Positions 1 through 64,000 of a DNA stretch of 64,000 nt are shown here, piece by piece. Location of the stretch: positions 62,001 to 126,000 of the forward strand of contig NZ_PUEC01000003.1 in assembly GCF_003024805.1 (NCBI RefSeq), written 5' to 3'. A program made the translations under genes and the position numbers. Position 1 is the first letter of the stretch. Each line of letters begins with the position of its first letter. The stretch is from Duncaniella muris. GTDB taxonomy: Bacteria; Bacteroidota; Bacteroidia; Bacteroidales; Muribaculaceae. The notes beneath the pieces are model-generated. The model searched no databases, was not told where the DNA came from, and was given only the letters and a program-made list of their open reading frames with translations.

Positions 1-2526
1 GGGATAGACGCGGTCTATGCGGTCGATGATCTGATAGATGTTGACGCTCAGAGAGTCGGTGATGCGCATGGTGCCTCTGACCTTGTGCTCGCCGTCAATG
101 AAGTCAAAGGGTGCGATCCCTTTTTCCGCGCGGAACATCAGTATCAGAAAATGTTTCATCACGCGGGCCAGCACCTTGCATTCGCCCACAAGCGGAGTGC
201 GGTCGCCGGCCGGATAGCGGTTATATTTTTCGTTGATCAGTTCCGTGATCACCGTATCGAGCTTTATTTCGTCCTTTATGAACGAATCGAGAATCTCAGA
301 GGTGATCTTCACCTCGTGGCGTGAACCGCGCAGCTCCTTATAGAGTCTTTCGGCTGCGGCGTGCATGATGTCACCGTAGGTTCCGGAATCCATATAGTCC
401 ATCACCTCCTCGTCAAGGTCAAGTCCGCAGACTCTTTTCAGGTAGAACGAAAGCGGGCAGTTGATATAGCCGTTGATCGATGATGCTGAAAGCGTTCTTC
501 CGCCTTCAACAGTAAATTCTTTCAGTTTGGCCATTATTTCAGGCGTTTTCTCCACGGTCAGCCCGGCCTCCTCGGAGATTACGCTTGAGAATGACGCCAG
601 GTCATGGTCCACCTCGCATTCCGGGAAAAGATAGAGCAGCTGGGCTATGTAGCGTGATATCTCACTGTTTTTGCCGCTGAGAGTTCTGGCATCGTAGAAG
701 AGCCTCACATTGGTGGCGCGGGAGATCAGGCGGTAGAACGAATAGGCGAAGATCGATTCCTGCAGTTCGGTGGTGGCCATGCCGTAGCTGCGCCGCAGCG
801 AATCGGGAATGAACGAGCGCGAATACTGTTTCCGGGGGAAGACTCTCTCGTTCATTGACAGTATGATGAGGTTGTCGAAGTCAAGCGCGCGCGTCTCCAG
901 CACACCCATCACCTGCAGGCCTTTCAGCGGCTCGCCGGTGAAGCGGATGCTGGCCGACGAGATGGTTGACTGAAGCAGTTGTATGAAGGTGGTGTCCTTC
1001 ATGCTGATCTTCCAGTTGCGGCAGGCTCGGCGTATGTTCTCAAGCTCTATCAGATAGGTGTCGAGAAAATAATTTTCGATCATCCTCTCCTTATCGCCGG
1101 CGGTGAACTCGCGCAGAGTGCTTGCGAGCCTGAAGAAATAGTCGTGTACCTCATCTATGCCATTGGTGTCGGTCACCGGAGTGAAAATGAAAGCCAGTGC
1201 CGGAGCGGTCTCGGCTATCAGAGCGGCGCTGACCATGTAGAGACGGCGCTCCACCATCAGGCGCAGCAGCGCATTGCATCCTTCAGGAGCATAGCTCTGG
1301 AGCATGGGGTGGGTGAGCACTGCCCGCATGTCTTCATAGAAAAAGCTCCACTCGCCGCGGGAGCGGGAACTCCTGAGATGAAGATTTACGATGGCCGACA
1401 TGAGCGATGAAACCGCTGTGTTTTTAAGCGGGAAACCCATTGTGACATTCAGGGCGCTGATGGCGGGGGGTACGGCGTGGACCATCGGGATGAACAGGCT
1501 CTCGTCAGGAAGCACAACGGCTGTGTCTATCGCATCGGCCGTATCCGTAACAGCTCCTGAGGCTATCCACCGGTCAAGCTGCTGTCCGGCAAGTTTGGTC
1601 TGACCGAATGCGCTCGGCACTCCGGTGATATGTATTTTCGGGAAGTCCGGATTTTCAGGATAGAGTTCGCCCAGATCATAGAGAGAAGGGAAGCAGCCCA
1701 CGTTCTGCTGCATGAAAAGCGATGCGCGGTTTCCTTTTGCGCTGAAAGCCGGCGAGGCCATGTCCCAGTAGAAATCGGCACATCCGCGCGCCTGCAGTTT
1801 TTCGAAAATCTTGATCTCTGAAAGCGTCAGCACATTGAATCCCACAAAGATGTAGCGGCTGAAGGGCAGCTTGCGGTCTCTGCCTTTGCTCAGAAGATTG
1901 ACGGCGTTGCGGGCAAACATGCCGCGGGTGGCCATGCCGTTGTCAAGCAGGCGTTTGTGGAAGCGCTCGAAAAGCTCGTCAAGCACCTCCCACAGTTGCA
2001 GAAATTTGTTTTCGAGCGGAGTGGGGGTGGAGTGGATGTGGTTCCAGAATTCATCCGGGCTGGAGTGTACGAACTTCTCGCCCCAGTAGCGGTTGATGAT
2101 CTCGGTCTGCTCCTCGGTCAGATAGTTGGCGCTCACTTCGCGGAAGCGCTGGAGATTGACAAAGAGCTTGTGGGGGTCGACCAGATAGAGATCCACATCA
2201 TTGAAATCGTTAAGCAGCATCTCGCCCCAGAAGAGGAAACGGTCGAAGTCAGCCACGTTCTCGCCGCTCAGTTCGCGGTATTCATTATAGAGAATGAAAA
2301 GCTGGTCAAGGCGTGGAGCCTCGGTCAGAGCCGAAAAACTGCGCGTTACCTCTGCGATGGTGGCTATCTCAGGCATCAGGAAGGGCTTTCCTGCGGCTTC
2401 GAGCGCAAGATAGTGGGTGAAGAAGACTCCGCTTCGCTTGTTTGGAAACACGAAGCAATAGTCCTGGAGATTGCCGAGTTCATTGGCCGCATAGGCCCCG
2501 GCCACTTGGCGGAGGAAGGGGATCAT
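1..2526 (-). CDS. AddB-like PD-(D/E)XK nuclease, truncated by window edge
   Basis: An 842-codon open frame runs leftward off the window; the C-terminus is missing. It starts MIPFLRQVAGAYAANELGN at an ATG with an in-frame stop two codons upstream, so the start is secure. Near residue 690 it has the PDDEXK_1 landmarks (ASSINGYINCPLSFYLKRVCG), and the frame ends in IDRIDRVYP, where AddB-type nucleases carry the catalytic Asp. The middle (LETRALDFDNLIILSMNERVFP) resembles UvrD-type helicase motifs. The family acts as an AddB/RecB-like subunit in double-strand-break resection. It lies 112 bp downstream of holB on the same strand and is probably co-transcribed. Whether a separate AddA partner is encoded to the left cannot be seen. 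Confidence 0.85.
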   Translation of the reverse strand, partial: MIPFLRQVAGAYAANELGNLQDYCFVFPNKRSGVFFTHYLALEAAGKPFLMPEIATIAEVTRSFSALTEAPRLDQLFILYNEYRELSGENVADFDRFLFWGEMLLNDFNDVDLYLVDPHKLFVNLQRFREVSANYLTEEQTEIINRYWGEKFVHSSPDEFWNHIHSTPTPLENKFLQLWEVLDELFERFHKRLLDNGMATRGMFARNAVNLLSKGRDRKLPFSRYIFVGFNVLTLSEIKIFEKLQARGCADFYWDMASPAFSAKGNRASLFMQQNVGCFPSLYDLGELYPENPDFPKIHITGVPSAFGQTKLAGQQLDRWIASGAVTDTADAIDTAVVLPDESLFIPMVHAVPPAISALNVTMGFPLKNTAVSSLMSAIVNLHLRSSRSRGEWSFFYEDMRAVLTHPMLQSYAPEGCNALLRLMVERRLYMVSAALIAETAPALAFIFTPVTDTNGIDEVHDYFFRLASTLREFTAGDKERMIENYFLDTYLIELENIRRACRNWKISMKDTTFIQLLQSTISSASIRFTGEPLKGLQVMGVLETRALDFDNLIILSMNERVFPRKQYSRSFIPDSLRRSYGMATTELQESIFAYSFYRLISRATNVRLFYDARTLSGKNSEISRYIAQLLYLFPECEVDHDLASFSSVISEEAGLTVEKTPEIMAKLKEFTVEGGRTLSASSINGYINCPLSFYLKRVCGLDLDEEVMDYMDSGTYGDIMHAAAERLYKELRGSRHEVKITSEILDSFIKDEIKLDTVITELINEKYNRYPAGDRTPLVGECKVLARVMKHFLILMFRAEKGIAPFDFIDGEHKVRGTMRITDSLSVNIYQIIDRIDRVYP

Positions 2527-2638
2527 TGGCTTTCACATTTGGTTTTAAACAACCTCAAAACCTCTTAAGGCGAGTGGGGTGGAGTGCTGGTGAGTGGGGG
2601 GATAAGGCCTCTGCGTCATGCGCGCCGGGGCCGGACTG

Positions 2639-3769
2639 TCAGAAATTCTTGATCAGGATGATCATTTTAATCGCGAAATCGAAGTTCACTATCTTGCCGT
2701 TTGCATTTCCGGCAATGTCAGAAGCCGCCCGGTTCATTTCGGCGATGATGCGCTCGGCATTGTTCTCGGTGATGAAGCGGGCGAAGTTCTTGCTGAACTG
2801 GGCCTCGTTGCGGTTTAGATAGAGAAGATCGGGAATATTGAAGTTGTAGATGAAATTCTCGCGGATGAGGCGCTGGGAGTAATCATAGAACTTTACAGCC
2901 TGCTCTCTGCCGAGGGCCGCCACATCGGCGCTCCACTCCTTCAGGCCTTTGACATCGCGCTGGTAGGCCAGGCGCATGAGTCTGACAAAGAGATCGAAAA
3001 ACATCCGGCTCACGCTTGTGGCATCCATAGCGCGCAGCGCGCTGTTGACATCGCCGGCGGCTATATGGGCCATCGAGAGCGCATCCTGCGGATCTATGGC
3101 CAGATTCTCGGTCAGATAACGGGCCACAGTCTCATCGCTGAGACGCTTCATCTCTATCGGGCGGCAACGCGAGTAGATTGTCGGTAGAATGGAGGCCGCA
3201 TTGTCAGAGACGAGTATGAAAATCGTGTCGGCAAAAGGTTCCTCAATGAGTTTCAGCAGTTTGTTGGCTGTCTGTTCGTTCATCTTTTCGGGAAGCCAGA
3301 TGATCACGGTCTTGTAGCGCGAGAGGGTGGTTGTCACCGCAAGCCGCTGCTCAAGAGCCTCGCTCTCTGAAACGTAGATCGCCGGCTGGGCGTTTTTCTT
3401 TTCGAAATATCCGGTCCAGCGGTCGAAATCCATGAAGGGGCTCGCGCCGACAAATTCCTTGAACTCCGACATATAGTCATCAGATACCGGAGATTTCAGC
3501 TTTTCGGTCTTGACCACCGGAAACACATAGATGCTGTCGACATGGTTGAAACTTTCATGCTGAACGCATGACCGGCAGCAGCCGCAAGGCTCGCCGTCAG
3601 GCGTGGGTGACTGGCAGTGGACAAACTGGGAGAACGTGCGGGCAAGCATGAATTTTCCTATGCCTGCCGGACCGTGGAGAAGCAGCGCGTGGGGAATGCG
3701 GCCGTCGGCCACCATGTCACGCAGCTGCCGCTTGACATTTTCATGTGATGGAATCTGACTGAACTTCAT
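2639..3769 (-). CDS. holB: DNA polymerase III delta' subunit (clamp loader)
   Basis: This 376-residue AAA+ protein has a Walker A loop GPAGIGKF at residues 33-40 and a cysteine cluster (C52, C62, C64, C65, C68) fitting the zinc module of clamp-loader subunits. A sensor-like stretch (NKLLKLIEEP, then SRCRPIEMKRL) follows. The delta' subunit belongs to the clamp-loader complex that places the beta sliding clamp on primed DNA. Length suits Bacteroidota HolB. It is first in a minus-strand pair with the AddB-like nuclease. A TAAATTTG -7 element ends only 7 bp before the ATG, so the transcript may be almost leaderless. A DnaX-type paralogue is less likely given the short C-terminal region. Confidence 0.9.
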   Translation of the reverse strand: MKFSQIPSHENVKRQLRDMVADGRIPHALLLHGPAGIGKFMLARTFSQFVHCQSPTPDGEPCGCCRSCVQHESFNHVDSIYVFPVVKTEKLKSPVSDDYMSEFKEFVGASPFMDFDRWTGYFEKKNAQPAIYVSESEALEQRLAVTTTLSRYKTVIIWLPEKMNEQTANKLLKLIEEPFADTIFILVSDNAASILPTIYSRCRPIEMKRLSDETVARYLTENLAIDPQDALSMAHIAAGDVNSALRAMDATSVSRMFFDLFVRLMRLAYQRDVKGLKEWSADVAALGREQAVKFYDYSQRLIRENFIYNFNIPDLLYLNRNEAQFSKNFARFITENNAERIIAEMNRAASDIAGNANGKIVNFDFAIKMIILIKNF

Positions 3770-3776
3770 GGTAATG

Positions 3777-3784
3777 CAAATTTA
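3777..3784 (-). promoter_or_regulatory. -7 element of holB
   Basis: Read on the minus strand this is TAAATTTG, matching the Bacteroides sigma-70 -7 consensus TAnnTTTG. Only 7 bp separate it from the holB ATG, implying a very short or absent leader. No good -33 TTTG is visible. Confidence 0.6.
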
Positions 3785-3849
3785 GCATAAAAACATGAGA
3801 TTTTAGACATTCTCTTGAACCGCCTGGGTAAAATCTCGCGTTTTTATAC

Positions 3850-3857
3850 TAAATTTG
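3850..3857 (+). promoter_or_regulatory. -7 element of the patatin gene
   Basis: TAAATTTG, followed by CAT as in the facing holB promoter. The preferred ATG at 3866 starts 8 bp downstream. The element lies inside the longer frame that opens with TTG at 3815, which argues against that earlier start. Confidence 0.55.
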
Positions 3858-3865
3858 CATCTGTT

Positions 3866-4678
3866 ATGCTTGACATGTTGAAATTTTCGCGCAAGCCATA
3901 TAAACTCGGACTTGTCCTCAGTGGAGGGGGAGCCCGCGGTTTTGCCCATGCCGGTGCTCTCAAGGCTCTTGAGGAGGTCGGCATAAAGCCCGACATTGTG
4001 GCCGGCGTGAGTGCCGGCTCGGTAGTCACGGTGATGTATGCATCCGGAATGGCTCCTGAAGAGATCATCAAGGTATTCAGCGATGCCAAATTCGGCGATT
4101 TCGCTGAATTGGGTGTGCCGCGTGACGGCTTCTTCTCGATGGACGGCTTCAAAAAGTTTCTGCGCAGGCAGGTGCGCTATGAAAATATCGAAGATCTGCC
4201 TCTGCCGGCGGTGGTCTGCGCTACGGACCTTGACAACAACCGTCCGGTGGCCTTCTCGGAAGGCACTCTTGTGGACTGTGTGGCGGCTTCGTGCAGCATT
4301 CCTATTATATTCAAACCTGTAAGAATCAAAGGTGTCACTTACGTCGACGGCGGAGTGCTCGCCAATCTGCCTGCCTGGGCGCTCAGAGACAAGTGCAAAT
4401 ATCTCATCGGCATCAACTGCAGCCCCATGCCATCGCGCGGCAAGCCGAAATCTCTGATGGACATAGCCCACCGCACCTATGATCTGCTTGTCAAAAACAA
4501 TTCGCAGGCTCAGATGGAGCTTTGCGACCTTGCCATCTCTATTGACGATGTGGCATCTTACAAAGTGTTTAATCTCAAAGAAATAACCCGTGTGTTCCGC
4601 TCAGGTTACGACAATACGCTCCAGGCTCTCCTGGATGCGGGATTCACCCTGCGCGGCGAACGGCGGAAGAAAAAATGA
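3866..4678 (+). CDS. Patatin-like phospholipase
   Basis: A 270-residue patatin-family serine hydrolase. The oxyanion motif SGGGARG is at residues 19-25, the nucleophile motif GVSAG at 47-51 (Ser49), and the catalytic Asp is in DGG at 161-163, so the Ser-Asp dyad is intact. No signal peptide or lipobox is visible, so it probably acts in the cytoplasm or at the inner leaflet, releasing fatty acids from phospholipids. The physiological substrate is unknown. I chose the ATG at 3866 because the promoter element lies just before it; the frame is open back to a TTG at 3815, and another ATG is at 3875. Its stop overlaps the ATG of the amylase gene by 4 bp, suggesting translational coupling. Confidence 0.88.
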   Translation: MLDMLKFSRKPYKLGLVLSGGGARGFAHAGALKALEEVGIKPDIVAGVSAGSVVTVMYASGMAPEEIIKVFSDAKFGDFAELGVPRDGFFSMDGFKKFLRRQVRYENIEDLPLPAVVCATDLDNNRPVAFSEGTLVDCVAASCSIPIIFKPVRIKGVTYVDGGVLANLPAWALRDKCKYLIGINCSPMPSRGKPKSLMDIAHRTYDLLVKNNSQAQMELCDLAISIDDVASYKVFNLKEITRVFRSGYDNTLQALLDAGFTLRGERRKKK

Positions 4679-6399
4679 AACCATCCATAATGGACAGAAA
4701 ACCCATCATCTATCAGCTATTACCAAGACTTTTTACAAACTCAAACCGTAACTGCATTCCCGGAGGCACATATCAGCAGAACGGTTCAGGCAAGTTCAAC
4801 GACATAAACGAGGCCGTGCTTTCAGGCATCAAGGAACTTGGAGCCACCCACGTGTGGTACACCGGAGTGATCGAGCATGCCACACGGACCGACTACAGCA
4901 GCGAGGGCATAAGCCCCGACAATCCTCACGTGGTCAAAGGCCAGGCCGGTTCTCCATATGCCATCAAGGACTACTATGACGTTGACCCCGATCTTGCTGT
5001 CAACGTCGGCAAGCGAATGGAAGAATTCGAAGCTCTCGTGGCCCGCACCCATGATGCCGGTCTTGACGTGATCATCGATTTTGTTCCGAACCACACAGCC
5101 CGCTGCTATCACAGCGATGTGAAGCCGGCCGGAATCAAGGACCTCGGCGAAGATGACAATACCGACATGTTCTTCGATCCGAACAACAATTATTATTATA
5201 TAACCCGTCAGCTTTTCGCTCCGTCGGTCGACATGGGCAGCGGGAAGAAAGCATATATCGAATTTCCGGCCAAGGCCACGGGTGATGACTGCTTCTCGGC
5301 TTTCCCTGGCGTCAACAACTGGTATGACACCGTCAAGCTGAACTACGGGCGTGATCCCGGCAACTGGAGCACTCACTATTCGCCCATCCCTGACACCTGG
5401 ATGAAGATGCTCCACATTCTGCGCTTCTGGGCCTCGAAAGGAGTCGATGCGTTCCGCTGCGACATGGTCCACATGGTGCCGCTGGAATTCTGGCAGTGGG
5501 CCATCCCTAATGTCAAGGACCGCTATCCGCACGTGAAATTCATAGCCGAGCTTTATGACATCCATATCTACCGCGATTTCATCGAAAAGGGCGGTTTCGA
5601 CTATCTCTATGACAAGGTGAACCTCTACGATACTCTGCGGGCCATCCAGTGTCACAACCATTCGGCTGCTACAATCACAAACTGCTGGCAGACTGTCGAG
5701 GGCATTTCCCGGCACATGCTCAACTTCCTTGAGAACCATGACGAGCAGCGATTCGGCTCAAAGTTCTATGCCGGCGATCCCGCCAAAGTGATTCCGTCGC
5801 TGGTGGTCAGCTCCATGATTTCTACAGGTCCGATGATGATCTATGCCGGCCAGGAACTCGGAGAGCAGGCCACAGACAGCGAGGGCTTCAGCGGTTATGA
5901 CGGACGAACCACAATTTTTGACTACTGGAGTGTCGGCACTCTGCGCCGGTGGTATAACGACGGCAAGCCAGGCGGAGCCTTGCTGACTCCGCGTGAGCGC
6001 TGGCTGAGGTCAAAATATTGCACCATTCTTAACATCTGCAACCGCGAGAGAGCCATCTCCGAGGGGCGTTTCTTCGACCTTATGTATGTCAACTATCATA
6101 ACCCTACACTCAATCCTCACCGCCAGTATGCCTTCATGCGCCACTGCGACGGCGAGACTCTTGTGATAGCAGTGAACTTCTCGGCTGATTCCTGTGATCT
6201 CGGCATCAACATTCCGCGCCATGCGTTCGAGATGTTAGGCATAGCAGAAGGCGAGGCCGTAGCCACAGAGCTCATAACCCGCGAGCAGGACACCAAACAG
6301 TTGAGCAGCACCGAGCCTTTCCGCACAATGGTGCCGCCTTATGATGCCGTGGTCTGGAAAATCCGCCACAATCAGATCCGTCAGAAAGCCAAAAAGTGA
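4675..6399 (+). CDS. Alpha-amylase family glycoside hydrolase (GH13)
   Basis: A 574-residue GH13 enzyme. Conserved region I is IIDFVPNHTA, region II AFRCDMV with the nucleophile Asp263, region III FIAELYD with the acid/base Glu292, and region IV FLENHDEQR with Asp356. A small beta-sandwich-like C-terminal domain follows. There is no signal peptide, so it should act on cytoplasmic alpha-glucans such as glycogen or imported maltodextrins, unlike outer-membrane SusG. Exact specificity cannot be read from the sequence. Its ATG overlaps the patatin stop; a second in-frame Met five codons later is an alternative start. A strong hairpin follows the stop. It is not next to the SusC/SusD genes of this window. 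Confidence 0.9.
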   Translation: MKPSIMDRKPIIYQLLPRLFTNSNRNCIPGGTYQQNGSGKFNDINEAVLSGIKELGATHVWYTGVIEHATRTDYSSEGISPDNPHVVKGQAGSPYAIKDYYDVDPDLAVNVGKRMEEFEALVARTHDAGLDVIIDFVPNHTARCYHSDVKPAGIKDLGEDDNTDMFFDPNNNYYYITRQLFAPSVDMGSGKKAYIEFPAKATGDDCFSAFPGVNNWYDTVKLNYGRDPGNWSTHYSPIPDTWMKMLHILRFWASKGVDAFRCDMVHMVPLEFWQWAIPNVKDRYPHVKFIAELYDIHIYRDFIEKGGFDYLYDKVNLYDTLRAIQCHNHSAATITNCWQTVEGISRHMLNFLENHDEQRFGSKFYAGDPAKVIPSLVVSSMISTGPMMIYAGQELGEQATDSEGFSGYDGRTTIFDYWSVGTLRRWYNDGKPGGALLTPRERWLRSKYCTILNICNRERAISEGRFFDLMYVNYHNPTLNPHRQYAFMRHCDGETLVIAVNFSADSCDLGINIPRHAFEMLGIAEGEAVATELITREQDTKQLSSTEPFRTMVPPYDAVVWKIRHNQIRQKAKK

Positions 6400-6404
6400 T
6401 CAAC

Positions 6405-6424
6405 CCGCAACCGCGTCGTTGCGG
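6405..6424 (+). terminator. Small GC hairpin after the amylase gene
   Basis: A 7-bp stem (ccgcaac with gttgcgg) and a 6-nt loop start 6 bp after the stop. There is no T-tract, so alone it is more likely an RNA stabiliser; the next hairpin terminates better. Confidence 0.35.
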
Positions 6425-6435
6425 TCATGAAATAG

Positions 6436-6482
6436 TGAAAGGGGATGCGCCTGTCACCGGACGTTTCCCCTTTCATATTTTA
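6436..6482 (+). terminator. Terminator of the patatin-amylase unit
   Basis: A perfect 10-bp stem (tgaaagggga, 6436-6445, with tccccttt plus ca, 6466-6475) is followed by a T-rich tail. It lies between convergent genes and may work in both directions. Confidence 0.7.
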
Positions 6483-6492
6483 AGATGGCTCT

Positions 6493-7275
6493 CTAATAGT
6501 CCAATACTATCGGCACCCGGTGTTCTTCCGCAAATCGGACAGCCTGGTAGAGCATCGAGTAGGCGCATTGGGCAAGATCTTCAGTGCGGTATTTTTCCTT
6601 TGGTGTTTTGTTAGTCCGTCTGATGAATCCTAAAATGAGTTTCGGCTCTTTGGTTTTTACCGGAACATAGTATTTATCGTTGCGCCATGAGAGGATAGTG
6701 GCCTCATCGGCTTTCCACAGCTGCCGGTTCAGTTCTTCCAGTTCCTTTTTCAGAAGTGACACCGTGGAGATTGAGCCTTCATTGCCTGTCGGGTATGCCG
6801 CTATAAAAATAGCATTGTCAGGAATGGGCAGCCAGAGATCTACATTATAAAGCAATGAATTGACAATCTTTTTCGACATAGCTTCCTTGACTATAGGATC
6901 TTCAAGTGCGTCCCATCTGTTTTCCACATATTCCGGCAACGGGCGATTCAGAGACTGGCAGGCCTGCAACAACATCAGTGCGCCGAATGCTTCCCAATCC
7001 GGTTTGTCGGTATAGTAAGCGCATTCGCTTGTCTCGTCCCATAATGGCGAAGGGAGAGGCTGGTCGATGCCGGTGGCGATATTGTCAATCCATCGTGTGA
7101 CCGTTTCTCTTATCTGATCAATTTCCGACGGATCTTCAACCGGTTTCATTTCATTGCCTGAACCGTCTGTCATTACGCATTTCTGTCCGTTTTCCTCAGA
7201 CATCTGCTGGACGATGGTTTTCCAGTTGCGGCTGTAGTAGCGGGTCAGTTTTCCTGAATATATATCTAAGCCCAT
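6493..7275 (-). CDS. Hypothetical protein, MGLDIY N-terminus
   Basis: A 260-residue soluble protein with no signal peptide or membrane segment. I do not recognise the family with certainty. It opens MGLDIYSGKLTRYYSRNWKT, is rich in Trp and Tyr, and has a charged central helix (LLKKELEELNRQLWKADE). The C-terminal half (QCAYSMLYQAVRFAEEHRVP) looks alpha-helical. The ATG at 7275 is supported by a TAACTTTG element 28 bp upstream. With the lipoprotein gene next to it, it sits in DNA visibly richer in A+T than the flanking genes, which suggests an acquired segment. No catalytic motif is evident. A role such as immunity protein would be a guess. Confidence 0.7.
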   Translation of the reverse strand: MGLDIYSGKLTRYYSRNWKTIVQQMSEENGQKCVMTDGSGNEMKPVEDPSEIDQIRETVTRWIDNIATGIDQPLPSPLWDETSECAYYTDKPDWEAFGALMLLQACQSLNRPLPEYVENRWDALEDPIVKEAMSKKIVNSLLYNVDLWLPIPDNAIFIAAYPTGNEGSISTVSLLKKELEELNRQLWKADEATILSWRNDKYYVPVKTKEPKLILGFIRRTNKTPKEKYRTEDLAQCAYSMLYQAVRFAEEHRVPIVLDY

Positions 7276-7303
7276 ATTGCGAGAATGTTCTTTAGTCCGC
7301 TTG

Positions 7304-7311
7304 CAAAGTTA
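7304..7311 (-). promoter_or_regulatory. -7 element of the 7275 gene
   Basis: TAACTTTG on the minus strand, 28 bp before the start codon. It matches TAnnTTTG; no clear -33 TTTG is seen at the expected distance. Confidence 0.5.
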
Positions 7312-7373
7312 ATCTTTTTATTCAGATATACATTCTTTATTGTTCCGTAAATGGCGATTTTCAAGGTGAAAAT

Positions 7374-7403
7374 TTTGTATTCCGACTCGATTGTGTAATT
7401 TTG
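7374..7403 (+). promoter_or_regulatory. Promoter of the small lipoprotein gene
   Basis: TTTG (7374-7377), an 18-bp spacer and TAATTTTG (7396-7403) match the Bacteroides -33/-7 consensus closely. The start codon is 108 bp further on, leaving a leader of about 100 nt. Confidence 0.55.
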
Positions 7404-7511
7404 TAATAGTATTGGCATTGTTCAGTCCCTGACATTTTGAAATAGCAGGAAGTGTTGTGCTTATCATGTCTTCTATATCATAGAAGTTAAATCAAAATAA
7501 TTAAATATAAC

Positions 7512-8000
7512 ATGAAGAAAATTACTGATTATCTGCTTGTGGTTGTAATGCTTTTCGCTTTGCAAGCTTGCTCGGACGATGACGAGCCCAAACATGTCGA
7601 TCCCGCACGTATTTCGGGCAATTGGTACATTACAAATATCAGAGGTTGGGAATATGTTGGTGATGCTCAGGATGAAAAATATGAGTTTGACGAAACATTT
7701 AACTTTAATGGACAGGGTATTCCTGTCGGTGACAACATTATAGACGCTCAGAAAGTTGATATCGAAGTTGGCAGTTTCGATTCGGGAACCGAATCCTATA
7801 ATATTGAAATTATCAGTTATTATTGGAGTGCATCAAGCCGGGAATGGAAGTTCAATCAGTCTGGCGAAGTAAGACTTAAGGGTAACCAATTCATTGACGG
7901 AACAATGAAAGCTACAATTAAAAAGCTCACTGACACTAACATGACAACGTATCAGAAAGACCAGGATGGGGAAACTTATATAACTTACACCAAGCTGTAA
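7512..8000 (+). CDS. Small hypothetical lipoprotein
   Basis: A 162-residue protein with a lipoprotein signal (MKKITDYLLVVVMLFALQAC; lipobox Cys20). The acidic SDDDEP after the Cys resembles the surface-export signal of Bacteroidota lipoproteins. The mature part reads like a small beta-rich barrel (ISGNWYITNIRGWEYVG, then SYYWSASSREWKFNQSGEVRLKGN), as in lipocalin-like proteins of gut Bacteroidales, but I cannot assign a family. The gene is AT-rich and stands alone, with its own promoter and a perfect 17-bp hairpin after the stop. Function unknown. Confidence 0.75.
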   Translation: MKKITDYLLVVVMLFALQACSDDDEPKHVDPARISGNWYITNIRGWEYVGDAQDEKYEFDETFNFNGQGIPVGDNIIDAQKVDIEVGSFDSGTESYNIEIISYYWSASSREWKFNQSGEVRLKGNQFIDGTMKATIKKLTDTNMTTYQKDQDGETYITYTKL

Positions 8001-8036
8001 TACGAACTCCACATAAGCTCAACTGCTGAATCATAC

Positions 8037-8080
8037 AAATCCATAACTTGTGAAAAAAACAATCACAAGTTATGGATTTT
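8037..8080 (+). terminator. Terminator hairpin 1 of three (17-bp stem)
   Basis: A perfect 17-bp stem, 8037-8053 with 8063-8079, and an A-rich 9-nt loop follow the lipoprotein gene. The right arm ends in four Ts. It probably terminates the lipoprotein transcript. Confidence 0.75.
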
Positions 8081-8092
8081 AATTTGCTTTAA

Positions 8093-8133
8093 TTTTTTAT
8101 CAGAGGTTGTTTTTAATGACCTCTGATAAAAAA
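8093..8133. terminator. Terminator hairpin 2 of three (bidirectional)
   Basis: A perfect 15-bp stem: ttttttatcagaggt (8093-8107) with acctctgataaaaaa (8119-8133). T6 and A6 at the ends give a U-tract on either strand, so it can terminate both the lipoprotein and endonuclease transcripts. Confidence 0.75.
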
Positions 8134-8135
8134 TG

Positions 8136-8173
8136 CCGTCAGAGGCTGCGATATCAGACGCAATCTCTGACGG
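8136..8173 (-). terminator. Hairpin 3 of three
   Basis: A 9-bp stem (ccgtcagag, 8136-8144, with ctctgacgg, 8165-8173) encloses a 4-bp inner stem (tgcg/cgca). Its arms resemble those of hairpin 2 (cagagg, ctctga), as if one had been duplicated. It lies 49 bp after the endonuclease stop codon on that strand. Confidence 0.5.
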
Positions 8174-8222
8174 TCAGATTTTAGAAACTGTAGGTTAAAC
8201 AGCCTTTCGGTTTCGGGTACTG

Positions 8223-10628
8223 TTATTTCACTACCACGCGGCGGATGTCGGTGAGGTTGGAGACGATGTAGAAGCCGGGTGTGAGCGGAAGTGTGGCGCT
8301 TCCGCTGACTGTGCGGTCGGCGAGGATCATGCCTTCGAGATTGTAGACGATGAAGCGGGAGGCTTCGCCGTGGTTCTCGATGACGAGTGAGCCGCCGAGC
8401 GAGTAGGCTTCCCAGGTCTGGATGTCATCTACTATCTCTATGGCTGACTGGCCTGCATAGTCGGTCACGGTGAAGTTGTCGATGTTCACGCGCTCGCCGG
8501 AGGTCTGGCGCAGACGGATGAGGTTGTCGCCTTTGACGTTGACCGGGAAGGTGAATTCCGTGTAAGCCGATGAGCTTATTTCGGCTTTGCCTGCGCTCTG
8601 CCATGTCTGGCCGCTGTCAGCCGAGTATTCCACTTCGATGACTGCGTCATCATCGGTGCCGAAGCGTTTGGCCTGGAAGCTTATGGTGCCGATGCCGGCA
8701 GGCTTGGCCGATGCGGTGGTGATGGAGCTTGATGTGGTTTTGCCGAAGCGCACGGCGCCTGTTTTGTCAACACCTTCCGATGCGCTGAAGAGCACATCTT
8801 TGCAGTTCCATGTGGTGGCCGAGCCTTTGTAGACGTGGTTTCCGTAAGAGGTGCTTCCGATGGGGTTGAATGTCTCGATGAATGTCGGCACCGAGGGATC
8901 GGTCACGATGGCTTCCACCATTGAGTCGTCGGTGGAATAGCTTCCGGCGGTGGCAGTGATGAACGTTTCGTAGTGTCCGGCAGGGCTTGCGGCGATGCGG
9001 ATGTAGAAGCGGTCTTCCATCGGGCGGAGGATCAGGGTGCGGGTCCATTCGGCTTTGTCGGTCGAGAGTTCGAACGGGCTGTTTACCGAGAGGGTGATTT
9101 CAGAGTCGATGTTTTCGGTCTCCAGCCAGAATTCCTCGCAGTCAGAGGGTTCGCCGGGCATTGCGGTGAGCACCACGCGGCTGTCGGAGCCATAGTGCAT
9201 GATGTCAATTGAGGGCTGTGGCACGGCTGTGGTCACGGTCACGATATTGGATTTCATTGTGGCCGACGAGAGCTGATAAGTATAGGTGGTGCCGGGTTCG
9301 AGACCGGTAACGATGTGGCGTCCGTCATCGGCACGCACGGTCACGGGATAGCCGCTGATCGGTGTGCCGTTGAGGCTGACGGTCAGAGTGTAGTCCGAGT
9401 CTCCGGCAAGACCGGTCCAGCAGGCGGTGAAAGAGTCTTCGGTCACATAGGCCGCCTCATGGGCCGGGATGCCGTTGATGGCACTGGCTGTGAGGTTAAC
9501 TTTTGTCACGAGTGATCCGGAGCTGAGAGTCAGGACAGCAGTGGCGTTTTTTGCTGTCGATGAGCGGAAGGTGACATTGACAGTGGCTGCCGAGCCGTTG
9601 ATTTCGGCTGCCGGGACTGATGTGCGCGAGAGTGAGAAATCGGAGGAGCTGACGGTCAGGCTGACAGCCGATGTGAGATTCATGCCTTCGATTCTTACCG
9701 GCACCTGCAGGGGATAGTTGACGGCTGTGACTCCGAAGTTGACTGTCGAGCCGTTAAGCGGTAAATTGATCACCGGCTGCTGGACTGCTGATGAGTGCCA
9801 GCCTTCGGTTTTCTTGTCACCCCAGATGTGTTCGGCCAGATCGGGGCAGTCAATGAAGGGGTTGCGGTTGCCCTGATATCTGCTTACGGCTTCGTTGCGG
9901 TCTATTTCTTTCTGGCTGACCGGGTCCTGGCGATGCCATTTGAGAAGCAGACTGACGGCCCAGGCATCGAACACCGGATAGCTGTTCTGGTCGAGCATGG
10001 CTCTGGCTTCGGTAGCGTTCCAGGAGGCGATGCGGTCGTTGTAGGCCGCGGCCATATAGAAATAGGAACGCGCGAAGTCACCTTTGTATTCATCAACGGG
10101 CTCAAACACAGTGCCGGAATAGCCGGGGAAGGTTGAGGCTCCGAGCTTGCCGAGAGGCTTGACTCCGTTGGCGGCGGCAACAGAAGAACCGTTGGCGCAT
10201 TCGCCGTAGGGATGGTTGCTGCGCTGTCCGTTGACCTTGCCGTCAGTAGGATAGATGTGGAAAGCATCGGAATACATCGGACTTGCATCGTTAAACCAGC
10301 TTTTCGGCAGGGAGTGTTCGCGGTTGTAGCAGTCGCCTACTTTCGTGTAGCCGCTTCCGCATTGTTCTTTGCGGAAGGTCCAGCGTTTGGTCGAATACAT
10401 GTCCCAGATCTTTCCGTTTTCGTCAATATCGGAGGATCCGTAGACGTCCCACAGGCCTTTGTAGCCTACGTTGGTGTGCGGGCCTACAACCTTGCACAGG
10501 GCTGACAGAAGATCAGCTGCTTTTTTGCCTTCGCAGCTTTTGTAATAGTCGGAGGGAGCGGCCCCCCAAAGAACTGCCGCCATTAGGAATGACGGCAGCA
10601 ATGAGAGCAGACGTTTCATAGATGTCAT
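8223..10628 (-). CDS. Secreted endonuclease I family nuclease with beta-sandwich domains
   Basis: An 801-residue exported protein. An N-terminal signal peptide (MKRLLSLLPSFLMAAVLWGA) precedes an endonuclease I domain (about residues 25-275), with the catalytic region NREHSLPKSWF and the downstream DAFHIYPTDGKVNGQRSN and HPYGEC. Next come Ig/fibronectin-like modules (about 290-560) and a jelly-roll-like domain (IETFNPIGSTSYGN onward). The C-terminus (SLVIENHGEASRFIVYNL, then GFYIVSNLTDIRRVVVK) resembles a type IX secretion sorting tail. Family members degrade extracellular DNA or RNA. It is the last gene of a minus-strand run, 38 bp after the DPP III gene. Met4 is an equally good start. Confidence 0.85.
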   Translation of the reverse strand: MTSMKRLLSLLPSFLMAAVLWGAAPSDYYKSCEGKKAADLLSALCKVVGPHTNVGYKGLWDVYGSSDIDENGKIWDMYSTKRWTFRKEQCGSGYTKVGDCYNREHSLPKSWFNDASPMYSDAFHIYPTDGKVNGQRSNHPYGECANGSSVAAANGVKPLGKLGASTFPGYSGTVFEPVDEYKGDFARSYFYMAAAYNDRIASWNATEARAMLDQNSYPVFDAWAVSLLLKWHRQDPVSQKEIDRNEAVSRYQGNRNPFIDCPDLAEHIWGDKKTEGWHSSAVQQPVINLPLNGSTVNFGVTAVNYPLQVPVRIEGMNLTSAVSLTVSSSDFSLSRTSVPAAEINGSAATVNVTFRSSTAKNATAVLTLSSGSLVTKVNLTASAINGIPAHEAAYVTEDSFTACWTGLAGDSDYTLTVSLNGTPISGYPVTVRADDGRHIVTGLEPGTTYTYQLSSATMKSNIVTVTTAVPQPSIDIMHYGSDSRVVLTAMPGEPSDCEEFWLETENIDSEITLSVNSPFELSTDKAEWTRTLILRPMEDRFYIRIAASPAGHYETFITATAGSYSTDDSMVEAIVTDPSVPTFIETFNPIGSTSYGNHVYKGSATTWNCKDVLFSASEGVDKTGAVRFGKTTSSSITTASAKPAGIGTISFQAKRFGTDDDAVIEVEYSADSGQTWQSAGKAEISSSAYTEFTFPVNVKGDNLIRLRQTSGERVNIDNFTVTDYAGQSAIEIVDDIQTWEAYSLGGSLVIENHGEASRFIVYNLEGMILADRTVSGSATLPLTPGFYIVSNLTDIRRVVVK

Positions 10629-10666
10629 ATGAAGTCTTTATGTTGTCGGGTGAATTATCGTATAGA

Positions 10667-12679
10667 TTATTTCAATGTGCGATATTGTTTCGAGTAGCGG
10701 AGCACCTGGGGGAGATAGTCTTCGTCGTAGCTGATTGTCACGTCGGTGATGTTGCCGTCTTTGTCGGTGACAGGTGTGTAGACGGGGTTGACGAAGCCTT
10801 TGTAAGGTGCGATGTTGAGTTTGGCGTAGCGTCCGAGTACTTCCTTGTGGAGGGCTGGATCGACTTTGACACCGTAGTTCTCCACGAGATCGCGTCCGGC
10901 CTGGTAGTCGCCTTCGCTCTTGATGCGCTGCACTTCGCCGAGAAGCTGACCGAAGAGTTCACGGAGTTTGGCGTAGTCGTTGATCTTGATGTAGGTTTTG
11001 CCGTCGCGTTTCACCATTTCGATCACGTTGTCGGGCTTGCCTTTTTCATAGACCCAGGCCGAGATGAGCTGGCGGTTGCGCATGTGGGCTTCCTCTACGT
11101 CTTTTCCGGGCTCGATGCGCATGAGCTGTGTCATGAGGCCGTTGAGGATGTATTTGTAGTACTCGGCCTTGTAGGCATCGGGGTTGTCGAGCAGACCGAG
11201 CTCAAGGAGCTTCGGATCGGCCAGGTAGTAGAGGGCAAAGAGGTCGGCGCGTGCTTCTTCAAGGGTTGATCCGTGGGCTTTCAGCGCATCGGGGTCTACA
11301 CCGGGGAGCAGGCGTCCGGAGGCATGGCCGAGGCATTCGTGGAGGTCTGTGTGGAGGTTGTCAGTGATGAAGAGGTATTTGTCAAGGAGGTCGGATGTCT
11401 CCTTGTCGATGACGAATTCTTCGTTGAAGCCGTTGCCGTGCGATGCCTGGTCATATGCCTCGGTGATGTTTTCGAGGGTTACAGACTTCGAACCGTGGGC
11501 TGCGCGGATCCAGTTGGCGTTGGGAAGGTTGATGCCGATTGGTGTGGCAGGGTAGGCGTCGCCGGCGAGGATGGCGGCGGTGATCACCTTGGCGCTTACA
11601 CCTTTCACTTCGTCTTTGCGGAAACGGGGATCGACGGGCGAGTGCTGCTCGAACCATTCGGCGTTGCCTGAGATAACCTCGGTGCGGTGGGAGGCTTCCT
11701 GATTTTTGAAGTTGACGATTGATTCATAAGCACCGGTCATTCCGAGGGGGTCGCCGTAGCTTTCGATGAATCCGTTTATGAAGTCGACCTGCGAGGCTGT
11801 GTCTTCAACCCATGCTATCGAGTATTCGTCGAAGGTCTTCAGGTTGCCGGTGCGGTAATATTCGATGAGCTTGTTGATGATGGCGCGCTGGGAGTCGTTT
11901 TCGGCATATTCCGCAGCTTTGCCGAGAAGATCCACTATTTTTGAGATGGATTCGGAGTAGAGACCGCCTACTTTGTAGACCTGCTCGACTACTTTGCCGT
12001 CCTGCTTTGTGAGACGTGCGTTCAGGCCCCATGAAACGGGGGTGGCATCGGTAGTGTCTTTAAGTGCGTTGTAGTAGTTTTCTACTTCGGGCTGCGAGAT
12101 GTTGTCGTAGAGATTGTTGGCAGATGTGAGGATGAGGTCCTGTCCTTCGGCCTGGTTGACGCGCTTGGGCATCACTGAGGGGTCGAAAATGATGGTCAGG
12201 AGTGTTTCCAGATCTTCGGGCTGCTGGTCGGCGGGGAGTTTTGCCGCCAGGCCGGCGAGGAATTCGCGGCTGAACACGGGGGTGAACTTATCCATCGAAT
12301 AGTGGTGATGGATGCCGTTGGCAAACTCGATCTGCTTCAGATAGAGTTCGAGACCTTTGAATTCGTCGCTCTCGCGGTCGCCGTCGAAGTTGGTGTAGAC
12401 GTTCTCGATGAGGTCGCGGATAGCGAGGTTGTATTTGCCGTTCTGCTCCCAGAGAATGTCGCGGCCGGTGATGGCTGCCTCTGTCAGATAGTAGATGAGG
12501 ATGCGCTGCTGAGGGGTCAGATTCTCAAAATCGGGCACTTTGTAGCGAAGCACCTCGATGTCGGCGAAACGGTCGACTGTGTAGTCGAAATCGTCAGCCG
12601 TTTCCTGTGTGGCTTTTGAGCCACAGGCTGTGATTGCCATTGCTGCCATTGCAGGAACAATAAATTTGGTTAATGACAT
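10667..12679 (-). CDS. Dipeptidyl-peptidase III-like lipoprotein (M49)
   Basis: A 670-residue zinc exopeptidase of family M49. The family's unusual six-residue zinc motif is present as HECLGH at 447-452, and the third ligand lies in EEARAD at 474-479. DPP III removes dipeptides from the N-terminus of short peptides. MSLTKFIVPAMAAMAITACG is a lipoprotein signal with Cys19, placing it in the cell envelope, whereas eukaryotic DPP III is cytosolic. The HECLGH variant is, as I recall, also found in Bacteroides DPP III. It lies between an RlmI-like gene (63-bp gap) and the endonuclease (38-bp gap). A role in peptide scavenging is inferred. Confidence 0.9.
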   Translation of the reverse strand: MSLTKFIVPAMAAMAITACGSKATQETADDFDYTVDRFADIEVLRYKVPDFENLTPQQRILIYYLTEAAITGRDILWEQNGKYNLAIRDLIENVYTNFDGDRESDEFKGLELYLKQIEFANGIHHHYSMDKFTPVFSREFLAGLAAKLPADQQPEDLETLLTIIFDPSVMPKRVNQAEGQDLILTSANNLYDNISQPEVENYYNALKDTTDATPVSWGLNARLTKQDGKVVEQVYKVGGLYSESISKIVDLLGKAAEYAENDSQRAIINKLIEYYRTGNLKTFDEYSIAWVEDTASQVDFINGFIESYGDPLGMTGAYESIVNFKNQEASHRTEVISGNAEWFEQHSPVDPRFRKDEVKGVSAKVITAAILAGDAYPATPIGINLPNANWIRAAHGSKSVTLENITEAYDQASHGNGFNEEFVIDKETSDLLDKYLFITDNLHTDLHECLGHASGRLLPGVDPDALKAHGSTLEEARADLFALYYLADPKLLELGLLDNPDAYKAEYYKYILNGLMTQLMRIEPGKDVEEAHMRNRQLISAWVYEKGKPDNVIEMVKRDGKTYIKINDYAKLRELFGQLLGEVQRIKSEGDYQAGRDLVENYGVKVDPALHKEVLGRYAKLNIAPYKGFVNPVYTPVTDKDGNITDVTISYDEDYLPQVLRYSKQYRTLK

Positions 12680-12742
12680 GATTATGAGATTGGTTATGAG
12701 AATGTTTTTTTGACGTTCTGTCAGTTGGTTTGGCCAACTCTC

Positions 12743-13936
12743 TTACTCGACGTAGAGCACGAGGCCTTTGAGGTATTCGCCTTCGGGGTGGTAGATGTTG
12801 ACCGGATGGTCGGCCGGCTGGGTGAGCTGATGGAGAATGCGCACCCGGCGGCCGGACATGGCTGCAGCGGTGAAGACGGCCAGACGGAACTGCTCTTTGC
12901 TGATGGCCTGCGAGCAGGAGAAGGTGAAGAGCACTCCTCCGGGAGCGATTTTCTCGAAGGCGGCGGCGTTGAGCCTGCGGTATCCTATCATTGCGTTGCG
13001 GATTGCGCTGCGGTGTTTGGCGAAGGCCGGGGGGTCGAGTATGATGAGGTCATAGGCGCCTTTTTCAACCTTTGCAAGATATTTGAAGGCGTCTTCGGCA
13101 AATGATTTGTGGCGGGTGTCGCCGGGGAAGTTCAGCTCGATGTTGGCATCGGTGAGGGTTATGGCTTTGGCCGAGCTGTCGACGGAGTGGACCAGTTCGG
13201 CGCCGCCGCGCATCGAGTAGACCGAGAAGCCGCCGGTGTAGCAGAACATGTTGAGCACTCTGGCTCCGGCGCTGTATTTCTGCAGCAGCGAGCGGTTGTC
13301 GCGCTGGTCTACGAAGAAGCCGGTTTTCTGCCCCTTGAGCCAGTCGATGTTGAATTTCAGGCCGTTTTCAATTGCGATATTAGTGTTGTAGCCACCTATT
13401 ATATAGTCGTTGACCGGATCGAGGCGGGCTTTGAAGGGGAGGGTTGTCTCTGATTTGTAGTAAACGTTCTTGATTCCGGCATCGGGCAGGCGGGTCAGTT
13501 CTTCGGCTATGGTCAGGCGGGCGTAGTGCATGCCGGGGCTATGGGCTTGGAGCACTGCTGTGTCTCCGTAGATGTCTACAACGCATCCGGGCAGGAAGTC
13601 ACCTTCGCCGTGGACCAGGCGGAAGGTTGAGTTGTCGGGGCGTATCAGGCCGAGGCGCCGGCGCAGGTCCCAGGCGTGGCGCAGACGCGAGGCGTAGAAG
13701 TTGCCGTCGATTGCCGAGTCGGTGTTTTCGAGCATACGCACGGCTATGGAGCCGATCTCATAGTGGCCTGTTCCGAGACAGCGTCCGTCAGAGGCTTCTA
13801 CTCTTACGGTCTCGCCTTCTTCAAGACCGTCGGGCAGGCTGGCGATGGCACCTGAAAATACCCACGGGTGGAAGCGCAGGAGCGATTCTTCTTTTCCGCG
13901 CTTGAGGGTTATGGTTTTAAGCTGTGATGATGACAT
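12743..13936 (-). CDS. rlmI: Class I rRNA methyltransferase, RlmI-like
   Basis: A 397-residue protein with an N-terminal PUA-type RNA-binding domain (about 1-75) and a C-terminal SAM-dependent methyltransferase. Motif I is VLNMFCYTGGFSVYS; the active-site motif is IILDPPAFAKH. A second Cys follows in FTFSCSQAIS, fitting the two-cysteine mechanism of m5C enzymes. E. coli RlmI methylates C1962 of 23S rRNA; the same target is likely but other m5C specificities are possible. It is third in the run dxr-rseP-rlmI-DPP III-endonuclease, 46 bp after rseP. Confidence 0.85.
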   Translation of the reverse strand: MSSSQLKTITLKRGKEESLLRFHPWVFSGAIASLPDGLEEGETVRVEASDGRCLGTGHYEIGSIAVRMLENTDSAIDGNFYASRLRHAWDLRRRLGLIRPDNSTFRLVHGEGDFLPGCVVDIYGDTAVLQAHSPGMHYARLTIAEELTRLPDAGIKNVYYKSETTLPFKARLDPVNDYIIGGYNTNIAIENGLKFNIDWLKGQKTGFFVDQRDNRSLLQKYSAGARVLNMFCYTGGFSVYSMRGGAELVHSVDSSAKAITLTDANIELNFPGDTRHKSFAEDAFKYLAKVEKGAYDLIILDPPAFAKHRSAIRNAMIGYRRLNAAAFEKIAPGGVLFTFSCSQAISKEQFRLAVFTAAAMSGRRVRILHQLTQPADHPVNIYHPEGEYLKGLVLYVE

Positions 13937-13982
13937 ATTGACAGTTTATAACAATGTGTGTGGGCGGGGGAGAGGGGCCGGG

Positions 13983-15338
13983 TTATTTGAAGAATGCCCG
14001 GAAAATATCGTTGCCGTTGGCGTAGAGCAGCAGAAGCAGCAGGAAGGCCATGCCGATGTATTGGGCTACGATCAGAACCTTTTCCGGAGCCTGCCTGCGG
14101 GTGATGATCTCGTAGAGGAGGAACATGACGTGCCCGCCGTCGAGTCCGGGAATGGGGATGATGTTCATGAATGCGAGCGCAACGGAAAGGAAGGCGGTTA
14201 TTTCCCAGAAACTGAGCCAGTTCCAGCGTTCGGGAAACATGTTGCCGATTGCTCCGAATCCTCCGAGGCTCTCGGCCCCCTCCTGCGAGAAGACGTGTTT
14301 CATCGAGCTGACGTAGTTTGTGAGGGTGGTGGTGCCGATTTCCCAGCCTTTGGGGAATGACTGGAAGAAGCTGTAGTCAATAGTCACTGGGTTGTAGACG
14401 GCTGTGATCGGTCTGAGCTGGAAGCCGAGTTTGCCGTGTCCGTTGGGGGTGACTGGCAGACGCAGGGTCTTGCCGTCGCGCTCCACGGTCACTGTGGTCT
14501 CTTTCCCGGCATGGCTGACAAGGGCCGGGGTGAGCTCGGTGAACGAGGGAGTGGCTGTCGAGTCAACGGCTATGATGTGGTCGCCTTCTTTCAGTCCGGC
14601 CTTAGCGGCGGCCTCGCCGGGTACGATGCGGTCTATGTAGACCGGCAGGCGGTAGGCCAGGAAGCCCTTGTCTTCGTTGAGACGGAAGATGAAGTCATCG
14701 GGGATGGCGATGTCGACGGTATCGCGGTGGTTGCGGATCACTGTGACCACGTCGGCGTCGGCCATATGGTAGGGATAGTCACCCTTCGATGCGTCAAGCA
14801 GACGGCCGTCGGCCTTGTAAGGGATGTCGCCGTTGCGGAATCCTGCTTTCTGGGCAGCGGGAGCGAAGTCGAAGCCTTCGGTGGCAGCTTCGAAAGGTAT
14901 GTACTGCGATCCCCAGTGCATGGCAATGCCGGCATAGATCAGAATCGCGAGTATGAAGTTGAAGAGCACGCCGCCGAGCATCACCAGCAGTCTCTGCCAG
15001 GCCGGTTTGGTGCGGAATTCCCAGGGTTTGGGCTCCTGCTTCATCTGTTCGGTGTCCATCGACTCGTCGATCATGCCGGAGATCTTGCAGTAGCCTCCGA
15101 GCGGGAGCCAGCCTATGCCGTATTCAGTGTCGCGCCATGAGCTTTTGTTTGGGTCTGCGCCCTCTTTGGCTTTGGGTTTCCACTTGAACAGCGAGAAGTA
15201 GGGGTCGAAAAACATGTAGAATTTCTCGACTCTGATGCCGAAAATGCGGGCGAAAATGAAGTGGCCGAATTCGTGGATGATCACGAGGAAGGCCAGGGCC
15301 ACTATGAGCTGAAGGGCTTTTATAAGGAATGTTTCCAT
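13983..15338 (-). CDS. rseP: RIP metalloprotease (site-2 protease)
   Basis: A 451-residue intramembrane zinc protease. HEFGH is at residues 22-26 in the first transmembrane helix, and the third ligand lies in NIIPIPGLDGGH near the C-terminus. A central PDZ region (PGEAAAKAGLKEGDHIIAVDS) and at least four membrane helices are visible. RseP cleaves membrane-bound anti-sigma factors and leftover signal peptides. It lies 45 bp after dxr, the usual genomic neighbourhood for these two genes. Confidence 0.93.
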   Translation of the reverse strand: METFLIKALQLIVALAFLVIIHEFGHFIFARIFGIRVEKFYMFFDPYFSLFKWKPKAKEGADPNKSSWRDTEYGIGWLPLGGYCKISGMIDESMDTEQMKQEPKPWEFRTKPAWQRLLVMLGGVLFNFILAILIYAGIAMHWGSQYIPFEAATEGFDFAPAAQKAGFRNGDIPYKADGRLLDASKGDYPYHMADADVVTVIRNHRDTVDIAIPDDFIFRLNEDKGFLAYRLPVYIDRIVPGEAAAKAGLKEGDHIIAVDSTATPSFTELTPALVSHAGKETTVTVERDGKTLRLPVTPNGHGKLGFQLRPITAVYNPVTIDYSFFQSFPKGWEIGTTTLTNYVSSMKHVFSQEGAESLGGFGAIGNMFPERWNWLSFWEITAFLSVALAFMNIIPIPGLDGGHVMFLLYEIITRRQAPEKVLIVAQYIGMAFLLLLLLYANGNDIFRAFFK

Positions 15339-15383
15339 AAAAATTGTCAGTGTTGCTTATGATGTTGTTTTTTTACAACCTCT

Positions 15384-16541
15384 TTATTTGCGTGTCAGAT
15401 TTTCTTCGGTAAATTTGATGGTGGCGTGATGTGTGGCCACATAGTCATCGAGCGACGGATATGCAATGAAGTCGATGGCCTCAAGCGCCTGGGTGATGCA
15501 GCTGTAGATGGCTGGGAAGGAAATGCGTCCGTCAAGGAAGGCGCGCACTGCCACTTCGTTGGCGGCGTTGATGATGCAGGCCGTGTTTCCGCCGCGGCTG
15601 AGGGCATAGGGGGCGAGGGTCAGGCAGGGAAATTTTTCTGCATCGGGCTTCTCGAAGGTCAGCGTCGAATAGTCGGCAAGACTCAGCGGGCGTTCCGATG
15701 AGGGCAGGCGCGAGGCATCGCCGAGAGCATAGCGGATCGGCAGGCGCATGTCAGGAATTCCGAGCTGGGCTTTGACGGCACCGTCTATAAATTCGACCAT
15801 CGAGTGGATGATTGACTGTGGATGCACCACGGCCTCGATTCTCTCCGGCTCAATGTCGAAAAGCCAGCGGGCCTCGATGATCTCAAAGGCCTTGTTGAGC
15901 ATGGTGGCTGAGTCGATAGTGATCTTGGCTCCCATCTGCCAGCGCGGGTGCAGCAGGGCCTCGCGGGCGGTCATCCGGGCTATGTGCTTGCTGTCCATTG
16001 TGCGGAACGGACCTCCCGAAGCGGTGATGATAAGTTTGTTGACCGAGCCTTTTTCCTCGCCGACCAGACACTGGTAGATCGCCGAGTGTTCCGAGTCGAC
16101 GGGTATCACTTTTGACTTTGATTCGGCGAGAAGGCGGCTGACCAGTTCGCCGGCCACTACAAGAGTTTCCTTATTGGCCAGAGCTATTTCCTTGCCTGTG
16201 CGGATGGCGCGGACAGTGGGGAGCAGGCCGCTGTAGCCTACGGTGGCGGTCACCACCGTGTCGAAATCGTCGCGCTCCATCGCATCGGCTATTGCCGCGG
16301 CGCCGGAGGCAGTCTCTATACCTAAGGGAGAGAGAGCCTCGTGCAGACGGGCATATTTCGACTCATCGGCTATGATAGCAAGAGCCGGACGGTGAATGCG
16401 CGCCTGCTCTATCAGCTCGTCGACCTTAGAGCCGGCTGTCAGCACCGTGGCCTTGAACCGGTCAGGGAAGTGGGATATGACATCGAGTGTCTGCGTTCCG
16501 ATCGAACCGGTTGAGCCGAGGATTGCTATATTATGTGGCAT
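15384..16541 (-). CDS. dxr: 1-deoxy-D-xylulose 5-phosphate reductoisomerase
   Basis: A 385-residue enzyme of the non-mevalonate isoprenoid pathway, converting DXP to MEP with NADPH. The nucleotide-binding start IAILGSTGSIGTQTLDV, the metal-site region VIPVDSEHSAIYQCL, and the substrate-loop TASGGPFR and HPRWQMGAKITIDSATMLNK are all present. The first ATG gives the canonical N-terminus. It heads a five-gene minus-strand run and is divergent from the TPR gene; a TATTTTTG element lies 30 bp upstream. Confidence 0.97.
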   Translation of the reverse strand: MPHNIAILGSTGSIGTQTLDVISHFPDRFKATVLTAGSKVDELIEQARIHRPALAIIADESKYARLHEALSPLGIETASGAAAIADAMERDDFDTVVTATVGYSGLLPTVRAIRTGKEIALANKETLVVAGELVSRLLAESKSKVIPVDSEHSAIYQCLVGEEKGSVNKLIITASGGPFRTMDSKHIARMTAREALLHPRWQMGAKITIDSATMLNKAFEIIEARWLFDIEPERIEAVVHPQSIIHSMVEFIDGAVKAQLGIPDMRLPIRYALGDASRLPSSERPLSLADYSTLTFEKPDAEKFPCLTLAPYALSRGGNTACIINAANEVAVRAFLDGRISFPAIYSCITQALEAIDFIAYPSLDDYVATHHATIKFTEENLTRK

Positions 16542-16571
16542 ATGTTTTCAGATTGGTTGCTTTAAGAAGTG

Positions 16572-16579
16572 CAAAAATA
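16572..16579 (-). promoter_or_regulatory. -7 element of dxr
   Basis: TATTTTTG on the minus strand, 30 bp before the dxr ATG. It lies back to back with the TPR-gene promoter in a 106-bp divergent intergenic region. Confidence 0.5.
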
Positions 16580-16622
16580 CGGAAAAATCCTCATTTTGGC
16601 ATGATTTTTGCGGGAATAATAG

Positions 16623-16630
16623 TAAATTTG
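16623..16630 (+). promoter_or_regulatory. -7 element of the TPR gene
   Basis: TAAATTTG followed by CAT, 17 bp before the ATG at 16648. Its position supports that ATG over earlier in-frame codons, which would lie within or before the promoter. Confidence 0.55.
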
Positions 16631-16647
16631 CATATACACGAACTCCA

Positions 16648-18861
16648 ATGAATCACCATATAGATATTTCAGGAGACATTGACCGTCTTCTTGACTCAGG
16701 GCGCATCAACGACGCTCTCGATCTCATCGACAACGCAGCCTCGTCGCTCGGAGCCATCGCCGAGATCCGCTCGGCCACAGCCCGTCTGCGCGAAAGCTAC
16801 AGGCTGATGACCCACTACGCCCTTCAGGGGCTGCCCGATCCGGCCCGTCCGCAGCTCTTCGCCGAGCTTTGCGGCTCGGTGCGCTCGCTTGCCGACGATC
16901 TTCACCGCCGTTCGCGCATAGCCGATGCCCCGACGCTATATTTCAACACCCTGCGCTTTCAGCTCAGCAGCCGCGACCTGACAGTGGCCGCACTCATCGG
17001 CGAATATCACCGCGTCAACCGCCGCCTGCAGATGGCAGTGCTGACCGAAGACGCTGAAAAGGCAGGCCGCGAACTGACCGTCAGGGCCGAGTCGCTGGAG
17101 AAAGATATCTTCAACTTCATCTGGACCACCTCGCCACTGTCGGTCGACGATGCCGTCGCCATAGGCAATGTCATGGCCGATCCCTCGCTGCCGCGCCATT
17201 TCAAACTGCTCTGCATCGGGGCTGTCATGATGGGCGAGCTTGAATATCACGACGAACGCCGCCTGCGTCTGCTGATGGATGCCTATACTGTTGACGATGC
17301 CGAAATTTCAGTCCGCGCTCTCTGCTCTCTGCTGATAGTCATGTCGATGCGCCGCGACCGTCCGTTCTCACCCTCGCTCTCGCGCCGCTTCGACTCTCTG
17401 CGCGAGGATCCGCGCTGGCGCTCTGACGTGCGCATGGCTTTCATGCAGTTTATCCGCGCGCGTGACACCGAGCGCATAGGTCGAAAACTCACCGACGAGG
17501 TGATTCCCGAAATGATGAAACTGCGTCCTGAGATCGAGAAACTCGGCCGCAAGCCGCTCGATCCTGAGGCTATGGAAGAAAACCCCGAATGGGCCGAACT
17601 GCTTGACAAATCCGGAATTTCCGACAAGCTGAAGGAGCTTCAGGAGATACAGGAAGACGGCGGCGATGTTATGATGGTGACCTTCAGCAAGCTCAAGACA
17701 TTCCCGTTTTTCAACGACATATCAAACTGGTTTCTGCCCTTCCACTCGTCTCACTCCTCGATAGCCGGAAGCGGCGACACCTCAGTGCGCCTCCTCGGCG
17801 AGATCATGGATGCCGCGCCGATGTTCTGCGACGGCGATAAATTTTCGATCATCCTCTCGCTCTCACAGGTGCCCGCATCGCAGAGAGAGATGATGGCCTC
17901 GCAGCTCAAGGCCCACTCGGCCCAGATGGCGGCCATGAGTTTCGGCGATCTGCCGCAGGCTGGCAAAGACCGCGAGCGCATTGCCGGGCGCTATGTGCAG
18001 GATATCTACCGCTTCTTCCGCCTCTTCCGCCGCAAGGGTGAGTTCCGCGACCCCTTTGCAGTGGCCTCGTCGCTCAACCTTGTCACCCTGCCGCAGCTCT
18101 CGGAGGTGTTTGACGATGCCGACACCCTGCGCCTTGTCGGAGAATTCTATTTCAGACACGGCCACTATGCCGATGCCTTTGACCTCTTCGACCGCCTCTC
18201 GTTCAAAATGCCACCTTCCGCCGAACTCTTCCAGAAGATGGGCTACTGTATGCAGATGACCGGCAATCTCGCCGAGGCCATACGCTATTATGAACAGAGC
18301 GAGTTGCTCAACTCGCAGAGCGAATGGACCGTCAAGCGTCTCGCCTTCTGCCACCGTCAGAACGGCGACTGGGAAAAAGCTCTCTCTTATTATATCCGTG
18401 TGGCCTCAGCGCGCCCCGACGACTCCGCCCTGGCTCTCAACATGGGCCGCTGCCACATGCTCTGCGGACGCTATGAAGAGGCCCTGAAATTCTTCTATAA
18501 AGTCGAATTTCTCGCCGGAGAGTCTGACCGCTCCTCGCGCCCAATAGTCCGCTGCTCACTGCTCTCAGGCGATCTCGAACGCGCGCGCCGTTATTCCGCT
18601 CTGATTCTCTCTCGCGATCCTTCCGCATCCGACTTCCTTGCCGCCGGCCATCTCGAAGTGCTGAGCGGAAGCCTCGACAAAGCCGTGGAGCGCTATGCCT
18701 CCTCAATTGCCGCGCGCAACTTCGACCGCGATGACTTCATGCGCGACTTCAACGCCGACCGCCACCTGTTCAGCTCGTTTCCCGCGCCTGACTCTCTGAC
18801 CCTCGGCCTGCTGCTTGACGAAGCCTTCCGCCGCTCCTCCGAACTCGGCCAGAGCCTCTGA
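16648..18861 (+). CDS. Tetratricopeptide repeat protein
   Basis: A 737-residue, largely alpha-helical soluble protein. The C-terminal third has several TPR-like units (AELFQKMGYCMQMTGNLAEA, then WEKALSYYIRVASARPDDSA and YEEALKFFYKVEFLAG). The N-terminal part is also helical without recognisable repeats. No signal peptide or catalytic motif is seen, so it is probably a cytoplasmic scaffold; its partner is unknown. The frame is open further upstream, but the ATG at 16648 follows a promoter element and avoids overlap with dxr. The M3 peptidase gene starts 62 bp downstream on the same strand. Confidence 0.8.
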   Translation: MNHHIDISGDIDRLLDSGRINDALDLIDNAASSLGAIAEIRSATARLRESYRLMTHYALQGLPDPARPQLFAELCGSVRSLADDLHRRSRIADAPTLYFNTLRFQLSSRDLTVAALIGEYHRVNRRLQMAVLTEDAEKAGRELTVRAESLEKDIFNFIWTTSPLSVDDAVAIGNVMADPSLPRHFKLLCIGAVMMGELEYHDERRLRLLMDAYTVDDAEISVRALCSLLIVMSMRRDRPFSPSLSRRFDSLREDPRWRSDVRMAFMQFIRARDTERIGRKLTDEVIPEMMKLRPEIEKLGRKPLDPEAMEENPEWAELLDKSGISDKLKELQEIQEDGGDVMMVTFSKLKTFPFFNDISNWFLPFHSSHSSIAGSGDTSVRLLGEIMDAAPMFCDGDKFSIILSLSQVPASQREMMASQLKAHSAQMAAMSFGDLPQAGKDRERIAGRYVQDIYRFFRLFRRKGEFRDPFAVASSLNLVTLPQLSEVFDDADTLRLVGEFYFRHGHYADAFDLFDRLSFKMPPSAELFQKMGYCMQMTGNLAEAIRYYEQSELLNSQSEWTVKRLAFCHRQNGDWEKALSYYIRVASARPDDSALALNMGRCHMLCGRYEEALKFFYKVEFLAGESDRSSRPIVRCSLLSGDLERARRYSALILSRDPSASDFLAAGHLEVLSGSLDKAVERYASSIAARNFDRDDFMRDFNADRHLFSSFPAPDSLTLGLLLDEAFRRSSELGQSL

Positions 18862-18923
18862 TCAGCTCCTCTCAGATATCCACACCAACCGCACAGAACC
18901 TTTACCCCTCCTCCGATCCCCAC

Positions 18924-20969
18924 ATGTCACAGACCCAAAATCCATTTTTCTCGGAATTTACCTCCACTCCATACGGCACCGCACCCTTTGACCGCATCTC
19001 GGTTACCGACTACGAACCCGCCATCGACCGTGGCATCCGTCTCGGCCTTGAGGCTGTCGATGCCATTGTTGCCAACCCCGAACCCCCGACGTTTGAAAAC
19101 ACCATCGTGGCGCTTGAACATGCCGACCGTGATCTCAACCGCGTGCTTATGGTCTTCGACCCGCTGCTCTCGGCCATGACCGACGATGCCATGATGGAAC
19201 TCTCGCTCAAGATCACACCCCGCCTTTCTGACTATTCCACATCAATCTCGCTCAACCGCAGACTCTGGGAGCGCGTCAAGGCCGTCTATGACAAGCGCGA
19301 TTCACTTGGCCTCGACACCGAAGACTCCATGCTCCTGCGCCGCACCTACGAGTCGTTTGTGCGCAGCGGCGCTCTGCTCGAAGGCGATGACCGCGAGACC
19401 TACTCATGGCTCTCAAGCCGTCTGAGCGAACTGACCACTCTTTTCGGGCAGAATGTGCTCAAAGAGCTCAACACCTACGAGATCTGGCTCTCTGCCGATG
19501 ACCTTTCCGGACTCCCCGAAAGCTCCGTCGAAGCCGCAGCTCTTGCCGCCAAGGAGAAAGGCCGCGAGGGGGAATATCTCTTCACTCTCGCACAGCCCGT
19601 CTACATGGCTTTCATGAAATACAGTGACCGCCGCGATCTGCGCGAAAAGATGTATCGCCTCTACTCCGGACGCAACGTCAGCGGCGACTTCAACAACCTC
19701 CCCGTCATGAAAGAGATAGCCGAGACCCGTATGCACCTCGCACGGCTTCTCGGCTACGAGACCTTTGCCCACTACCGTCTGGAGAAATCTATGGCGAAGA
19801 CCCCTGAAAAGGTCTATGAGCTGCTAGATTCGCTGCGTAATGCCTATCGCCCCGCAATGGAAGCCGAGCTCCGCGAACTTTCGGCTTATGCCTCGCAGAC
19901 TGAAGGCCGGGAGATAGAGCTGTGCCCCTGGGACTACAGCTACTATGCCAACAAACTGAAAAACGCGCGTTATGCCTATGATGAAGAGGCCCTGCGACCC
20001 TATTTCGAACTCGGCAACGTCATTGACGGAGTTTTCGGACTCGCCACCCGTCTCTACGGTGTCACATTCAGGGAAAACAATGAAATCCCGGTCTATCATC
20101 CCGATGTAAGGGCCTATGAGGTCATTGACCGTGACGGTTCCTTCCTCGGAATCATCTACACCGACTTCTTCCCGCGCGACAGCAAGCGCCCCGGTGCGTG
20201 GATGACTGAATTCCGCAGCGAGGAGATCACCCCTGAGGGTGAACATATCCGCCCTCACGTCACCATAGTGATGAACTTCACAAAGCCTACCGCCACCCGG
20301 CCCTCGCTTCTTGCGCCCTATGAGGTCGAGACCTTCCTCCATGAGTTCGGCCACGCGCTCCACGGCCTCTTCGCCGCCACAAAATATGCCTCGCTTTCAG
20401 GCACCAACGTGTTGCGCGACTTTGTGGAACTCCCCTCGCAGTTCAATGAAAACTATCTGACCGAAAAAGAATTTCTCGATGGCTTCGCCCGCCACTATCA
20501 GACCGGCGAACCGATTCCCGCCGAACTCGTTGACCGCATAGTCGCAGTCTCGCGCTTCGGTGCGGCCTATGCCTGCCTGCGTCAGCTCAATTTCGGACTG
20601 ATTGACATGGCCTGGCACAGCATCACCTCGCCGGTCGACGATCCGGAGGCATTCGAATGTGAGGCCGGAGCGCCGGTCGCAATGTTCGCCCACATTCCCG
20701 GATCCGTCATCGGATCTACCTTCTCCCACATCTTTGCCGGCGGATATGCCGCAGGCTACTACAGCTATAAATGGGCCGAAGTGCTCGATGCCGACGCTTT
20801 TGCAAAATTCAAGGAAAACGGTATTTTTGACCGTGCCACGGCAGAATCATTTCGCACCTGCATTCTAATGCGCGGAGGCACCGAAGACCCCGATCAACTC
20901 TACCGCCGTTTCCGAGGCCAGGACCCCTCCATCACAGCCCTTCTTGCCCGCGACGGCATCACCGAATAG
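18924..20969 (+). CDS. dcp: M3 family peptidyl-dipeptidase (Dcp/oligopeptidase A type)
   Basis: A 681-residue zinc peptidase. The M3 signature is TFLHEFGHALHGL, with HEXXH and the glycine-rich continuation; the third ligand is in the downstream ELPSQFNEN. The N-terminus lacks a signal peptide, so it acts in the cytoplasm on short peptides. Dcp removes C-terminal dipeptides while OpdA is an endopeptidase; length and the AAYACLRQLNFGLIDMAWH region favour Dcp, but the call between them is not certain. It follows the TPR gene by 62 bp. Downstream lies the repeat island. Confidence 0.88.
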   Translation: MSQTQNPFFSEFTSTPYGTAPFDRISVTDYEPAIDRGIRLGLEAVDAIVANPEPPTFENTIVALEHADRDLNRVLMVFDPLLSAMTDDAMMELSLKITPRLSDYSTSISLNRRLWERVKAVYDKRDSLGLDTEDSMLLRRTYESFVRSGALLEGDDRETYSWLSSRLSELTTLFGQNVLKELNTYEIWLSADDLSGLPESSVEAAALAAKEKGREGEYLFTLAQPVYMAFMKYSDRRDLREKMYRLYSGRNVSGDFNNLPVMKEIAETRMHLARLLGYETFAHYRLEKSMAKTPEKVYELLDSLRNAYRPAMEAELRELSAYASQTEGREIELCPWDYSYYANKLKNARYAYDEEALRPYFELGNVIDGVFGLATRLYGVTFRENNEIPVYHPDVRAYEVIDRDGSFLGIIYTDFFPRDSKRPGAWMTEFRSEEITPEGEHIRPHVTIVMNFTKPTATRPSLLAPYEVETFLHEFGHALHGLFAATKYASLSGTNVLRDFVELPSQFNENYLTEKEFLDGFARHYQTGEPIPAELVDRIVAVSRFGAAYACLRQLNFGLIDMAWHSITSPVDDPEAFECEAGAPVAMFAHIPGSVIGSTFSHIFAGGYAAGYYSYKWAEVLDADAFAKFKENGIFDRATAESFRTCILMRGGTEDPDQLYRRFRGQDPSITALLARDGITE

Positions 20970-21065
20970 CTCCTGACAGCCCTGCCTCGGAGAGGCTATG
21001 TTTTCGAGACATTTAGGAGAGTTGCGATCTCATCCGAACCCCGCCTTGTCGGACACCCGACGTCT

Positions 21066-21203
21066 GTGGTGCCATCCGGGGCGGTAAATCGGTGTCCTTG
21101 ACCGGACACCACATTTGTTTGAATGTCTTTTATCCCCCGACACCTACGCGCAATGCGCTGCGGTGTCGGGGGCTACTATTAAATCGGTGTCCTGCCGGAC
21201 ACC
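21066..21203 (-). repeat. Inverted arm L with three hairpins
   Basis: Read on the minus strand this 138-bp arm aligns with arm R over its full length with almost no gaps. It holds three potential hairpins: ggtgtcc-ggca-ggacacc (21186-21203), an 11-bp stem cccccgacacc/ggtgtcggggg (21134-21144 with 21162-21172) and an imperfect copy of the first at about 21090-21110. GATTTA follows the first and third hairpins. Confidence 0.75.
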
Positions 21204-21397
21204 CGCTGACCGGAGACCCTCCGGCCCCCCGTCATCCACGGCCCATCCGGACACACTTTGTCTGACCCCCGCTGACCGCAGACCCTCCGGCCCCTGCCAT
21301 CCACGGCCCATCCGGACACGCTTTGTCTGACCCCCGCTGACCGGAGACCCTTCGGCCCCCGCCATCCACGGCCCATCCGAAACCCGTTTTGTCTGAC
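21202..21397. repeat. Three 65-66 bp tandem repeats
   Basis: Units begin at 21202, 21268 and 21333, each with cccgctgacc and running through ccatccacggcccatcc to a ttgtctgac-type end. The period changes from 66 to 65, which shifts any reading frame, so they are unlikely to encode a repeat protein. Confidence 0.8.
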
Positions 21398-21421
21398 TCG
21401 TTTCAGTCTGTGGATCTGTCT

Positions 21422-21477
21422 GTGTCAAGCTTGCGCGTGTTGGTCCGGATTTGTCCGTGTCAAGCTTGCGCATGTTG
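21422..21477. repeat. Short direct repeat, 35-bp period
   Basis: gtgtcaagcttgcgcgtgttg (21422-21442, given here only as landmarks gtgtcaagc...gtgttg) recurs at 21457-21477 with one mismatch. It fills the gap between the tandem repeats and arm R. Confidence 0.6.
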
Positions 21478-21522
21478 AGACCGGATCTATTCGGGCCACG
21501 CAGCGCGCTGAGACCGGATGGT

Positions 21523-21657
21523 GATGTCCGTCAGGACATCGGTTTACTCGTAGCCCGTGACACCGCAGCGCAAAGCGCGCAGGTGTCACGGGTTTGGAAT
21601 TCCCACCTGCATGTGGTGTCCGGCAGGACACCGATTTACCGCTCCGGATGGGGTTCC
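21523..21657 (+). repeat. Inverted arm R with three hairpins
   Basis: Plus-strand counterpart of arm L. It starts gatgtccgtcaggacatc, continues with an 11-bp stem cccgtgacacc/ggtgtcacggg (21554-21564 with 21582-21592), and ends ggtgtccggcaggacacc then GATTTACCGCTCCGGATGG. Paired changes in the 11-bp stem relative to arm L keep it base-paired. Confidence 0.75.
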
Positions 21658-21694
21658 TCCGCATTATCGCACTATTTTCGGGGGTGGCGTGGTG

Positions 21695-21702
21695 TATATT
21701 TG
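21695..21702 (+). promoter_or_regulatory. -7 element of the small gene at 21728
   Basis: TATATTTG, 25 bp before the ATG at 21728, in a short AT-rich stretch after the repeat island. It supports a transcribed gene with that start. Confidence 0.5.
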
Positions 21703-21727
21703 CAAAAATTATAAATTTTTGTGCTCT

Positions 21728-22336
21728 ATGAAACCCACCATCCCCCAGGACCTCCCGGTCTCGAAAAAATTTTATACCCGTCTGAGTGACAACATCCGCT
21801 CGGCCATCGAGTGCGTCAGCTGGACCGGGCGTACAGCCTCATATTACGAAACTATGGAGGCCATCAACATCTATCTGGTCCACCGTATTGAACCCGCAGG
21901 TGACATCTCGACAGACTCCCTGCTGATCTTCTATCTGCTCCGCCCCGACATAGACAAAGCCGTAGAACGCTCCCGCAAGGCACGCGAAAGCGCGGCCCGA
22001 CGGCGCCGGGCAAAGAAGTCAGTTTCTGATGAAAAGGGTAATAGCTTGTCAGACAGTGAATCACATTCCGACCATGCGGGCGAACGAGGCCGGTACCGGA
22101 GTGGAGAAGTTCATGTCCTTCCGGGTCATCGGATGGATAAAACGAAGCGTCTGAGCATGAAGTGCCATACGGTGAATGGGCGAACTTTTCGCCCCGTAGC
22201 GGCGATCGCCGGCAATGGGGTGACCAAGATCTTTCATATGGACACGGATCTGGTTTTTGCGTCCGGTGTCCAGAGAGACCTCCATCAGCGAATACCCGTT
22301 GCGCGAGCGCAGGGTCCGGTAACGCGTAACGGCTAA
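21728..22336 (+). CDS. Hypothetical protein, C-terminus antisense to the pseudouridine synthase gene
   Basis: The frame encodes 202 residues. The first ~105 look like a real small protein (MKPTIPQDLPVSKKFYTRLS, then CVSWTGRTASYYETMEAINI), ending in a basic stretch ARRRRAKKS. I do not recognise a named family. The last ~90 residues lie antisense inside the pseudouridine synthase gene, a 276-bp convergent overlap, and lack the character of the first part. A +2 shift near 22045 would meet a TGA at once, so a frameshift or lost stop may have extended the protein. The frame also opens upstream of 21728, but a promoter element sits just before this ATG. Confidence 0.55.
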   Translation: MKPTIPQDLPVSKKFYTRLSDNIRSAIECVSWTGRTASYYETMEAINIYLVHRIEPAGDISTDSLLIFYLLRPDIDKAVERSRKARESAARRRRAKKSVSDEKGNSLSDSESHSDHAGERGRYRSGEVHVLPGHRMDKTKRLSMKCHTVNGRTFRPVAAIAGNGVTKIFHMDTDLVFASGVQRDLHQRIPVARAQGPVTRNG

Positions 22337-22990
22337 CTGTCCCTCCTCAGGCTTATCGGTGGAATAGACTTCAAAACGCGAATTTTCAGCAAGATAGCTG
22401 CGCACTTCCCCCTCTTCGGATTCCGGACGTCCCTCCACAACCGCAAGATACTTGCGGGCAATCACCATATTGTTCCAGTTGTGCTGGAGCTTGTCTTTGG
22501 CCTCCTGGCTCTTGGCGAAGACCATCAGTCCGGATGTGTCGCGGTCGAGACGGTGAACTATGAAGAGCTTGTTGCGCGGGTCCTGCCATTTCAGATATTC
22601 GCGCAGTATGCTGTAGGCCGTCCCTTCCTTGATCTTGTCAGTGCCCATTGACAGCAGTCCGTAGCCCTTGTTGACCACTATGATGTCATCGTCTTCATAG
22701 ACCAGCTTAAGACGGCGGTTGTAGAACACGCGGAACTCGCGGGTGAGATTGGCTTTCACCTCGTCGCCGGCCTTCAGCGCCATGTCAAACTGGGTGGTCG
22801 GAATGCCGTTGACTGCTATCTGGTTGTGGCTCAAAAGATTCTTGATCGCTGTGCGTTTGCGCTGAGGCATCGCGCCGATCAGAAATTCAAGAAGTGCGGC
22901 CTCCTCGGCCACCTGATAGGTTTCGATTACATCGGGCTTGAACTTGTTGCGTTCGGCGCCCGGCTTGGTTGAATATGTTCTTTTGGCCAT
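22061..22990 (-). CDS. RluA-family pseudouridine synthase
   Basis: A 309-residue RNA pseudouridine synthase. An S4-type RNA-binding domain occupies about residues 25-90, followed by the catalytic motif VHRLDRDTSGLMVFAKS with the nucleophilic Asp. A C-terminal DTGRKNQIRVHMKDLGHPIAGD completes the family signature. The S4 domain and RluA-type motif fit RluD-like enzymes acting on 23S rRNA, but the target cannot be fixed from sequence. It starts 50 bp after topA and is probably co-transcribed. Its 3' end is overlapped by the plus-strand small gene. Confidence 0.9.
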   Translation of the reverse strand: MAKRTYSTKPGAERNKFKPDVIETYQVAEEAALLEFLIGAMPQRKRTAIKNLLSHNQIAVNGIPTTQFDMALKAGDEVKANLTREFRVFYNRRLKLVYEDDDIIVVNKGYGLLSMGTDKIKEGTAYSILREYLKWQDPRNKLFIVHRLDRDTSGLMVFAKSQEAKDKLQHNWNNMVIARKYLAVVEGRPESEEGEVRSYLAENSRFEVYSTDKPEEGQLAVTRYRTLRSRNGYSLMEVSLDTGRKNQIRVHMKDLGHPIAGDRRYGAKSSPIHRMALHAQTLRFIHPMTRKDMNFSTPVPASFARMVGM

Positions 22991-23040
22991 TGATTGGGTA
23001 ATGTGTCTGATGCTGAAAGGGGGTAGGGGAGAGCTATTGA

Positions 23041-25368
23041 TTATTTCTTGCGTCGCACAGTGCGCTTGGGCGCCTTCTCCTGGTCTGCCATGATAGCCTT
23101 GACCTCATCGAGAGTAAGAGCTGCCGGATCGGTCACACTTTTCGGAATCTTATAGTTGGTCTTGTTGTGGGCTATGTAGACACCGTAGCGGCCGTTGAGT
23201 ATCTGTATCTCCGGTTCCTCGGCGAACGTCTTGACAACCTTGTTGCTGTCAGCCTCGCGCTTGGCGCGGATCAGCTCGGCGGCTTCTTCAAGGGTAATCG
23301 AAGTCGGTGAAAGGTCCTTGGGGATGCTGACAAACTTGCCGTCGTGGCGTATGTAGGGCCCGAAACGGCCTATTGCGGCAACCACTGTCTTGCCTTCTAT
23401 TTCGCCAACAGTGCGGGGCAGGTCGAAGAGTTTCAGAGCTTCCTCAAGAGTGATGTCAAAAACGCTCTGGTCTTTGCGCAGAGACGCGAAACGCGGCTTT
23501 TCCTTGGAATCGGCTGACCCGATCTGCACCACAGGCCCGAAACGGCCTATCTTGACCGAAACAGGTTCGCCGGTGGCCGGATCGGTGCCTAACTGGCGTT
23601 CGCCCACCTTATGCTCGGTGCGCATTTCGTTGGCCTTCTCCACTTCCGGATGGAAGAGTCCGTAGAAACGGGCTATCTCCTTGTTCCAGTCACTTTCGCC
23701 TTCGGCTATGCGGTCGAATTTCTGCTCCATGTCGGCTGTGAAGTCATAGTCGAGAATGTCAGGGAAATTGGCCGTGAGGAACTCATTGACAATAATGCCG
23801 GTGTCGGTCGGGATGAGCTTCCCTTTTTCTGCACCTACGCTTTCGGTCTTTGTGGCCGAGCTTAGTTTGCCGTCGGCTTTAAGTGTCAGAACCTTGAACG
23901 GACGCTTCTCGCCGGCTTTCTCCCCTTTGACTATGTATTCGCGGTGCTGGATGGTCGAGATGGTCGGAGCGTAGGTCGACGGGCGGCCTATGCCGAGCTC
24001 TTCCATCTTCTTGACGAGCGATGATTCGGTATAGCGCGGAGGCGCGAGAGTGAAACGCTCCGTGGCGCTGATGTTTTCGGCTGTAAGCTGTTCGCCGGGA
24101 TTGACCTGCGGCAACATGTCGTCACCTTCGGGACTCTGGCTGTCATCATCATCGTTGCCTTCGAGATAGACTTTCAGGAAACCGTCAAACTTGATGACCT
24201 CACCGCTTGAAGTGAAATGCTCCTGACGGCCTGAGGGACTGATGTCGATAGTGGTCTTCTCCAGTTCGGCATCTGCCATCTGTGAAGCCATTGTGCGCAG
24301 GCGGATCAGGCGGTAAAGCCGCTTTTCCTGCGAGGTGCCTTCCACCGTCTCCTTGTCGATATAGGTCGGGCGGATGGCCTCGTGAGCTTCCTGCGCGCCT
24401 TTAGAGTTGGTGTGATAGCGGCGCACCTTCAGATATTTATCGCCGAGCTCTTCGGTGATGAGTTTCGATATGGTTGCCACAGCAAGCTTCGAGAGGTTGA
24501 GCGAGTCGGTACGCATATAAGTGATGTGACCTGCTTCGTAGAGCTTCTGGGCCACCATCATGGTCTGTGACACAGTGAATCCGAGCTTGCGGCCAGCTTC
24601 CTGCTGGAGGGTCGAGGTGGTGAAGGGGGGCGCCGGCGACTTTTTGAGAGGTTTGACGCTGATGTCGGAAACCGTAAACACTGCCTTCTTGCAGGCTTCG
24701 AGGAATTCACGCGCGCTTTCCTCATCAGGAAGACGCTTTGACAGTTCCGCCCTCAGCTGGGCACCGCCGGGAATGGTGAAAAGCGCTGTCACTCGGTAGT
24801 AAGGCTCCGACTTGAAGGAATTGATCTCGTTCTCGCGGTCAACTATCAGACGAACGGCCACTGACTGCACACGGCCGGCCGAGAGCGCCGGCTTGATCTT
24901 CTTCCAGAGCACAGGCGACAGCTCGAAGCCCACCAGACGGTCGAGCACCCGTCGGGCCTGCTGGGCATCGACAAGATGCAGGTCGATGTCACGCGGATTC
25001 TCGATCGCTTCAAGAATAGCGTTCTTGGTGATCTCGTGAAAGACTATCCGCTTGGTGTTTTCCGGCTTCAGTCCGAGCACCTCGTAGAGATGCCATGCTA
25101 TGGCTTCTCCCTCGCGGTCCTCATCAGATGCGAGCCAGACTGTCTCAGCCTCCTTGGCGGCTTTCTTTAGCTCGGTGACAAGATTTTTCTTGTCGGCCGG
25201 AATTTCATAGACTGGCTGGAAGTCGGAATCAACCTTGATGCTGATATCTTTCTTGCGGAGGTCACGGATATGACCGTAGCTCGACATGACCTTATAGTCC
25301 TTGCCGAGGAATTTCTCAATGGTCTTGGCTTTGGCCGGAGACTCTACTATGACGAGGTTTTTCAACAT
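23041..25368 (-). CDS. topA: DNA topoisomerase I
   Basis: A 775-residue type IA topoisomerase that relaxes negative supercoils. The TOPRIM domain opens with MLKNLVIVESPAKAKTIEKF and has DEDREGEAIAWH; the active-site Tyr284 is in HITYMRTDSLNLS. The C-terminus has three repeats built around GRFGP or GRYGVYI and ends in a basic tail (KRTVRRKK) in place of Cys4 zinc ribbons. The ATG at 25368 gives the canonical start; the frame is open 17 codons further but that part is not conserved. It heads the topA-rluA pair. Confidence 0.96.
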   Translation of the reverse strand: MLKNLVIVESPAKAKTIEKFLGKDYKVMSSYGHIRDLRKKDISIKVDSDFQPVYEIPADKKNLVTELKKAAKEAETVWLASDEDREGEAIAWHLYEVLGLKPENTKRIVFHEITKNAILEAIENPRDIDLHLVDAQQARRVLDRLVGFELSPVLWKKIKPALSAGRVQSVAVRLIVDRENEINSFKSEPYYRVTALFTIPGGAQLRAELSKRLPDEESAREFLEACKKAVFTVSDISVKPLKKSPAPPFTTSTLQQEAGRKLGFTVSQTMMVAQKLYEAGHITYMRTDSLNLSKLAVATISKLITEELGDKYLKVRRYHTNSKGAQEAHEAIRPTYIDKETVEGTSQEKRLYRLIRLRTMASQMADAELEKTTIDISPSGRQEHFTSSGEVIKFDGFLKVYLEGNDDDDSQSPEGDDMLPQVNPGEQLTAENISATERFTLAPPRYTESSLVKKMEELGIGRPSTYAPTISTIQHREYIVKGEKAGEKRPFKVLTLKADGKLSSATKTESVGAEKGKLIPTDTGIIVNEFLTANFPDILDYDFTADMEQKFDRIAEGESDWNKEIARFYGLFHPEVEKANEMRTEHKVGERQLGTDPATGEPVSVKIGRFGPVVQIGSADSKEKPRFASLRKDQSVFDITLEEALKLFDLPRTVGEIEGKTVVAAIGRFGPYIRHDGKFVSIPKDLSPTSITLEEAAELIRAKREADSNKVVKTFAEEPEIQILNGRYGVYIAHNKTNYKIPKSVTDPAALTLDEVKAIMADQEKAPKRTVRRKK

Positions 25369-25457
25369 ATTATAGTATAACGCTATGGGTGGTGCGCCTT
25401 GACTGACACTCTGCCCCACCGATTCGGGTGGCCTGGATGATGGCCGGATTCAGAGCG

Positions 25458-25465
25458 CAAAGGTA
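25458..25465 (-). promoter_or_regulatory. -7 element of topA
   Basis: TACCTTTG on the minus strand, about 90 bp before the ATG at 25368. This gives a leader of roughly 80 nt and lies in a 226-bp gap after the sirtuin gene. Confidence 0.5.
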
Positions 25466-25594
25466 GGAAAAATATAAACAGATTCTTAAAATTAGGTTAA
25501 TCCTTTAACAATTTCTCACATTTAGAGATTGTAGCAAACTGTTTTGCAAGGATTTTCAACTTGCCGGAAAGCCGCTTAGAGTTTTTTTAACCTC

Positions 25595-26290
25595 TTATTT
25601 TCCTTCGGGCCTGAGAAGCTCTATGAGCCGGGTCACTCCCTGAGTGGCGGTCGCAGGGATCACTGTGACATTGTCAGGAACTGCCGCCGGACGCGGGTCT
25701 ATGTAATAGACCGGAACTCCCGGCCTGACGTAGTGAAGCAGACTCGCCGCCGGATAGACCGCGAGCGAAGTGCCTATCACCGCGAATATGTCGGCCTCGC
25801 GCGTCCATTCTATAGCCCGCTCGATGTTGGGCACAGCTTCCTGAAAGAAGACTATGTGGGGTCTCACCGGATCTCCGTAGCTGTCGCGCGTATCCGGACT
25901 GGTCTCAAGATGCTCTTCATCGAGCGTGTAGATGCGGGTGTCATCACGCATGGACCTCACCTTCATCAGCTCGCCGTGGAGATGCAGAATCTTCGAACTC
26001 CCGGCCTTCTCGTGGAGATCGTCGACGTTCTGTGTGATCACATACACGTCATACCATTTCTCCAGCTCCACAAGCCCCCGGTGGGCGGCGTTGGGCAGGC
26101 ACTTCACCAGCCCCTTGCGCCGTTCGTTGTAAAACTGGTGGACAAGCGCAGGATTGCGCGCGAAGCCATCCGCGCTACACACTTCCATCACTGGATAGTT
26201 CTCCCACAGACCTCCCGCATCGCGGAACGTCGAGACTCCGGATTCGGCCGAAATACCGGCTCCGGACGAGATTACAAGTTTCGGTTTCAC
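25595..26290 (-). CDS. cobB: SIR2-family NAD-dependent deacylase
   Basis: A 231-residue sirtuin. The NAD-binding start SSGAGISAESGVSTFRD, the TQNVDDLHEKAGS motif and the catalytic His105 in HLHGEL are present. Sirtuins remove acetyl or other acyl groups from lysines using NAD. The four cysteines of the usual zinc ribbon are absent: the only cysteines (38 and 64) precede the catalytic His. GTSLAVYPAASLL and a C-terminal Rossmann strand are normal. It follows tadA by 92 bp on the same strand. Acyl specificity is not determinable. Confidence 0.9.
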   Translation of the reverse strand: MKPKLVISSGAGISAESGVSTFRDAGGLWENYPVMEVCSADGFARNPALVHQFYNERRKGLVKCLPNAAHRGLVELEKWYDVYVITQNVDDLHEKAGSSKILHLHGELMKVRSMRDDTRIYTLDEEHLETSPDTRDSYGDPVRPHIVFFQEAVPNIERAIEWTREADIFAVIGTSLAVYPAASLLHYVRPGVPVYYIDPRPAAVPDNVTVIPATATQGVTRLIELLRPEGK

Positions 26291-26382
26291 TGTCAGGCTA
26301 TCTTTTATTGATCAACTTATGTTTTTTTGATTATCTATGGAGAGGGAGCCGTCAGACTTTTCTGACACCGGCATATTCTAAT

Positions 26383-26832
26383 CTAACGCTTCGACTTGAA
26401 AAAAGTGCGCATCAGCTCCGCACATTCATCGCCGAGCACACCGGATGTCACCGTGGCCCGCGGATGGAAAGGCGATCTCGACGTGAACGACCGGTAGCCC
26501 CGCTTCTCATCCGCCGCCCCGTAGACCACACGGCCTATCTGCGCCCATCCTATGGTGCCCGCACACATCAGGCAAGGCTCCACTGTGACATAGAGCGTAC
26601 AGTTCTGAAGATACTTCCCGCCAAGCATCTGCGCCGCAGCGGTTATGGCCTGCATCTCCGCGTGGGCCGACACATCGGCCAAAGCCTCCGTCAGATTGTG
26701 GCCACGGCCTATGACCATGCCCCGCGGCGACACAATCACCGCACCTATCGGCACTTCGTCTCGCTCCATAGCCTCCCGCGCCTCGGCCAGAGCCATGCGC
26801 ATGAACTTCTCGTCGCTTTCCTCTTGAGTCAT
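26383..26832 (-). CDS. tadA: tRNA-adenosine deaminase-like nucleoside deaminase
   Basis: A 149-residue zinc deaminase. HAEMQAI provides the zinc His57 and catalytic Glu59; PCLMC provides Cys87 and Cys90. TadA converts A34 to inosine in tRNA-Arg(ACG), and a tRNA-Arg with anticodon ACG lies 0.5 kb away, which fits the assignment. A guanine or cytosine deaminase of the same fold is the main alternative. It is followed by the sirtuin gene. Confidence 0.87.
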   Translation of the reverse strand: MTQEESDEKFMRMALAEAREAMERDEVPIGAVIVSPRGMVIGRGHNLTEALADVSAHAEMQAITAAAQMLGGKYLQNCTLYVTVEPCLMCAGTIGWAQIGRVVYGAADEKRGYRSFTSRSPFHPRATVTSGVLGDECAELMRTFFKSKR

Positions 26833-27125
26833 AAATCCAAATCTTGATTGTCGGAATGCAATTGTAAGTAACTCTGAAAAATTAATTTATACGATATGCG
26901 GGATTTATTCAGAGGCAGAATCGAGGACTGAAGAGGGAGTTTATAGACATAAACGACCGATGAAGAACTTGATTCTGACCGGAATAAAACCGCAGAGAGT
27001 ATAAAAGATCATCCATAGGAGATACTAATGTACATTATATCGTTTAATTTTGAAGAGTTACTTAAGTGCAAATATAAACTTAAAAATCGAATGGACAAAA
27101 CCGGAATTGCCTTTGCCCGCCTACG

Positions 27126-27167
27126 GAGCAATCCCCGGTCTCAGCCATGTGAAACCGGGGATTGCTC
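27126..27167. other. Perfect 14-bp hairpin without T-tract
   Basis: gagcaatccccggt (27126-27139) pairs perfectly with accggggattgctc (27154-27167) over a 14-nt loop. Neither strand has a U-tract after the stem. It could belong to a small RNA or be the end of the transcript from the tRNA side; nothing in the sequence decides. Confidence 0.6.
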
Positions 27168-27276
27168 TGGTGTAGTCGGTCCGTTGATAGAGCGCGGACT
27201 CTCTTAATCGGTCTTATTGGGGATTCTGTACAGTGATATCCGCAGACGGTGATAAAGGCCGACGAGGCGGGGGATG

Positions 27277-27304
27277 AAAAAAGCCCGCTTGGTGAAGCGG
27301 GCTT
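27277..27304 (-). terminator. tRNA-Arg terminator
   Basis: On the minus strand a 10-bp stem (aagcccgctt/aagcgggctt, 4-nt loop) is followed by six Ts, starting just after the tRNA 3' end. Confidence 0.8.
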
Positions 27305-27308
27305 GGTG

Positions 27309-27382
27309 TGACTCCTACAGGATTCAAACCTGTAACCTTCTGATCCGTAGTCAGATGCTCTATTCAGTTGAGCTAAGGAGCC
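27309..27382 (-). tRNA. tRNA-Arg (anticodon ACG)
   Basis: A 74-nt cloverleaf. Acceptor GGCTCCT pairs with AGGAGTC (one G-U pair); the D-arm is AGCTCAACTGAATAGAGC; the anticodon loop CTACGGA contains ACG; the T-arm has GGTTTGAATCC. The discriminator is A, and CCA is not encoded. ACG is the substrate of TadA, encoded nearby. It has its own promoter and terminator. Confidence 0.95.
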
Positions 27383-27406
27383 GTTGTGTTGTCGTTTTTG
27401 ACTCTG

Positions 27407-27438
27407 CAAAGTTAGAAATAATTATTCAATTGTGCAAA
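27407..27438 (-). promoter_or_regulatory. tRNA-Arg promoter
   Basis: On the minus strand TTTG (27438-27435), a 20-bp spacer and TAACTTTG (27414-27407) match the full Bacteroides promoter consensus. The mature tRNA begins 24 bp downstream. Confidence 0.75.
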
Positions 27439-27497
27439 AAAAATATCATTTTTTGGCAATTTTTATATCAGGGGTTGCTTATAAGGGCTTTTTGATG

Positions 27498-27505
27498 TAA
27501 TTTTG
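27498..27505 (+). promoter_or_regulatory. -7 element of the outer-membrane barrel gene
   Basis: TAATTTTG, 45 bp before the ATG at 27551. A GTTG 20 bp upstream is a partial -33 match. Confidence 0.45.
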
Positions 27506-27550
27506 GATTGAAATAAAGCAGTCAAATATAATCACACACGCGCTAATGTT

Positions 27551-28309
27551 ATGAAAAAAATCTTTACCGCCGCCGTCATCGCTGTCGCAGCTCTGTTATT
27601 CCCGACAGCTGTAAAGTCACAACTGATTGTCTATGGTAAGCCCGATAAATTTTTCGAGACCCAGGTCCACTTGCTGGCAGGTGGCAGCTACGTGACGGAA
27701 AACTATAAGAGCTGTTTCCCGGCTGTTTCTGATGTCAACAATTCGATGGGTTTCGCCTGGGGTGTGGGCTTCAGGGCCAAGTTCAATCTGACTTCTTTCG
27801 TCGGGCTCGGCACTGAGCTGAACTATCTGCGCAATTCGGGCAAACTGGATCTGGCGGTGACCCAGGAGGGTGAGGCCAATGTGTCAAATGTATTCATCAA
27901 GAATAATTACCGTACGTTCAACGTGCCTATTTTCGCGTCATTCACTTTCAATCTGGCTCCGAGAGTAAAATGGAATGCCGACGGCGGTATATTCATGAGT
28001 TTCGGCATAGGAGGTAAGCAGAAGGCTACGATATATAATGCCAAGGTCAATGAGCTTGGCCAGCTCGTGACAAACATATCGCACCCGACGGCCGATTACT
28101 ATAAGAGTGACCGCGGATTTATCAACTCCTATCGCGATTTCGACATGGGATTGCATCTCGGCACGGGCCTTACGTTCATGAACAAGATCTCGCTCGGAGT
28201 GAGATGCCAGTTCGGTTTCCGGAATGTGGCTATGGGCACAAGTGCCGCGATAAAGACTCCGAATTCTCATAATGTCAATGTGATGGCTACCGCAGGCTAT
28301 ATTTTCTGA
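27551..28309 (+). CDS. Outer-membrane beta-barrel protein
   Basis: A 252-residue exported protein with a signal peptide (MKKIFTAAVIAVAALLFPTA, cleavage near VKS-QL). The rest alternates hydrophobic and polar residues in strand-like stretches (FAWGVGFRAKFNLTSFVGLG, KISLGVRCQFGFRNVAMG) and ends in an aromatic residue (TAGYIF), as outer-membrane barrels do. It resembles the porin-like OMP_b-brl families of Bacteroidota; no substrate is indicated. It stands alone, convergent with aroB. Confidence 0.8.
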   Translation: MKKIFTAAVIAVAALLFPTAVKSQLIVYGKPDKFFETQVHLLAGGSYVTENYKSCFPAVSDVNNSMGFAWGVGFRAKFNLTSFVGLGTELNYLRNSGKLDLAVTQEGEANVSNVFIKNNYRTFNVPIFASFTFNLAPRVKWNADGGIFMSFGIGGKQKATIYNAKVNELGQLVTNISHPTADYYKSDRGFINSYRDFDMGLHLGTGLTFMNKISLGVRCQFGFRNVAMGTSAAIKTPNSHNVNVMATAGYIF

Positions 28310-28325
28310 TATTCCTGATCCGATC

Positions 28326-29366
28326 TCAGATCAGGTCGCGGAAGATGTCAAAGGCGGCCAGAATTTCGTCTGCGGATGCGGTGCGGTCGATCAGCGGCTG
28401 TCCGGGAGCTGAGAGGAGGGTAAAGTTGATCTGCGAGGGAGTGTCGTTTTTCTTGTCGTGGCGCATATATTCGAGAAGAGCCTGATAATCGTTGCATGAA
28501 ACGTCTGGCGATCCGTAGCCCTGGTCCTTCAGATAGGCGGCATAGCGGTAAAGTTCGGCCGAGGGGAAGGCTTCGAGCGAGTGCGAGATGATCATTTCCA
28601 CCAGTATGCCGAATGCGACTGCATAGCCGTGGGGCATGGGTCGACCTTTGTGCATGGCAAGCGCCTCGAAAGCATGGCCGGCTGTGTGGCCGAGGTTCAA
28701 GGCACGGCGTATGCCTTTTTCGCAGGGGTCTTCCTCGACTATGCGCTCTTTGACACGCACGCTTCTTTCGAGCAAGGGAAGCAGACGGCTAAGATCGGCA
28801 TCAAGAATGTCGAAATCAAGCAACGCGGCATAGTCGGCGGCTGACGAAAGAAGACCGTGTTTCAGCATCTCGGCATAGCCTGAGAGCAGTTCGGTTTTCG
28901 GAAGAGATGCAAACAGGATTGTCGAGATGACCACTGCTTCTGCAGGGGCAAAGGCTCCGATCTCGTTTTTGAGTCCCTCGAAGTTTATGCCGGTCTTTCC
29001 ACCTACAGCCGCATCGACAGCCGAAAGCAGAGTGGTCGGCACATTGATGAAGCGCACTCCTCGCTTGAAGGTGGCTGCTGCAAATCCTCCCATATCGGTT
29101 ACAACGCCGCCACCTATATTAATTACGAGTGATTTCCGTGTGGCTCCCTGGTTGATCAGGCTACTCCAGATGTGGCTCAGAGAATCGAGATTCTTATGGT
29201 CGTCGCCCGCAGGGACGGTGATTACCGGATAGTCGAGTCTGAGTTTCGGGAGCACTGCATCCGCGACGTTGGTGTCGGTTATTATGTGGACGCTTGCGGG
29301 TGCGAGTTCGTTGACGAAAGTTTTTATAGCTTGGGCTACTTCATTTGTGTAAACTATTTTCTGCAT
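28326..29366 (-). CDS. aroB: 3-dehydroquinate synthase
   Basis: A 346-residue enzyme of the shikimate pathway that cyclises DAHP to 3-dehydroquinate using NAD and zinc. GGGVVTDMGGFAAATFKRG, PTTLLSAVDAAVGGKTGIN, and the zinc region LNLGHTAGHAFE are present. It is the last gene of the six-gene minus-strand run that begins with queF, 60 bp after the HAD phosphatase gene. A weak 7-bp hairpin overlaps its stop codon. Confidence 0.96.
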   Translation of the reverse strand: MQKIVYTNEVAQAIKTFVNELAPASVHIITDTNVADAVLPKLRLDYPVITVPAGDDHKNLDSLSHIWSSLINQGATRKSLVINIGGGVVTDMGGFAAATFKRGVRFINVPTTLLSAVDAAVGGKTGINFEGLKNEIGAFAPAEAVVISTILFASLPKTELLSGYAEMLKHGLLSSAADYAALLDFDILDADLSRLLPLLERSVRVKERIVEEDPCEKGIRRALNLGHTAGHAFEALAMHKGRPMPHGYAVAFGILVEMIISHSLEAFPSAELYRYAAYLKDQGYGSPDVSCNDYQALLEYMRHDKKNDTPSQINFTLLSAPGQPLIDRTASADEILAAFDIFRDLI

Positions 29367-29426
29367 TTGGAAGGCGTGGGTGTAAGAGACGGGGTTAATG
29401 AGATTCAGGTGGCTCTTGGATGGTGC

Positions 29427-30191
29427 TTAATAGTCGCTGGTGATAGTCAGCAGCGAGAGGAGCAAGGACGGAAGCATGTGGGCGAATTCAGGCATTGAGC
29501 TGAACACTACTGCGGCTCCTGCTTCTTCCATAGCCTCGCGGGGAATAGGGCCGGTGGTCACTCCGACTGTAAAGGCTCCGGCACGGTCGCCGGCTTCGAC
29601 ACCGAGGGGGGCGTTTTCAACAACTATCGATTGTGAGGGGCTTACCCTTGCAAGCTGCATGGCTTTGATGAAGGGTTCGGGGTGAGGCTTCCCGTGGGTG
29701 ACGTTGCGGGCGGTGATGCGTTTGTCATCGTCAAACATTCCGGGGAAGTCGCGCGAGATGTTGTCAAGCACCGACTGCTGTCCGGAACCTGTGACAAGCA
29801 CGCGCTGCATTCCCACTTCGCGGAAAACGGAGAGCATATCGAGAGCTCCCTCCATAGGAAGCACCGGTGGCAGTTCACGGAAATATTCGGTTTTGCGCTG
29901 ATAGAGCGATGTTTTTTCTTCATCTGTGGCATCGCGCCCGAACTGGCGCTGGAACAGGGCGTTGATTGTCGATGCTCCGGTGCGGCCTTCATAGAGATAG
30001 AATTCATCGCGTGTACATTCGACTCCGAGTTCGGTCATGAGCCGGTGCCATGCGCGGGTGTGGTTTTTCATCGAGTCATAGAGAGTTCCGTCCATGTCGA
30101 TGAGGGCCGCGCGCGGGGTGACGCGTTCGTAGTGATGGCGCTTGAGAAAGCGGAGTATTTCAGGGGCAAAGGGAAGCGGAGGCTGTGTCAT
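29427..30191 (-). CDS. HAD-family phosphatase / beta-phosphoglucomutase-like
   Basis: A 254-residue HAD-superfamily hydrolase. The first motif is IDMDGTLYDS (Asp32, Asp34); motif II is VLVTGSGQQ; the lysine motif is THGKPHPEPF; motif III is VVENAPLGVEAG. A helical cap between motifs I and II places it with beta-phosphoglucomutase and phosphoglycolate phosphatase-type enzymes. The substrate is probably a sugar phosphate but is not determinable. Its start overlaps the 3' end of the AsmA-like gene by 4 bp. Confidence 0.85.
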   Translation of the reverse strand: MTQPPLPFAPEILRFLKRHHYERVTPRAALIDMDGTLYDSMKNHTRAWHRLMTELGVECTRDEFYLYEGRTGASTINALFQRQFGRDATDEEKTSLYQRKTEYFRELPPVLPMEGALDMLSVFREVGMQRVLVTGSGQQSVLDNISRDFPGMFDDDKRITARNVTHGKPHPEPFIKAMQLARVSPSQSIVVENAPLGVEAGDRAGAFTVGVTTGPIPREAMEEAGAAVVFSSMPEFAHMLPSLLLSLLTITSDY

Positions 30192-33100
30192 TTGCGTTTC
30201 TTTTTCTGTTTGGCAGACTGGAGCGGTGTGGCGGTGACGGTGTCAGGGGCCGGGATCAGTCCTTCTTTGATGAAATATAGCGAATCGGCGTGAGAGATTG
30301 TGTCGGTAGCCGGATAACTGTCAGCCGGACTGACGGCGGGACTGCGGGAGAAGTCGAGACTGTTGATTCCGGCTGTCCTTACACCTCGGCGGAATATGTT
30401 GCCAATCTCGCGCACGAGGTTGATGCGGGTGGTGTCAGCAATCGCAACGGTGCGCGGGATGTTCTTTTCGTTGAACTTTGCGCGGCCAAGTCGTATCTTC
30501 ATGTTGTCTACATCGCCTTTGATGTTGATGCCGAACTTGAACGGCAGGGGTGATTTGAGCACGGCCACATGATAGTTGAGGTTCATGGCCATGTCATTCG
30601 AGCCCATTACGCCGAGTTTGTAGCGGTCGAGATTGAAGATGAAGGGGAAGAGTTCGAGCTGCGAGTTGTTGACTATCATCTCTACGTTCATGCTGTCAAT
30701 GACGTTTTTCTCTTTGTGCTTGAACAACAGCCATTTGCCTATTGTACGGAATGTTTCCTGGTCAATCAGCACAAGGCTGTCGCCTGAGAGCTTGACGGCA
30801 GCTTTCAGAGTGGGTATGTCAATGTTCATGTCTGAATCCAGTCCGGTGGTAGCGGCGATATCGGCGTTGATGATGCCGCTGATGTCGGAGAGGAGCGGCA
30901 TGATGGTGTCAAGCGACGGAACGAGGTCGAGGAACTGGGCTATGTGGAAATCATTGACTCTGAGTCCGAAGGCAAATGTGGCGTCATGTTTTGTCGGCGC
31001 ACTATAGAGGGCGTTCAGATCGAGCGATCCGACATCAGAGCGAGCCGTCATCTGCTCAAGATTTATTGCACCCTTGTAGACGTTGAGCTTTCCGTTGAAA
31101 TCGTGGAAAACCATGTTGGAGTATAATATGTCAGCGGCATTGACTTTTAGAGTTCCCTCGATGTTTGCCGGAACTACGAGCAGGGCCGAGGTGTCTGCTC
31201 CGGCCTGGACTGAAGCTGCAAGCACTGCCTCATTGTCGGTGTCAGGCGCGACGAAAGTTCCGGCAGAGTCTTTTTCGGCGAATGCTGCGCCTGAGAAAGC
31301 GGCTGCGGCGAGTTGGTTGATGTCAAGAGTGTCGCCTGAGAGCGTGAAGTCGAGTTTCAGAGGCTGTGAGTGGGTTCTTGATGTCAGGGCCTTGGTGATG
31401 TTGCTGATAGATCCGTTGATGGTGAGACCGCTGTTGCCTGACCGCAGGCGGGTGTCGGAGATGGTGACAGAGTCAGATGTGAAGCGCATGTTGAGATCTG
31501 TCAGGCTGTTGCGCAGCGGGAAGTATGGTGTGAAGACTGCCACACGCTTGGCGCGCAGTATGCCTTTCGCATCCCAGTGGCGCATGAGGCGGCGCATGGA
31601 GTTGTCGACCGAGATGTCAATCACCTCTCCGTTGGCCACAGCGGCGCTGTCGGCGTTCAGGCGGTTGTTTCTACGGGTCTGTCTGATCGAAGCCGCGAGG
31701 CTGCGCAGGGAATCCTGAGAAAGTTCGGGATGGGCCACAGCGAGAGAGTCGAGCAGACGGCTGTTGCGGTTGCGGGAAACCGCCGGGAGTGAGTCGGGAT
31801 GAACGGTGACGTAGAGCAAGGCCTTGTGTAGCATGGCGCGGTTGACGCGGTCGCCGTAGAAGGCGCCTTCGGTGGCTACGTCCAGATGGAGTTGCGGTTT
31901 TTTTGCATCGCCTTTGTAGCGGCGGAGTGTGGCCCCGACGGTGGCCTTGCGCAGCCGCACCCGCAGAGAGTCTTCCTGCGATCTGAAGTAGAGTTTTTCA
32001 GCCACTATGCGGGCGCCGAGGGGATTGATCATTGTAGTGTCGGCCGACGAGGCTGTGTTGCGGCTCCCGACACCCATTTTCAGTCCGTTGCCTATGAGGG
32101 TCATTCCGGTGACATCGGCTGCTATGGTGTCGATTTTCAAAGATGCCGTCAACATCGAGTCGACAGCCACGTCTCCGCGGGTGAAAGAGGAGTTGGTGCC
32201 GAGTTTCAGTTCCACGGTGCGGGTATAGAGGTCAGCGGGGAGTTCAGGCATCGAGGCGCGGAAGTCGCGCAGAGTTGCATCGCCGGTCAGGCGTATGAGG
32301 TGGAATTTCTCTTTTGTCAGATAGCTTTTGCGCAGTGCGAAACGGCTGTCGGCACGCAGGTTGCCCGACAGTTCGCAAGGCAGTTTCTTAAGCATGGCGG
32401 AGGGGAGACGGTCAATGTCTATGCCGCCTCGGAATGTTCCTTCAGCCGAGGGGTCGGAGATCAGATTGGCGAAGTCGGCAATCAGTTCGAAGCCTACTCC
32501 GTCGCCTATAGCCGAGAGCTTCTTGAGTCTGACGGCTGAGCGGTCGAGATCACGGCCGTCAATGTCGGCCTCGGCCGAGAATGAGAAGCTTTTGAGATTC
32601 AGACGCTCGTAGCGCGCACGGCATTCTGGGATCTCGACATAGAGATGGCAGGATGGTATCGAATCAACAGTCGGAGCGTAGGGGGCGGTGAGCTGCAGAG
32701 CGAAGCTGATTCCGAGGTCGGTCTTGATCTTTGACAGTTCACCGGCATAGGCGGCTGGGACGAGTGCCGCCAGGTCGTTGTAGGGAGTCAGCGGCAGCTT
32801 GAAATCCAAGGTGCTGACCCGCAGAGTATCGGCAAAATCAATATCGGCAGAGAGCGAGGCATTGACCTTGCCGGCCCGCAGCGCGAAATCATCGAGAGTC
32901 ACCTGATAGGGGTTGTGGCGGTTCCAGCCTATGTTTCCGCCTATGCCGAAACTGAGATCTTCGAGAAGCAGCGCGGGCATATTCAGATCGGTCAGGCCCT
33001 GAAGGTCGAGTCTGTAGACCGGCGCATGGCTGCCGCTGAGGCCGGCAGTGGTGAGGCAGAGCATCGCGTCGATCGAGTCAGGCACGGAGAGATAGCGCAC

Positions 33101-33694
33101 CGGCATGGAGTCGCGGATCTCGAAGGTGCCGAATGAGATGTCCGGGACCAGCAGCGGTCCGGAGTCTTTTTCGGACTCTTCGGATGCCGGAAAAATGTCG
33201 AGGTTAGACAGATCCGGGGTGAGCTGTACGATGTTGATGCGTGGGTTTTCAAATATGATGTCATAGAACGCCAGCGCTCCTACCGAAAGTTTCGGAATGT
33301 TTATTGCAGCGTTGAAATGGCGCAGCGACAGAAGCGAGTCGGCATAGGCAGGAAGCGAGTCGGCCTGTGAGGCAGGAAGCGAGTCGAAGGTCTTGCTTCT
33401 GACCGAAAGGTTGCGCACGTCGAGTTCGAGCCGCGGGAAGGTGCTCCAGAATGACAGTTCCATGCGCCCGATGCTGACATCGGCGTCAAGATATTCGTTG
33501 GCATATTTCTCGATGAGCGGTGTCAGCCGTTCCGGTTTGAGATATGAGACGGCTATGGTGATCACAATGGTTACCACCACAAGTAGTCCGAGAATGGTGA
33601 AGAGCAGAGTACGCAACACCTTTTTCCAAATGGACTTTTTAGTCTTTTCCTCTTTGCCCTCAGGGGGGGCGGGCTTCTGCTGCTGATCGCTCAT
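30188..33694 (-). CDS. AsmA-like protein
   Basis: A 1168-residue protein with an N-terminal cytoplasmic tail (about 1-26), one transmembrane helix (VLRTLLFTILGLLVVVTIVI) and a very long, mainly beta periplasmic region. The first periplasmic segment (LTPLIEKYANEYLDADVSIG) and the C-terminal block (MNLNYHVAVLKSPLPFKFGINI) match the AsmA/TamB-like lipid-transfer architecture. Such proteins are thought to bridge lipids between membranes or affect outer-membrane assembly. It starts 20 bp after the DUF5715-type gene and overlaps the HAD gene. The assignment is to a superfamily, not an orthologue. Confidence 0.85.
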   Translation of the reverse strand: MSDQQQKPAPPEGKEEKTKKSIWKKVLRTLLFTILGLLVVVTIVITIAVSYLKPERLTPLIEKYANEYLDADVSIGRMELSFWSTFPRLELDVRNLSVRSKTFDSLPASQADSLPAYADSLLSLRHFNAAINIPKLSVGALAFYDIIFENPRINIVQLTPDLSNLDIFPASEESEKDSGPLLVPDISFGTFEIRDSMPVRYLSVPDSIDAMLCLTTAGLSGSHAPVYRLDLQGLTDLNMPALLLEDLSFGIGGNIGWNRHNPYQVTLDDFALRAGKVNASLSADIDFADTLRVSTLDFKLPLTPYNDLAALVPAAYAGELSKIKTDLGISFALQLTAPYAPTVDSIPSCHLYVEIPECRARYERLNLKSFSFSAEADIDGRDLDRSAVRLKKLSAIGDGVGFELIADFANLISDPSAEGTFRGGIDIDRLPSAMLKKLPCELSGNLRADSRFALRKSYLTKEKFHLIRLTGDATLRDFRASMPELPADLYTRTVELKLGTNSSFTRGDVAVDSMLTASLKIDTIAADVTGMTLIGNGLKMGVGSRNTASSADTTMINPLGARIVAEKLYFRSQEDSLRVRLRKATVGATLRRYKGDAKKPQLHLDVATEGAFYGDRVNRAMLHKALLYVTVHPDSLPAVSRNRNSRLLDSLAVAHPELSQDSLRSLAASIRQTRRNNRLNADSAAVANGEVIDISVDNSMRRLMRHWDAKGILRAKRVAVFTPYFPLRNSLTDLNMRFTSDSVTISDTRLRSGNSGLTINGSISNITKALTSRTHSQPLKLDFTLSGDTLDINQLAAAAFSGAAFAEKDSAGTFVAPDTDNEAVLAASVQAGADTSALLVVPANIEGTLKVNAADILYSNMVFHDFNGKLNVYKGAINLEQMTARSDVGSLDLNALYSAPTKHDATFAFGLRVNDFHIAQFLDLVPSLDTIMPLLSDISGIINADIAATTGLDSDMNIDIPTLKAAVKLSGDSLVLIDQETFRTIGKWLLFKHKEKNVIDSMNVEMIVNNSQLELFPFIFNLDRYKLGVMGSNDMAMNLNYHVAVLKSPLPFKFGINIKGDVDNMKIRLGRAKFNEKNIPRTVAIADTTRINLVREIGNIFRRGVRTAGINSLDFSRSPAVSPADSYPATDTISHADSLYFIKEGLIPAPDTVTATPLQSAKQKKKRK

Positions 33695-33714
33695 GAGAAT
33701 GAGTTTTTAGTGGT

Positions 33715-34536
33715 TTATTCCTCAGGTTTGCGGGCTGTGATGTGGAAGCATGGCTGCCCTACTTCATATTTCACCCAGATCTTGCCTTCGTCACGCATTG
33801 AGCGCAGCACTTCAGAGAGCACACCTTTGAGATCGTCGGTGCTGCGGGCTTCGCCGGCAGAGTTGGCTATGAACGAGGCGTAGGATATGTCGAATGTCGT
33901 GCCTAACTGGTGGACCGACGAGTCGATTGCATTGCGGTTGCGGCGGCGCAGGCGCTTGACGGTGCGTGGGGTGCGCAGGATGCTTGTCACCTTTATGCGG
34001 TAATCGCCTCCGCCCCTTGCCTCAAGGCTGTCACGGAAGCGGCGCCCGATTTCACGGAGGCGTCCGGCGGCTGCCGGCACAAAGTAGGGACGCGAGAATA
34101 TCAGGGTGTCGACATAGTAGTCAGTGCAGGTTGTGACCTTGACTATCGGCGAGCGCAGCTGCCAGTGTGAGCGGGTGTCGGTCAGAGGCTCCAGGCCATA
34201 TTGCTCGGCCTCGGCCCAATGGATGTAGTTGCTGTCGTTGAAATTCTGTTTGAGACTGCCGAAATAGTTTACTTTGAGCCGCCCGTTTGGATCGGGCATC
34301 TCCGGCAGATGGCCTGTATAGGGGCTTACGGTGTCTACCTCAAGGTCGTAGACCGACGTGAAGCGCGACACTTTCACTTCGGGCACCACTACCGAGCCGT
34401 CGCTCTCGCCGTGATGTGTCGGGGTGCACATCACCACACACAGACTGATGAACAGCATCAGAGGAAGCAGGAGTCTGAGGGTCTTGACAAGGCTGAAACG
34501 GCGTCTGGGTTTGCGCCGGCTGACGTGCTGGTCCAT
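33715..34536 (-). CDS. DUF5715-type envelope protein, M15-peptidase-like
   Basis: A 273-residue protein with a basic N-terminus and one membrane segment (LRLLLPLMLFISLCVVMC; Cys could be a lipobox). The second half has VTSILRTPRTVKRLRRRN then SSVHQLGTTFDISY, which resembles the SxHxxGxAxD zinc motif of M15 D-alanyl-D-alanine peptidases. I infer a role in peptidoglycan handling. Homologues in gut Bacteroidales are annotated DUF5715. It lies between queC (36-bp gap) and the AsmA-like gene (20-bp gap). Confidence 0.75.
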   Translation of the reverse strand: MDQHVSRRKPRRRFSLVKTLRLLLPLMLFISLCVVMCTPTHHGESDGSVVVPEVKVSRFTSVYDLEVDTVSPYTGHLPEMPDPNGRLKVNYFGSLKQNFNDSNYIHWAEAEQYGLEPLTDTRSHWQLRSPIVKVTTCTDYYVDTLIFSRPYFVPAAAGRLREIGRRFRDSLEARGGGDYRIKVTSILRTPRTVKRLRRRNRNAIDSSVHQLGTTFDISYASFIANSAGEARSTDDLKGVLSEVLRSMRDEGKIWVKYEVGQPCFHITARKPEE

Positions 34537-34572
34537 CGTGAGGTGCGGGTGCGGGTTGCTGCGGTTAGAAAA

Positions 34573-35220
34573 TCAGTCATTATCAAGGACAATGCCGGCG
34601 AATTCGAGAGCTTCGCGACGTTCCACACAGGTGCCGCACTTGCCGCAGTGGTGTTCGCCGCCTTTGTAGCAGGAATATGTGTGCGAATAGTCGACGCCTA
34701 AGTTTTTGCCTCGTAAAGCGATTTCTCCTTTTGTCATATCAGTATAAGGCGCAAGGAGTTCAAGGTGTTCATATGTGCCGTCGGAAATCGCGGCACCCAT
34801 CGAACGGACAAATTCCGGACGGCAGTCGGGATAGATGGCATGGTCACCGGAATGGTTGGCTATCATGACTTTTTTGAGCTCCATGCTTTCGGCAAGCCCT
34901 GCTGCCACGGCGAGCATGATGCCGTTGCGGAAAGGCACCACGGTGGAACGCATGTTGTCATCGGCATAGTGGCCCTCTGGAATCTCGTCGGCTCCGGAGA
35001 GAAGCGAACTCTTGAAGTAACGGCCCATGAATTCAAGATCAATCTCGATCCAGCGGATGCCGAGCCGCTCGCAGTTCCAGCGCGCACATTCGGCTTCGCG
35101 GCGATTGTGGTTTGAGCCGTACTGGAAGGTGACGGCTGCTGCTATAGTGTCGGCGTAGTCCCAGAGCATGGTAGTGGAGTCCATGCCGCCTGAGAGCACC
35201 AGGAGTGTATCTTTTGCCAT
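34573..35220 (-). CDS. queC: 7-cyano-7-deazaguanine (preQ0) synthase
   Basis: A 215-residue ATP-dependent enzyme that converts 7-carboxy-7-deazaguanine to preQ0 in queuosine synthesis. The PP-loop SGGMDST is at residues 10-16; four zinc cysteines (184, 192, 195, 198) lie in CYKGGEHHCGKCGTC near the C-terminus. It follows queF, which uses its product, by 40 bp. Confidence 0.96.
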   Translation of the reverse strand: MAKDTLLVLSGGMDSTTMLWDYADTIAAAVTFQYGSNHNRREAECARWNCERLGIRWIEIDLEFMGRYFKSSLLSGADEIPEGHYADDNMRSTVVPFRNGIMLAVAAGLAESMELKKVMIANHSGDHAIYPDCRPEFVRSMGAAISDGTYEHLELLAPYTDMTKGEIALRGKNLGVDYSHTYSCYKGGEHHCGKCGTCVERREALEFAGIVLDND

Positions 35221-35260
35221 ATTTATAATATTATAATGATGTCAGTCGGTGAAATCTGTC

Positions 35261-35731
35261 TCAGAAATCCGAGGGAAATGAGTCGAGCATACGGCGGCGG
35301 GCCATTTCCTGATGCTCGCTGTCGCCGTGGTTGGCGAAGGGGAGTATGGCTATTCCGCCACGCGGGGTGAAGATGCCTTTGACTTCGATGTAGCGCGGGT
35401 CCATGAGGGCTATGAGGTCTTTCATGATGATGTTGACGCAGTCTTCATGGAAATCTCCGTGGTTGCGGAAGCTGAAGAGGTAGAGTTTCAGACTCTTGCT
35501 TTCGACCATCTTCTCGCGCGGGATGTAGGAGATGATTATCTTCGCAAAGTCCGGCTGGCCTGTCTTGGGGCAGAGCGAGGTGAACTCCGGGCAGGTGAAG
35601 GTCACGAGATATTCGTTGTCGGGGTGCTTGTTGACAAATGTCTCCAGCACTTCAGGCGCATATTGTGTCGGGTATTTGACTCCGGTGTTGCCGAGCAGCG
35701 ACACGCCGTCAAGTTCTTGTTCTGATCGCAT
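35261..35731 (-). CDS. queF: NADPH-dependent preQ0 reductase
   Basis: A 156-residue short-type QueF, reducing preQ0 to preQ1. The catalytic Cys and Asp are in [12 protein letters not shown], and the NADPH-binding motif is [22 protein letters not shown] and [11 protein letters not shown] complete the signature. It is first in the six-gene run, directly behind a promoter overlapped by an inverted repeat. I found no preQ1 riboswitch in its short leader. Confidence 0.96.
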
Positions 35732-35749
35732 ACTTTAGAAATTGTAATA

Positions 35750-35778
35750 GTGTTACATTCAAATTGCAAATGTAACAC
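35750..35778. promoter_or_regulatory. Inverted repeat over the queF promoter
   Basis: gtgttacatt (35750-35759) and aatgtaacac (35769-35778) form a perfect 10-bp inverted repeat with a 9-bp centre. The right arm covers the -7 element and the left arm the likely transcription start, the classic place for a repressor operator. The regulator is unknown. Confidence 0.6.
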
Positions 35779-35798
35779 TTTTTCGCAAGAGCAGCAAA
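35767..35798 (-). promoter_or_regulatory. queF operon promoter
   Basis: On the minus strand TTTG (35798-35795), a 20-bp spacer and TACATTTG (35774-35767), a full match to the Bacteroides consensus. The queF ATG is 35 bp beyond the -7 element. Confidence 0.7.
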
Positions 35799-36048
35799 CC
35801 CGATCTGTGGGTTATGGCGCACCATCCGCCACGGCAGCACAGCCACCGTCCCCAGCAGCGTTGAAAGACTCGATGACACAGCCATCAGATCCGACATGGC
35901 CAACAATAAGATTAAATTCAAAAAATCGACATGCAAAACCTTTCACTTTTTCATCTTTTTGATGGGATTGATAACAGATTTAATGCTGTAAACTTTATAA
36001 TTAACAAACTTTCACATTAAACAAACCCTATGCTACGCTAAAAAATAT

Positions 36049-36056
36049 TACTTTTG
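36049..36056 (+). promoter_or_regulatory. -7 element of susC/susD
   Basis: TACTTTTG, 287 bp before the susC ATG. No -33 TTTG lies at the expected distance, so activation by a regulator is possible. It would give an unusually long leader. Confidence 0.4.
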
Positions 36057-36343
36057 TGACCGAATTGAAACATCTGTGTAAAAATTTTTTAATTCGCACA
36101 GTTGTATCTCATACAGGAGACTGGCGCGTAGCCACCCTCGCCCCCAACCTAAAATTCCATTTTATTTCAAGTTTCCAATAATGACATTACGACATCATTA
36201 GAAGTTCCCCGCTTCCCGACAAAGCTCTCTCTTAACACCCCCAACCGGGAAGCACCCCGCAGAAAAGGGACTTTTCCGCACCGCTGTTTAAAATTATCAT
36301 CATTTTATACTTTAACTAATTTCGTATTACTTAACTATTAGGT

Positions 36344-39300
36344 ATGAAAAAGCTGTTTCTACTACTGACGGCCCTCGTCGTGGCTGTCGGAACGCTTGCG
36401 GCTCAGAACCGCACAGTTTCCGGCACCGTGATCAGCGCCGCTGACGGTGAGCCGTTGATCGGAGCCACTGTCATGGGTGTGGGTACCAAGATCGGTACCG
36501 CTACTGACATCGACGGAAAGTTCACTCTGAGCCTTCCCGAATCAGTGACCAAAATTCAGGTTTCTTACATCAGCATGAAGACTGTCGAGGTGGCTATCAC
36601 TCCCGGTCAGATGATGATCTCGATGGAGAATGCCAACACTCTTGACGAAGTGGTCGTTACCGGTTACGGTGTTCAGCGCAAGGCTGCCTTTACAGGTGCC
36701 GCCTCTGTGCTCGACGGTGAGGTCATCGACAAGAAGTCTGATGTGAACTTCGTGAAGGCTCTCGAAGGCTCGGTTACCGGTTTCCAGTACAACAACTCTA
36801 CTTCTTCGCCCGGTACATTCGGTTCGGTCTACGTCCGTGGCCGCGGTTCGCTTTCTTCAAGCTCGCAGCCTCTGTATGTGATCGACGGTGTGCCTGTCAA
36901 TTCTGATGCCGATGGTATCAGCAGCGGGTCAAACAACTTCTTTGACCCGATGGCTGCCTACAATCCCAACGATATCGAGAGTGTGACTGTGCTCAAGGAC
37001 GCTGCAGCAACCGCTATCTACGGTTCACGCGCAGCCAACGGTGTGATCGTCATCACTACCAAGAAGGGTGGCGAGGGCAAGTTCAACCTCAACATCGACA
37101 TCAAGCAGGGTCTGACCAAGATGGGCAACCATAACATGGATTATGCCAATGCCGCAGAAACTATTGACTGGTTCACCAAGGGCTACATGGCTTTGAGAGG
37201 CGGTACGTATGACGAATGGTATGACAAGCTTGTCGGCGTTCTCGGTTGGGACGGCAAGACTGACACAGACTGGATCGACGCTGTGACCCGCACCGGTTAT
37301 TTTCAGGAATACAACATCAGCTTCAACGGCACAAGCGGCAATACAAACTACTATGCCTCTATCGGCTATGTAGATTCAGAAGGTATTGTGATCAACTCAG
37401 GCAACACCCGCTATTCAGGCCGTGTGAACATCGATACCAAGTATAAATATTTCTCTGCAGGTGTCAATGCTTCTCTTTCATGGAGCAAAAACAACAACTT
37501 CAGCCAGTCGACAACTGGCGCAATGTCGAACCCTCTGACCGGAGCGGTCTCTTCATGGCTCCCGACTGATCCCATCTACAATGAAGACGGTTCATATTAC
37601 GGCGTTTCAGGCTACAACCCTGTGGCTGTCAATGACGAAAAACTCGGTAACCTCTATGAGGTGACAAACCAGACCATCAATGCCAATCCCTGGCTTCGCA
37701 TCGACCTGCCATTCGGCATCTGGGCCAAGACAAATCTTGGTGTCAACCTCGTTGACCAGACCGACTATGACTACTGGAGTGCCGTCTACAACCCGCAGGG
37801 TATGAAATATAACGGTCTCGGCCAGCAGTATAAGCAGCGTATCAGCACTATTACCTGGACCAACACTTTCGGCTGGACCAAGACTTTCGACAAGCATGAC
37901 ATCAACCTCCTTCTCGGTCAGGAATGCCAGCGCTACGACTACCACGAAGATTTCTATTCACGCACTGACTTCCCATTCGCTGACTCAGGCATGCGCGATC
38001 TGACAACCGCAGCCACAGACAACGGTAGCGCATATTACCGCAGCGAATCGCGTCTTGCATCATACTTCATGGATGCCCACTATTCATATGACGACCGCTA
38101 CTACCTGTCGGCTTCTTTCCGCCGCGACGGTTCATCGGTGTTCGGCGCTGACAACCGCTGGGGTAACTTCTGGTCAGTCGGCGGCAAGTGGCGTCTCTCG
38201 CAGGAATCATTCGCAAAAGATCTCTCCTGGCTCAGCAATGCCGCGCTCCGTATCTCTTACGGTACTGTCGGCAACCAGTCTCTGCCTAACCTCTATGCTG
38301 CCCGCGGATACTATTCAGCCGGAGCTAACTACAATCAGGTTCCCGGTATGATTCCCGCTCAGATCTCAAATCCGGATCTTACATGGGAAACTTCCCGCAA
38401 GTTTGACGTTGGCTTTGATCTTTCGCTCTTCAACCGCGTGAACTTCACTTTTGACTACTACAACGATGAGACTTCCGATGCTCTCTACAAGGTGCCTCTG
38501 TCAATGACCACCGGTATGAATTCATATTATAAGAACATCGGCAAGATGCGCAACCGTGGTGTTGAATTCGGTGTCAACGGTGTGGCCTACACAAGCCGTG
38601 ATCTGACTGTCAGCCTCTTCGCCAACCTCACCTGGAATGACAACAAGATCCTCAAGCTTGCCGACGGATCTGTGGAATACACCTGGCAGATTCTTGAAGA
38701 AGGCCGTCCATTCACCCAATTCTATACTCAGGAGTATGCAGGTGTAGACCGCGAGACCGGTAAGGCTCTTTATTACCGTTATGCCAAAGGCACAAAAGAC
38801 GAGAACGGCAACGATCTCAGCAATGTGCTTACCGATGACTACAATGCAGCTGAAAAACGTTATGTAGGTTCGGCAGCTCCCAAGGTGTTCGGTGCATTCG
38901 GTCTCAATGCCCGCGGTTATGGATTTGACCTCTCCATGCAGTTCAACTACCGCCTCGGCAGCAAGGTGATCGACACCGGCCATGACTTCACCGGCTGGAA
39001 CATGAGCACCTACCGCACACCGCTGAAGGAAATGATCAAAAATTCATGGACTCCTGAGAATCCTGATGCCAAGTATCCGCAGTACATCATCAGCGACCCC
39101 AACCAGATTTCTACCGACAACTATTCGTCACGCTGGATCATGAGCGGAAACTATCTCCGTCTTAGCAACATCACATTCGGCTACACTATCCCTGCCTCAA
39201 TCACCCGCAAGGCTCTTATCTCTAAGTGCCGTATCTACACCAGTTTCGACAATGTGCACACCTGGACTGCATCTGATTTCATCGGCTACAACCCTGAAAC

Positions 39301-39376
39301 CTATGCCAACGGTGAGATCGCATGGCAGTATCCCGCAGCGTTTACCTTCACCGGCGGCATCCAGCTGACATTCTAA
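36344..39376 (+). CDS. SusC/RagA-family TonB-dependent outer-membrane transporter
   Basis: A 1010-residue transporter. The signal peptide (MKKLFLLLTALVVAVGTLAA) is followed by a carboxypeptidase-regulatory-like domain (about 23-100: VSGTVISAADGEPLIGATVM), a plug with the SusC signature YGVQRKAAFTGAAS, and a 22-strand-type barrel ending in FTGGIQLTF. With SusD it imports oligosaccharides or peptides using TonB energy. No glycosidase, sensor or SusE/F gene accompanies it, so the ligand is unknown. There is no N-terminal STN domain, so control through an anti-sigma factor is unlikely. susD starts 49 bp downstream. Confidence 0.95.
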   Translation: MKKLFLLLTALVVAVGTLAAQNRTVSGTVISAADGEPLIGATVMGVGTKIGTATDIDGKFTLSLPESVTKIQVSYISMKTVEVAITPGQMMISMENANTLDEVVVTGYGVQRKAAFTGAASVLDGEVIDKKSDVNFVKALEGSVTGFQYNNSTSSPGTFGSVYVRGRGSLSSSSQPLYVIDGVPVNSDADGISSGSNNFFDPMAAYNPNDIESVTVLKDAAATAIYGSRAANGVIVITTKKGGEGKFNLNIDIKQGLTKMGNHNMDYANAAETIDWFTKGYMALRGGTYDEWYDKLVGVLGWDGKTDTDWIDAVTRTGYFQEYNISFNGTSGNTNYYASIGYVDSEGIVINSGNTRYSGRVNIDTKYKYFSAGVNASLSWSKNNNFSQSTTGAMSNPLTGAVSSWLPTDPIYNEDGSYYGVSGYNPVAVNDEKLGNLYEVTNQTINANPWLRIDLPFGIWAKTNLGVNLVDQTDYDYWSAVYNPQGMKYNGLGQQYKQRISTITWTNTFGWTKTFDKHDINLLLGQECQRYDYHEDFYSRTDFPFADSGMRDLTTAATDNGSAYYRSESRLASYFMDAHYSYDDRYYLSASFRRDGSSVFGADNRWGNFWSVGGKWRLSQESFAKDLSWLSNAALRISYGTVGNQSLPNLYAARGYYSAGANYNQVPGMIPAQISNPDLTWETSRKFDVGFDLSLFNRVNFTFDYYNDETSDALYKVPLSMTTGMNSYYKNIGKMRNRGVEFGVNGVAYTSRDLTVSLFANLTWNDNKILKLADGSVEYTWQILEEGRPFTQFYTQEYAGVDRETGKALYYRYAKGTKDENGNDLSNVLTDDYNAAEKRYVGSAAPKVFGAFGLNARGYGFDLSMQFNYRLGSKVIDTGHDFTGWNMSTYRTPLKEMIKNSWTPENPDAKYPQYIISDPNQISTDNYSSRWIMSGNYLRLSNITFGYTIPASITRKALISKCRIYTSFDNVHTWTASDFIGYNPETYANGEIAWQYPAAFTFTGGIQLTF

Positions 39377-39425
39377 AATTATCTTCTATCTTTCAAGAAT
39401 CATAATTCACAAACTAAAGGAAAAT

Positions 39426-40916
39426 ATGAAAAAACTACATATCAAGGCTCTTGCTATGCTGCTTCTGGGCGGAAGCATGGTCAGCTGTGGCGATGACTTC
39501 CTGGATTCAAAGATCTATGATGGCATCGACATAGAAACCGGCCTTAACAGCGTCAACAATATAGGCCATGCTCTCAACGGTACATATTACAGTTTTTACC
39601 GTTACTATTTCGCCGGTAACTATGCCACTTCATTCGGCGACATCGCATCTGACCTGGCATACTGGAACCGTTCGTCGAGCCACTTCAATGCAATCAACCA
39701 GTTCACTCCGTCAGTGACTGACACTTATCTCTCATACATCTGGGAGTATGGTTACAAGGTGGTTGACAACAGCGCCCGAATCATCAAGGCCGGTGAAGCC
39801 ATGAAAGAGAATGTCCACGAAGATGAAATCGCTGATCTCGACATGTATCTTGCTGAAGCTTATGCGCTCCGCGCCTATGCGAATCTTGTGCTTGTCAATG
39901 TGTTCGCCCATCAGGTGATGGTTGACGGTCAGGATTTCTCGGCACAGCCCGGTATCGTTGTGATCAACGAGCCTGTGGCTGCCGGTACGATGGTCAGCCG
40001 TAGCACTGTAGGCGATGCCTATACTTCGATTGTCAATGACCTGAAGTCTTCGATCAGCTATTTTGAACTTGCAGGCCAGACAAAAGAAAACCGTGTCTAT
40101 ATGTCGCCGGCGGCAGCATGGGGTCTTCTCTCTCGCGCTTATCTCTACATGGAGAAGTTCGATGAATCGATTGACGCAGCCAAGAAGGCTCTTGCCGCAG
40201 CCGGAGATCCGGCGCTTGCCTATACTCCCGCCGCCTACAAGGCTCTCTACAACGGTGAAGGCAGCAACACTGAAAGCTTCTTCTATCTTGCCATCAATAC
40301 TTCCGATAACTGGAGCGCAAACTCCTGCGGTACACTTTGGTCGAACTACAGCTATGGCCCCACTCCCTATCTGAAGTCAATCATGACAGACGGTGACGTG
40401 CGTCGCGCAGTGTGGAGCTGGAATACTAATGACAAGGGTGTCGAAGAATTCGGAAGCGGCAAGTTCGGAGCCTATGGTCTCGGTGGAAACTCGGCTTACG
40501 GCACAAACTATCTGATCAATGCTCCTGAGATGTATCTCAACCAGGCTGAAGGCTATCTGCGCTCTTCGTCGGCTGACATCACCAATGCACAGAACGCACT
40601 CCTTGTGGTTGCAAAGCGTAACCCGGCCATCACTTCGGTTGCCGATCTGCCTTCTGATAAGGACGGTCTCATGAGCTTCATTCAGGAAGAACGTGCCCGC
40701 GAGCTCTTCCAGGAAGGTCACCGTCTCTATGACCTCCGCCGCTGGGATGTAAGTGCAAATCTTGCTCAGGACAATGTTTCTTATCCTGAAATCGACTGGG
40801 CAATCACCGGTTTCAAGATCTCTGACTGTGTTTATCCCATCCCTGCTGATGAGATCAATGCCGGATTCGGTGTGACACAGAATGAAGGTTGGCAGAACAC
40901 ATTCCCCAAGAAGTAA
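39426..40916 (+). CDS. SusD/RagB-family nutrient-binding lipoprotein
   Basis: A 496-residue surface lipoprotein. The signal ends in GGSMVSC (Cys21), followed by GDDFLD, a typical start for SusD proteins. TPR-like helices (AEAYALRAYANLVLVNVFAH, AWGLLSRAYLYMEKFDESID) and the C-terminal RARELFQEGHRLYDLRRWD signature are present. It forms the lid of the SusC barrel and binds the ligand. The tail (CVYPIPADEINAGFGVTQNE) is standard. A strong hairpin follows the stop, so susCD appears to be a two-gene unit. Confidence 0.95.
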   Translation: MKKLHIKALAMLLLGGSMVSCGDDFLDSKIYDGIDIETGLNSVNNIGHALNGTYYSFYRYYFAGNYATSFGDIASDLAYWNRSSSHFNAINQFTPSVTDTYLSYIWEYGYKVVDNSARIIKAGEAMKENVHEDEIADLDMYLAEAYALRAYANLVLVNVFAHQVMVDGQDFSAQPGIVVINEPVAAGTMVSRSTVGDAYTSIVNDLKSSISYFELAGQTKENRVYMSPAAAWGLLSRAYLYMEKFDESIDAAKKALAAAGDPALAYTPAAYKALYNGEGSNTESFFYLAINTSDNWSANSCGTLWSNYSYGPTPYLKSIMTDGDVRRAVWSWNTNDKGVEEFGSGKFGAYGLGGNSAYGTNYLINAPEMYLNQAEGYLRSSSADITNAQNALLVVAKRNPAITSVADLPSDKDGLMSFIQEERARELFQEGHRLYDLRRWDVSANLAQDNVSYPEIDWAITGFKISDCVYPIPADEINAGFGVTQNEGWQNTFPKK

Positions 40917-40954
40917 CTACTACATCAGCCCATAGCATCTATATCTATAATACC

Positions 40955-40989
40955 GAGGCCGCGTCTGAATTCAACTCAGGCGCGGCCTC
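40955..40989 (+). terminator. susCD terminator
   Basis: A 14-bp stem with one G-T pair: gaggccgcgtctga (40955-40968) with tcaggcgcggcctc (40976-40989), a 7-nt loop and a T-containing tail. It lies between convergent genes. Confidence 0.7.
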
Positions 40990-41042
40990 CGTTTGTTATT
41001 GGGTGTTTCCGGTTTCAGGTGATGGATTTTGGAGAACGACCT

Positions 41043-41831
41043 CTAATAAAATGGAGCAGGATAGCCGTTGAACTCATATCTGAGATTGTGGTTGCGTTCG
41101 CCGATTTTTCTTGCCGGAATGCCGGCCATGATTGCAAATGGTTCTACATCTTTAGTCACCACTGCACCTGCTGCGATAACGGCTCCCTCGCCGATATTTA
41201 CCGAATGAAGTATCGTAGTTCCGGGGCCTATCCAGGCTCGGTTGCCGATTGTCACCTTGAAAGCGGCACTGCTGTTACAGGCGAAGTCCGGATCGCGATG
41301 ATCATGCTGTTCGGTCCAGATATGCACATTGGATGAAAAATTCACATTATCGCCGATCTCGATCCCGTTTCGTGCATCGAGAATCACATGGTCGCCGATA
41401 ATGGTTCCGCGTCCGATTTTCAGTTTGTGGTGATCACGGATTTCTGCCCCCCAATATATGGTCGCCATCTTGCCTAATTTCACGCCAAAGATTTTTCGGT
41501 ATATAAAATTGCGGATTGTGTGTGACGGTATTAATCCTACCTGGAAATCAATATATCGCCTGTAGCCGAAGAAATAGTATTGAGGGGTCTGCAGAACCTT
41601 ATGCAGAAATGATTTCCGTGTAGGAGTGCGGTCGGTTGCGCATGTTTCCGCTTCATCGGGTTTGTCTGCGGTGCGATTGTGCTGGTTTTCGGAACTTTTC
41701 CACGATTTTTCCTTCCGGATGCGGAATGCGACAAGGAGCGGACACATGAGAATAAAAGCAATCCATTTGCCGCATACAATGAGCGCAAGCAGTAGAAGGA
41801 TGTATGATTCAACATTTAGCATAGGTTCCAT
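41043..41831 (-). CDS. Hexapeptide-repeat acyltransferase
   Basis: A 262-residue protein with an N-terminal hydrophobic helix (ESYILLLLALIVCGKWIAFIL) and a C-terminal left-handed beta-helix of hexapeptide repeats (IGRGTIIGDHVILDARNGIE, IGPGTTILHSVNIGEGAVIA). VHIWTEQHDHRDPDF supplies the catalytic His region of maltose/galactoside O-acetyltransferase-type enzymes. It may modify a cell-surface sugar; the acceptor is unknown. It follows the EamA transporter by 48 bp and is visibly richer in A+T than its neighbours. Confidence 0.83.
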   Translation of the reverse strand: MEPMLNVESYILLLLALIVCGKWIAFILMCPLLVAFRIRKEKSWKSSENQHNRTADKPDEAETCATDRTPTRKSFLHKVLQTPQYYFFGYRRYIDFQVGLIPSHTIRNFIYRKIFGVKLGKMATIYWGAEIRDHHKLKIGRGTIIGDHVILDARNGIEIGDNVNFSSNVHIWTEQHDHRDPDFACNSSAAFKVTIGNRAWIGPGTTILHSVNIGEGAVIAAGAVVTKDVEPFAIMAGIPARKIGERNHNLRYEFNGYPAPFY

Positions 41832-41879
41832 AATAATCAGTTGGTTGTTTGGAAGCAGGTTTATATGTGTAGGGTTTTG

Positions 41880-42767
41880 TTACTTGGAGTGTTGCCGGCG
41901 GCCGGAGAGAATGAGGACGATGACGGCGAGGATGATGAGCACGATTCCAATCGAGGCTCTTACAGTCAGGATTTCGCCGAAGAGTGCCACTCCGAACATT
42001 ACTCCGGTGATAGGTTCGAGGGCGCCGAGAATGGAGACTGGAACCGAGCCGATGCACTGGATTGAGATGGCTACTGTCAGCAGCGAGACTATGGTGGGGA
42101 CAATCGAGATGCCCGCCACGCAGGCCCAGGGGAGCAGTCCGGAGGGCACAGGCTGCACTTCGGTGAAGCCGTCGGTGCGCACGGCGAAGACAATCATGCC
42201 GAAGAGCAGCGAGTAGAAAGTGAGTGTGGAGCCTGCGAGATGGCGTATGCGGCTCTTGTTGATCATCACCATGTAGAGCGCATAGGCCAGTGACGAGAGT
42301 ATGACAAGGGTGACGCCGGTGGCTGTCACATGTGCGCCTTCGCCCGGATTGCACAGAAAGACTACTCCGGTGAGGCAGATGGCTATAGAGATGAGGGTCC
42401 ACAGCGAGATGCGTTCGTGGAAGAAGATCCAGAGTATCAGCGCTATGAAAACGGGCTCGACAAAGAGCAGCGTGGAGGCAAGGCCTACGTCCATGTATCT
42501 GTAGGCCTCGAACAGCAGTACGGACGACATGGCGAAGAAGATGCCGAGGAGCACCATCAGCGGCAGGTCGCGGCGGGCAAGCCGGAAGCTGTCGCCGCGG
42601 ATGAGCATGATGGTGCCGAGTATGATTGTGGCAAACAGATAGCGGTAGAAGAGTACGGAGGAGACGCCCATCCCAAGTTCATAGAGGGGGACGGCGAAGA
42701 GCGGGTTGGTGCCGTAGCTCACAGCAGCAACCGCACCAAGAATATATCCTTTGGTGGTCCGGGTCAT
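41880..42767 (-). CDS. EamA-family (DMT) transporter
   Basis: A 295-residue membrane protein with about ten hydrophobic segments in two similar halves, the EamA duplication. Landmarks are MVLLGIFFAMSSVLLFEAYR and LGALEPITGVMFGVALFGE. Family members export amino acids, metabolites or drugs; the substrate is not predictable. It starts 70 bp after metX, on the same strand, which may hint at an amino-acid-related substrate. Confidence 0.9.
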   Translation of the reverse strand: MTRTTKGYILGAVAAVSYGTNPLFAVPLYELGMGVSSVLFYRYLFATIILGTIMLIRGDSFRLARRDLPLMVLLGIFFAMSSVLLFEAYRYMDVGLASTLLFVEPVFIALILWIFFHERISLWTLISIAICLTGVVFLCNPGEGAHVTATGVTLVILSSLAYALYMVMINKSRIRHLAGSTLTFYSLLFGMIVFAVRTDGFTEVQPVPSGLLPWACVAGISIVPTIVSLLTVAISIQCIGSVPVSILGALEPITGVMFGVALFGEILTVRASIGIVLIILAVIVLILSGRRQHSK

Positions 42768-42837
42768 GAGATTATGTGAAAAAACGGTGCGGCCGCCGGC
42801 CGGTTTTGCGCTTTAACAGTTATTGAGAAAAAACCTC

Positions 42838-43848
42838 TTAGTTTTTGATGAATGGGAGCAGGAGATTGTTGAGCTGATTGTATTCCACGAGGAAACCGTC
42901 GTGGCCGAAGGGGGAGTGGATCTCGCCGTAGACGGCTCCGGGAATCTTGGAGCAGAGTTCCTGCATCTCGCGGGGCGGGAACACGATGTCTGTTTCGAGG
43001 CCTACCACAAGGGTACGGGCCTTGATGCGCTTGAGAGCGGCGTCGAGGCCTCCGCGGCCGCGGCCCACGTCGTGGGTGTCAAAGGCTTTCAGAATGGCAT
43101 AGTAGGAATAGGCATCGAAGCGGCGGCAGAGTTTCTCGCCCTGATACTGCTGGTAGCTCGATGCGCGGTGTATTTCGGGCAGCTCCTCGACATCTTTCTG
43201 GGTGAGATTGTAGCCATAATATCCGCGATAGCTCAGCAGGCCGATGGCGCGGGCGGCGGCAAGGCCTTTGCGTCCGGCCTGAGGGTCAGGGTCGCCGAAG
43301 GTCGGGTCGGCCTCGATGCTCATGCGCATGGTCTCGTCGATGGCTATGGTCCAGGGTGTGGCTATGGCGTCAGTGGCCATCAGAACGAGCCGTTCGAAGC
43401 GTTCGGGTTCCATCACGGCCCATTCGATGGCCTGAAAACCGCCCACAGAGCAGCCTACAAGTACCTTTATCCGGCCAATGCCGAGCGCTTCGGCAAGGAC
43501 GCGGTGGGCGTTGACGATGTCGCGGATGGTGTAGGGTGGGAAATCTTTGTAGTAGGGTGAGCCTGTGGCGGGATTGGTGTGGAGCGGGGCAGTGGTGCCG
43601 TAAGGCGATCCGAGAATGTTGGCGCAGATTATGAAATTGTCGGCCGGATCGAGGAATTTGCCTTCCTCCACGGTGTGTGGCCACCAGTCCTGCACATCGC
43701 TGTTGCCGGTAAGAGCATGGCACACCCAGATGACGTTGCTTTTGTCGGCGTTGAGTGTGCCATAAGTGTGATATGCTATGCGTAGGGCATCGAGCTGCCC
43801 GCCGAGTTCAAGGCTGAATGGTTCGGAATGGTGATAATAGTTGATCAT
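42838..43848 (-). CDS. metX: Homoserine O-acetyltransferase
   Basis: A 336-residue alpha/beta-hydrolase. It transfers an acetyl group to homoserine in methionine synthesis. The nucleophile Ser134 is in GCSVGGFQA; NILGSPYGTTAPLH and the C-terminal FGHDGFLVE with the catalytic His are present. The ATG at 43848 is preferred: the frame is open to 43887, but the promoter -7 element lies between the two. Succinyl-transferring members of this fold exist, so acyl choice is likely but not certain. It is followed by the EamA transporter. Confidence 0.92.
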   Translation of the reverse strand: MINYYHHSEPFSLELGGQLDALRIAYHTYGTLNADKSNVIWVCHALTGNSDVQDWWPHTVEEGKFLDPADNFIICANILGSPYGTTAPLHTNPATGSPYYKDFPPYTIRDIVNAHRVLAEALGIGRIKVLVGCSVGGFQAIEWAVMEPERFERLVLMATDAIATPWTIAIDETMRMSIEADPTFGDPDPQAGRKGLAAARAIGLLSYRGYYGYNLTQKDVEELPEIHRASSYQQYQGEKLCRRFDAYSYYAILKAFDTHDVGRGRGGLDAALKRIKARTLVVGLETDIVFPPREMQELCSKIPGAVYGEIHSPFGHDGFLVEYNQLNNLLLPFIKN

Positions 43849-43874
43849 TATGAGGCTTCTTAACAGTTGCGGAG

Positions 43875-43905
43875 CAAAGTTAAGCATAATAAGTAACTCT
43901 TCAAA
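43875..43905 (-). promoter_or_regulatory. metX promoter
   Basis: On the minus strand TTTG (43905-43902), a 19-bp spacer and TAACTTTG (43882-43875). A full consensus match, 26 bp before the metX ATG. Confidence 0.75.
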
Positions 43906-43967
43906 ATTACGCAGTCTGTTAGAGAGACGCTATTTGGGCGAATTTCAGAGTTACCAAGCCTGAATGA

Positions 43968-44930
43968 TCAGAATATCACGTTGTATTTGGCCAGAAGTTC
44001 TGCGGGGTGGTATGATTCTTTGGCGTGGCGCAGACCGGGATCACCCACGTCTTCCTCACGGTTGATGTAGATAAGGCCTGGATGGCGTCCGGTCATCATT
44101 TCGGCGAAGAGTTTGTTGACGGTCTCGCCGGCTCCGTTGACTTCATGGTCCATTTTTTCGATGTGGACAAAGAGGGTGTCGCCCTTGACTTCGCCGAGGG
44201 TGAATGCCACTATGCCGTTGGCCGGAGTGGAGAGTACTGCGCCCTCGAAGCCGAAGAGGCCTGGGGTGGAGAGCACCTGTATCACCTGCTCGCGCTCAAT
44301 GTCGGCAAGCGCCGGTTTTGACAGCGGAAGATGGCGTGCAAGGAAAAACTCTTTGACAGCGGGAATCAGCTCCGGGGTCAGCGGTTCGAAGGTGTAGCCG
44401 GGATTTTCGGCTTCGAAACGGTTGACGTGGTTGCGTTTCTTGCCTAATTTCTTGCCTGAAAGGGTTGCGAGGGCCGAGGCCTCGTAGAGGTAGTCGCTCC
44501 AGTCGGCAAGCTGCTGGACGCTGCTTGCTCCGAGGGCTTTGAGCGGGGCCACGAAGGCTTCCGGGACGGCCGAAAAGATGAGGCGGCAGCCTGTGGCGGC
44601 GCAGTATTCACGCAAAAGAGCGACCGACTCCTCAAGCCCCATTTTGCCTACGGGGATTGAGAAAGCCGGCCGGCTGACATCGTCTTCAGTGACACCTTTG
44701 ATGAAAAGAGTGTCATTGAATATACAGTATGAGTAGTCGAAGTATTCGAGCCACATGAATGTGCCGCCTACGGTGAAGTCGCATGTGCGGCAGCATGTCT
44801 GCGCGAGCAGCGGTCGCAGAGTGTCGATGTCTGCTATGCGCAAGGGCTTGAAGCTGAGTGAACATTCCTTTTTCGGTCTGGCCTTGAGCGCCGTCTGCGT
44901 GGCGGCCGCCGATTGTCGAAGCGTGATCAT
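43968..44930 (-). CDS. DUF2156 (phosphatidylglycerol lysyltransferase-like) protein
   Basis: A 320-residue soluble protein with two GNAT-like halves. CDFTVGGTFMWLEYFDYSYC and KKLGKKRNHVNRFEAENPGY, with a C-terminal MTGRHPGLIYINREEDVGDPGLRHAKESY-type end (landmarks INREEDVGD and LRHAKESYHP), match the DUF2156 / LPG synthase C-terminal domain. No membrane part is present, unlike MprF, so it may be a cytoplasmic aminoacyl- or acyltransferase of unknown target. It follows fabD by 96 bp. Confidence 0.82.
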   Translation of the reverse strand: MITLRQSAAATQTALKARPKKECSLSFKPLRIADIDTLRPLLAQTCCRTCDFTVGGTFMWLEYFDYSYCIFNDTLFIKGVTEDDVSRPAFSIPVGKMGLEESVALLREYCAATGCRLIFSAVPEAFVAPLKALGASSVQQLADWSDYLYEASALATLSGKKLGKKRNHVNRFEAENPGYTFEPLTPELIPAVKEFFLARHLPLSKPALADIEREQVIQVLSTPGLFGFEGAVLSTPANGIVAFTLGEVKGDTLFVHIEKMDHEVNGAGETVNKLFAEMMTGRHPGLIYINREEDVGDPGLRHAKESYHPAELLAKYNVIF

Positions 44931-45026
44931 AATCTGAGATTTCTATGATTGTGTGTTTACTGAAAAACACACTGAGCCCCGATGAGGTTCATCTCAGGCT
45001 CCGGAGTGAGGCCCGATTGTGGTGGC

Positions 45027-45905
45027 TTACTGACGGCCAGAGGTGGCTACTTCGCGGTTGATCTTGGCAACGAGGCCCTGGAGCACCTTGCCGGGTCCGA
45101 CTTCGATGAATTCGTCGGCGCCGTCGGCGATCATGTTCTGTACGCTTTGGGTCCAGCGCACTGGAGCGGTCAGCTGTGCCACGAGGTTGGCCTTGATCTC
45201 AGCGGCATCGGTGTGGGGCTTGGCATCGACATTCTGGTAGACGGGTACTGCGGGGTTGTGGAATTCAGTCGCAGCGATGGCTTCGGCGAGTTCGGCGCGG
45301 GCGGGCTCCATGCAGGGTGAGTGGAAGGCACCGCCAACCTTGAGGCGCATGGCGCGCTTTGCACCTGCTTCCTTGAGTTTCTCGCAGGCGGCGTCGATGG
45401 CTTCTTCTTCGCCTGAGATCACGAGCTGACCGGGACAGTTGTAGTTGGCACAGACAACCACTCCGGGAATCGAGGCGCAGATTTCCTCTACTTTTTCGTC
45501 GGGGAGGGCTATCACGGCAGCCATTGTGGAGGGCTTCAGCTCACAGGCTTTCTGCATGGCGCGGGCACGAGCGGCTACCAGACGGAGACCGTCTTCGAAG
45601 CTGAGGGCGCCGGCGGCTACGAGTGCCGAGAATTCACCTAAAGAGTGACCGGCTACCATAGAGGGCTGGAAGTCTTCGCCGAGTGTCTTGGCGAGGATCA
45701 CAGAGTGGAGGAATACGGCGGGCTGGGTTACTTTGGTCTGACGGAGGTCTTCGTCAGTGCCTGCAAACATCAGGTCGGTGATGCGGAAGCCGAGAATCTC
45801 GTTTGCCTTCTCGAACATTTCCTTGGCTACTTCATTGCTTTCATAGAGGTCTTTGCCCATTCCTACGAACTGGGCGCCCTGACCGGGGAATACGTAAGCT
45901 TTCAT
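45027..45905 (-). CDS. fabD: Malonyl CoA-acyl carrier protein transacylase
   Basis: A 292-residue enzyme that charges ACP with malonate for fatty acid synthesis. The N-terminus AYVFPGQGAQFVGMGKDLY, nucleophile Ser88 in GHSLGEF, and VGGAFHSPCM with the catalytic His are present. It has its own TAACTTTG promoter element and is divergent from tatA. No other fab genes are adjacent. Confidence 0.96.
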   Translation of the reverse strand: MKAYVFPGQGAQFVGMGKDLYESNEVAKEMFEKANEILGFRITDLMFAGTDEDLRQTKVTQPAVFLHSVILAKTLGEDFQPSMVAGHSLGEFSALVAAGALSFEDGLRLVAARARAMQKACELKPSTMAAVIALPDEKVEEICASIPGVVVCANYNCPGQLVISGEEEAIDAACEKLKEAGAKRAMRLKVGGAFHSPCMEPARAELAEAIAATEFHNPAVPVYQNVDAKPHTDAAEIKANLVAQLTAPVRWTQSVQNMIADGADEFIEVGPGKVLQGLVAKINREVATSGRQ

Positions 45906-45954
45906 TGAATTGTCGTGAATTTGAATTCGTTTGAATATGATTGGTTTGGGAGTG

Positions 45955-45962
45955 CAAAGTTA
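45955..45962 (-). promoter_or_regulatory. -7 element of fabD
   Basis: TAACTTTG on the minus strand, 49 bp before the fabD ATG; no -33 at 19-21 bp. Confidence 0.5.
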
Positions 45963-46059
45963 CGCTTTTCTATTGATTAGTTAAGGTTCAAAAACCATTT
46001 TTAACATCAGCGGAGTCTGCGGTGACGGGTTTTAAACAGATTTGCAGCAAAAAAATCAC

Positions 46060-46067
46060 TAACTTTG
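46060..46067 (+). promoter_or_regulatory. -7 element of the tatA operon
   Basis: TAACTTTG, 20 bp before the tatA ATG at 46088. It supports this start over an upstream in-frame ATG at 46022, which precedes the promoter. A TTTG lies upstream but at a short 15-bp spacing. Confidence 0.55.
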
Positions 46068-46087
46068 CAGAAAACCCAAATATCAGA

Positions 46088-46297
46088 ATGACACCCTGCA
46101 TTTTCAATCTCGGCACCGGAGAGATCATTGTGATTCTCGTGGTGGTGCTTCTGCTTTTCGGCGCCAAGCGCATACCCGAACTTGCCCGCAGCATGGGCAA
46201 GGGCATCAGCCAGTTCAAACAGGGCATGAATGATGCCGTCAGCGAAATCAAAGATAATACGACCGAAAATTCCGACAAAAGCGCTGCTGAAAAGTGA
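46088..46297 (+). CDS. tatA: Sec-independent translocase subunit TatA
   Basis: A 69-residue protein with one N-terminal helix ([20 protein letters not shown]), the FGxxRxPE hinge as [14 protein letters not shown], and an amphipathic helix ending in an acidic tail. TatA polymerises into the pore of the twin-arginine system. No separate TatB is seen, as is common in Bacteroidota. It overlaps tatC by 4 bp (GTGA). Confidence 0.93.
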
Positions 46298-47118
46298 GCG
46301 GCGAAATGGGATTCTGGGATCACGCCGAGGCCCTGCGCGGAGTGCTGCTCCGCATGGCGGCCGTCATCGTTGTGCTTACGGTCGGGCTGTTTGCGGCCAT
46401 GCCCCACATTTTCGATTCTGTGATTCTGGCTCCGTGTCGGGGCGACTTCATTCTCTACCGGTGGCTTGACAGCATTTCTGCGACTTCACTGATGCCGGGA
46501 GGCAGTGGCGGCGATTTCGAAGTGCACTTGATCAACATCCGTCTGGCCTCGCAGTTTTTCATCCACATGTCAACCTCCTTCTGGCTGGCTGTAGTGCTTG
46601 CTTGCCCGATATGTGTGTGGCTGCTCTGGGGCTTCATAGCACCTGGGCTTTACGAAGAGGAGAAGCGTGGGGCGCGAGGCGCGTTTTTAGCCGGAAACCT
46701 GATGTTTTTCTTAGGCGTTGCCACCGGCTACTTCCTTGTGTTTCCACTGACTCTGCGCTTCCTTGCCGATTATCAGTTGAGCGCACTGATTCCCAACCAG
46801 ATCTCGCTCGATTCCTATATGGACAATTTCATGATGCTGATTCTCGTGATGGGCATTGTGTTCGAACTGCCCCTGGTGGCATGGCTACTGGGCAAGGCCG
46901 GAATTGTCAGCCGCGGACTTTTCAACCGCTACCGCAGACATGCCGTGGTGGCGCTTCTGGTGGCGGCGGCTGTCATAACCCCGACGGGCGATCCGTTCAC
47001 CCTGATGGTGGTCTTCCTGCCTCTCTATCTCCTCTGGGAGCTTTCGGCTCTGACTCTCCCTTCTAAGAGGTCGTTTAAAAAAGAAAAATCAGAAACTGAA
47101 ACGATAAGTAACTTATGA
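46294..47118 (+). CDS. tatC: Twin-arginine translocase subunit TatC
   Basis: A 274-residue membrane protein with about six helices. The conserved N-terminus is [51 protein letters not shown] and a C-terminal [20 protein letters not shown] follow. TatC binds twin-arginine signal peptides. I prefer the GTG at 46294, which overlaps the tatA stop; the ATG at 46306 is the alternative and would remove four residues. Its stop overlaps the mtn ATG. Confidence 0.93.
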
Positions 47119-47780
47119 AAATTGGCATTATAGTGGCCATGAGCAAAGAGCTGGCCATGATATTACCCCTTCTCTCTGATGCAACTGTAGAAACCCGTGG
47201 TGCTGTCACTCTCCACCGCGGACGCATAGGCGGCAATGACATTGCTGTGATGCAGTGTGGTATAGGCAAGGTCAACGCGGCTATCGGCGCCGTGAGCCTG
47301 ATCGATGCTTTCTCACCTGATCTGGTGATCAATACCGGAGTTGCGGCAGGCGCCGGAGATGACATCCGGGTGATGGATATAGTGGTGGCCGACTCTCTCG
47401 CGCATCATGATTTCTGGTGCATAGGCGAGGAGTGGGGCCATGTGCCCGGCTGTCCCCGTCTTTTCCCGGCCGAGGTGCCGGCTGTTGCGGAAAAAAGCGG
47501 AGCGAAGAAGGGTATCATCGCCTCCGGAGAGCTGTTCATAAGCCGCAAGGAGGAAATCGATTCGATCCGCTCGCACTTCCCGATGGTGAAGGCCGTCGAC
47601 ATGGAGTCGGCCGCGATAGCCCAGGCCTGCTGTCTGCGCCAGGTGCCGTTCATGTGTCTCCGCGTGATCAGCGACTCGCCCTGGACCTCTCATGACAATT
47701 CGAGCCAGTATGAGGATTTCTGGACTGAAGCTCCGCAGAAGTCGTTTGCAGCAGTGAGCGAGATTCTTGCTTCATTGTAA
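47115..47780 (+). CDS. mtnN: 5'-methylthioadenosine/S-adenosylhomocysteine nucleosidase
   Basis: A 221-residue nucleoside phosphorylase-like hydrolase. It splits SAH to adenine and S-ribosylhomocysteine, and MTA likewise. [29 protein letters not shown] and the substrate-binding VDMESAAIAQAC, then VISDSPW, are diagnostic. The product is the substrate of LuxS, encoded 36 bp downstream. Its ATG overlaps the tatC stop by 4 bp. Confidence 0.95.
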   Translation: MKIGIIVAMSKELAMILPLLSDATVETRGAVTLHRGRIGGNDIAVMQCGIGKVNAAIGAVSLIDAFSPDLVINTGVAAGAGDDIRVMDIVVADSLAHHDFWCIGEEWGHVPGCPRLFPAEVPAVAEKSGAKKGIIASGELFISRKEEIDSIRSHFPMVKAVDMESAAIAQACCLRQVPFMCLRVISDSPWTSHDNSSQYEDFWTEAPQKSFAAVSEILASL

Positions 47781-47816
47781 GTCGATGATCCTGAAAACAA
47801 TCTCTTAAGACTACTT

Positions 47817-48299
47817 ATGGAAAAAATAGCAAGCTTTACGATTGACCACAACCGTCTGCAGCGGGGCGTCTATGTGTCGCGCCGCGATGTCACCCCCTCA
47901 GGCGATGTGCTCACTACTTTTGACATACGAATGACCGAGCCAAACCGCGAGGAGGCTCTGACACCTGAGGCGCTGCATGCAATGGAGCATCTTGCCGCCA
48001 CCTTTCTGCGCAACCATCCGCAGTGGAAAGACCGGGTGGTCTACTGGGGGCCTATGGGCTGCTGCACCGGCAACTATCTGATTCTGCAGGGCCGGCTCGA
48101 CTCGGCCGAAATCACCGGTCTGATACGCGAGACAATGGAGTTTGTAAGCTCCTTTGAAGGCGAGGTGCCGGGAGCCACTCCGCGTGACTGCGGCAACTGG
48201 TCGTTCATGGATCTTGAGGCTGCCCGCAAGGCTGCCCGCCGTTATCTCGACGAGGTGATCTGCTGTCTGAAACCTGAAAACCTTGTCTACCCTCAGTGA
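47817..48299 (+). CDS. luxS: S-ribosylhomocysteine lyase
   Basis: A 160-residue metalloenzyme that splits S-ribosylhomocysteine to homocysteine and DPD, the precursor of AI-2. The metal ligands His54 and His58 with Glu57 lie in HAMEHLA; the catalytic Cys83 is in GCCTGNYL; the third ligand Cys is in PRDCGNW. Length is typical. It forms a pathway pair with mtnN. Its stop shares one base with the next gene's ATG. Confidence 0.97.
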   Translation: MEKIASFTIDHNRLQRGVYVSRRDVTPSGDVLTTFDIRMTEPNREEALTPEALHAMEHLAATFLRNHPQWKDRVVYWGPMGCCTGNYLILQGRLDSAEITGLIRETMEFVSSFEGEVPGATPRDCGNWSFMDLEAARKAARRYLDEVICCLKPENLVYPQ

Positions 48300-48970
48300 T
48301 GAAAGACCTGAAAGGGATCAAGGGTAAATATTACATAGCCCGTCTGATAGAAGAGGGCGAGCATGAGCACCAGGATTTCAAATTTGCCATCTCGGATGCC
48401 CGTAAGATTGCCCGCAGCATATCGGCCTTTGCCAACAGAGACGGCGGCCGTCTGCTCGTTGGGGTGAAAGACAACGGCGTGGTGGCAGGTGTCAGAAACG
48501 AGGAAGATATCTTTGTCATCGAGCAGGCTGCCGAGATGTATTGCCGTCCTCCGCAGGAAATCCGGGTCACGGCTTTCAAGGCCGAGGAAGAGAAGACGGT
48601 GCTGCGCATTGAGATTGACCGCGCGCAGCGCCGGCCGGTGCTTGTGATAGAGGCTGACGGATCGGCCCATGCCTATTACAGGGTCAAGGACGAGAACATC
48701 TCGGCTACGCCGCTTATGGTCCGGGCATGGGAGGCTGCTTCTTCCGAGACCGAGGGGGTGCTGATCTCGCTGAGCGAGTCGGAAAGCCGGCTTGCAGGTA
48801 TGCTTGCCGAGGGGCCTGTCACGCTTGAAGAGTTCATGCTTGCGGCAAAGGTGTCGCGCTCGACGGCCGAGGATATAGTGGTCAGACTCCACACCATGAA
48901 TCTGCTCGATTTCGTCTACAATGGCAAGACCTTCCTGCTCTGCCGCATGGAGGAGCCCGAAGATGAATAG
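48299..48970 (+). CDS. AlbA_2 (Schlafen-like) ATP/DNA-binding domain protein
   Basis: A 223-residue protein. The N-terminal part has the AlbA_2 pattern EHEHQDFKFAISDARKIARS, then FANRDGGRLLVGVKDNGVVA. The C-terminal quarter (LEEFMLAAKVSRSTAEDIVV, 20 residues) resembles a winged helix-turn-helix. Such proteins are annotated as putative transcriptional regulators, but their function is poorly known. It is the last gene of the tatAC-mtnN-luxS run. GTG at 48296 is a less likely start. A bidirectional terminator follows. Confidence 0.82.
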   Translation: MKDLKGIKGKYYIARLIEEGEHEHQDFKFAISDARKIARSISAFANRDGGRLLVGVKDNGVVAGVRNEEDIFVIEQAAEMYCRPPQEIRVTAFKAEEEKTVLRIEIDRAQRRPVLVIEADGSAHAYYRVKDENISATPLMVRAWEAASSETEGVLISLSESESRLAGMLAEGPVTLEEFMLAAKVSRSTAEDIVVRLHTMNLLDFVYNGKTFLLCRMEEPEDE

Positions 48971-49022
48971 CGACAGCGTCTGCGCCCGGAGGGCTATTGA
49001 AGTCCGCTCCGGTCTGAATGAT

Positions 49023-49068
49023 AAAAAACTCGTCTGGCTGACATTTGTGTCTGCCGGACGAGTTTTTT
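49023..49068. terminator. Bidirectional terminator between the luxS operon and pgi
   Basis: A 16-bp stem with one T-G pair (aaaaaactcgtctggc, 49023-49038, with gccggacgagtttttt, 49053-49068) and a 14-nt loop. The ends give U-tracts on both strands. Confidence 0.85.
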
Positions 49069-49123
49069 TATGGATTGAAGTGGGCTCCTGTTGATGCAGG
49101 AGTCTACCTGTCATGCCACTTTA

Positions 49124-50464
49124 TCAGATGCGGGCTTTGATGGCTTCAGTTTCTTTTTCATAGCCGGGTTTTTCGAGGAGAGCGAACATGTTGCGCTTGT
49201 AGGCTTCCACGCCGGGCTGGTTGAAGGGGTTGATGCCGAGGATGTAGCCGCTGATGCCGCAGGCTTTTTCAAAGAAGTAGATGAGCTGGCCGAGATATTT
49301 CTCTTCGAGGGCGGGGATGGTCACAAGGATGTTGGGAACACCGCCGTCGACGTGAGCCAGACGGGTGCCGAGTTCTGCCATCTTGTTTACTTCGTCAACG
49401 TGCTTGCCGGCGATGTAGTTGAGACCGTCGAGGTTAGCCTCGTCAGAGGGGATGAGTTTTTCGTGCTTGCTTTCGCCTACAGAGATCACGGTTTCAAATA
49501 TGGTGCGTTCGCCTTCCTGAATCCACTGGCCCATCGAGTGGAGGTCGGTGGAATTGTCGACAGCGGCGGGGAAAATGCCCAGATTGTCTTTGCCTTCGCT
49601 TTCGCCGTAGAGCTGCTTCCACCATTCGCCGAAGAAGTGGAGTTTGGGGTTGTAGTTCACGAGGATCTCGGTCTTCTTGCCGGCCTGATAGAGGGCGTTG
49701 CGGGTTTCGGCATAGAGATATGCGGGGTTCGAAGCGTCAGCCGAGTTGGTCATCTTTTCCATTTCAGCCGCACCGTCGATGAGAGCGCGGATGTCAAAAC
49801 CGGCCACTGCGATGGGGAGCAGGCCCACGGGGGTGAGCACCGAGTAGCGGCCGCCAACGTTGTCGGCGATGACGAAAGTCTTGTAGCCTTCTTCAGTAGC
49901 GAGGCGGCGGAGAGCACCACGCTGGGCGTCGGTGATGGCCACGATGCGCTTGCGGGCTTCTTCAAGGCCGAGCTGGCGTTCGAGCTGTTCTTTGAGCAGG
50001 CGGAAGGCGATGGCCGGTTCGGTGGTTGTTCCGCTCTTTGAGATCACGATGATGCCGAAGCGTTTGTCTTTGAGATAGTCCTGAAGTTCATAGAGATAGT
50101 CTTCGCCGATGTTCTGGCCTGCGAAGAGCACTTTTGGGGTGCCCTGTTCTGCGGGACGGTATGCGGCAAAGCTGTCGCTGAGAGCTTCGATCACGGCTTT
50201 TGCTCCGAGATAAGAGCCGCCGATGCCGATGGCTACCACTGTATCACAGTCGCGGCGGAGCGATTCGGCTGTGGCCACGATGTCGTCAAGGAGAGCGTCG
50301 GTGGTTTCCGTCGGGAGGTTGACCCAGCCGAGGAAGTCGCTGCCGGCTCCTGTTCCGTTGAGAACTTTGTCGAGCGCGCTTGCGGCATTCGCATCGAGCT
50401 TATTGATCTCGTCCTGGCTCACTGTGCCGAGGACGTCTTTGATGTCAACATGTAAGGTCTTCAT
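49124..50464 (-). CDS. pgi: Glucose-6-phosphate isomerase
   Basis: A 446-residue glycolytic enzyme interconverting glucose 6-phosphate and fructose 6-phosphate. [49 protein letters not shown] and a C-terminal [11 protein letters not shown] match the short bacterial type. It is third in the unit lysS-gpsA-pgi, 66 bp after gpsA. Confidence 0.97.
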
Positions 50465-50530
50465 GTTATTTTATTTTTTAATTTGGTAAGATCTCTGTTG
50501 CGTGGGGCGCTGATTGCAGTACCCGCTTAT

Positions 50531-51523
50531 TTATATAAACCATTTTCCGAGCGATCTGATTGACCGTTCGGCATTGGCGTGGCGGTAAAGCACATCGTAG
50601 ACGGCATCAAGGATCGGCATTTCAACCCCGTAGCGTTTGTTGATTTCCTTTATACACTTTGTGCCGTAATAGCCTTCGGCTGTCTGCTCCATCTCCATCC
50701 TTGCGGTCGACACGGAGTAGCCTTTGCCTATTATGGAGCCGAAATTGTGGTTTCGGGAGAAGCGTGAGTAGGCCGTCACCAGCAGGTCGCCGAGATAGAC
50801 CGAGTCACAGATGCAGCGCGGGCGGGGGCATACTTCATCGATGAAGCGTTCCATCTCGCGGATGGCGTTGCTGACGAGCATAGCGAGTAAATTGTCACCT
50901 CCCTTCATGCCGTGGACAATCCCGGCGGCTATGGAGTAGACGTTTTTCAGCACGGCCGCATATTCGATGCCTTCCACGTCGCTTGAGGGTATGGCGCGGG
51001 TGTTGGGTGAGGTGAGCAGCTTGCCGAAGAGTTCAGCGTTGGCCACGTCATGACAGCCTACGGTCAGGAAACTCGGCCGGTCAAGGGCCACTTCCTCTGC
51101 ATGGCAAGGGCCGGCCACCACCAGCACGTGTTCTGGCTTTACCCCGAAATGGTGGATGACGAAATCCGAGATGATCTCGTTGTCGCCGGGCACTATGCCC
51201 TTGACAGCCGAGACAATGTGTTTGTCGGATATGTCGGTGGTGATTTTGTTGATATGGGTTTTGAAGTATGGCGAAGGCATGACCATCAGCAGAGTGTCAG
51301 CCTGGGAGCATACGTAGTTTATGTCGCTTGAAAATTCAATCCGGGAGACGTCAAACTGGACGTCGGTAAGGTAAGCGGGATTATGGCCGAGCTTTTTGAA
51401 GTCGTCGATACGGTCATCGCGCCGCATATACCAGAGTATGGAGTCACAGTTGCGCAGGAGGAGCTTGGCGAGCGCTGTAGCCCAGCTCCCGCCGCCCATC
51501 ACTGCTATTTTGTTGAATGCCAT
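50531..51523 (-). CDS. gpsA: Glycerol-3-phosphate dehydrogenase [NAD(P)+]
   Basis: A 330-residue cytoplasmic enzyme that reduces DHAP to sn-glycerol 3-phosphate for phospholipid synthesis. The dinucleotide-binding start is AVMGGGSWATALAKLL. VVAGPCHAEEVALDRPSFLT and AAVLKNVYSIAAGIVHGMKG, with the catalytic Lys, are present. It lies 51 bp after lysS and 66 bp before pgi. Confidence 0.96.
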   Translation of the reverse strand: MAFNKIAVMGGGSWATALAKLLLRNCDSILWYMRRDDRIDDFKKLGHNPAYLTDVQFDVSRIEFSSDINYVCSQADTLLMVMPSPYFKTHINKITTDISDKHIVSAVKGIVPGDNEIISDFVIHHFGVKPEHVLVVAGPCHAEEVALDRPSFLTVGCHDVANAELFGKLLTSPNTRAIPSSDVEGIEYAAVLKNVYSIAAGIVHGMKGGDNLLAMLVSNAIREMERFIDEVCPRPRCICDSVYLGDLLVTAYSRFSRNHNFGSIIGKGYSVSTARMEMEQTAEGYYGTKCIKEINKRYGVEMPILDAVYDVLYRHANAERSIRSLGKWFI

Positions 51524-51574
51524 GAGTATGCGCGAAATGATTTATTTGTCAGAGTCGAATATGTGTGGAGTCTG

Positions 51575-53317
51575 TTATTCGCCTGCCGCGAGTGTGGCGG
51601 CTGCTATCCACTTTTCGATTTCGTCGACGAGGGGAGCTTTGAAACCGAGTTTGAATTTCTTGTTGATGCCGCAGAGTTCCTGGTGGAGTTTTCCGGCGCT
51701 CTGGGCCGAGAGGAGTTCAACGGTGTAGACTCCGGCTTTGTAGAGGGGTGCTACCCATTCGGCGGGAACGCCGAGGGCGGTGAAGGCTTCCTCCTTGTCG
51801 CGGCGCTGCACCTTTTCGGGGCGCATCTGCGGGAAGAAGAGCACTTCCTGGATGGTGCTCTGTCCGGTCATCAGCATGACGAGGCGGTCGATGCCCATGC
51901 CCATGCCTGATGTGGGGGGCATGCCGTATTCGAGAGAGCGCACAAAGTCCTGGTCGATGATCATTGCTTCGTCATCGCCCTTGTCGGCAAGCTTCATCTG
52001 CTCAACGAAACGTTCATACTGGTCGATCGGGTCGTTAAGTTCCGAATAGGCGTTGGCGAGTTCCTTGCCGTTGACCATCAGTTCGAAGCGTTCGGTAAGT
52101 TCGGGGTTCTCGCGGTGTTTCTTGGTCAGAGGCGACATCTCGATGGGGTAGTCGATGATGAAGGTGGGCTGTATGTAGCTGCCTTCACACTTCTCGCCGA
52201 AGATTTCGTCGATGAGTTTGCCTTTGCCCATAGTCTCGTCTACTTCGATGCCGAGAGAGGTGGCAGCTTCTCGGAGCTGCTCTTCGGTCATGCCGGTGAT
52301 GTCTATTCCAGTGTGCTCCTTGATGGCATCGGTCATGGTGACGCGGCGGAAGGGGGCCTTGAAGCTGATCATGTTGTCGCCAACCTTGATCTCTGTGGTG
52401 CCGTTGACTTCGAGACAGATGGTCTCAACGAGTTTTTCGGTGAATTCCATCATCCAGTTGTAGTCCTTGTAGGCCACGTAGATCTCCATGCAGGTGAATT
52501 CCGGGTTGTGGGTGCGGTCCATGCCCTCGTTGCGGAAGTTCTTGCCGATTTCATAAACTCCGTCAAAACCACCTACAATGAGGCGCTTGAGATAAAGCTC
52601 GGTGGCGATACGCATGTAGAGCTCCATGTTGAGGGAGTTATGGTGGGTGATGAAGGGACGGGCGCTTGCTCCGCCGGCTATCGACTGGAGAATCGGGGTC
52701 TCTACCTCCATGTAGCCGTGGTCATTGAAGAACTTGCGCATTGAGTTGAGCACTTTGGTGCGCTTTACGAAGATATCTTTCACGCCGTCGTTGACAATGA
52801 GGTCCACGTAGCGGCGGCGGTAGCGGAGTTCGGGATCATCAAAAGCGTCGTAGGTCACGCCGTCTTTCACCTTCACGATAGGCAGCGGGCGCAGTGACTT
52901 GCCGAGCACAATCAGTTCCTGGGCGTGGACCGAGATCTCGCCGGTCTGAGTGCGGAACACGTAGCCTTTGATGCCTACAAAGTCACCGATGTCAAGGAGT
53001 TTCTTGAACACCACATTGTAGAGGTCTTTGTCTTCGCCCGGACAGATTTCGTCGCGGTTCACATAGACCTGGATGCGGCCTTTGGAGTCCTGAAGTTCAA
53101 GAAAAGAGGCTTTGCCCATGATGCGGCGGCCCATGATTCGGCCTGCTATGGCCACATCGCGGCGGGGGGCTTCGTCTGCAAAAGTTTCTTTAATTTCGTC
53201 GGAGTAGCCGCTGACCGGAAATTCGGCTGCGGGGAAGGGGTCTATGCCACGGCGACGCATTTCGTCAAGACTGCCTCGACGTACGATCTCTTGTTCACTG
53301 AGTTCAAGGACATTCAT
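51575..53317 (-). CDS. lysS: Lysyl-tRNA synthetase (class II)
   Basis: A 580-residue class II synthetase. The OB-fold anticodon domain (about 55-165: [20 protein letters not shown]) is followed by motif 1 ([16 protein letters not shown]), motif 2 ([19 protein letters not shown]) and motif 3 ([13 protein letters not shown]). The ~75-residue C-terminal extension after motif 3 is typical of Bacteroidota LysS. It heads the lysS-gpsA-pgi unit, and TAAATTTG lies upstream. Confidence 0.97.
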
Positions 53318-53403
53318 ATATTGATGATTTTGATTTTATTTGCTTATATATATTAAGGTGTAAATGTAGCTTGTTTTCCGACCGCAGTGGCGGGAAATAA
53401 GTG

Positions 53404-53411
53404 CAAATTTA
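53404..53411 (-). promoter_or_regulatory. -7 element of lysS
   Basis: TAAATTTG on the minus strand, 86 bp before the lysS ATG. A TTTG lies 23 bp upstream, slightly beyond the normal spacing. Confidence 0.5.
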
Positions 53412-53582
53412 AATAATTTTTCGCCTATGCCCAACAAAATAGGCTCCAAAACCTAATGGTTATTGTTAAAAACGCTAAAAATGAGGCCGTTGAGGCCACA
53501 CTGAAATTTGGCCGGCGGTCAGATGCCGGAGCGTCTATTCAGGAGGGTTTTAAACAGTTTCTTAAACAGCCTCGAAATGATT

Positions 53583-53636
53583 CGCCTCGGCGAGGCTGGT
53601 TGACAGATCTGTCTGCTAACCAGCCTTGCCGAGGCG
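53583..53636. other. Long hairpin downstream of fkp
   Basis: A 19-bp stem with a single G-T pair (53583-53601 with 53618-53636) around a loop containing the palindrome gacagatctgtc. No T-tract follows on either strand. It lies 29 bp after the fkp stop, so it may protect the fkp mRNA end or act as a terminator needing a factor. Confidence 0.6.
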
Positions 53637-53664
53637 GAATATCGTGGGGGACTAATAGCGGTTG

Positions 53665-56400
53665 TCAGCTGCGGGTCACGGTCAGACCGGAGCGCGAGAG
53701 CGACATGTCGACGAAGCGGGCGTTGGGACGGAGCGGGTCGGCATTCAGTGTCTGACGGATGCGTGCGGCGGCTTCCGGATCTTTTGCCACCATGTAGAGA
53801 TAGCCTCCGCCACCGGCTCCGGGGAGCTTGTAGCCGAGACAGAGATCGTCGATGCGGCGGGTGATGGCCTCGACTGCCGGCGGGTTGGTGCCGCTGTCAA
53901 GAGCCATGTTCTGGGCCCAGGTGTCGCGGATCAGGCGCCCCATGCGTTTGAAGTTGCAACGCTGGATGGCGTCGAACATTTCAAGCGTGTGGGCTTTCAT
54001 GTGGCGCAGCAGGCGCAGCTGTTTCCCTTCGTTGAGGAACATGTTGCGGACAATTTCGGCGAGAATGTCTTTGGCGGTGCGGGTGATACCTGTGTAGTAG
54101 AGCAGGTGGCAGGCCGAATAGCCGGGATCGGTGAACACGGTGTCGGGGAGCCAGTTGACAGCCGGGTTCTGGTCGAAGCCCTTGGTGCTCTGCAGAAGTT
54201 TGACTCCGCCGAGCACTCCGCCGTACTGGTCCTGCCAGCCTCCGCCGGTGGTCAGGAGCTGTTCGAGCACGAGAGTGCGCTTGCAGATCTCGTTTTTGTC
54301 CCAGGCCAGGGCGCAGAAGTCGCTGAGGGCGCCGAGCACTGTGGCTGCGAGGATGCTGCTTGTGCCCAGACCGCTGCCTGCGGGGATGGCTGAGAAGAGG
54401 GTGATTTCCAGTCCTGAGCCGAAGTCGAGAAGCTGGTCGCGGAGTGAGGGGTAGCTGACACTGCAGAAACGGGGATGGAAACCTGCAAGCGCCAGTGCGG
54501 CCTTGGGGATTGAGAATGGACTGCCTACGCGGTGGAAATCAAGGATTCCGTCAAAGGATTCGATGATTTCTTCGGCGCCGAGGTCGATGCTGCGGCAGAT
54601 AATGTGGGGCTCCGGGCAGGGCCGCACGTAGGCCTGGAGCGGCTGCTGGCCGTTGAGCTCGATGGCGAAGTTGATCACATTGCCACCTTCCATCAGACAG
54701 AACGGCGGGGTGTCGGTCCAGCCTCCGGCTATGTCGATGCGCACCGGGGAGCGGCTCCAGACAATCTGGTCGGAGCAGACGTCGCGCCGGGGGAGTTCCT
54801 TGTGTTCGAGCACGGTGCGGGTGAGGCCTTCGCGCAGGAGCGAGAAGGCACGCTCTTCATGGGCCTGCGGGTCGGCTCCGGTGAGTCTGCTGACCTCCGC
54901 GCGGAACATCGAATCGCTGATGCGGGTGATCAGCGGTTCGTCATCGGCGAGCGGAGCGGGCATCTTCAGGGAGTCATTGGCAAAGGCCGTTGCGGCTTCG
55001 CGCAGGTCGCTCTGATAGAAGACGCTGTGGCGGTGGTTGGCGGCAAGGGCCTCGCGGTTGGCACGGCGGAATCTGCGGCGCTGGTCAACGAGGCGGTCCA
55101 GGCGGGCTATGTCGGAGATACGCTCGGCGCTGATCAGCTCATAGGCCGAGAGGTCGGCATCTCCGGCGAGCATGGCTTTGATGACGCGGCCCGTTTCGGC
55201 GATGTCGCTGACGATGGGGAAGCGCGGGCGGGTCTGCTCTTCGCCGGCAAATTTGTCGTCGATGCCGTAGACGCGCACGGCGAATCCGTCATCGCCCACG
55301 GGGACAATGTCTATGCACTGGCCTGGGGCGAGAGCCAGCTGCCAGTCGTTTTCAGGTATGCCTGTGAGGATGTGGTCAGAGGTGAGCTGCCATCCGGCGC
55401 CTATGCAGCTGTTTTCAATCCAGATGTTGGTGTTGGCCGAGGTGAATCTGATTCCGGCCTTGGAGTTCTGGACGAAAATTGACGGATGGGGCTTGCGGTC
55501 GCGGTGCATGATCTCGCGCTGGTCGTTGACAATGTTCTGCACGGCGAGGGTAGAGCTGATCATCTCGCGTCCGGTGCCGTAGTGGTAGAACTCTCCGCCC
55601 GGCAGTGGGACTATGGCTACCTTGAGCTGGCTCAGTTCCGGATCGGCTACACCGGGATTGGTGCCCAAGGCGCATCCGAAGTCTGAGTAGAGGTCATATT
55701 CGCGGAGCGCTCCCTCGGCGTCGCGGCTACGCCGGCGCAGCAGTTCCACGGCCCGGTCGCTCAGAAGCCATACGCCTATGTCGGTCAGGTAGTAGCCGGT
55801 CTGCAGGAGTGAGTTGAGAGTGTCGACGGAGGGTTTCTGCAACATGCGGTCGAGAATCGAGGGAGCGGAGTGGGTGCTGTAGAAAACGCCGTGGTCTTTG
55901 GCTATGGATGAGTCGAGCCAGAGACCATAGCAGACCACGTCTGCCTCAGGCACCGGGGGGAGCTGGGCGGCCGCGCGGATATAGACATCGCCGCTGACAA
56001 TCATGGTGTGGACGTTGGCCGGAGCGGCGTCCATGATGCGTTCGTAGAGAGGCAACTGGAGGTCAAGCAGGGTCTGGGTGATGGACTGTCCGCGCTCCCA
56101 GCGGAACACGGGGACCGGGGTGAGAATCTTGCCTGAGGGTGCGTAGGAGGGGAGGCGGCGGCTCTGCCCTCCGGCGTGGAGTATGATGCGTTTTTGGCCG
56201 GCAAGCCAGTTTTCGAAGGGCTCGGCCGATGATTCGGAGGCTCGGTGGCATTCTTCGAGTATCCAGGTGGTGCCGCCGCCGCTGCCGAGGCGGTGGCCGA
56301 TGGGGTCTGATGTGCAGAAGTAGTCCGAAGCTGGAAGTCCGGTGATTTTATGAAAACAGCCCACGAGGTTGGGTGGGAGCGATAGCAGTTTTTTTGTCAT
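53665..56400 (-). CDS. fkp: Bifunctional fucokinase / fucose-1-phosphate guanylyltransferase
   Basis: A 911-residue two-domain enzyme that makes GDP-L-fucose from free L-fucose. The N-terminal guanylyltransferase has LHAGGQSRRLPSYAPSGKIL; the middle has repeated beta-helix-like segments; the C-terminal GHMP kinase has RIDIAGGWTDTPPFCLMEGG and PAGSGLGTSSILAATVL. Fkp of Bacteroides fragilis, where it feeds capsule and glycoprotein fucosylation, is of similar size (about 950). It lies 51 bp after fucP, which supplies the sugar. Confidence 0.96.
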   Translation of the reverse strand: MTKKLLSLPPNLVGCFHKITGLPASDYFCTSDPIGHRLGSGGGTTWILEECHRASESSAEPFENWLAGQKRIILHAGGQSRRLPSYAPSGKILTPVPVFRWERGQSITQTLLDLQLPLYERIMDAAPANVHTMIVSGDVYIRAAAQLPPVPEADVVCYGLWLDSSIAKDHGVFYSTHSAPSILDRMLQKPSVDTLNSLLQTGYYLTDIGVWLLSDRAVELLRRRSRDAEGALREYDLYSDFGCALGTNPGVADPELSQLKVAIVPLPGGEFYHYGTGREMISSTLAVQNIVNDQREIMHRDRKPHPSIFVQNSKAGIRFTSANTNIWIENSCIGAGWQLTSDHILTGIPENDWQLALAPGQCIDIVPVGDDGFAVRVYGIDDKFAGEEQTRPRFPIVSDIAETGRVIKAMLAGDADLSAYELISAERISDIARLDRLVDQRRRFRRANREALAANHRHSVFYQSDLREAATAFANDSLKMPAPLADDEPLITRISDSMFRAEVSRLTGADPQAHEERAFSLLREGLTRTVLEHKELPRRDVCSDQIVWSRSPVRIDIAGGWTDTPPFCLMEGGNVINFAIELNGQQPLQAYVRPCPEPHIICRSIDLGAEEIIESFDGILDFHRVGSPFSIPKAALALAGFHPRFCSVSYPSLRDQLLDFGSGLEITLFSAIPAGSGLGTSSILAATVLGALSDFCALAWDKNEICKRTLVLEQLLTTGGGWQDQYGGVLGGVKLLQSTKGFDQNPAVNWLPDTVFTDPGYSACHLLYYTGITRTAKDILAEIVRNMFLNEGKQLRLLRHMKAHTLEMFDAIQRCNFKRMGRLIRDTWAQNMALDSGTNPPAVEAITRRIDDLCLGYKLPGAGGGGYLYMVAKDPEAAARIRQTLNADPLRPNARFVDMSLSRSGLTVTRS

Positions 56401-56451
56401 GGTGATGATGGATAAGACAGGGGGTGGGGTGGAGGAAGTGTGGTTTGCTTC

Positions 56452-57783
56452 TTATTCAGTCTCGCCGGAGTGTGTGCGGCGATAGGCGCGGGTTCCGTAG
56501 GCTGTGATGACAATGAAGCAGATCAGAGGAATGGCGAATGAGAGATTGGTCGACGGAAGTCCGCCGGCGGTCACTCCGGAGTCGATGACGAGGGCCTGGA
56601 GCGGGGGGAACACCGAGCCTCCGAGAATCGACATGATAAGTCCGGCACTGCCGAATTTGACATTGTCGCCGAGTCCGCGCAGGGCTATGCCGTAGATGGT
56701 GGGGAACATGAGCGACATGCAGGCGCTGATGCCTACGAGGCAGTAGACTCCTGAGCGGTCGGTCATCACTATGGCGCCGACAGAGAAAATGGCCGCCAGG
56801 ATGCCGAGAATTGAAAGCAGGCGTCCGGGGGCTATGTATTTCAGGAACCAGGTACAGACAAAGCGGCTGCATGTGAAGCAGATCAAGGCCGCGATGTTGA
56901 ATTTCTGCGAGAGTATCTCGGCGCTGCGTTCGTCCATGCCTTCTGACATGAAGACGTGTGTGCCATACTGGATGATAAATGTCCAGCACATCACCTGGGC
57001 GCCTACATAGAAGAACTGGGCTATGACACCTTCGCGGTAGTTTTTGATTCTGACAAGCTCGCCGAGAGCGGTAGAGAGTTTCTTGCTCGAACGGGTGTCG
57101 CCGGCCTTCGGCATCTTGAGCAGGCGCACGAGTATGATGATGGCCACGAGCACGGCGGCTATATAGATATAGGGCTGGATGAGCACCCACAGGTCGTCGC
57201 TTTTAATCTGTTCGAATTCTTCGGGCGAGAGCAGGGCGCGCTCGGCGGTGTCGAGTGGATGAAGCCGCTCCTGCACGAAGTGCATGGCCACATACATGCC
57301 TGCCAGTGCCCCGATCGGGTTGAAAGCCTGGGCGAGGTTCAGACGCCGGGTGGCGCTTTCTTCCGGTCCCATGCAGTAGATATAGGGATTACAGCTCGTC
57401 TCAAGGAAAGACAGGCCGCAGGTCATGATGAAATACGCCGCGAGGAAGGGATAGTAGAACCCGGCCATCTGAGCGGGGATGAACATGGCGGCGCCGACGG
57501 CATAGAGCGAGAGGCCAAGAAGCACACCGGCTTTGTAGGAATACCGCTGGATGAACAGTGCGGCGGGGAAGGCCATGCAGAAATAGCCGAGATAGAAGGC
57601 CACCTGGACAAGTGCGCCTTCGGTAACGCTCATGCGGAAAATCTTTGAAAAGGCTTTGACCAGCGGACCGGTAATGTCATTCGCAAAGCCCCATAGAGCG
57701 AAACATGAGGTGATGATGATAAAGGGCAAGAGAAGGCTTACGCCGTCGCGCGACAGCAGCGGAGCTTGTTTTGAAGAACTCAT
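56452..57783 (-). CDS. fucP: L-fucose:H+ symporter
   Basis: A 443-residue MFS transporter with 12 predicted helices. FALWGFANDITGPLVKAFSK carries the FucP N-terminal signature with the Asp used for proton coupling; TCGLSFLETSCNPYI and LMFPTIYGIALRGLGDNVKF are also characteristic. Pairing with fkp (51-bp gap) strongly supports fucose as substrate over glucose or galactose relatives. A TAACTTTG element lies upstream. Confidence 0.94.
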   Translation of the reverse strand: MSSSKQAPLLSRDGVSLLLPFIIITSCFALWGFANDITGPLVKAFSKIFRMSVTEGALVQVAFYLGYFCMAFPAALFIQRYSYKAGVLLGLSLYAVGAAMFIPAQMAGFYYPFLAAYFIMTCGLSFLETSCNPYIYCMGPEESATRRLNLAQAFNPIGALAGMYVAMHFVQERLHPLDTAERALLSPEEFEQIKSDDLWVLIQPYIYIAAVLVAIIILVRLLKMPKAGDTRSSKKLSTALGELVRIKNYREGVIAQFFYVGAQVMCWTFIIQYGTHVFMSEGMDERSAEILSQKFNIAALICFTCSRFVCTWFLKYIAPGRLLSILGILAAIFSVGAIVMTDRSGVYCLVGISACMSLMFPTIYGIALRGLGDNVKFGSAGLIMSILGGSVFPPLQALVIDSGVTAGGLPSTNLSFAIPLICFIVITAYGTRAYRRTHSGETE

Positions 57784-57835
57784 GAGTAATTAGATATCTG
57801 TATGATATGAAAGTTTAGAAGGCTTTTTATCCGTG

Positions 57836-57843
57836 CAAAGTTA
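57836..57843 (-). promoter_or_regulatory. -7 element of fucP-fkp
   Basis: TAACTTTG on the minus strand, 52 bp before the fucP ATG; no -33 match at the expected distance. Confidence 0.5.
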
Positions 57844-57997
57844 CAATAAATCGTTGATATTTCACCTATAAATAAGGCGTGATTTGAATGACGCTCGTCA
57901 GCAGGAGAAAGTGGGAGGGGCGGATGTTTTTGCAGAGCTGAGGTCGAATTTAAGCCGAATTAAACTCGTCAGATAGCACAAATTCGATTTATTTCCT

Positions 57998-58005
57998 TAA
58001 ATTTG
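57998..58005 (+). promoter_or_regulatory. -7 element of rnz
   Basis: TAAATTTG, only 8 bp before the rnz ATG at 58014. Transcription would begin within a few bases of the start codon, suggesting a leaderless or nearly leaderless mRNA. Confidence 0.55.
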
Positions 58006-58013
58006 CTGCTGTA

Positions 58014-58931
58014 ATGGCAAAGTTTCAGATCAATATTCTCGGATGCGGTTCTGCAACGCCCACGGCGCGGCACCAGCCGTCGTGTCAGGTTGTGAATTTT
58101 CGCGACAAACTTTTTATGATAGATTGCGGCGAGGGCGCGCAGTCGCAGTTCCGGCGCATGGGGCTGAAATTCTCACGCCTCAACCACATCTTCATCTCGC
58201 ATCTTCACGGCGACCATCTTTTCGGGCTGCCGGGATTGCTTTCCACAATGGCACTCCACGAGGTGAGCGGTTCGGTGACAATCCATATCTTCCGCGACGG
58301 CGCAAGACTCATGAAAGAGTGGATGGATTTTTTCAACCGCAACTCTCCGTTTGAGATCATATATGACGTGATCGAAGAGGGCGAACGCCGCATCGTCTAT
58401 GAAGACGGCGGACTGACCGTGGAGACTTTTCCGCTCTACCACCGCACCCCCTGCACGGGCTTCATCTTCCGCGAGAAACCCAAACTGCGCCATCTGCGCG
58501 GCGATATGGTGAAGTTCCACAATATACCCATAGCCATGCTTCAGGCTGTCAAGGAGGGAGCCGATTTCGTCAGAGAAGACGGCACGGTGATTCCCAACGC
58601 GCTTCTGACCTCTCCGGCCGATCCGTCGGTGAGCTATGCCTATTGCAGCGACACGATGATGGACCCGCGGGTAGCGGCTGACATCAGCGGGGTCGACACG
58701 GTGTATCACGAGGCGACTTATGACGACTCGATGGCCGACCGTGCCCGCGAACGCGGCCATTCAACCGCCCGCCAGGCTGCGGAAATCGCACTGCAGGCCG
58801 GCGCCCGGCGCCTGATCATAGGCCATTTCTCAAAACGCTACAATTCGGAAGAACTCCTGCTCCGCGAAGCCGGAGAGGTGTTCCCAGATGTCATTCTGGC
58901 CAACGAGGGCCTGAAAGTAGATCTCGAATAA
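58014..58931 (+). CDS. rnz: Ribonuclease Z
   Basis: A 305-residue metallo-beta-lactamase-fold endonuclease that trims tRNA 3' ends. LGCGSATPTARHQPSCQVV, the zinc motif SHLHGDHLFGLPGLL, and the later HEATYDDSMADRARERGHST and IGHFSKRY are diagnostic. The encoded tRNAs in this window lack CCA, so this enzyme plus CCA addition is needed for their maturation. It is first in a three-gene run, 35 bp before the aminopeptidase. Confidence 0.96.
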   Translation: MAKFQINILGCGSATPTARHQPSCQVVNFRDKLFMIDCGEGAQSQFRRMGLKFSRLNHIFISHLHGDHLFGLPGLLSTMALHEVSGSVTIHIFRDGARLMKEWMDFFNRNSPFEIIYDVIEEGERRIVYEDGGLTVETFPLYHRTPCTGFIFREKPKLRHLRGDMVKFHNIPIAMLQAVKEGADFVREDGTVIPNALLTSPADPSVSYAYCSDTMMDPRVAADISGVDTVYHEATYDDSMADRARERGHSTARQAAEIALQAGARRLIIGHFSKRYNSEELLLREAGEVFPDVILANEGLKVDLE

Positions 58932-58966
58932 AACAGTTCAGACAACTTAAATCAAACAGAATACTT

Positions 58967-60751
58967 ATGCAAAATCCCGTCATCGAGCGCATTGACGCTC
59001 TCCGCAAGGAAATGAATGAAGCCGGAGTCAAGGCTGTAGTCCTGCCCCGTACCGACGCCCATCTGAGCGAATATATCTCGGCCCACTGGCATATTGTCCG
59101 CTATCTCAGCGGTTTCACCGGTTCGGCCGGCACTATGGTTGTCACCGATAAGGAGGCCTTGCTGTGGGTAGACAGCCGTTATTTCCTCCAGGGAGCACAG
59201 CAGATTGAAGGCTCAGGCATAATCCTTATGAAAGACGGCTTGCCTGACACTCCGTCAATTGCCGGCTACCTCTGCGAGAATCTTTCGAAAGGCGACAAAG
59301 TGGGTATAAACGGAATGCTGATGTCAATCGACGAGACTGCCGTCCTGCGCAGCCGCCTCAATGCCGCAGGCATAGAGCTTGACGTGGACTTCGACCCGAT
59401 TGACCGCATCTGGACCGACCGTCCCGCACTCCCCTCTGACAAGATTTTTATCCACGATGAAAAATATGCCGGTGAATCAGCCGTCTCGAAAATGGCACGC
59501 ATCCTCGACTCAGCCAAAGCCCAGGGCGCACAGGCTTATTTCACCTCGGCCCTCGACGAAATAGCCTGGATTCTCAATATCCGCTCTAACGATGTGCCCT
59601 GCAACCCGGTGGCAACCTCCTTCCTCTATGTGGCCCCGTCAGGCAGCACTCTCTTTGTCGATGAAGCCAAGCTGACCCCGGAGGTCAAGGCTTATCTGGC
59701 AGAGGCCGGAGTGGCTACAGCTCCCTACGCCTCTGTGCTCACCGCACTGGCTGCCCTGCCAGCCGGAGTGAAGGTGCTGTTAAGTGGTTCAAGGGCATCC
59801 GGTGCGATAGCCCATGTGCTCGAAGACCGTTATGTCAAGGGTGATTCTCCTGTAGCGCTTCCGAAGGCAATCAAAAACGATGTGCAGATCGCAGGCATTC
59901 GTCAGGCCCATCTGCGCGACGGTGTGGCTATGGTCCGCTCACTCATGGAAATCGAGCGCACGGTTGCCGCAGGCGAACGCCTCACCGAAATGGACGTGGC
60001 CGACATCCTGCTCCGCCACCGCTCTAAAGGCGAACTCTACTTCGATCTTAGCTTTGAAAGCATCTGCGGTTTCGGTGCCAACGGCGCGATTGTCCACTAC
60101 ACCGCCGACGAAACCAGCAACACCGTCATCACCAAAGGCAACCTCCTGCTGATCGACTCAGGCGCCAACTACCTCGACGGAACCACTGACATCACCCGCA
60201 CCATCGCTATCGGAGAACCCTCGGCCGACATGCGTCACGATTTCACCCTCGTGATGAAAGGCCACATAGCCATCGCCACCTCAGTCTATCCCGAAGGCAC
60301 CCGCGGGGCACAGCTCGACGCACTTGCCCGCATGCCGCTCTGGAAAGAAGGCAAGAGCTATCTCCACGGCACAGGACACGGAGTAGGCCACTTCCTCAAT
60401 GTCCACGAAGGCCCGCAGAGCATCCGCCTCAACGACACACTCGCACCGCTCACCCCCGGTATGCTCACCTCAAACGAACCCGGAGTCTACCTGGCAGACC
60501 GCTATGGCATACGATGCGAAAACCTCGTGCTCACAATCCCTTATGAAGAAACCGAGTTCGGCAAATTCTATGCCTTCGAGACCATCACGCTCTGCCCGTT
60601 TGACCGCTCGCTATTCGACACCTCGATCATGTCGGCCGAAGAAATCCGCTGGGTCGACGACTACCACCGCACCGTCTATGACCGTCTGGCCCCGCTGATG
60701 GAAGCCGACGAACGCCAGTGGCTCGCCGCAGCAACCGCACCCTTGAAATAA
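58967..60751 (+). CDS. Xaa-Pro aminopeptidase (M24B)
   Basis: A 594-residue aminopeptidase P. Two creatinase-type N-terminal domains (about 1-300) precede the pita-bread catalytic domain. Metal ligands are visible in LLIDSGANYLDGTTDITRT, the GTGHGVGHFLNVHEGP His motif and late MLTSNEPGVY. It removes an N-terminal residue before proline. No signal peptide, so cytoplasmic. Length fits the long three-domain subclass. It lies between rnz and the gamma-carbonic anhydrase gene (27-bp gap). Confidence 0.93.
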   Translation: MQNPVIERIDALRKEMNEAGVKAVVLPRTDAHLSEYISAHWHIVRYLSGFTGSAGTMVVTDKEALLWVDSRYFLQGAQQIEGSGIILMKDGLPDTPSIAGYLCENLSKGDKVGINGMLMSIDETAVLRSRLNAAGIELDVDFDPIDRIWTDRPALPSDKIFIHDEKYAGESAVSKMARILDSAKAQGAQAYFTSALDEIAWILNIRSNDVPCNPVATSFLYVAPSGSTLFVDEAKLTPEVKAYLAEAGVATAPYASVLTALAALPAGVKVLLSGSRASGAIAHVLEDRYVKGDSPVALPKAIKNDVQIAGIRQAHLRDGVAMVRSLMEIERTVAAGERLTEMDVADILLRHRSKGELYFDLSFESICGFGANGAIVHYTADETSNTVITKGNLLLIDSGANYLDGTTDITRTIAIGEPSADMRHDFTLVMKGHIAIATSVYPEGTRGAQLDALARMPLWKEGKSYLHGTGHGVGHFLNVHEGPQSIRLNDTLAPLTPGMLTSNEPGVYLADRYGIRCENLVLTIPYEETEFGKFYAFETITLCPFDRSLFDTSIMSAEEIRWVDDYHRTVYDRLAPLMEADERQWLAAATAPLK

Positions 60752-60778
60752 CCCCACAAAAAATACCAATTATAACAT

Positions 60779-61315
60779 ATGGCTCTGATCATACCCGTAA
60801 GGGGATTTACACCCGAAATCGGCGAAGATACATTTCTGGCTGAAAACGCCACCGTCATCGGCGATGTGGTGATGGGCAGCGAATGCAGCGTCTGGTTCAA
60901 CACCGTGATCCGCGGCGACGTCAACTCCATCCGCATCGGCAACCGCGTCAACATCCAGGACGGCTCCGTGCTCCACACCCTCTACAAAAAATCGACCATC
61001 GAAATCGGCAACGATGTCTCGATCGGCCACAACGTCACCATCCACGGCGCCAAAATCCACGACTACGCCCTCATAGGCATGGGCGCAGTGGTGATGGACG
61101 ATGCCGAAGTAGGCGAAAACGCCCTTGTGGCCGCCGGCTCCGTAGTGCTCTCCCGCACCAAGATCGGCCCCAATGAACTCTGGGGTGGCGCTCCCGCCAA
61201 ATTCATCAAAATGGTCGACCCGGAAACATCGCGTGAGCTCAACACCAAGATAGCCCGCAACTATCTGATGTATTCCCGCTGGTACACCGACCCTGACGCA
61301 CCGACCGATTTCTGA
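60779..61315 (+). CDS. Gamma-class carbonic anhydrase family protein
   Basis: A 178-residue left-handed beta-helix protein. Hexapeptide repeats (FLAENATVIGDVVMGSECSV) and the three histidines expected for the metal site (SVLHTLYK, then SIGHNVTIHG) are present. Family members include true carbonic anhydrases and others with weak activity (YrdA type), so enzymatic activity is likely but unproven. It is last in the rnz run. A 27-bp hairpin terminator follows. Confidence 0.9.
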   Translation: MALIIPVRGFTPEIGEDTFLAENATVIGDVVMGSECSVWFNTVIRGDVNSIRIGNRVNIQDGSVLHTLYKKSTIEIGNDVSIGHNVTIHGAKIHDYALIGMGAVVMDDAEVGENALVAAGSVVLSRTKIGPNELWGGAPAKFIKMVDPETSRELNTKIARNYLMYSRWYTDPDAPTDF

Positions 61316-61331
61316 CCTCCCCCTCATCGGC

Positions 61332-61391
61332 AAAAAACAATCCGCAGGTGTCTTCCGGGTCAGTCCGGAAGACACCTGCGGATTGTTTTTT
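61332..61391. terminator. 27-bp perfect hairpin terminator
   Basis: 61332-61358 pairs without mismatch with 61365-61391 around a 6-nt loop. The stem ends in A6/T6, so it can terminate on either strand. It is far longer than a normal intrinsic terminator and separates the gamma-carbonic anhydrase gene from the tRNA promoter. Confidence 0.85.
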
Positions 61392-61457
61392 CAGCCAAAT
61401 TTTGAAAAAGCCGTGCAAAACCACGCTCAAATAATTGGCGGGAATAAAAAAAATCAC

Positions 61458-61465
61458 TACCTTTG
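61458..61465 (+). promoter_or_regulatory. -7 element of the tRNA-Leu/tRNA-Ser unit
   Basis: TACCTTTG, 61 bp before the mature tRNA-Leu end. TTGG 19 bp upstream is a partial -33. The two tRNAs are 23 bp apart and probably share this promoter. Confidence 0.6.
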
Positions 61466-61526
61466 TGGCCGTCTAAATCACGGACCACTTGCAAAGTCCT
61501 CCGTGAGCCGAAGTTGAAAAGCATTT

Positions 61527-61608
61527 GCCCGGATGGCGGAATCGGTAGACGCGCCGGTCTCAAACACCGGTGGAGCAATCCATCCCGGTTCGATCCCGGG
61601 TCCGGGTA
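61527..61608 (+). tRNA. tRNA-Leu (anticodon CAA)
   Basis: An 82-nt class II tRNA. Acceptor GCCCGGA pairs with TCCGGGT (terminal G-U); the anticodon loop CTCAAAC contains CAA; a short variable arm and T-arm GGTTCGATCC follow. CCA is not encoded. Confidence 0.95.
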
Positions 61609-61631
61609 CACAGAATAAACCAACGATCACA

Positions 61632-61718
61632 GGAAGGATGCCGGAGTGGTCGATCGGGGCGGTCTCGAAAACCGTTGTTCCCTTACGGGAACCCAGGGTT
61701 CGAATCCCTGTCCTTCCG
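61632..61718 (+). tRNA. tRNA-Ser (anticodon CGA)
   Basis: An 87-nt class II tRNA. Acceptor GGAAGGA pairs with TCCTTCC; loop CTCGAAA contains CGA; the long variable arm (TTCCC ... GGGAA) and T-arm GGTTCGAATCC are clear. Discriminator G; CCA is not encoded. Confidence 0.95.
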
Positions 61719-61727
61719 CAGAAAACT

Positions 61728-61768
61728 CGAATGAAACCCGCTGCTGGCCAGCGGGTTTCATTCGTTTT
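61728..61768 (+). terminator. tRNA-Ser terminator
   Basis: A perfect 16-bp stem (cgaatgaaacccgctg, 61728-61743, with its complement 61749-61764) and a 5-nt loop, followed by TTTT. Confidence 0.8.
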
Positions 61769-61863
61769 ACATCTCCCCGCGCCCCCGGCAGAAGAACATT
61801 GGGGGGCAGCGATTCCGGAGCCATCCGGCTCGCATCTGACACCCGTTTTTTTGCATAGACCAC

Positions 61864-61893
61864 AAAAAAAGCCCTGCCGGAGCAGAGCTTTTT
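61864..61893 (-). terminator. Terminator of the beta-carbonic anhydrase gene
   Basis: On the minus strand a 10-bp stem with one mismatch (aaagccctgc region with gcagagcttt) and a 4-nt loop ends in a run of seven Ts, 22 bp after the stop codon. Confidence 0.65.
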
Positions 61894-61914
61894 AATGTTT
61901 GTTTCAATTGAGGA

Positions 61915-62454
61915 TCAGAGGCTTTCGAGGAGGCCGGTCTCGGAATCCATAATGTAGCCCGCCACGCGGACATCCTTGGCCATCAGCGGATGGTTGCGTA
62001 TCAGATCCACAGTCTCGTTCACCGCCTCGGCTGTATCTGAAAAACCATGCAGCCAGCTGTTGAGATCAATACCGCAGTGGCGCATGAGCGAGATATGCTC
62101 CTCGTCGATACCGCGCTCGCGCATCAGGCCGAGCATCTCCTCGGCATCCATCCCCTGCACTCCGCAGCCGGTGTGGCCGATGACCATCACCTCGTTGACC
62201 CCAAGTTCGTAGACCGCCACCAGCAGGGAGCGCATCGTGGAGTCAAACGGATTTGTAATCGTGCCCCCGGCATTCTTTATCATCTTCACATCACCGTTTC
62301 TGATGCCGAGAGCGGCAGGCAGAAGTTCGACAAGGCGTGTGTCCATACAGGTCACGATAGCGATACGTTTGTCGGGATATTTCGAGGTCTTGAACTGCCG
62401 GAAACCCTCCGACTCGACAAACTCGCGGTTGTATTTCAGAATTTCGTCAATCAT
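61915..62454 (-). CDS. can: Beta-class carbonic anhydrase
   Basis: A 179-residue zinc enzyme hydrating CO2. Zinc ligands Cys36 (CMDTR, with the Asp38-Arg40 dyad), His94 and Cys97 (HTGCG) are present. It belongs to the short beta class found in Gram-positives and Bacteroidota. The ATG at 62454 is preferred: the frame continues to 62493, but the promoter -7 element is just beyond that, and the extra residues are not conserved. It faces the tRNA pair. Confidence 0.92.
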   Translation of the reverse strand: MIDEILKYNREFVESEGFRQFKTSKYPDKRIAIVTCMDTRLVELLPAALGIRNGDVKMIKNAGGTITNPFDSTMRSLLVAVYELGVNEVMVIGHTGCGVQGMDAEEMLGLMRERGIDEEHISLMRHCGIDLNSWLHGFSDTAEAVNETVDLIRNHPLMAKDVRVAGYIMDSETGLLESL

Positions 62455-62490
62455 AATGCAACAAACTTCGGTTGATTTGAAAAATTGCTG

Positions 62491-62498
62491 CAAAATTA
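62491..62498 (-). promoter_or_regulatory. -7 element of the beta-carbonic anhydrase gene
   Basis: TAATTTTG on the minus strand, 36 bp before the ATG at 62454. It lies between the two possible starts and favours the shorter protein. Confidence 0.5.
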
Positions 62499-62579
62499 AC
62501 TCAAAAAATCCTCACGGCGTAAATTTTCAGACGAAAAAGCCGAGCGCTCCAGCCGCTGAACACCAATTCCTTGAAAAAC

Positions 62580-63341
62580 CTACACATGCTCCGGCAGATG
62601 AGACATGACAGCCCTCTTCCTCCGATATTCGCCAAGAAGCAGCCGCGGAAGCGACCTGATTATGTCAATGCAGCGGCCTATCTGTTTGCCCGGCTCCGAG
62701 AAAATGCGGTGGACAAACTCAAGGTGGTTCCTGATCATCCACTCAGGCGCACGTTTGATATCTTCCGAGCCGTAAAACTTAAAGGCCGCACCGACAGCTA
62801 TCATCACCCCGTGGCGCAGATGAGGCTTCAGCTTGCTCATGAACCACTCCTGCTTCGGAGCACCCAGCGAAACCCAGATGATGTCAGCCCCGTCGCGGTT
62901 CACCATATCGGCTATCGCCTTATAGTCAAACTCATCGGCCCCGCAATATGGTAGCTCCACAAACTGCATCTGCTCTACGTCAGGATTCCAAGGTAAAATG
63001 TTTTTTTTCAGCCCTTTAAGAATCTCGGCCGATGAACCGAGAAAGATCATGCGGTAGCGCCGGCTGCTGACAATATCCTTGAAAATCGAACTTCCGCAAT
63101 ATTGCGGGAAGCGCTTGCCGTAGATCCATTTTATATAGAGTGGCACATATGAACTGTCGCAGATGGAAAACATTCCTCCGTTGACCACATCGAGATACTC
63201 CTGATTGCGGTTGACCTCATTGAGAATCACCCCGTCAGCCACGCACACATAATCGCCCCCCGGCATCTCCACCCTGCGCGCAATAGCCCTGTGGACCTCA
63301 TCACGGTCAAACTCGTAACGTATGTTGAAATAATTATCCAT
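62580..63341 (-). CDS. WecG/TagA/CpsF-family glycosyltransferase
   Basis: A 253-residue glycosyltransferase (GT26 type). YRMIFLGSSAEILKGLKKNI and the family core IIWVSLGAPKQEWFMSKLKP, then GVMIAVGAAFKFYGSEDIKR with APEWMIRNHLEFVHRIFSEP, are diagnostic. These enzymes add a sugar (often N-acetylmannosaminuronic acid or N-acetylmannosamine) to a lipid-linked intermediate in capsule or teichoic-acid-like polymers. It is followed upstream by a GT4 gene on the same strand (73-bp gap), marking the edge of a polysaccharide locus. The sugar is not determinable. Confidence 0.92.
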   Translation of the reverse strand: MDNYFNIRYEFDRDEVHRAIARRVEMPGGDYVCVADGVILNEVNRNQEYLDVVNGGMFSICDSSYVPLYIKWIYGKRFPQYCGSSIFKDIVSSRRYRMIFLGSSAEILKGLKKNILPWNPDVEQMQFVELPYCGADEFDYKAIADMVNRDGADIIWVSLGAPKQEWFMSKLKPHLRHGVMIAVGAAFKFYGSEDIKRAPEWMIRNHLEFVHRIFSEPGKQIGRCIDIIRSLPRLLLGEYRRKRAVMSHLPEHV

Positions 63342-63414
63342 TTATATATGAGAAGAATTGTTTGTAGGCCGTATTACTGACGGCTTTGGTTGCATAAAGT
63401 GTCGTGTATTTTAT

Positions 63415-64000
63415 TTATTTCCATGAAAGGACATCCTTATAGATATTGACCATTTGTCTGATTTTATTGTCCCAGGAAAGTTCTTGTTGTCTTTGGTGGC
63501 AGTTTTCCCGAAAACGTTGTAGAGTTTCAGGAGATGCTATTAGTTTGGAAATTGCTGTTGAAAAATCATGTACACTCTGTCTGGTGTTCGTCACGGGTAT
63601 TTTTACTCCGATCTTATCATTGACAACATCTCCCTGGCCGCAGGTGTCGAAGCAGACAACAGGAAGATTGTTTTGAATAGCTTCTAAAACCACATGTGGT
63701 GTGCCCTCGTCAATACTTGTAAATAGGAATAGATCAGAGTCTTTCATCAGTTGATGGACTTCGGTGTTTGGGATCTTTCCATGAAAGGTTATGGCATTCG
63801 CGCAATTCAATTGTTCAGCCAGTCTGTTGGCCTCCTTGATTTGCTCTGGAGTGCCACTCCCTGCTACATGCAGCTGTAGTTCTGGATGCTGAGCATGAAG
63901 CGATGCTACCGTTTTGATTGCCAATGGCAATTGTTTCCGGTAGTCGAATTTTCCAACCCATAGAATGGAAAATGAGTCAGAAGACTTTTTGATTGATTCA
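63415..64000 (-). CDS. GT4-family glycosyltransferase, truncated by window edge
   Basis: The C-terminal 195 codons of a GT-B glycosyltransferase; the N-terminal half lies beyond 64000. The frame is open to the edge (residues reading ILWVGKFDYRKQLPLAIKTV near the start). The retaining GT4 pattern is SIDEGTPHVVLEAI, with two glutamates 7 apart binding the donor nucleotide-sugar. The gene is clearly AT-richer than the rest of the window, as often seen in exchanged capsule or exopolysaccharide loci. Donor and acceptor are unknown. Confidence 0.88.
   Translation of the reverse strand, partial: ESIKKSSDSFSILWVGKFDYRKQLPLAIKTVASLHAQHPELQLHVAGSGTPEQIKEANRLAEQLNCANAITFHGKIPNTEVHQLMKDSDLFLFTSIDEGTPHVVLEAIQNNLPVVCFDTCGQGDVVNDKIGVKIPVTNTRQSVHDFSTAISKLIASPETLQRFRENCHQRQQELSWDNKIRQMVNIYKDVLSWK

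Follow-up and report, generated by a model that had tools for sequence, protein, structure and literature searches.

Dispersed REP/BIME-like hairpin doublets in a Duncaniella muris genome, with arms that adjoin IS200-type transposase genes in relatives

The window, as we call the whole 64-kb stretch of Duncaniella muris DNA that was analyzed, carries a 758-bp island (20970-21727) in which two arms, 21066-21203 on the minus strand and 21523-21657 on the plus strand, are inverted with respect to each other. Aligned end to end, the arms were identical at 108 of 131 positions with 11 gapped columns, and folding as single-stranded DNA returned three main hairpins in each (z = -5.8 and -5.9 against 200 shuffles). 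Tandem repeats were present with a period of 65 (21198-21397, 3.0 copies) and of 35 (21412-21488, 2.2 copies), and TGTCCGG recurs five times in the island, counting both strands, and 13 times in the 64-kb window. In all of this, as in the lack of a transposase in the island, the original prediction made from the sequence was borne out. Its description of the locus as gene-free has to be limited: an open reading frame for a small protein, of the family termed VSxKFY here, begins at 21728, right behind the second arm; the 3' part of this frame (21728-22336, plus strand) overlaps a pseudouridine-synthase-like gene at 22061-22990 on the minus strand. The arms are typed by their central stem, in which either CCCCC (Y) or CCCGT (Z) stands before GACACC, and the features of the locus are as follows.

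21066/21067-21203, minus strand: Y-type arm (CCCCCGACACC...GGTGTCGGGGG) with three hairpins, from profile search, fold and pair counts
21186-21203, minus strand: inner box hairpin GGTGTCCGGCAGGACACC of the Y arm, then GATTTAATA, from sequence and fold, conserved in 50 arms
21134-21176, minus strand: GTAG tag (21173-21176) and REP palindrome (21134-21172) of the Y arm, from sequence and pair counts
21091-21110, minus strand: outer box hairpin of the Y arm, then GATTTACC, from pair counts, fold and terminator scan
21204-21522, no strand: inter-arm spacer with the 65-bp tandem repeat and the 35-bp-period repeat, of lesser length and other sequence in a near MAG, from repeat finding and comparison with a near MAG
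21523-21656/21657, plus strand: Z-type arm (CCCGTGACACC...GGTGTCACGGG) with three hairpins, from profile search, fold and pair counts
21550-21592, plus strand: GTAG tag (21550-21553) and REP palindrome (21554-21592) of the Z arm, from sequence and pair counts
21615-21632, plus strand: outer box hairpin GGTGTCCGGCAGGACACC of the Z arm, then GATTTACC, from sequence and pair counts
21660-21702, plus strand: outward promoter-like tail, with CGCATTATCGCACT at 21660-21673 and TATATTTG at 21695-21702, from motif searches
21728-22336, plus strand: open reading frame of the VSxKFY small-protein family, a neighbor and not a proven part of the element, from the frame itself and a family search

A further palindrome, GCCTCGGAGAGGC, lies at about 20984-20996; it is terminator-like in the window and recurs near element ends and elsewhere, including the stretches L024 and L092.

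The nucleotide search of the window's own genome that the original prediction had proposed returned 118 matches to the island, a dispersed family, with 40 of 53 first-look candidates scored, so that the counts are lower bounds. The genome comprises 3.27 Mb in 79 contigs. A profile of the two arms was run on the window and on 33 stretches around the island matches and the one Y1 transposase gene of the genome. At least 52 arms of 60 bits or more were found, as 19 doublets and 14 singles at 32 places in total, one single adjoining a doublet (L024), besides at least five weaker fragments (L036-L038, L040, and L042). Every doublet is inverted, and 18 of the 19 combine a Y with a Z arm, the remaining one being Z with the one-base variant CCCTC. 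The orientation is (-)(+) in 17 doublets, whose arms are 35-330 bp apart, and (+)(-) in two. By a simple call of open reading frames at 30 places (all but L016 and L026), 19 elements lie between convergent genes, eight between co-directional and two between divergent genes, with one unclassed, and five of the 30 overlap a possibly spurious frame of at least 120 aa. Plasmid or virus origin was rejected, as the island had no match in 72,556 plasmid records and its exact pattern none in a viral contig collection.

Each arm, of about 135 nt, holds a palindrome tagged with GTAG or ATAG and flanked by two hairpins, each ending in GATTTAC or a close variant of it. Along the arm come a box hairpin, GATTTAC or a close variant (GATTTAAT in many Y arms), GTAG or ATAG, the palindrome, a linker, and a second box hairpin followed by GATTTAC or GGTTTAC. 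The palindrome measures 39 nt plus the tag, compared with about 135 nt for the conserved arm with its two extra hairpins; the criterion for a GTAG REP/BIME unit is 20-50 nt. We aligned 50 of 54 arms; the four left out were two fragments (L040 and L042), a partial arm at L019, and a tandem arm at L024. The central stem is preceded by GTAG or ATAG throughout, with T, A, and G invariant. Standard pairs made up 99.0% of the 1388 pair cells, and changes on both sides were seen in eight of the 28 pairs, such as columns 37/69 (C-G in 24 arms, G-C in 24) and 38/68 (U-A in 25, C-G in 24), so that the paired changes of the central stem noted originally were seen again across the family. The covariation check yielded 88 double-change cells against a shuffled mean of 27.8 and 1-2 in slid controls, although the structure was derived from the alignment on which it was tested and inheritance inflates such cell counts. 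One-sided (wobble) changes were confined to three cells, and further pair types did not exceed shuffles in these 50 arms (12 versus 13.7). This scarcity of wobble changes would fit DNA palindromes better than RNA stems. Taken together, the anatomy appears to be that of REP/BIME (REPIN) elements.

On the Z side, the sequence continues into CCGCATTATCGCACT at about 10 places, counting fragments and up to three mismatches; these continuations mostly carry a TAnnTTTG box, the promoter box of Bacteroidetes, and several have the tail GAAGTTCTTTCCGATATGGATTT. The motif CGCATTATCGCACY occurs in the window's own genome 21 times exactly and 31 times with at most one mismatch, and never read backwards. 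It precedes all nine VSxKFY genes, once with a mismatch. These genes (the window's frame at 21728-22336 on the plus strand, L044-L050, and L052) encode small basic proteins with the pattern VSxKFY...RSxxAR, and the family was found in eight of 119 genomes of the bacterial family. The window's protein had no significant family match in Pfam or NCBIfam, nor had the L045 protein in NCBIfam or PHROGs. Three of the nine genes lie beside doublets. Most simply, a doublet would have landed once in front of a VSxKFY-type gene, and its copies would have carried the promoter along. The arrangement of CGCATTATCGCACY before a TAnnTTTG box (21660-21702 in the window; 31 places) is common to VSxKFY genes and others, among them an amidase-like gene and an exodeoxyribonuclease VII-like reading frame, and a motif like it stands ahead of some VSxKFY genes in relatives.

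Among 84,980 species genomes, from which records near the window's own genome were possibly left out, the exact core pattern was found in only one other MAG, from an uncultured member of the Muribaculaceae, in 37 stretches. The flanks of its elements are mostly 90-97% identical to the window's genome, and G153 is probably the same genome as this near MAG. As read from a table of flank matches, 29 of 40 near-MAG elements, at loci chosen by exact pattern, share their site with an element of the window's genome by at least one flank; three map to places without an adjoining element, and eight were unmatched. G153 also carries this doublet and its neighboring gene at the window's site. Because the near MAG shares most sites, the family is taken to be mostly inherited rather than freshly moving; it is old and, in the window's lineage, apparently orphaned. 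At near-MAG locus L104 the Y arm is nearly identical to the window's, and since the spacer at this same site is shorter and without the 65-bp repeats, those repeats are local and outside the arm family. No clean empty site was found when the flanks of four elements (L010, L013, L019, and L032) were searched in G153 and G034; at the one locus aligned in detail (L010) a relative has a deletion derivative, and at L019 G153 has a longer insert. In G177, a more distant species, the protein matches of two window neighbors lie about 195 bp apart with neither arm nor VSxKFY gene between them, which shows absence and not a junction. Near-MAG arms (L119 and L114) lie near window positions 27266 and 35863, where the window has none, one of them close to a tRNA gene (27309-27382), although the comparison is not clean owing to a contig end or an unmatched flank. 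The left flank of near-MAG locus L095 best matches L024 of the window's genome and its right flank L031, a mix that suggests recombination between copies.

A covariance model of the arm matched 36 of 247 genomes of the bacterial family, the window's own included, in 13 of 30 genera, with no more than 13 candidates scored per genome. The Y1 transposase family PF01797 matched 149 of the same 247 genomes. Some Y1 gene was present in 31 of the 36 arm-bearing genomes versus 118 of the 211 others (Fisher P = 0.0004), a comparison of related genomes in which PF01797 takes in every Y1 clade and the window's own genome, with its non-cognate gene, is among the 31. We then fetched 40 Y1 loci from 23 arm-bearing genomes, which are not all of their Y1 genes. 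An arm adjoins the Y1 gene at 19 of these loci, or at 15 of 36 without the four that had been chosen for an adjacency already visible; the count used 63 of 66 model matches, leaving out three weak antisense overlaps at L154 and L168. Both sides of the gene bear arms at 15 loci, arranged as (+)gene(-) whichever way the gene points. The signature Y---Q--HH was found in 39 of the 40 fetched genes, 19 of them arm-flanked and 20 without such arms, and the two Y1 genes lacking it (L181, and L041 of the window's genome) have no arms. In a tree of 41 Y1 proteins the arm label needed four changes against a shuffled mean of 13.8, with none of 500 shuffles as low, and all 13 members of one clade (support 96/88) were arm-flanked.

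Arms away from transposase genes were most similar to transposase-side arms of the same genome in G128 (7/7), G101 (8/9), and G142 (2/2), but in only 3/9 cases in G130 and 1/7 in G170, where the Y1 genes were partly fetched. The 14 close inverted pairs seen in the 40 short stretches from relatives, in which distant pairs would be missed, are all (+)(-), abutting or slightly overlapping, and look like (+)gene(-) arrangements from which the gene has gone; the order thus differs from the mostly (-)(+) doublets of the window's genome. Inverted flanks of Y1 genes exceeded the 95% point of mismatched controls at 17 of the 19 loci with arms and at 12 of the 19 others, with two loci dropped for short flanks and a cut-off that is rough because the controls include related loci. 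Where Y1 genes lack arms of this type, inverted flanks of another kind are often seen, for example AACCGCGGGTGAAGCCCGCGG (L151, L152, L155, L158, L169, L175, L178, L181, L182, and L184-L186), hinting at further REP-like families.

All 19 arm-flanked TnpA proteins carry Y---Q--HH. Each of the 11 tested passed the IS200 model NF033573 (60-77 bits, cut-off 55) and failed the REP transposase model NF047646 (24-33 bits, cut-off 80). The solved structures nearest to an arm-side TnpA were the TnpA of ISHp608 (IS608) and one listed as "transposase," which we take to be ISDra2. By its sequence, the arm-side enzyme would fit TnpA subclass 1.2. Members of this subclass are described as generally lacking typical end structures (PMC6006769), whereas here inverted GTAG/GTAA hairpin arms flank genes that share their Y---Q--HH motif. 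In the same source, the Y1 transposases to which REPs are tied belong to class 2 and perhaps to class 3 (PMC6006769). No cognate TnpAREP/RAYT of class 2 (Y---NP) was found in the window's own genome, and the flanking TnpAs of relatives have Y---Q--HH instead.

The closest known systems are the GTAG REPs, BIMEs, and REPINs with TnpAREP (RAYT), such as the Y and Z REPs of E. coli. They resemble the family described here in their GTAG-tagged imperfect palindromes, in many mostly intergenic copies, in inverted heterotypic doublets, and, for the relatives, in arms adjoining a Y1 HUH transposase gene (REPtron-like). They differ in that their transposase is class 2 (Y---NP) where ours is class 1 by Y motif and IS200 model (Y---Q), and in that the palindrome here lies between two further hairpins of a 135-nt arm. 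The original statement that no known family came to mind therefore stands in part: the design is that of GTAG REPs, while the transposase next to the arms is of IS200 type. One survey places GTAG repeats in Proteobacteria, Cyanobacteria, Chloroflexi, and the PVC group, and only CGTC repeats in Bacteroidetes (PMC3733652). GT[AG]G REPs of subclass 2.4 are reported from Bacteroidetes too (PMC6006769), and therefore a GTAG tag in the phylum is not new by itself. Class 3 and subclass 2.6 likewise have Y1 genes flanked by unusual structures copied elsewhere in the genome, but class 3 is described with the Y motif Y----Q and the foot CnGA, and subclass 2.6 with Y---NP and no GT[AG]G consensus (PMC6006769). 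IS200/IS605 elements (IS608, ISDra2) share with the arms the sequence class of TnpA, in relatives only, and a hairpin whose 5' foot bears a tetranucleotide, with TTAC adjacent; unlike theirs, the arms here are inverted about the gene (15 of 40 loci) and many copies are gene-less. The ends of IS200/IS605 elements are not known to be inverted repeats of each other, and the target of IS608 is TTAC. Our literature search, from which subscription journals were mostly absent, found no paper on REPs of Muribaculaceae.

The cognate transposase was absent from the 79 contigs of the window's own genome, between which a small transposase contig lying amid repeats could be missing. The sole Y1 gene found there (C26, L041) was rejected as the cognate: it shares 25% identity with an arm-side TnpA, its branch in the tree is very long, and it has no arms. 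No match to that arm-side TnpA was found in G153 or G054, and G034 gave a single match at E = 0.7. More widely, five of the 36 arm-bearing genomes had no PF01797 match. Orphan REPs as such are already known (PMC6006769, PMC8049555).

Could the doublets instead be internal-deletion derivatives (MITEs) of an unusual IS200-like insertion sequence, with the arms as its ends, moving as whole (+)(-) units? The gene does sit between (+) and (-) arms, and the close doublets of relatives are such arms abutting. We nevertheless hold this for a minor possibility, as the window's genome has mostly (-)(+) doublets plus 14 singles, tandem arrays are built of single-arm units, and the ends of IS200/IS605 elements are described as subterminal hairpins (PMC6006769). 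More doubtful still is that the arms are functional RNAs or bidirectional transcription terminators selected for host use, their dispersal being secondary; the structured-RNA option of the original prediction belongs here. Such a role could account for the 19 of 29 classed elements between convergent genes by the simple call of reading frames, and for two terminator-like sites near the island (0.7 in shuffles), one of which is the outer box of the Y arm. That option is weakened, however, by pair changes that are nearly all Watson-Crick swaps (88 double changes versus three one-sided cells) and by Rfam, where no family reached threshold and the sole match, Clostridiales-1, scored 23.4 bits against 48 and was taken as chance, a known RNA thus being rejected; it would also go unexplained why two stem types are paired and why transposase genes adjoin the arms in relatives.

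Least probable, in our estimation, is that the VSxKFY gene or its promoter is the real mobile unit with which the doublets were spread along. The three VSxKFY genes adjoining doublets, the roughly 10 Z sides that have the promoter motif of the gene family, often without the gene, and the joint absence of arm and gene from the window's site in G177 are what such a history would produce. The gene was nonetheless rejected as mobilizer, since none of 24 VSxKFY loci of relatives had an arm and arm-bearing genomes such as G002, G007, and G015 had no match to the gene family.

We consider it probable, rather, that the island is one copy of a family of dispersed REP/BIME-like hairpin doublets which was spread in trans by an IS200-type Y1 transposase, the cognate having since been lost. 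Copy number, structure, heterotypic pairing, and arms adjoining IS200-type (HUH, Y1) genes in relatives are the observations behind this explanation, and from them we infer that such a transposase mobilized the arms. Of the identities offered originally, a REP/BIME-like or non-autonomous mobile element is thus upheld, given the many mostly intergenic copies, the strong covariation, the heterotypic doublets, and the transposase neighbors in relatives. The arms would be of the REP kind and can be expected to function as REPs do, but the defining TnpAREP partner was looked for and not found; they were likely mobilized by a subclass 1.2 transposase and are apparently orphaned here.

The manner of spread may be reflected in three tandem arrays, in G230 (L262), G007 (L271), and the window's own genome (L024), whose units join after TTTAC, followed by 1-2 nt and then GTAG, GTAA, or ATAG, junctions suggesting single-strand insertion. 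GTAA is the reverse complement of TTAC. In the IS200/IS605 family the foot of the hairpin bears a guide tetranucleotide, which interacts with a target tetranucleotide next to the end (PMC6006769). GTAG is reported to contribute to recognition by TnpAREP and, for the Marinomonas system, to the choice of cut site (PMC8266576). In the mechanism we propose, TnpA would fold the arm on single-stranded DNA, use GTAG/GTAA as a guide, and cut and join at TTTAC, which would be both cutting and insertion site, so that arms would spread in trans as single-stranded DNA. The window's lineage would then have lost the cognate gene and inherited the doublets as relics, which may have been retained as borders or terminators where convergent genes meet. 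We lean somewhat toward the broader proposition that Muribaculaceae have separate REP systems driven by IS200-type (class 1, subclass 1.2) transposases, with GTAG/GTAA-tagged arms, a TTTAC cutting site, and single-stranded copying in trans.

If that proposition is true, these systems would either stand midway from insertion sequences to REP-RAYT systems or represent a second origin of REPs, and the repeats of the window's lineage would have outlived their transposase. A REP-like family beside subclass 1.2 genes would shed light on the way in which the transposase of an insertion sequence comes to generate dispersed repeats, and matched genomes with and without the gene are available for asking whether REPs persist once the enzyme is gone.
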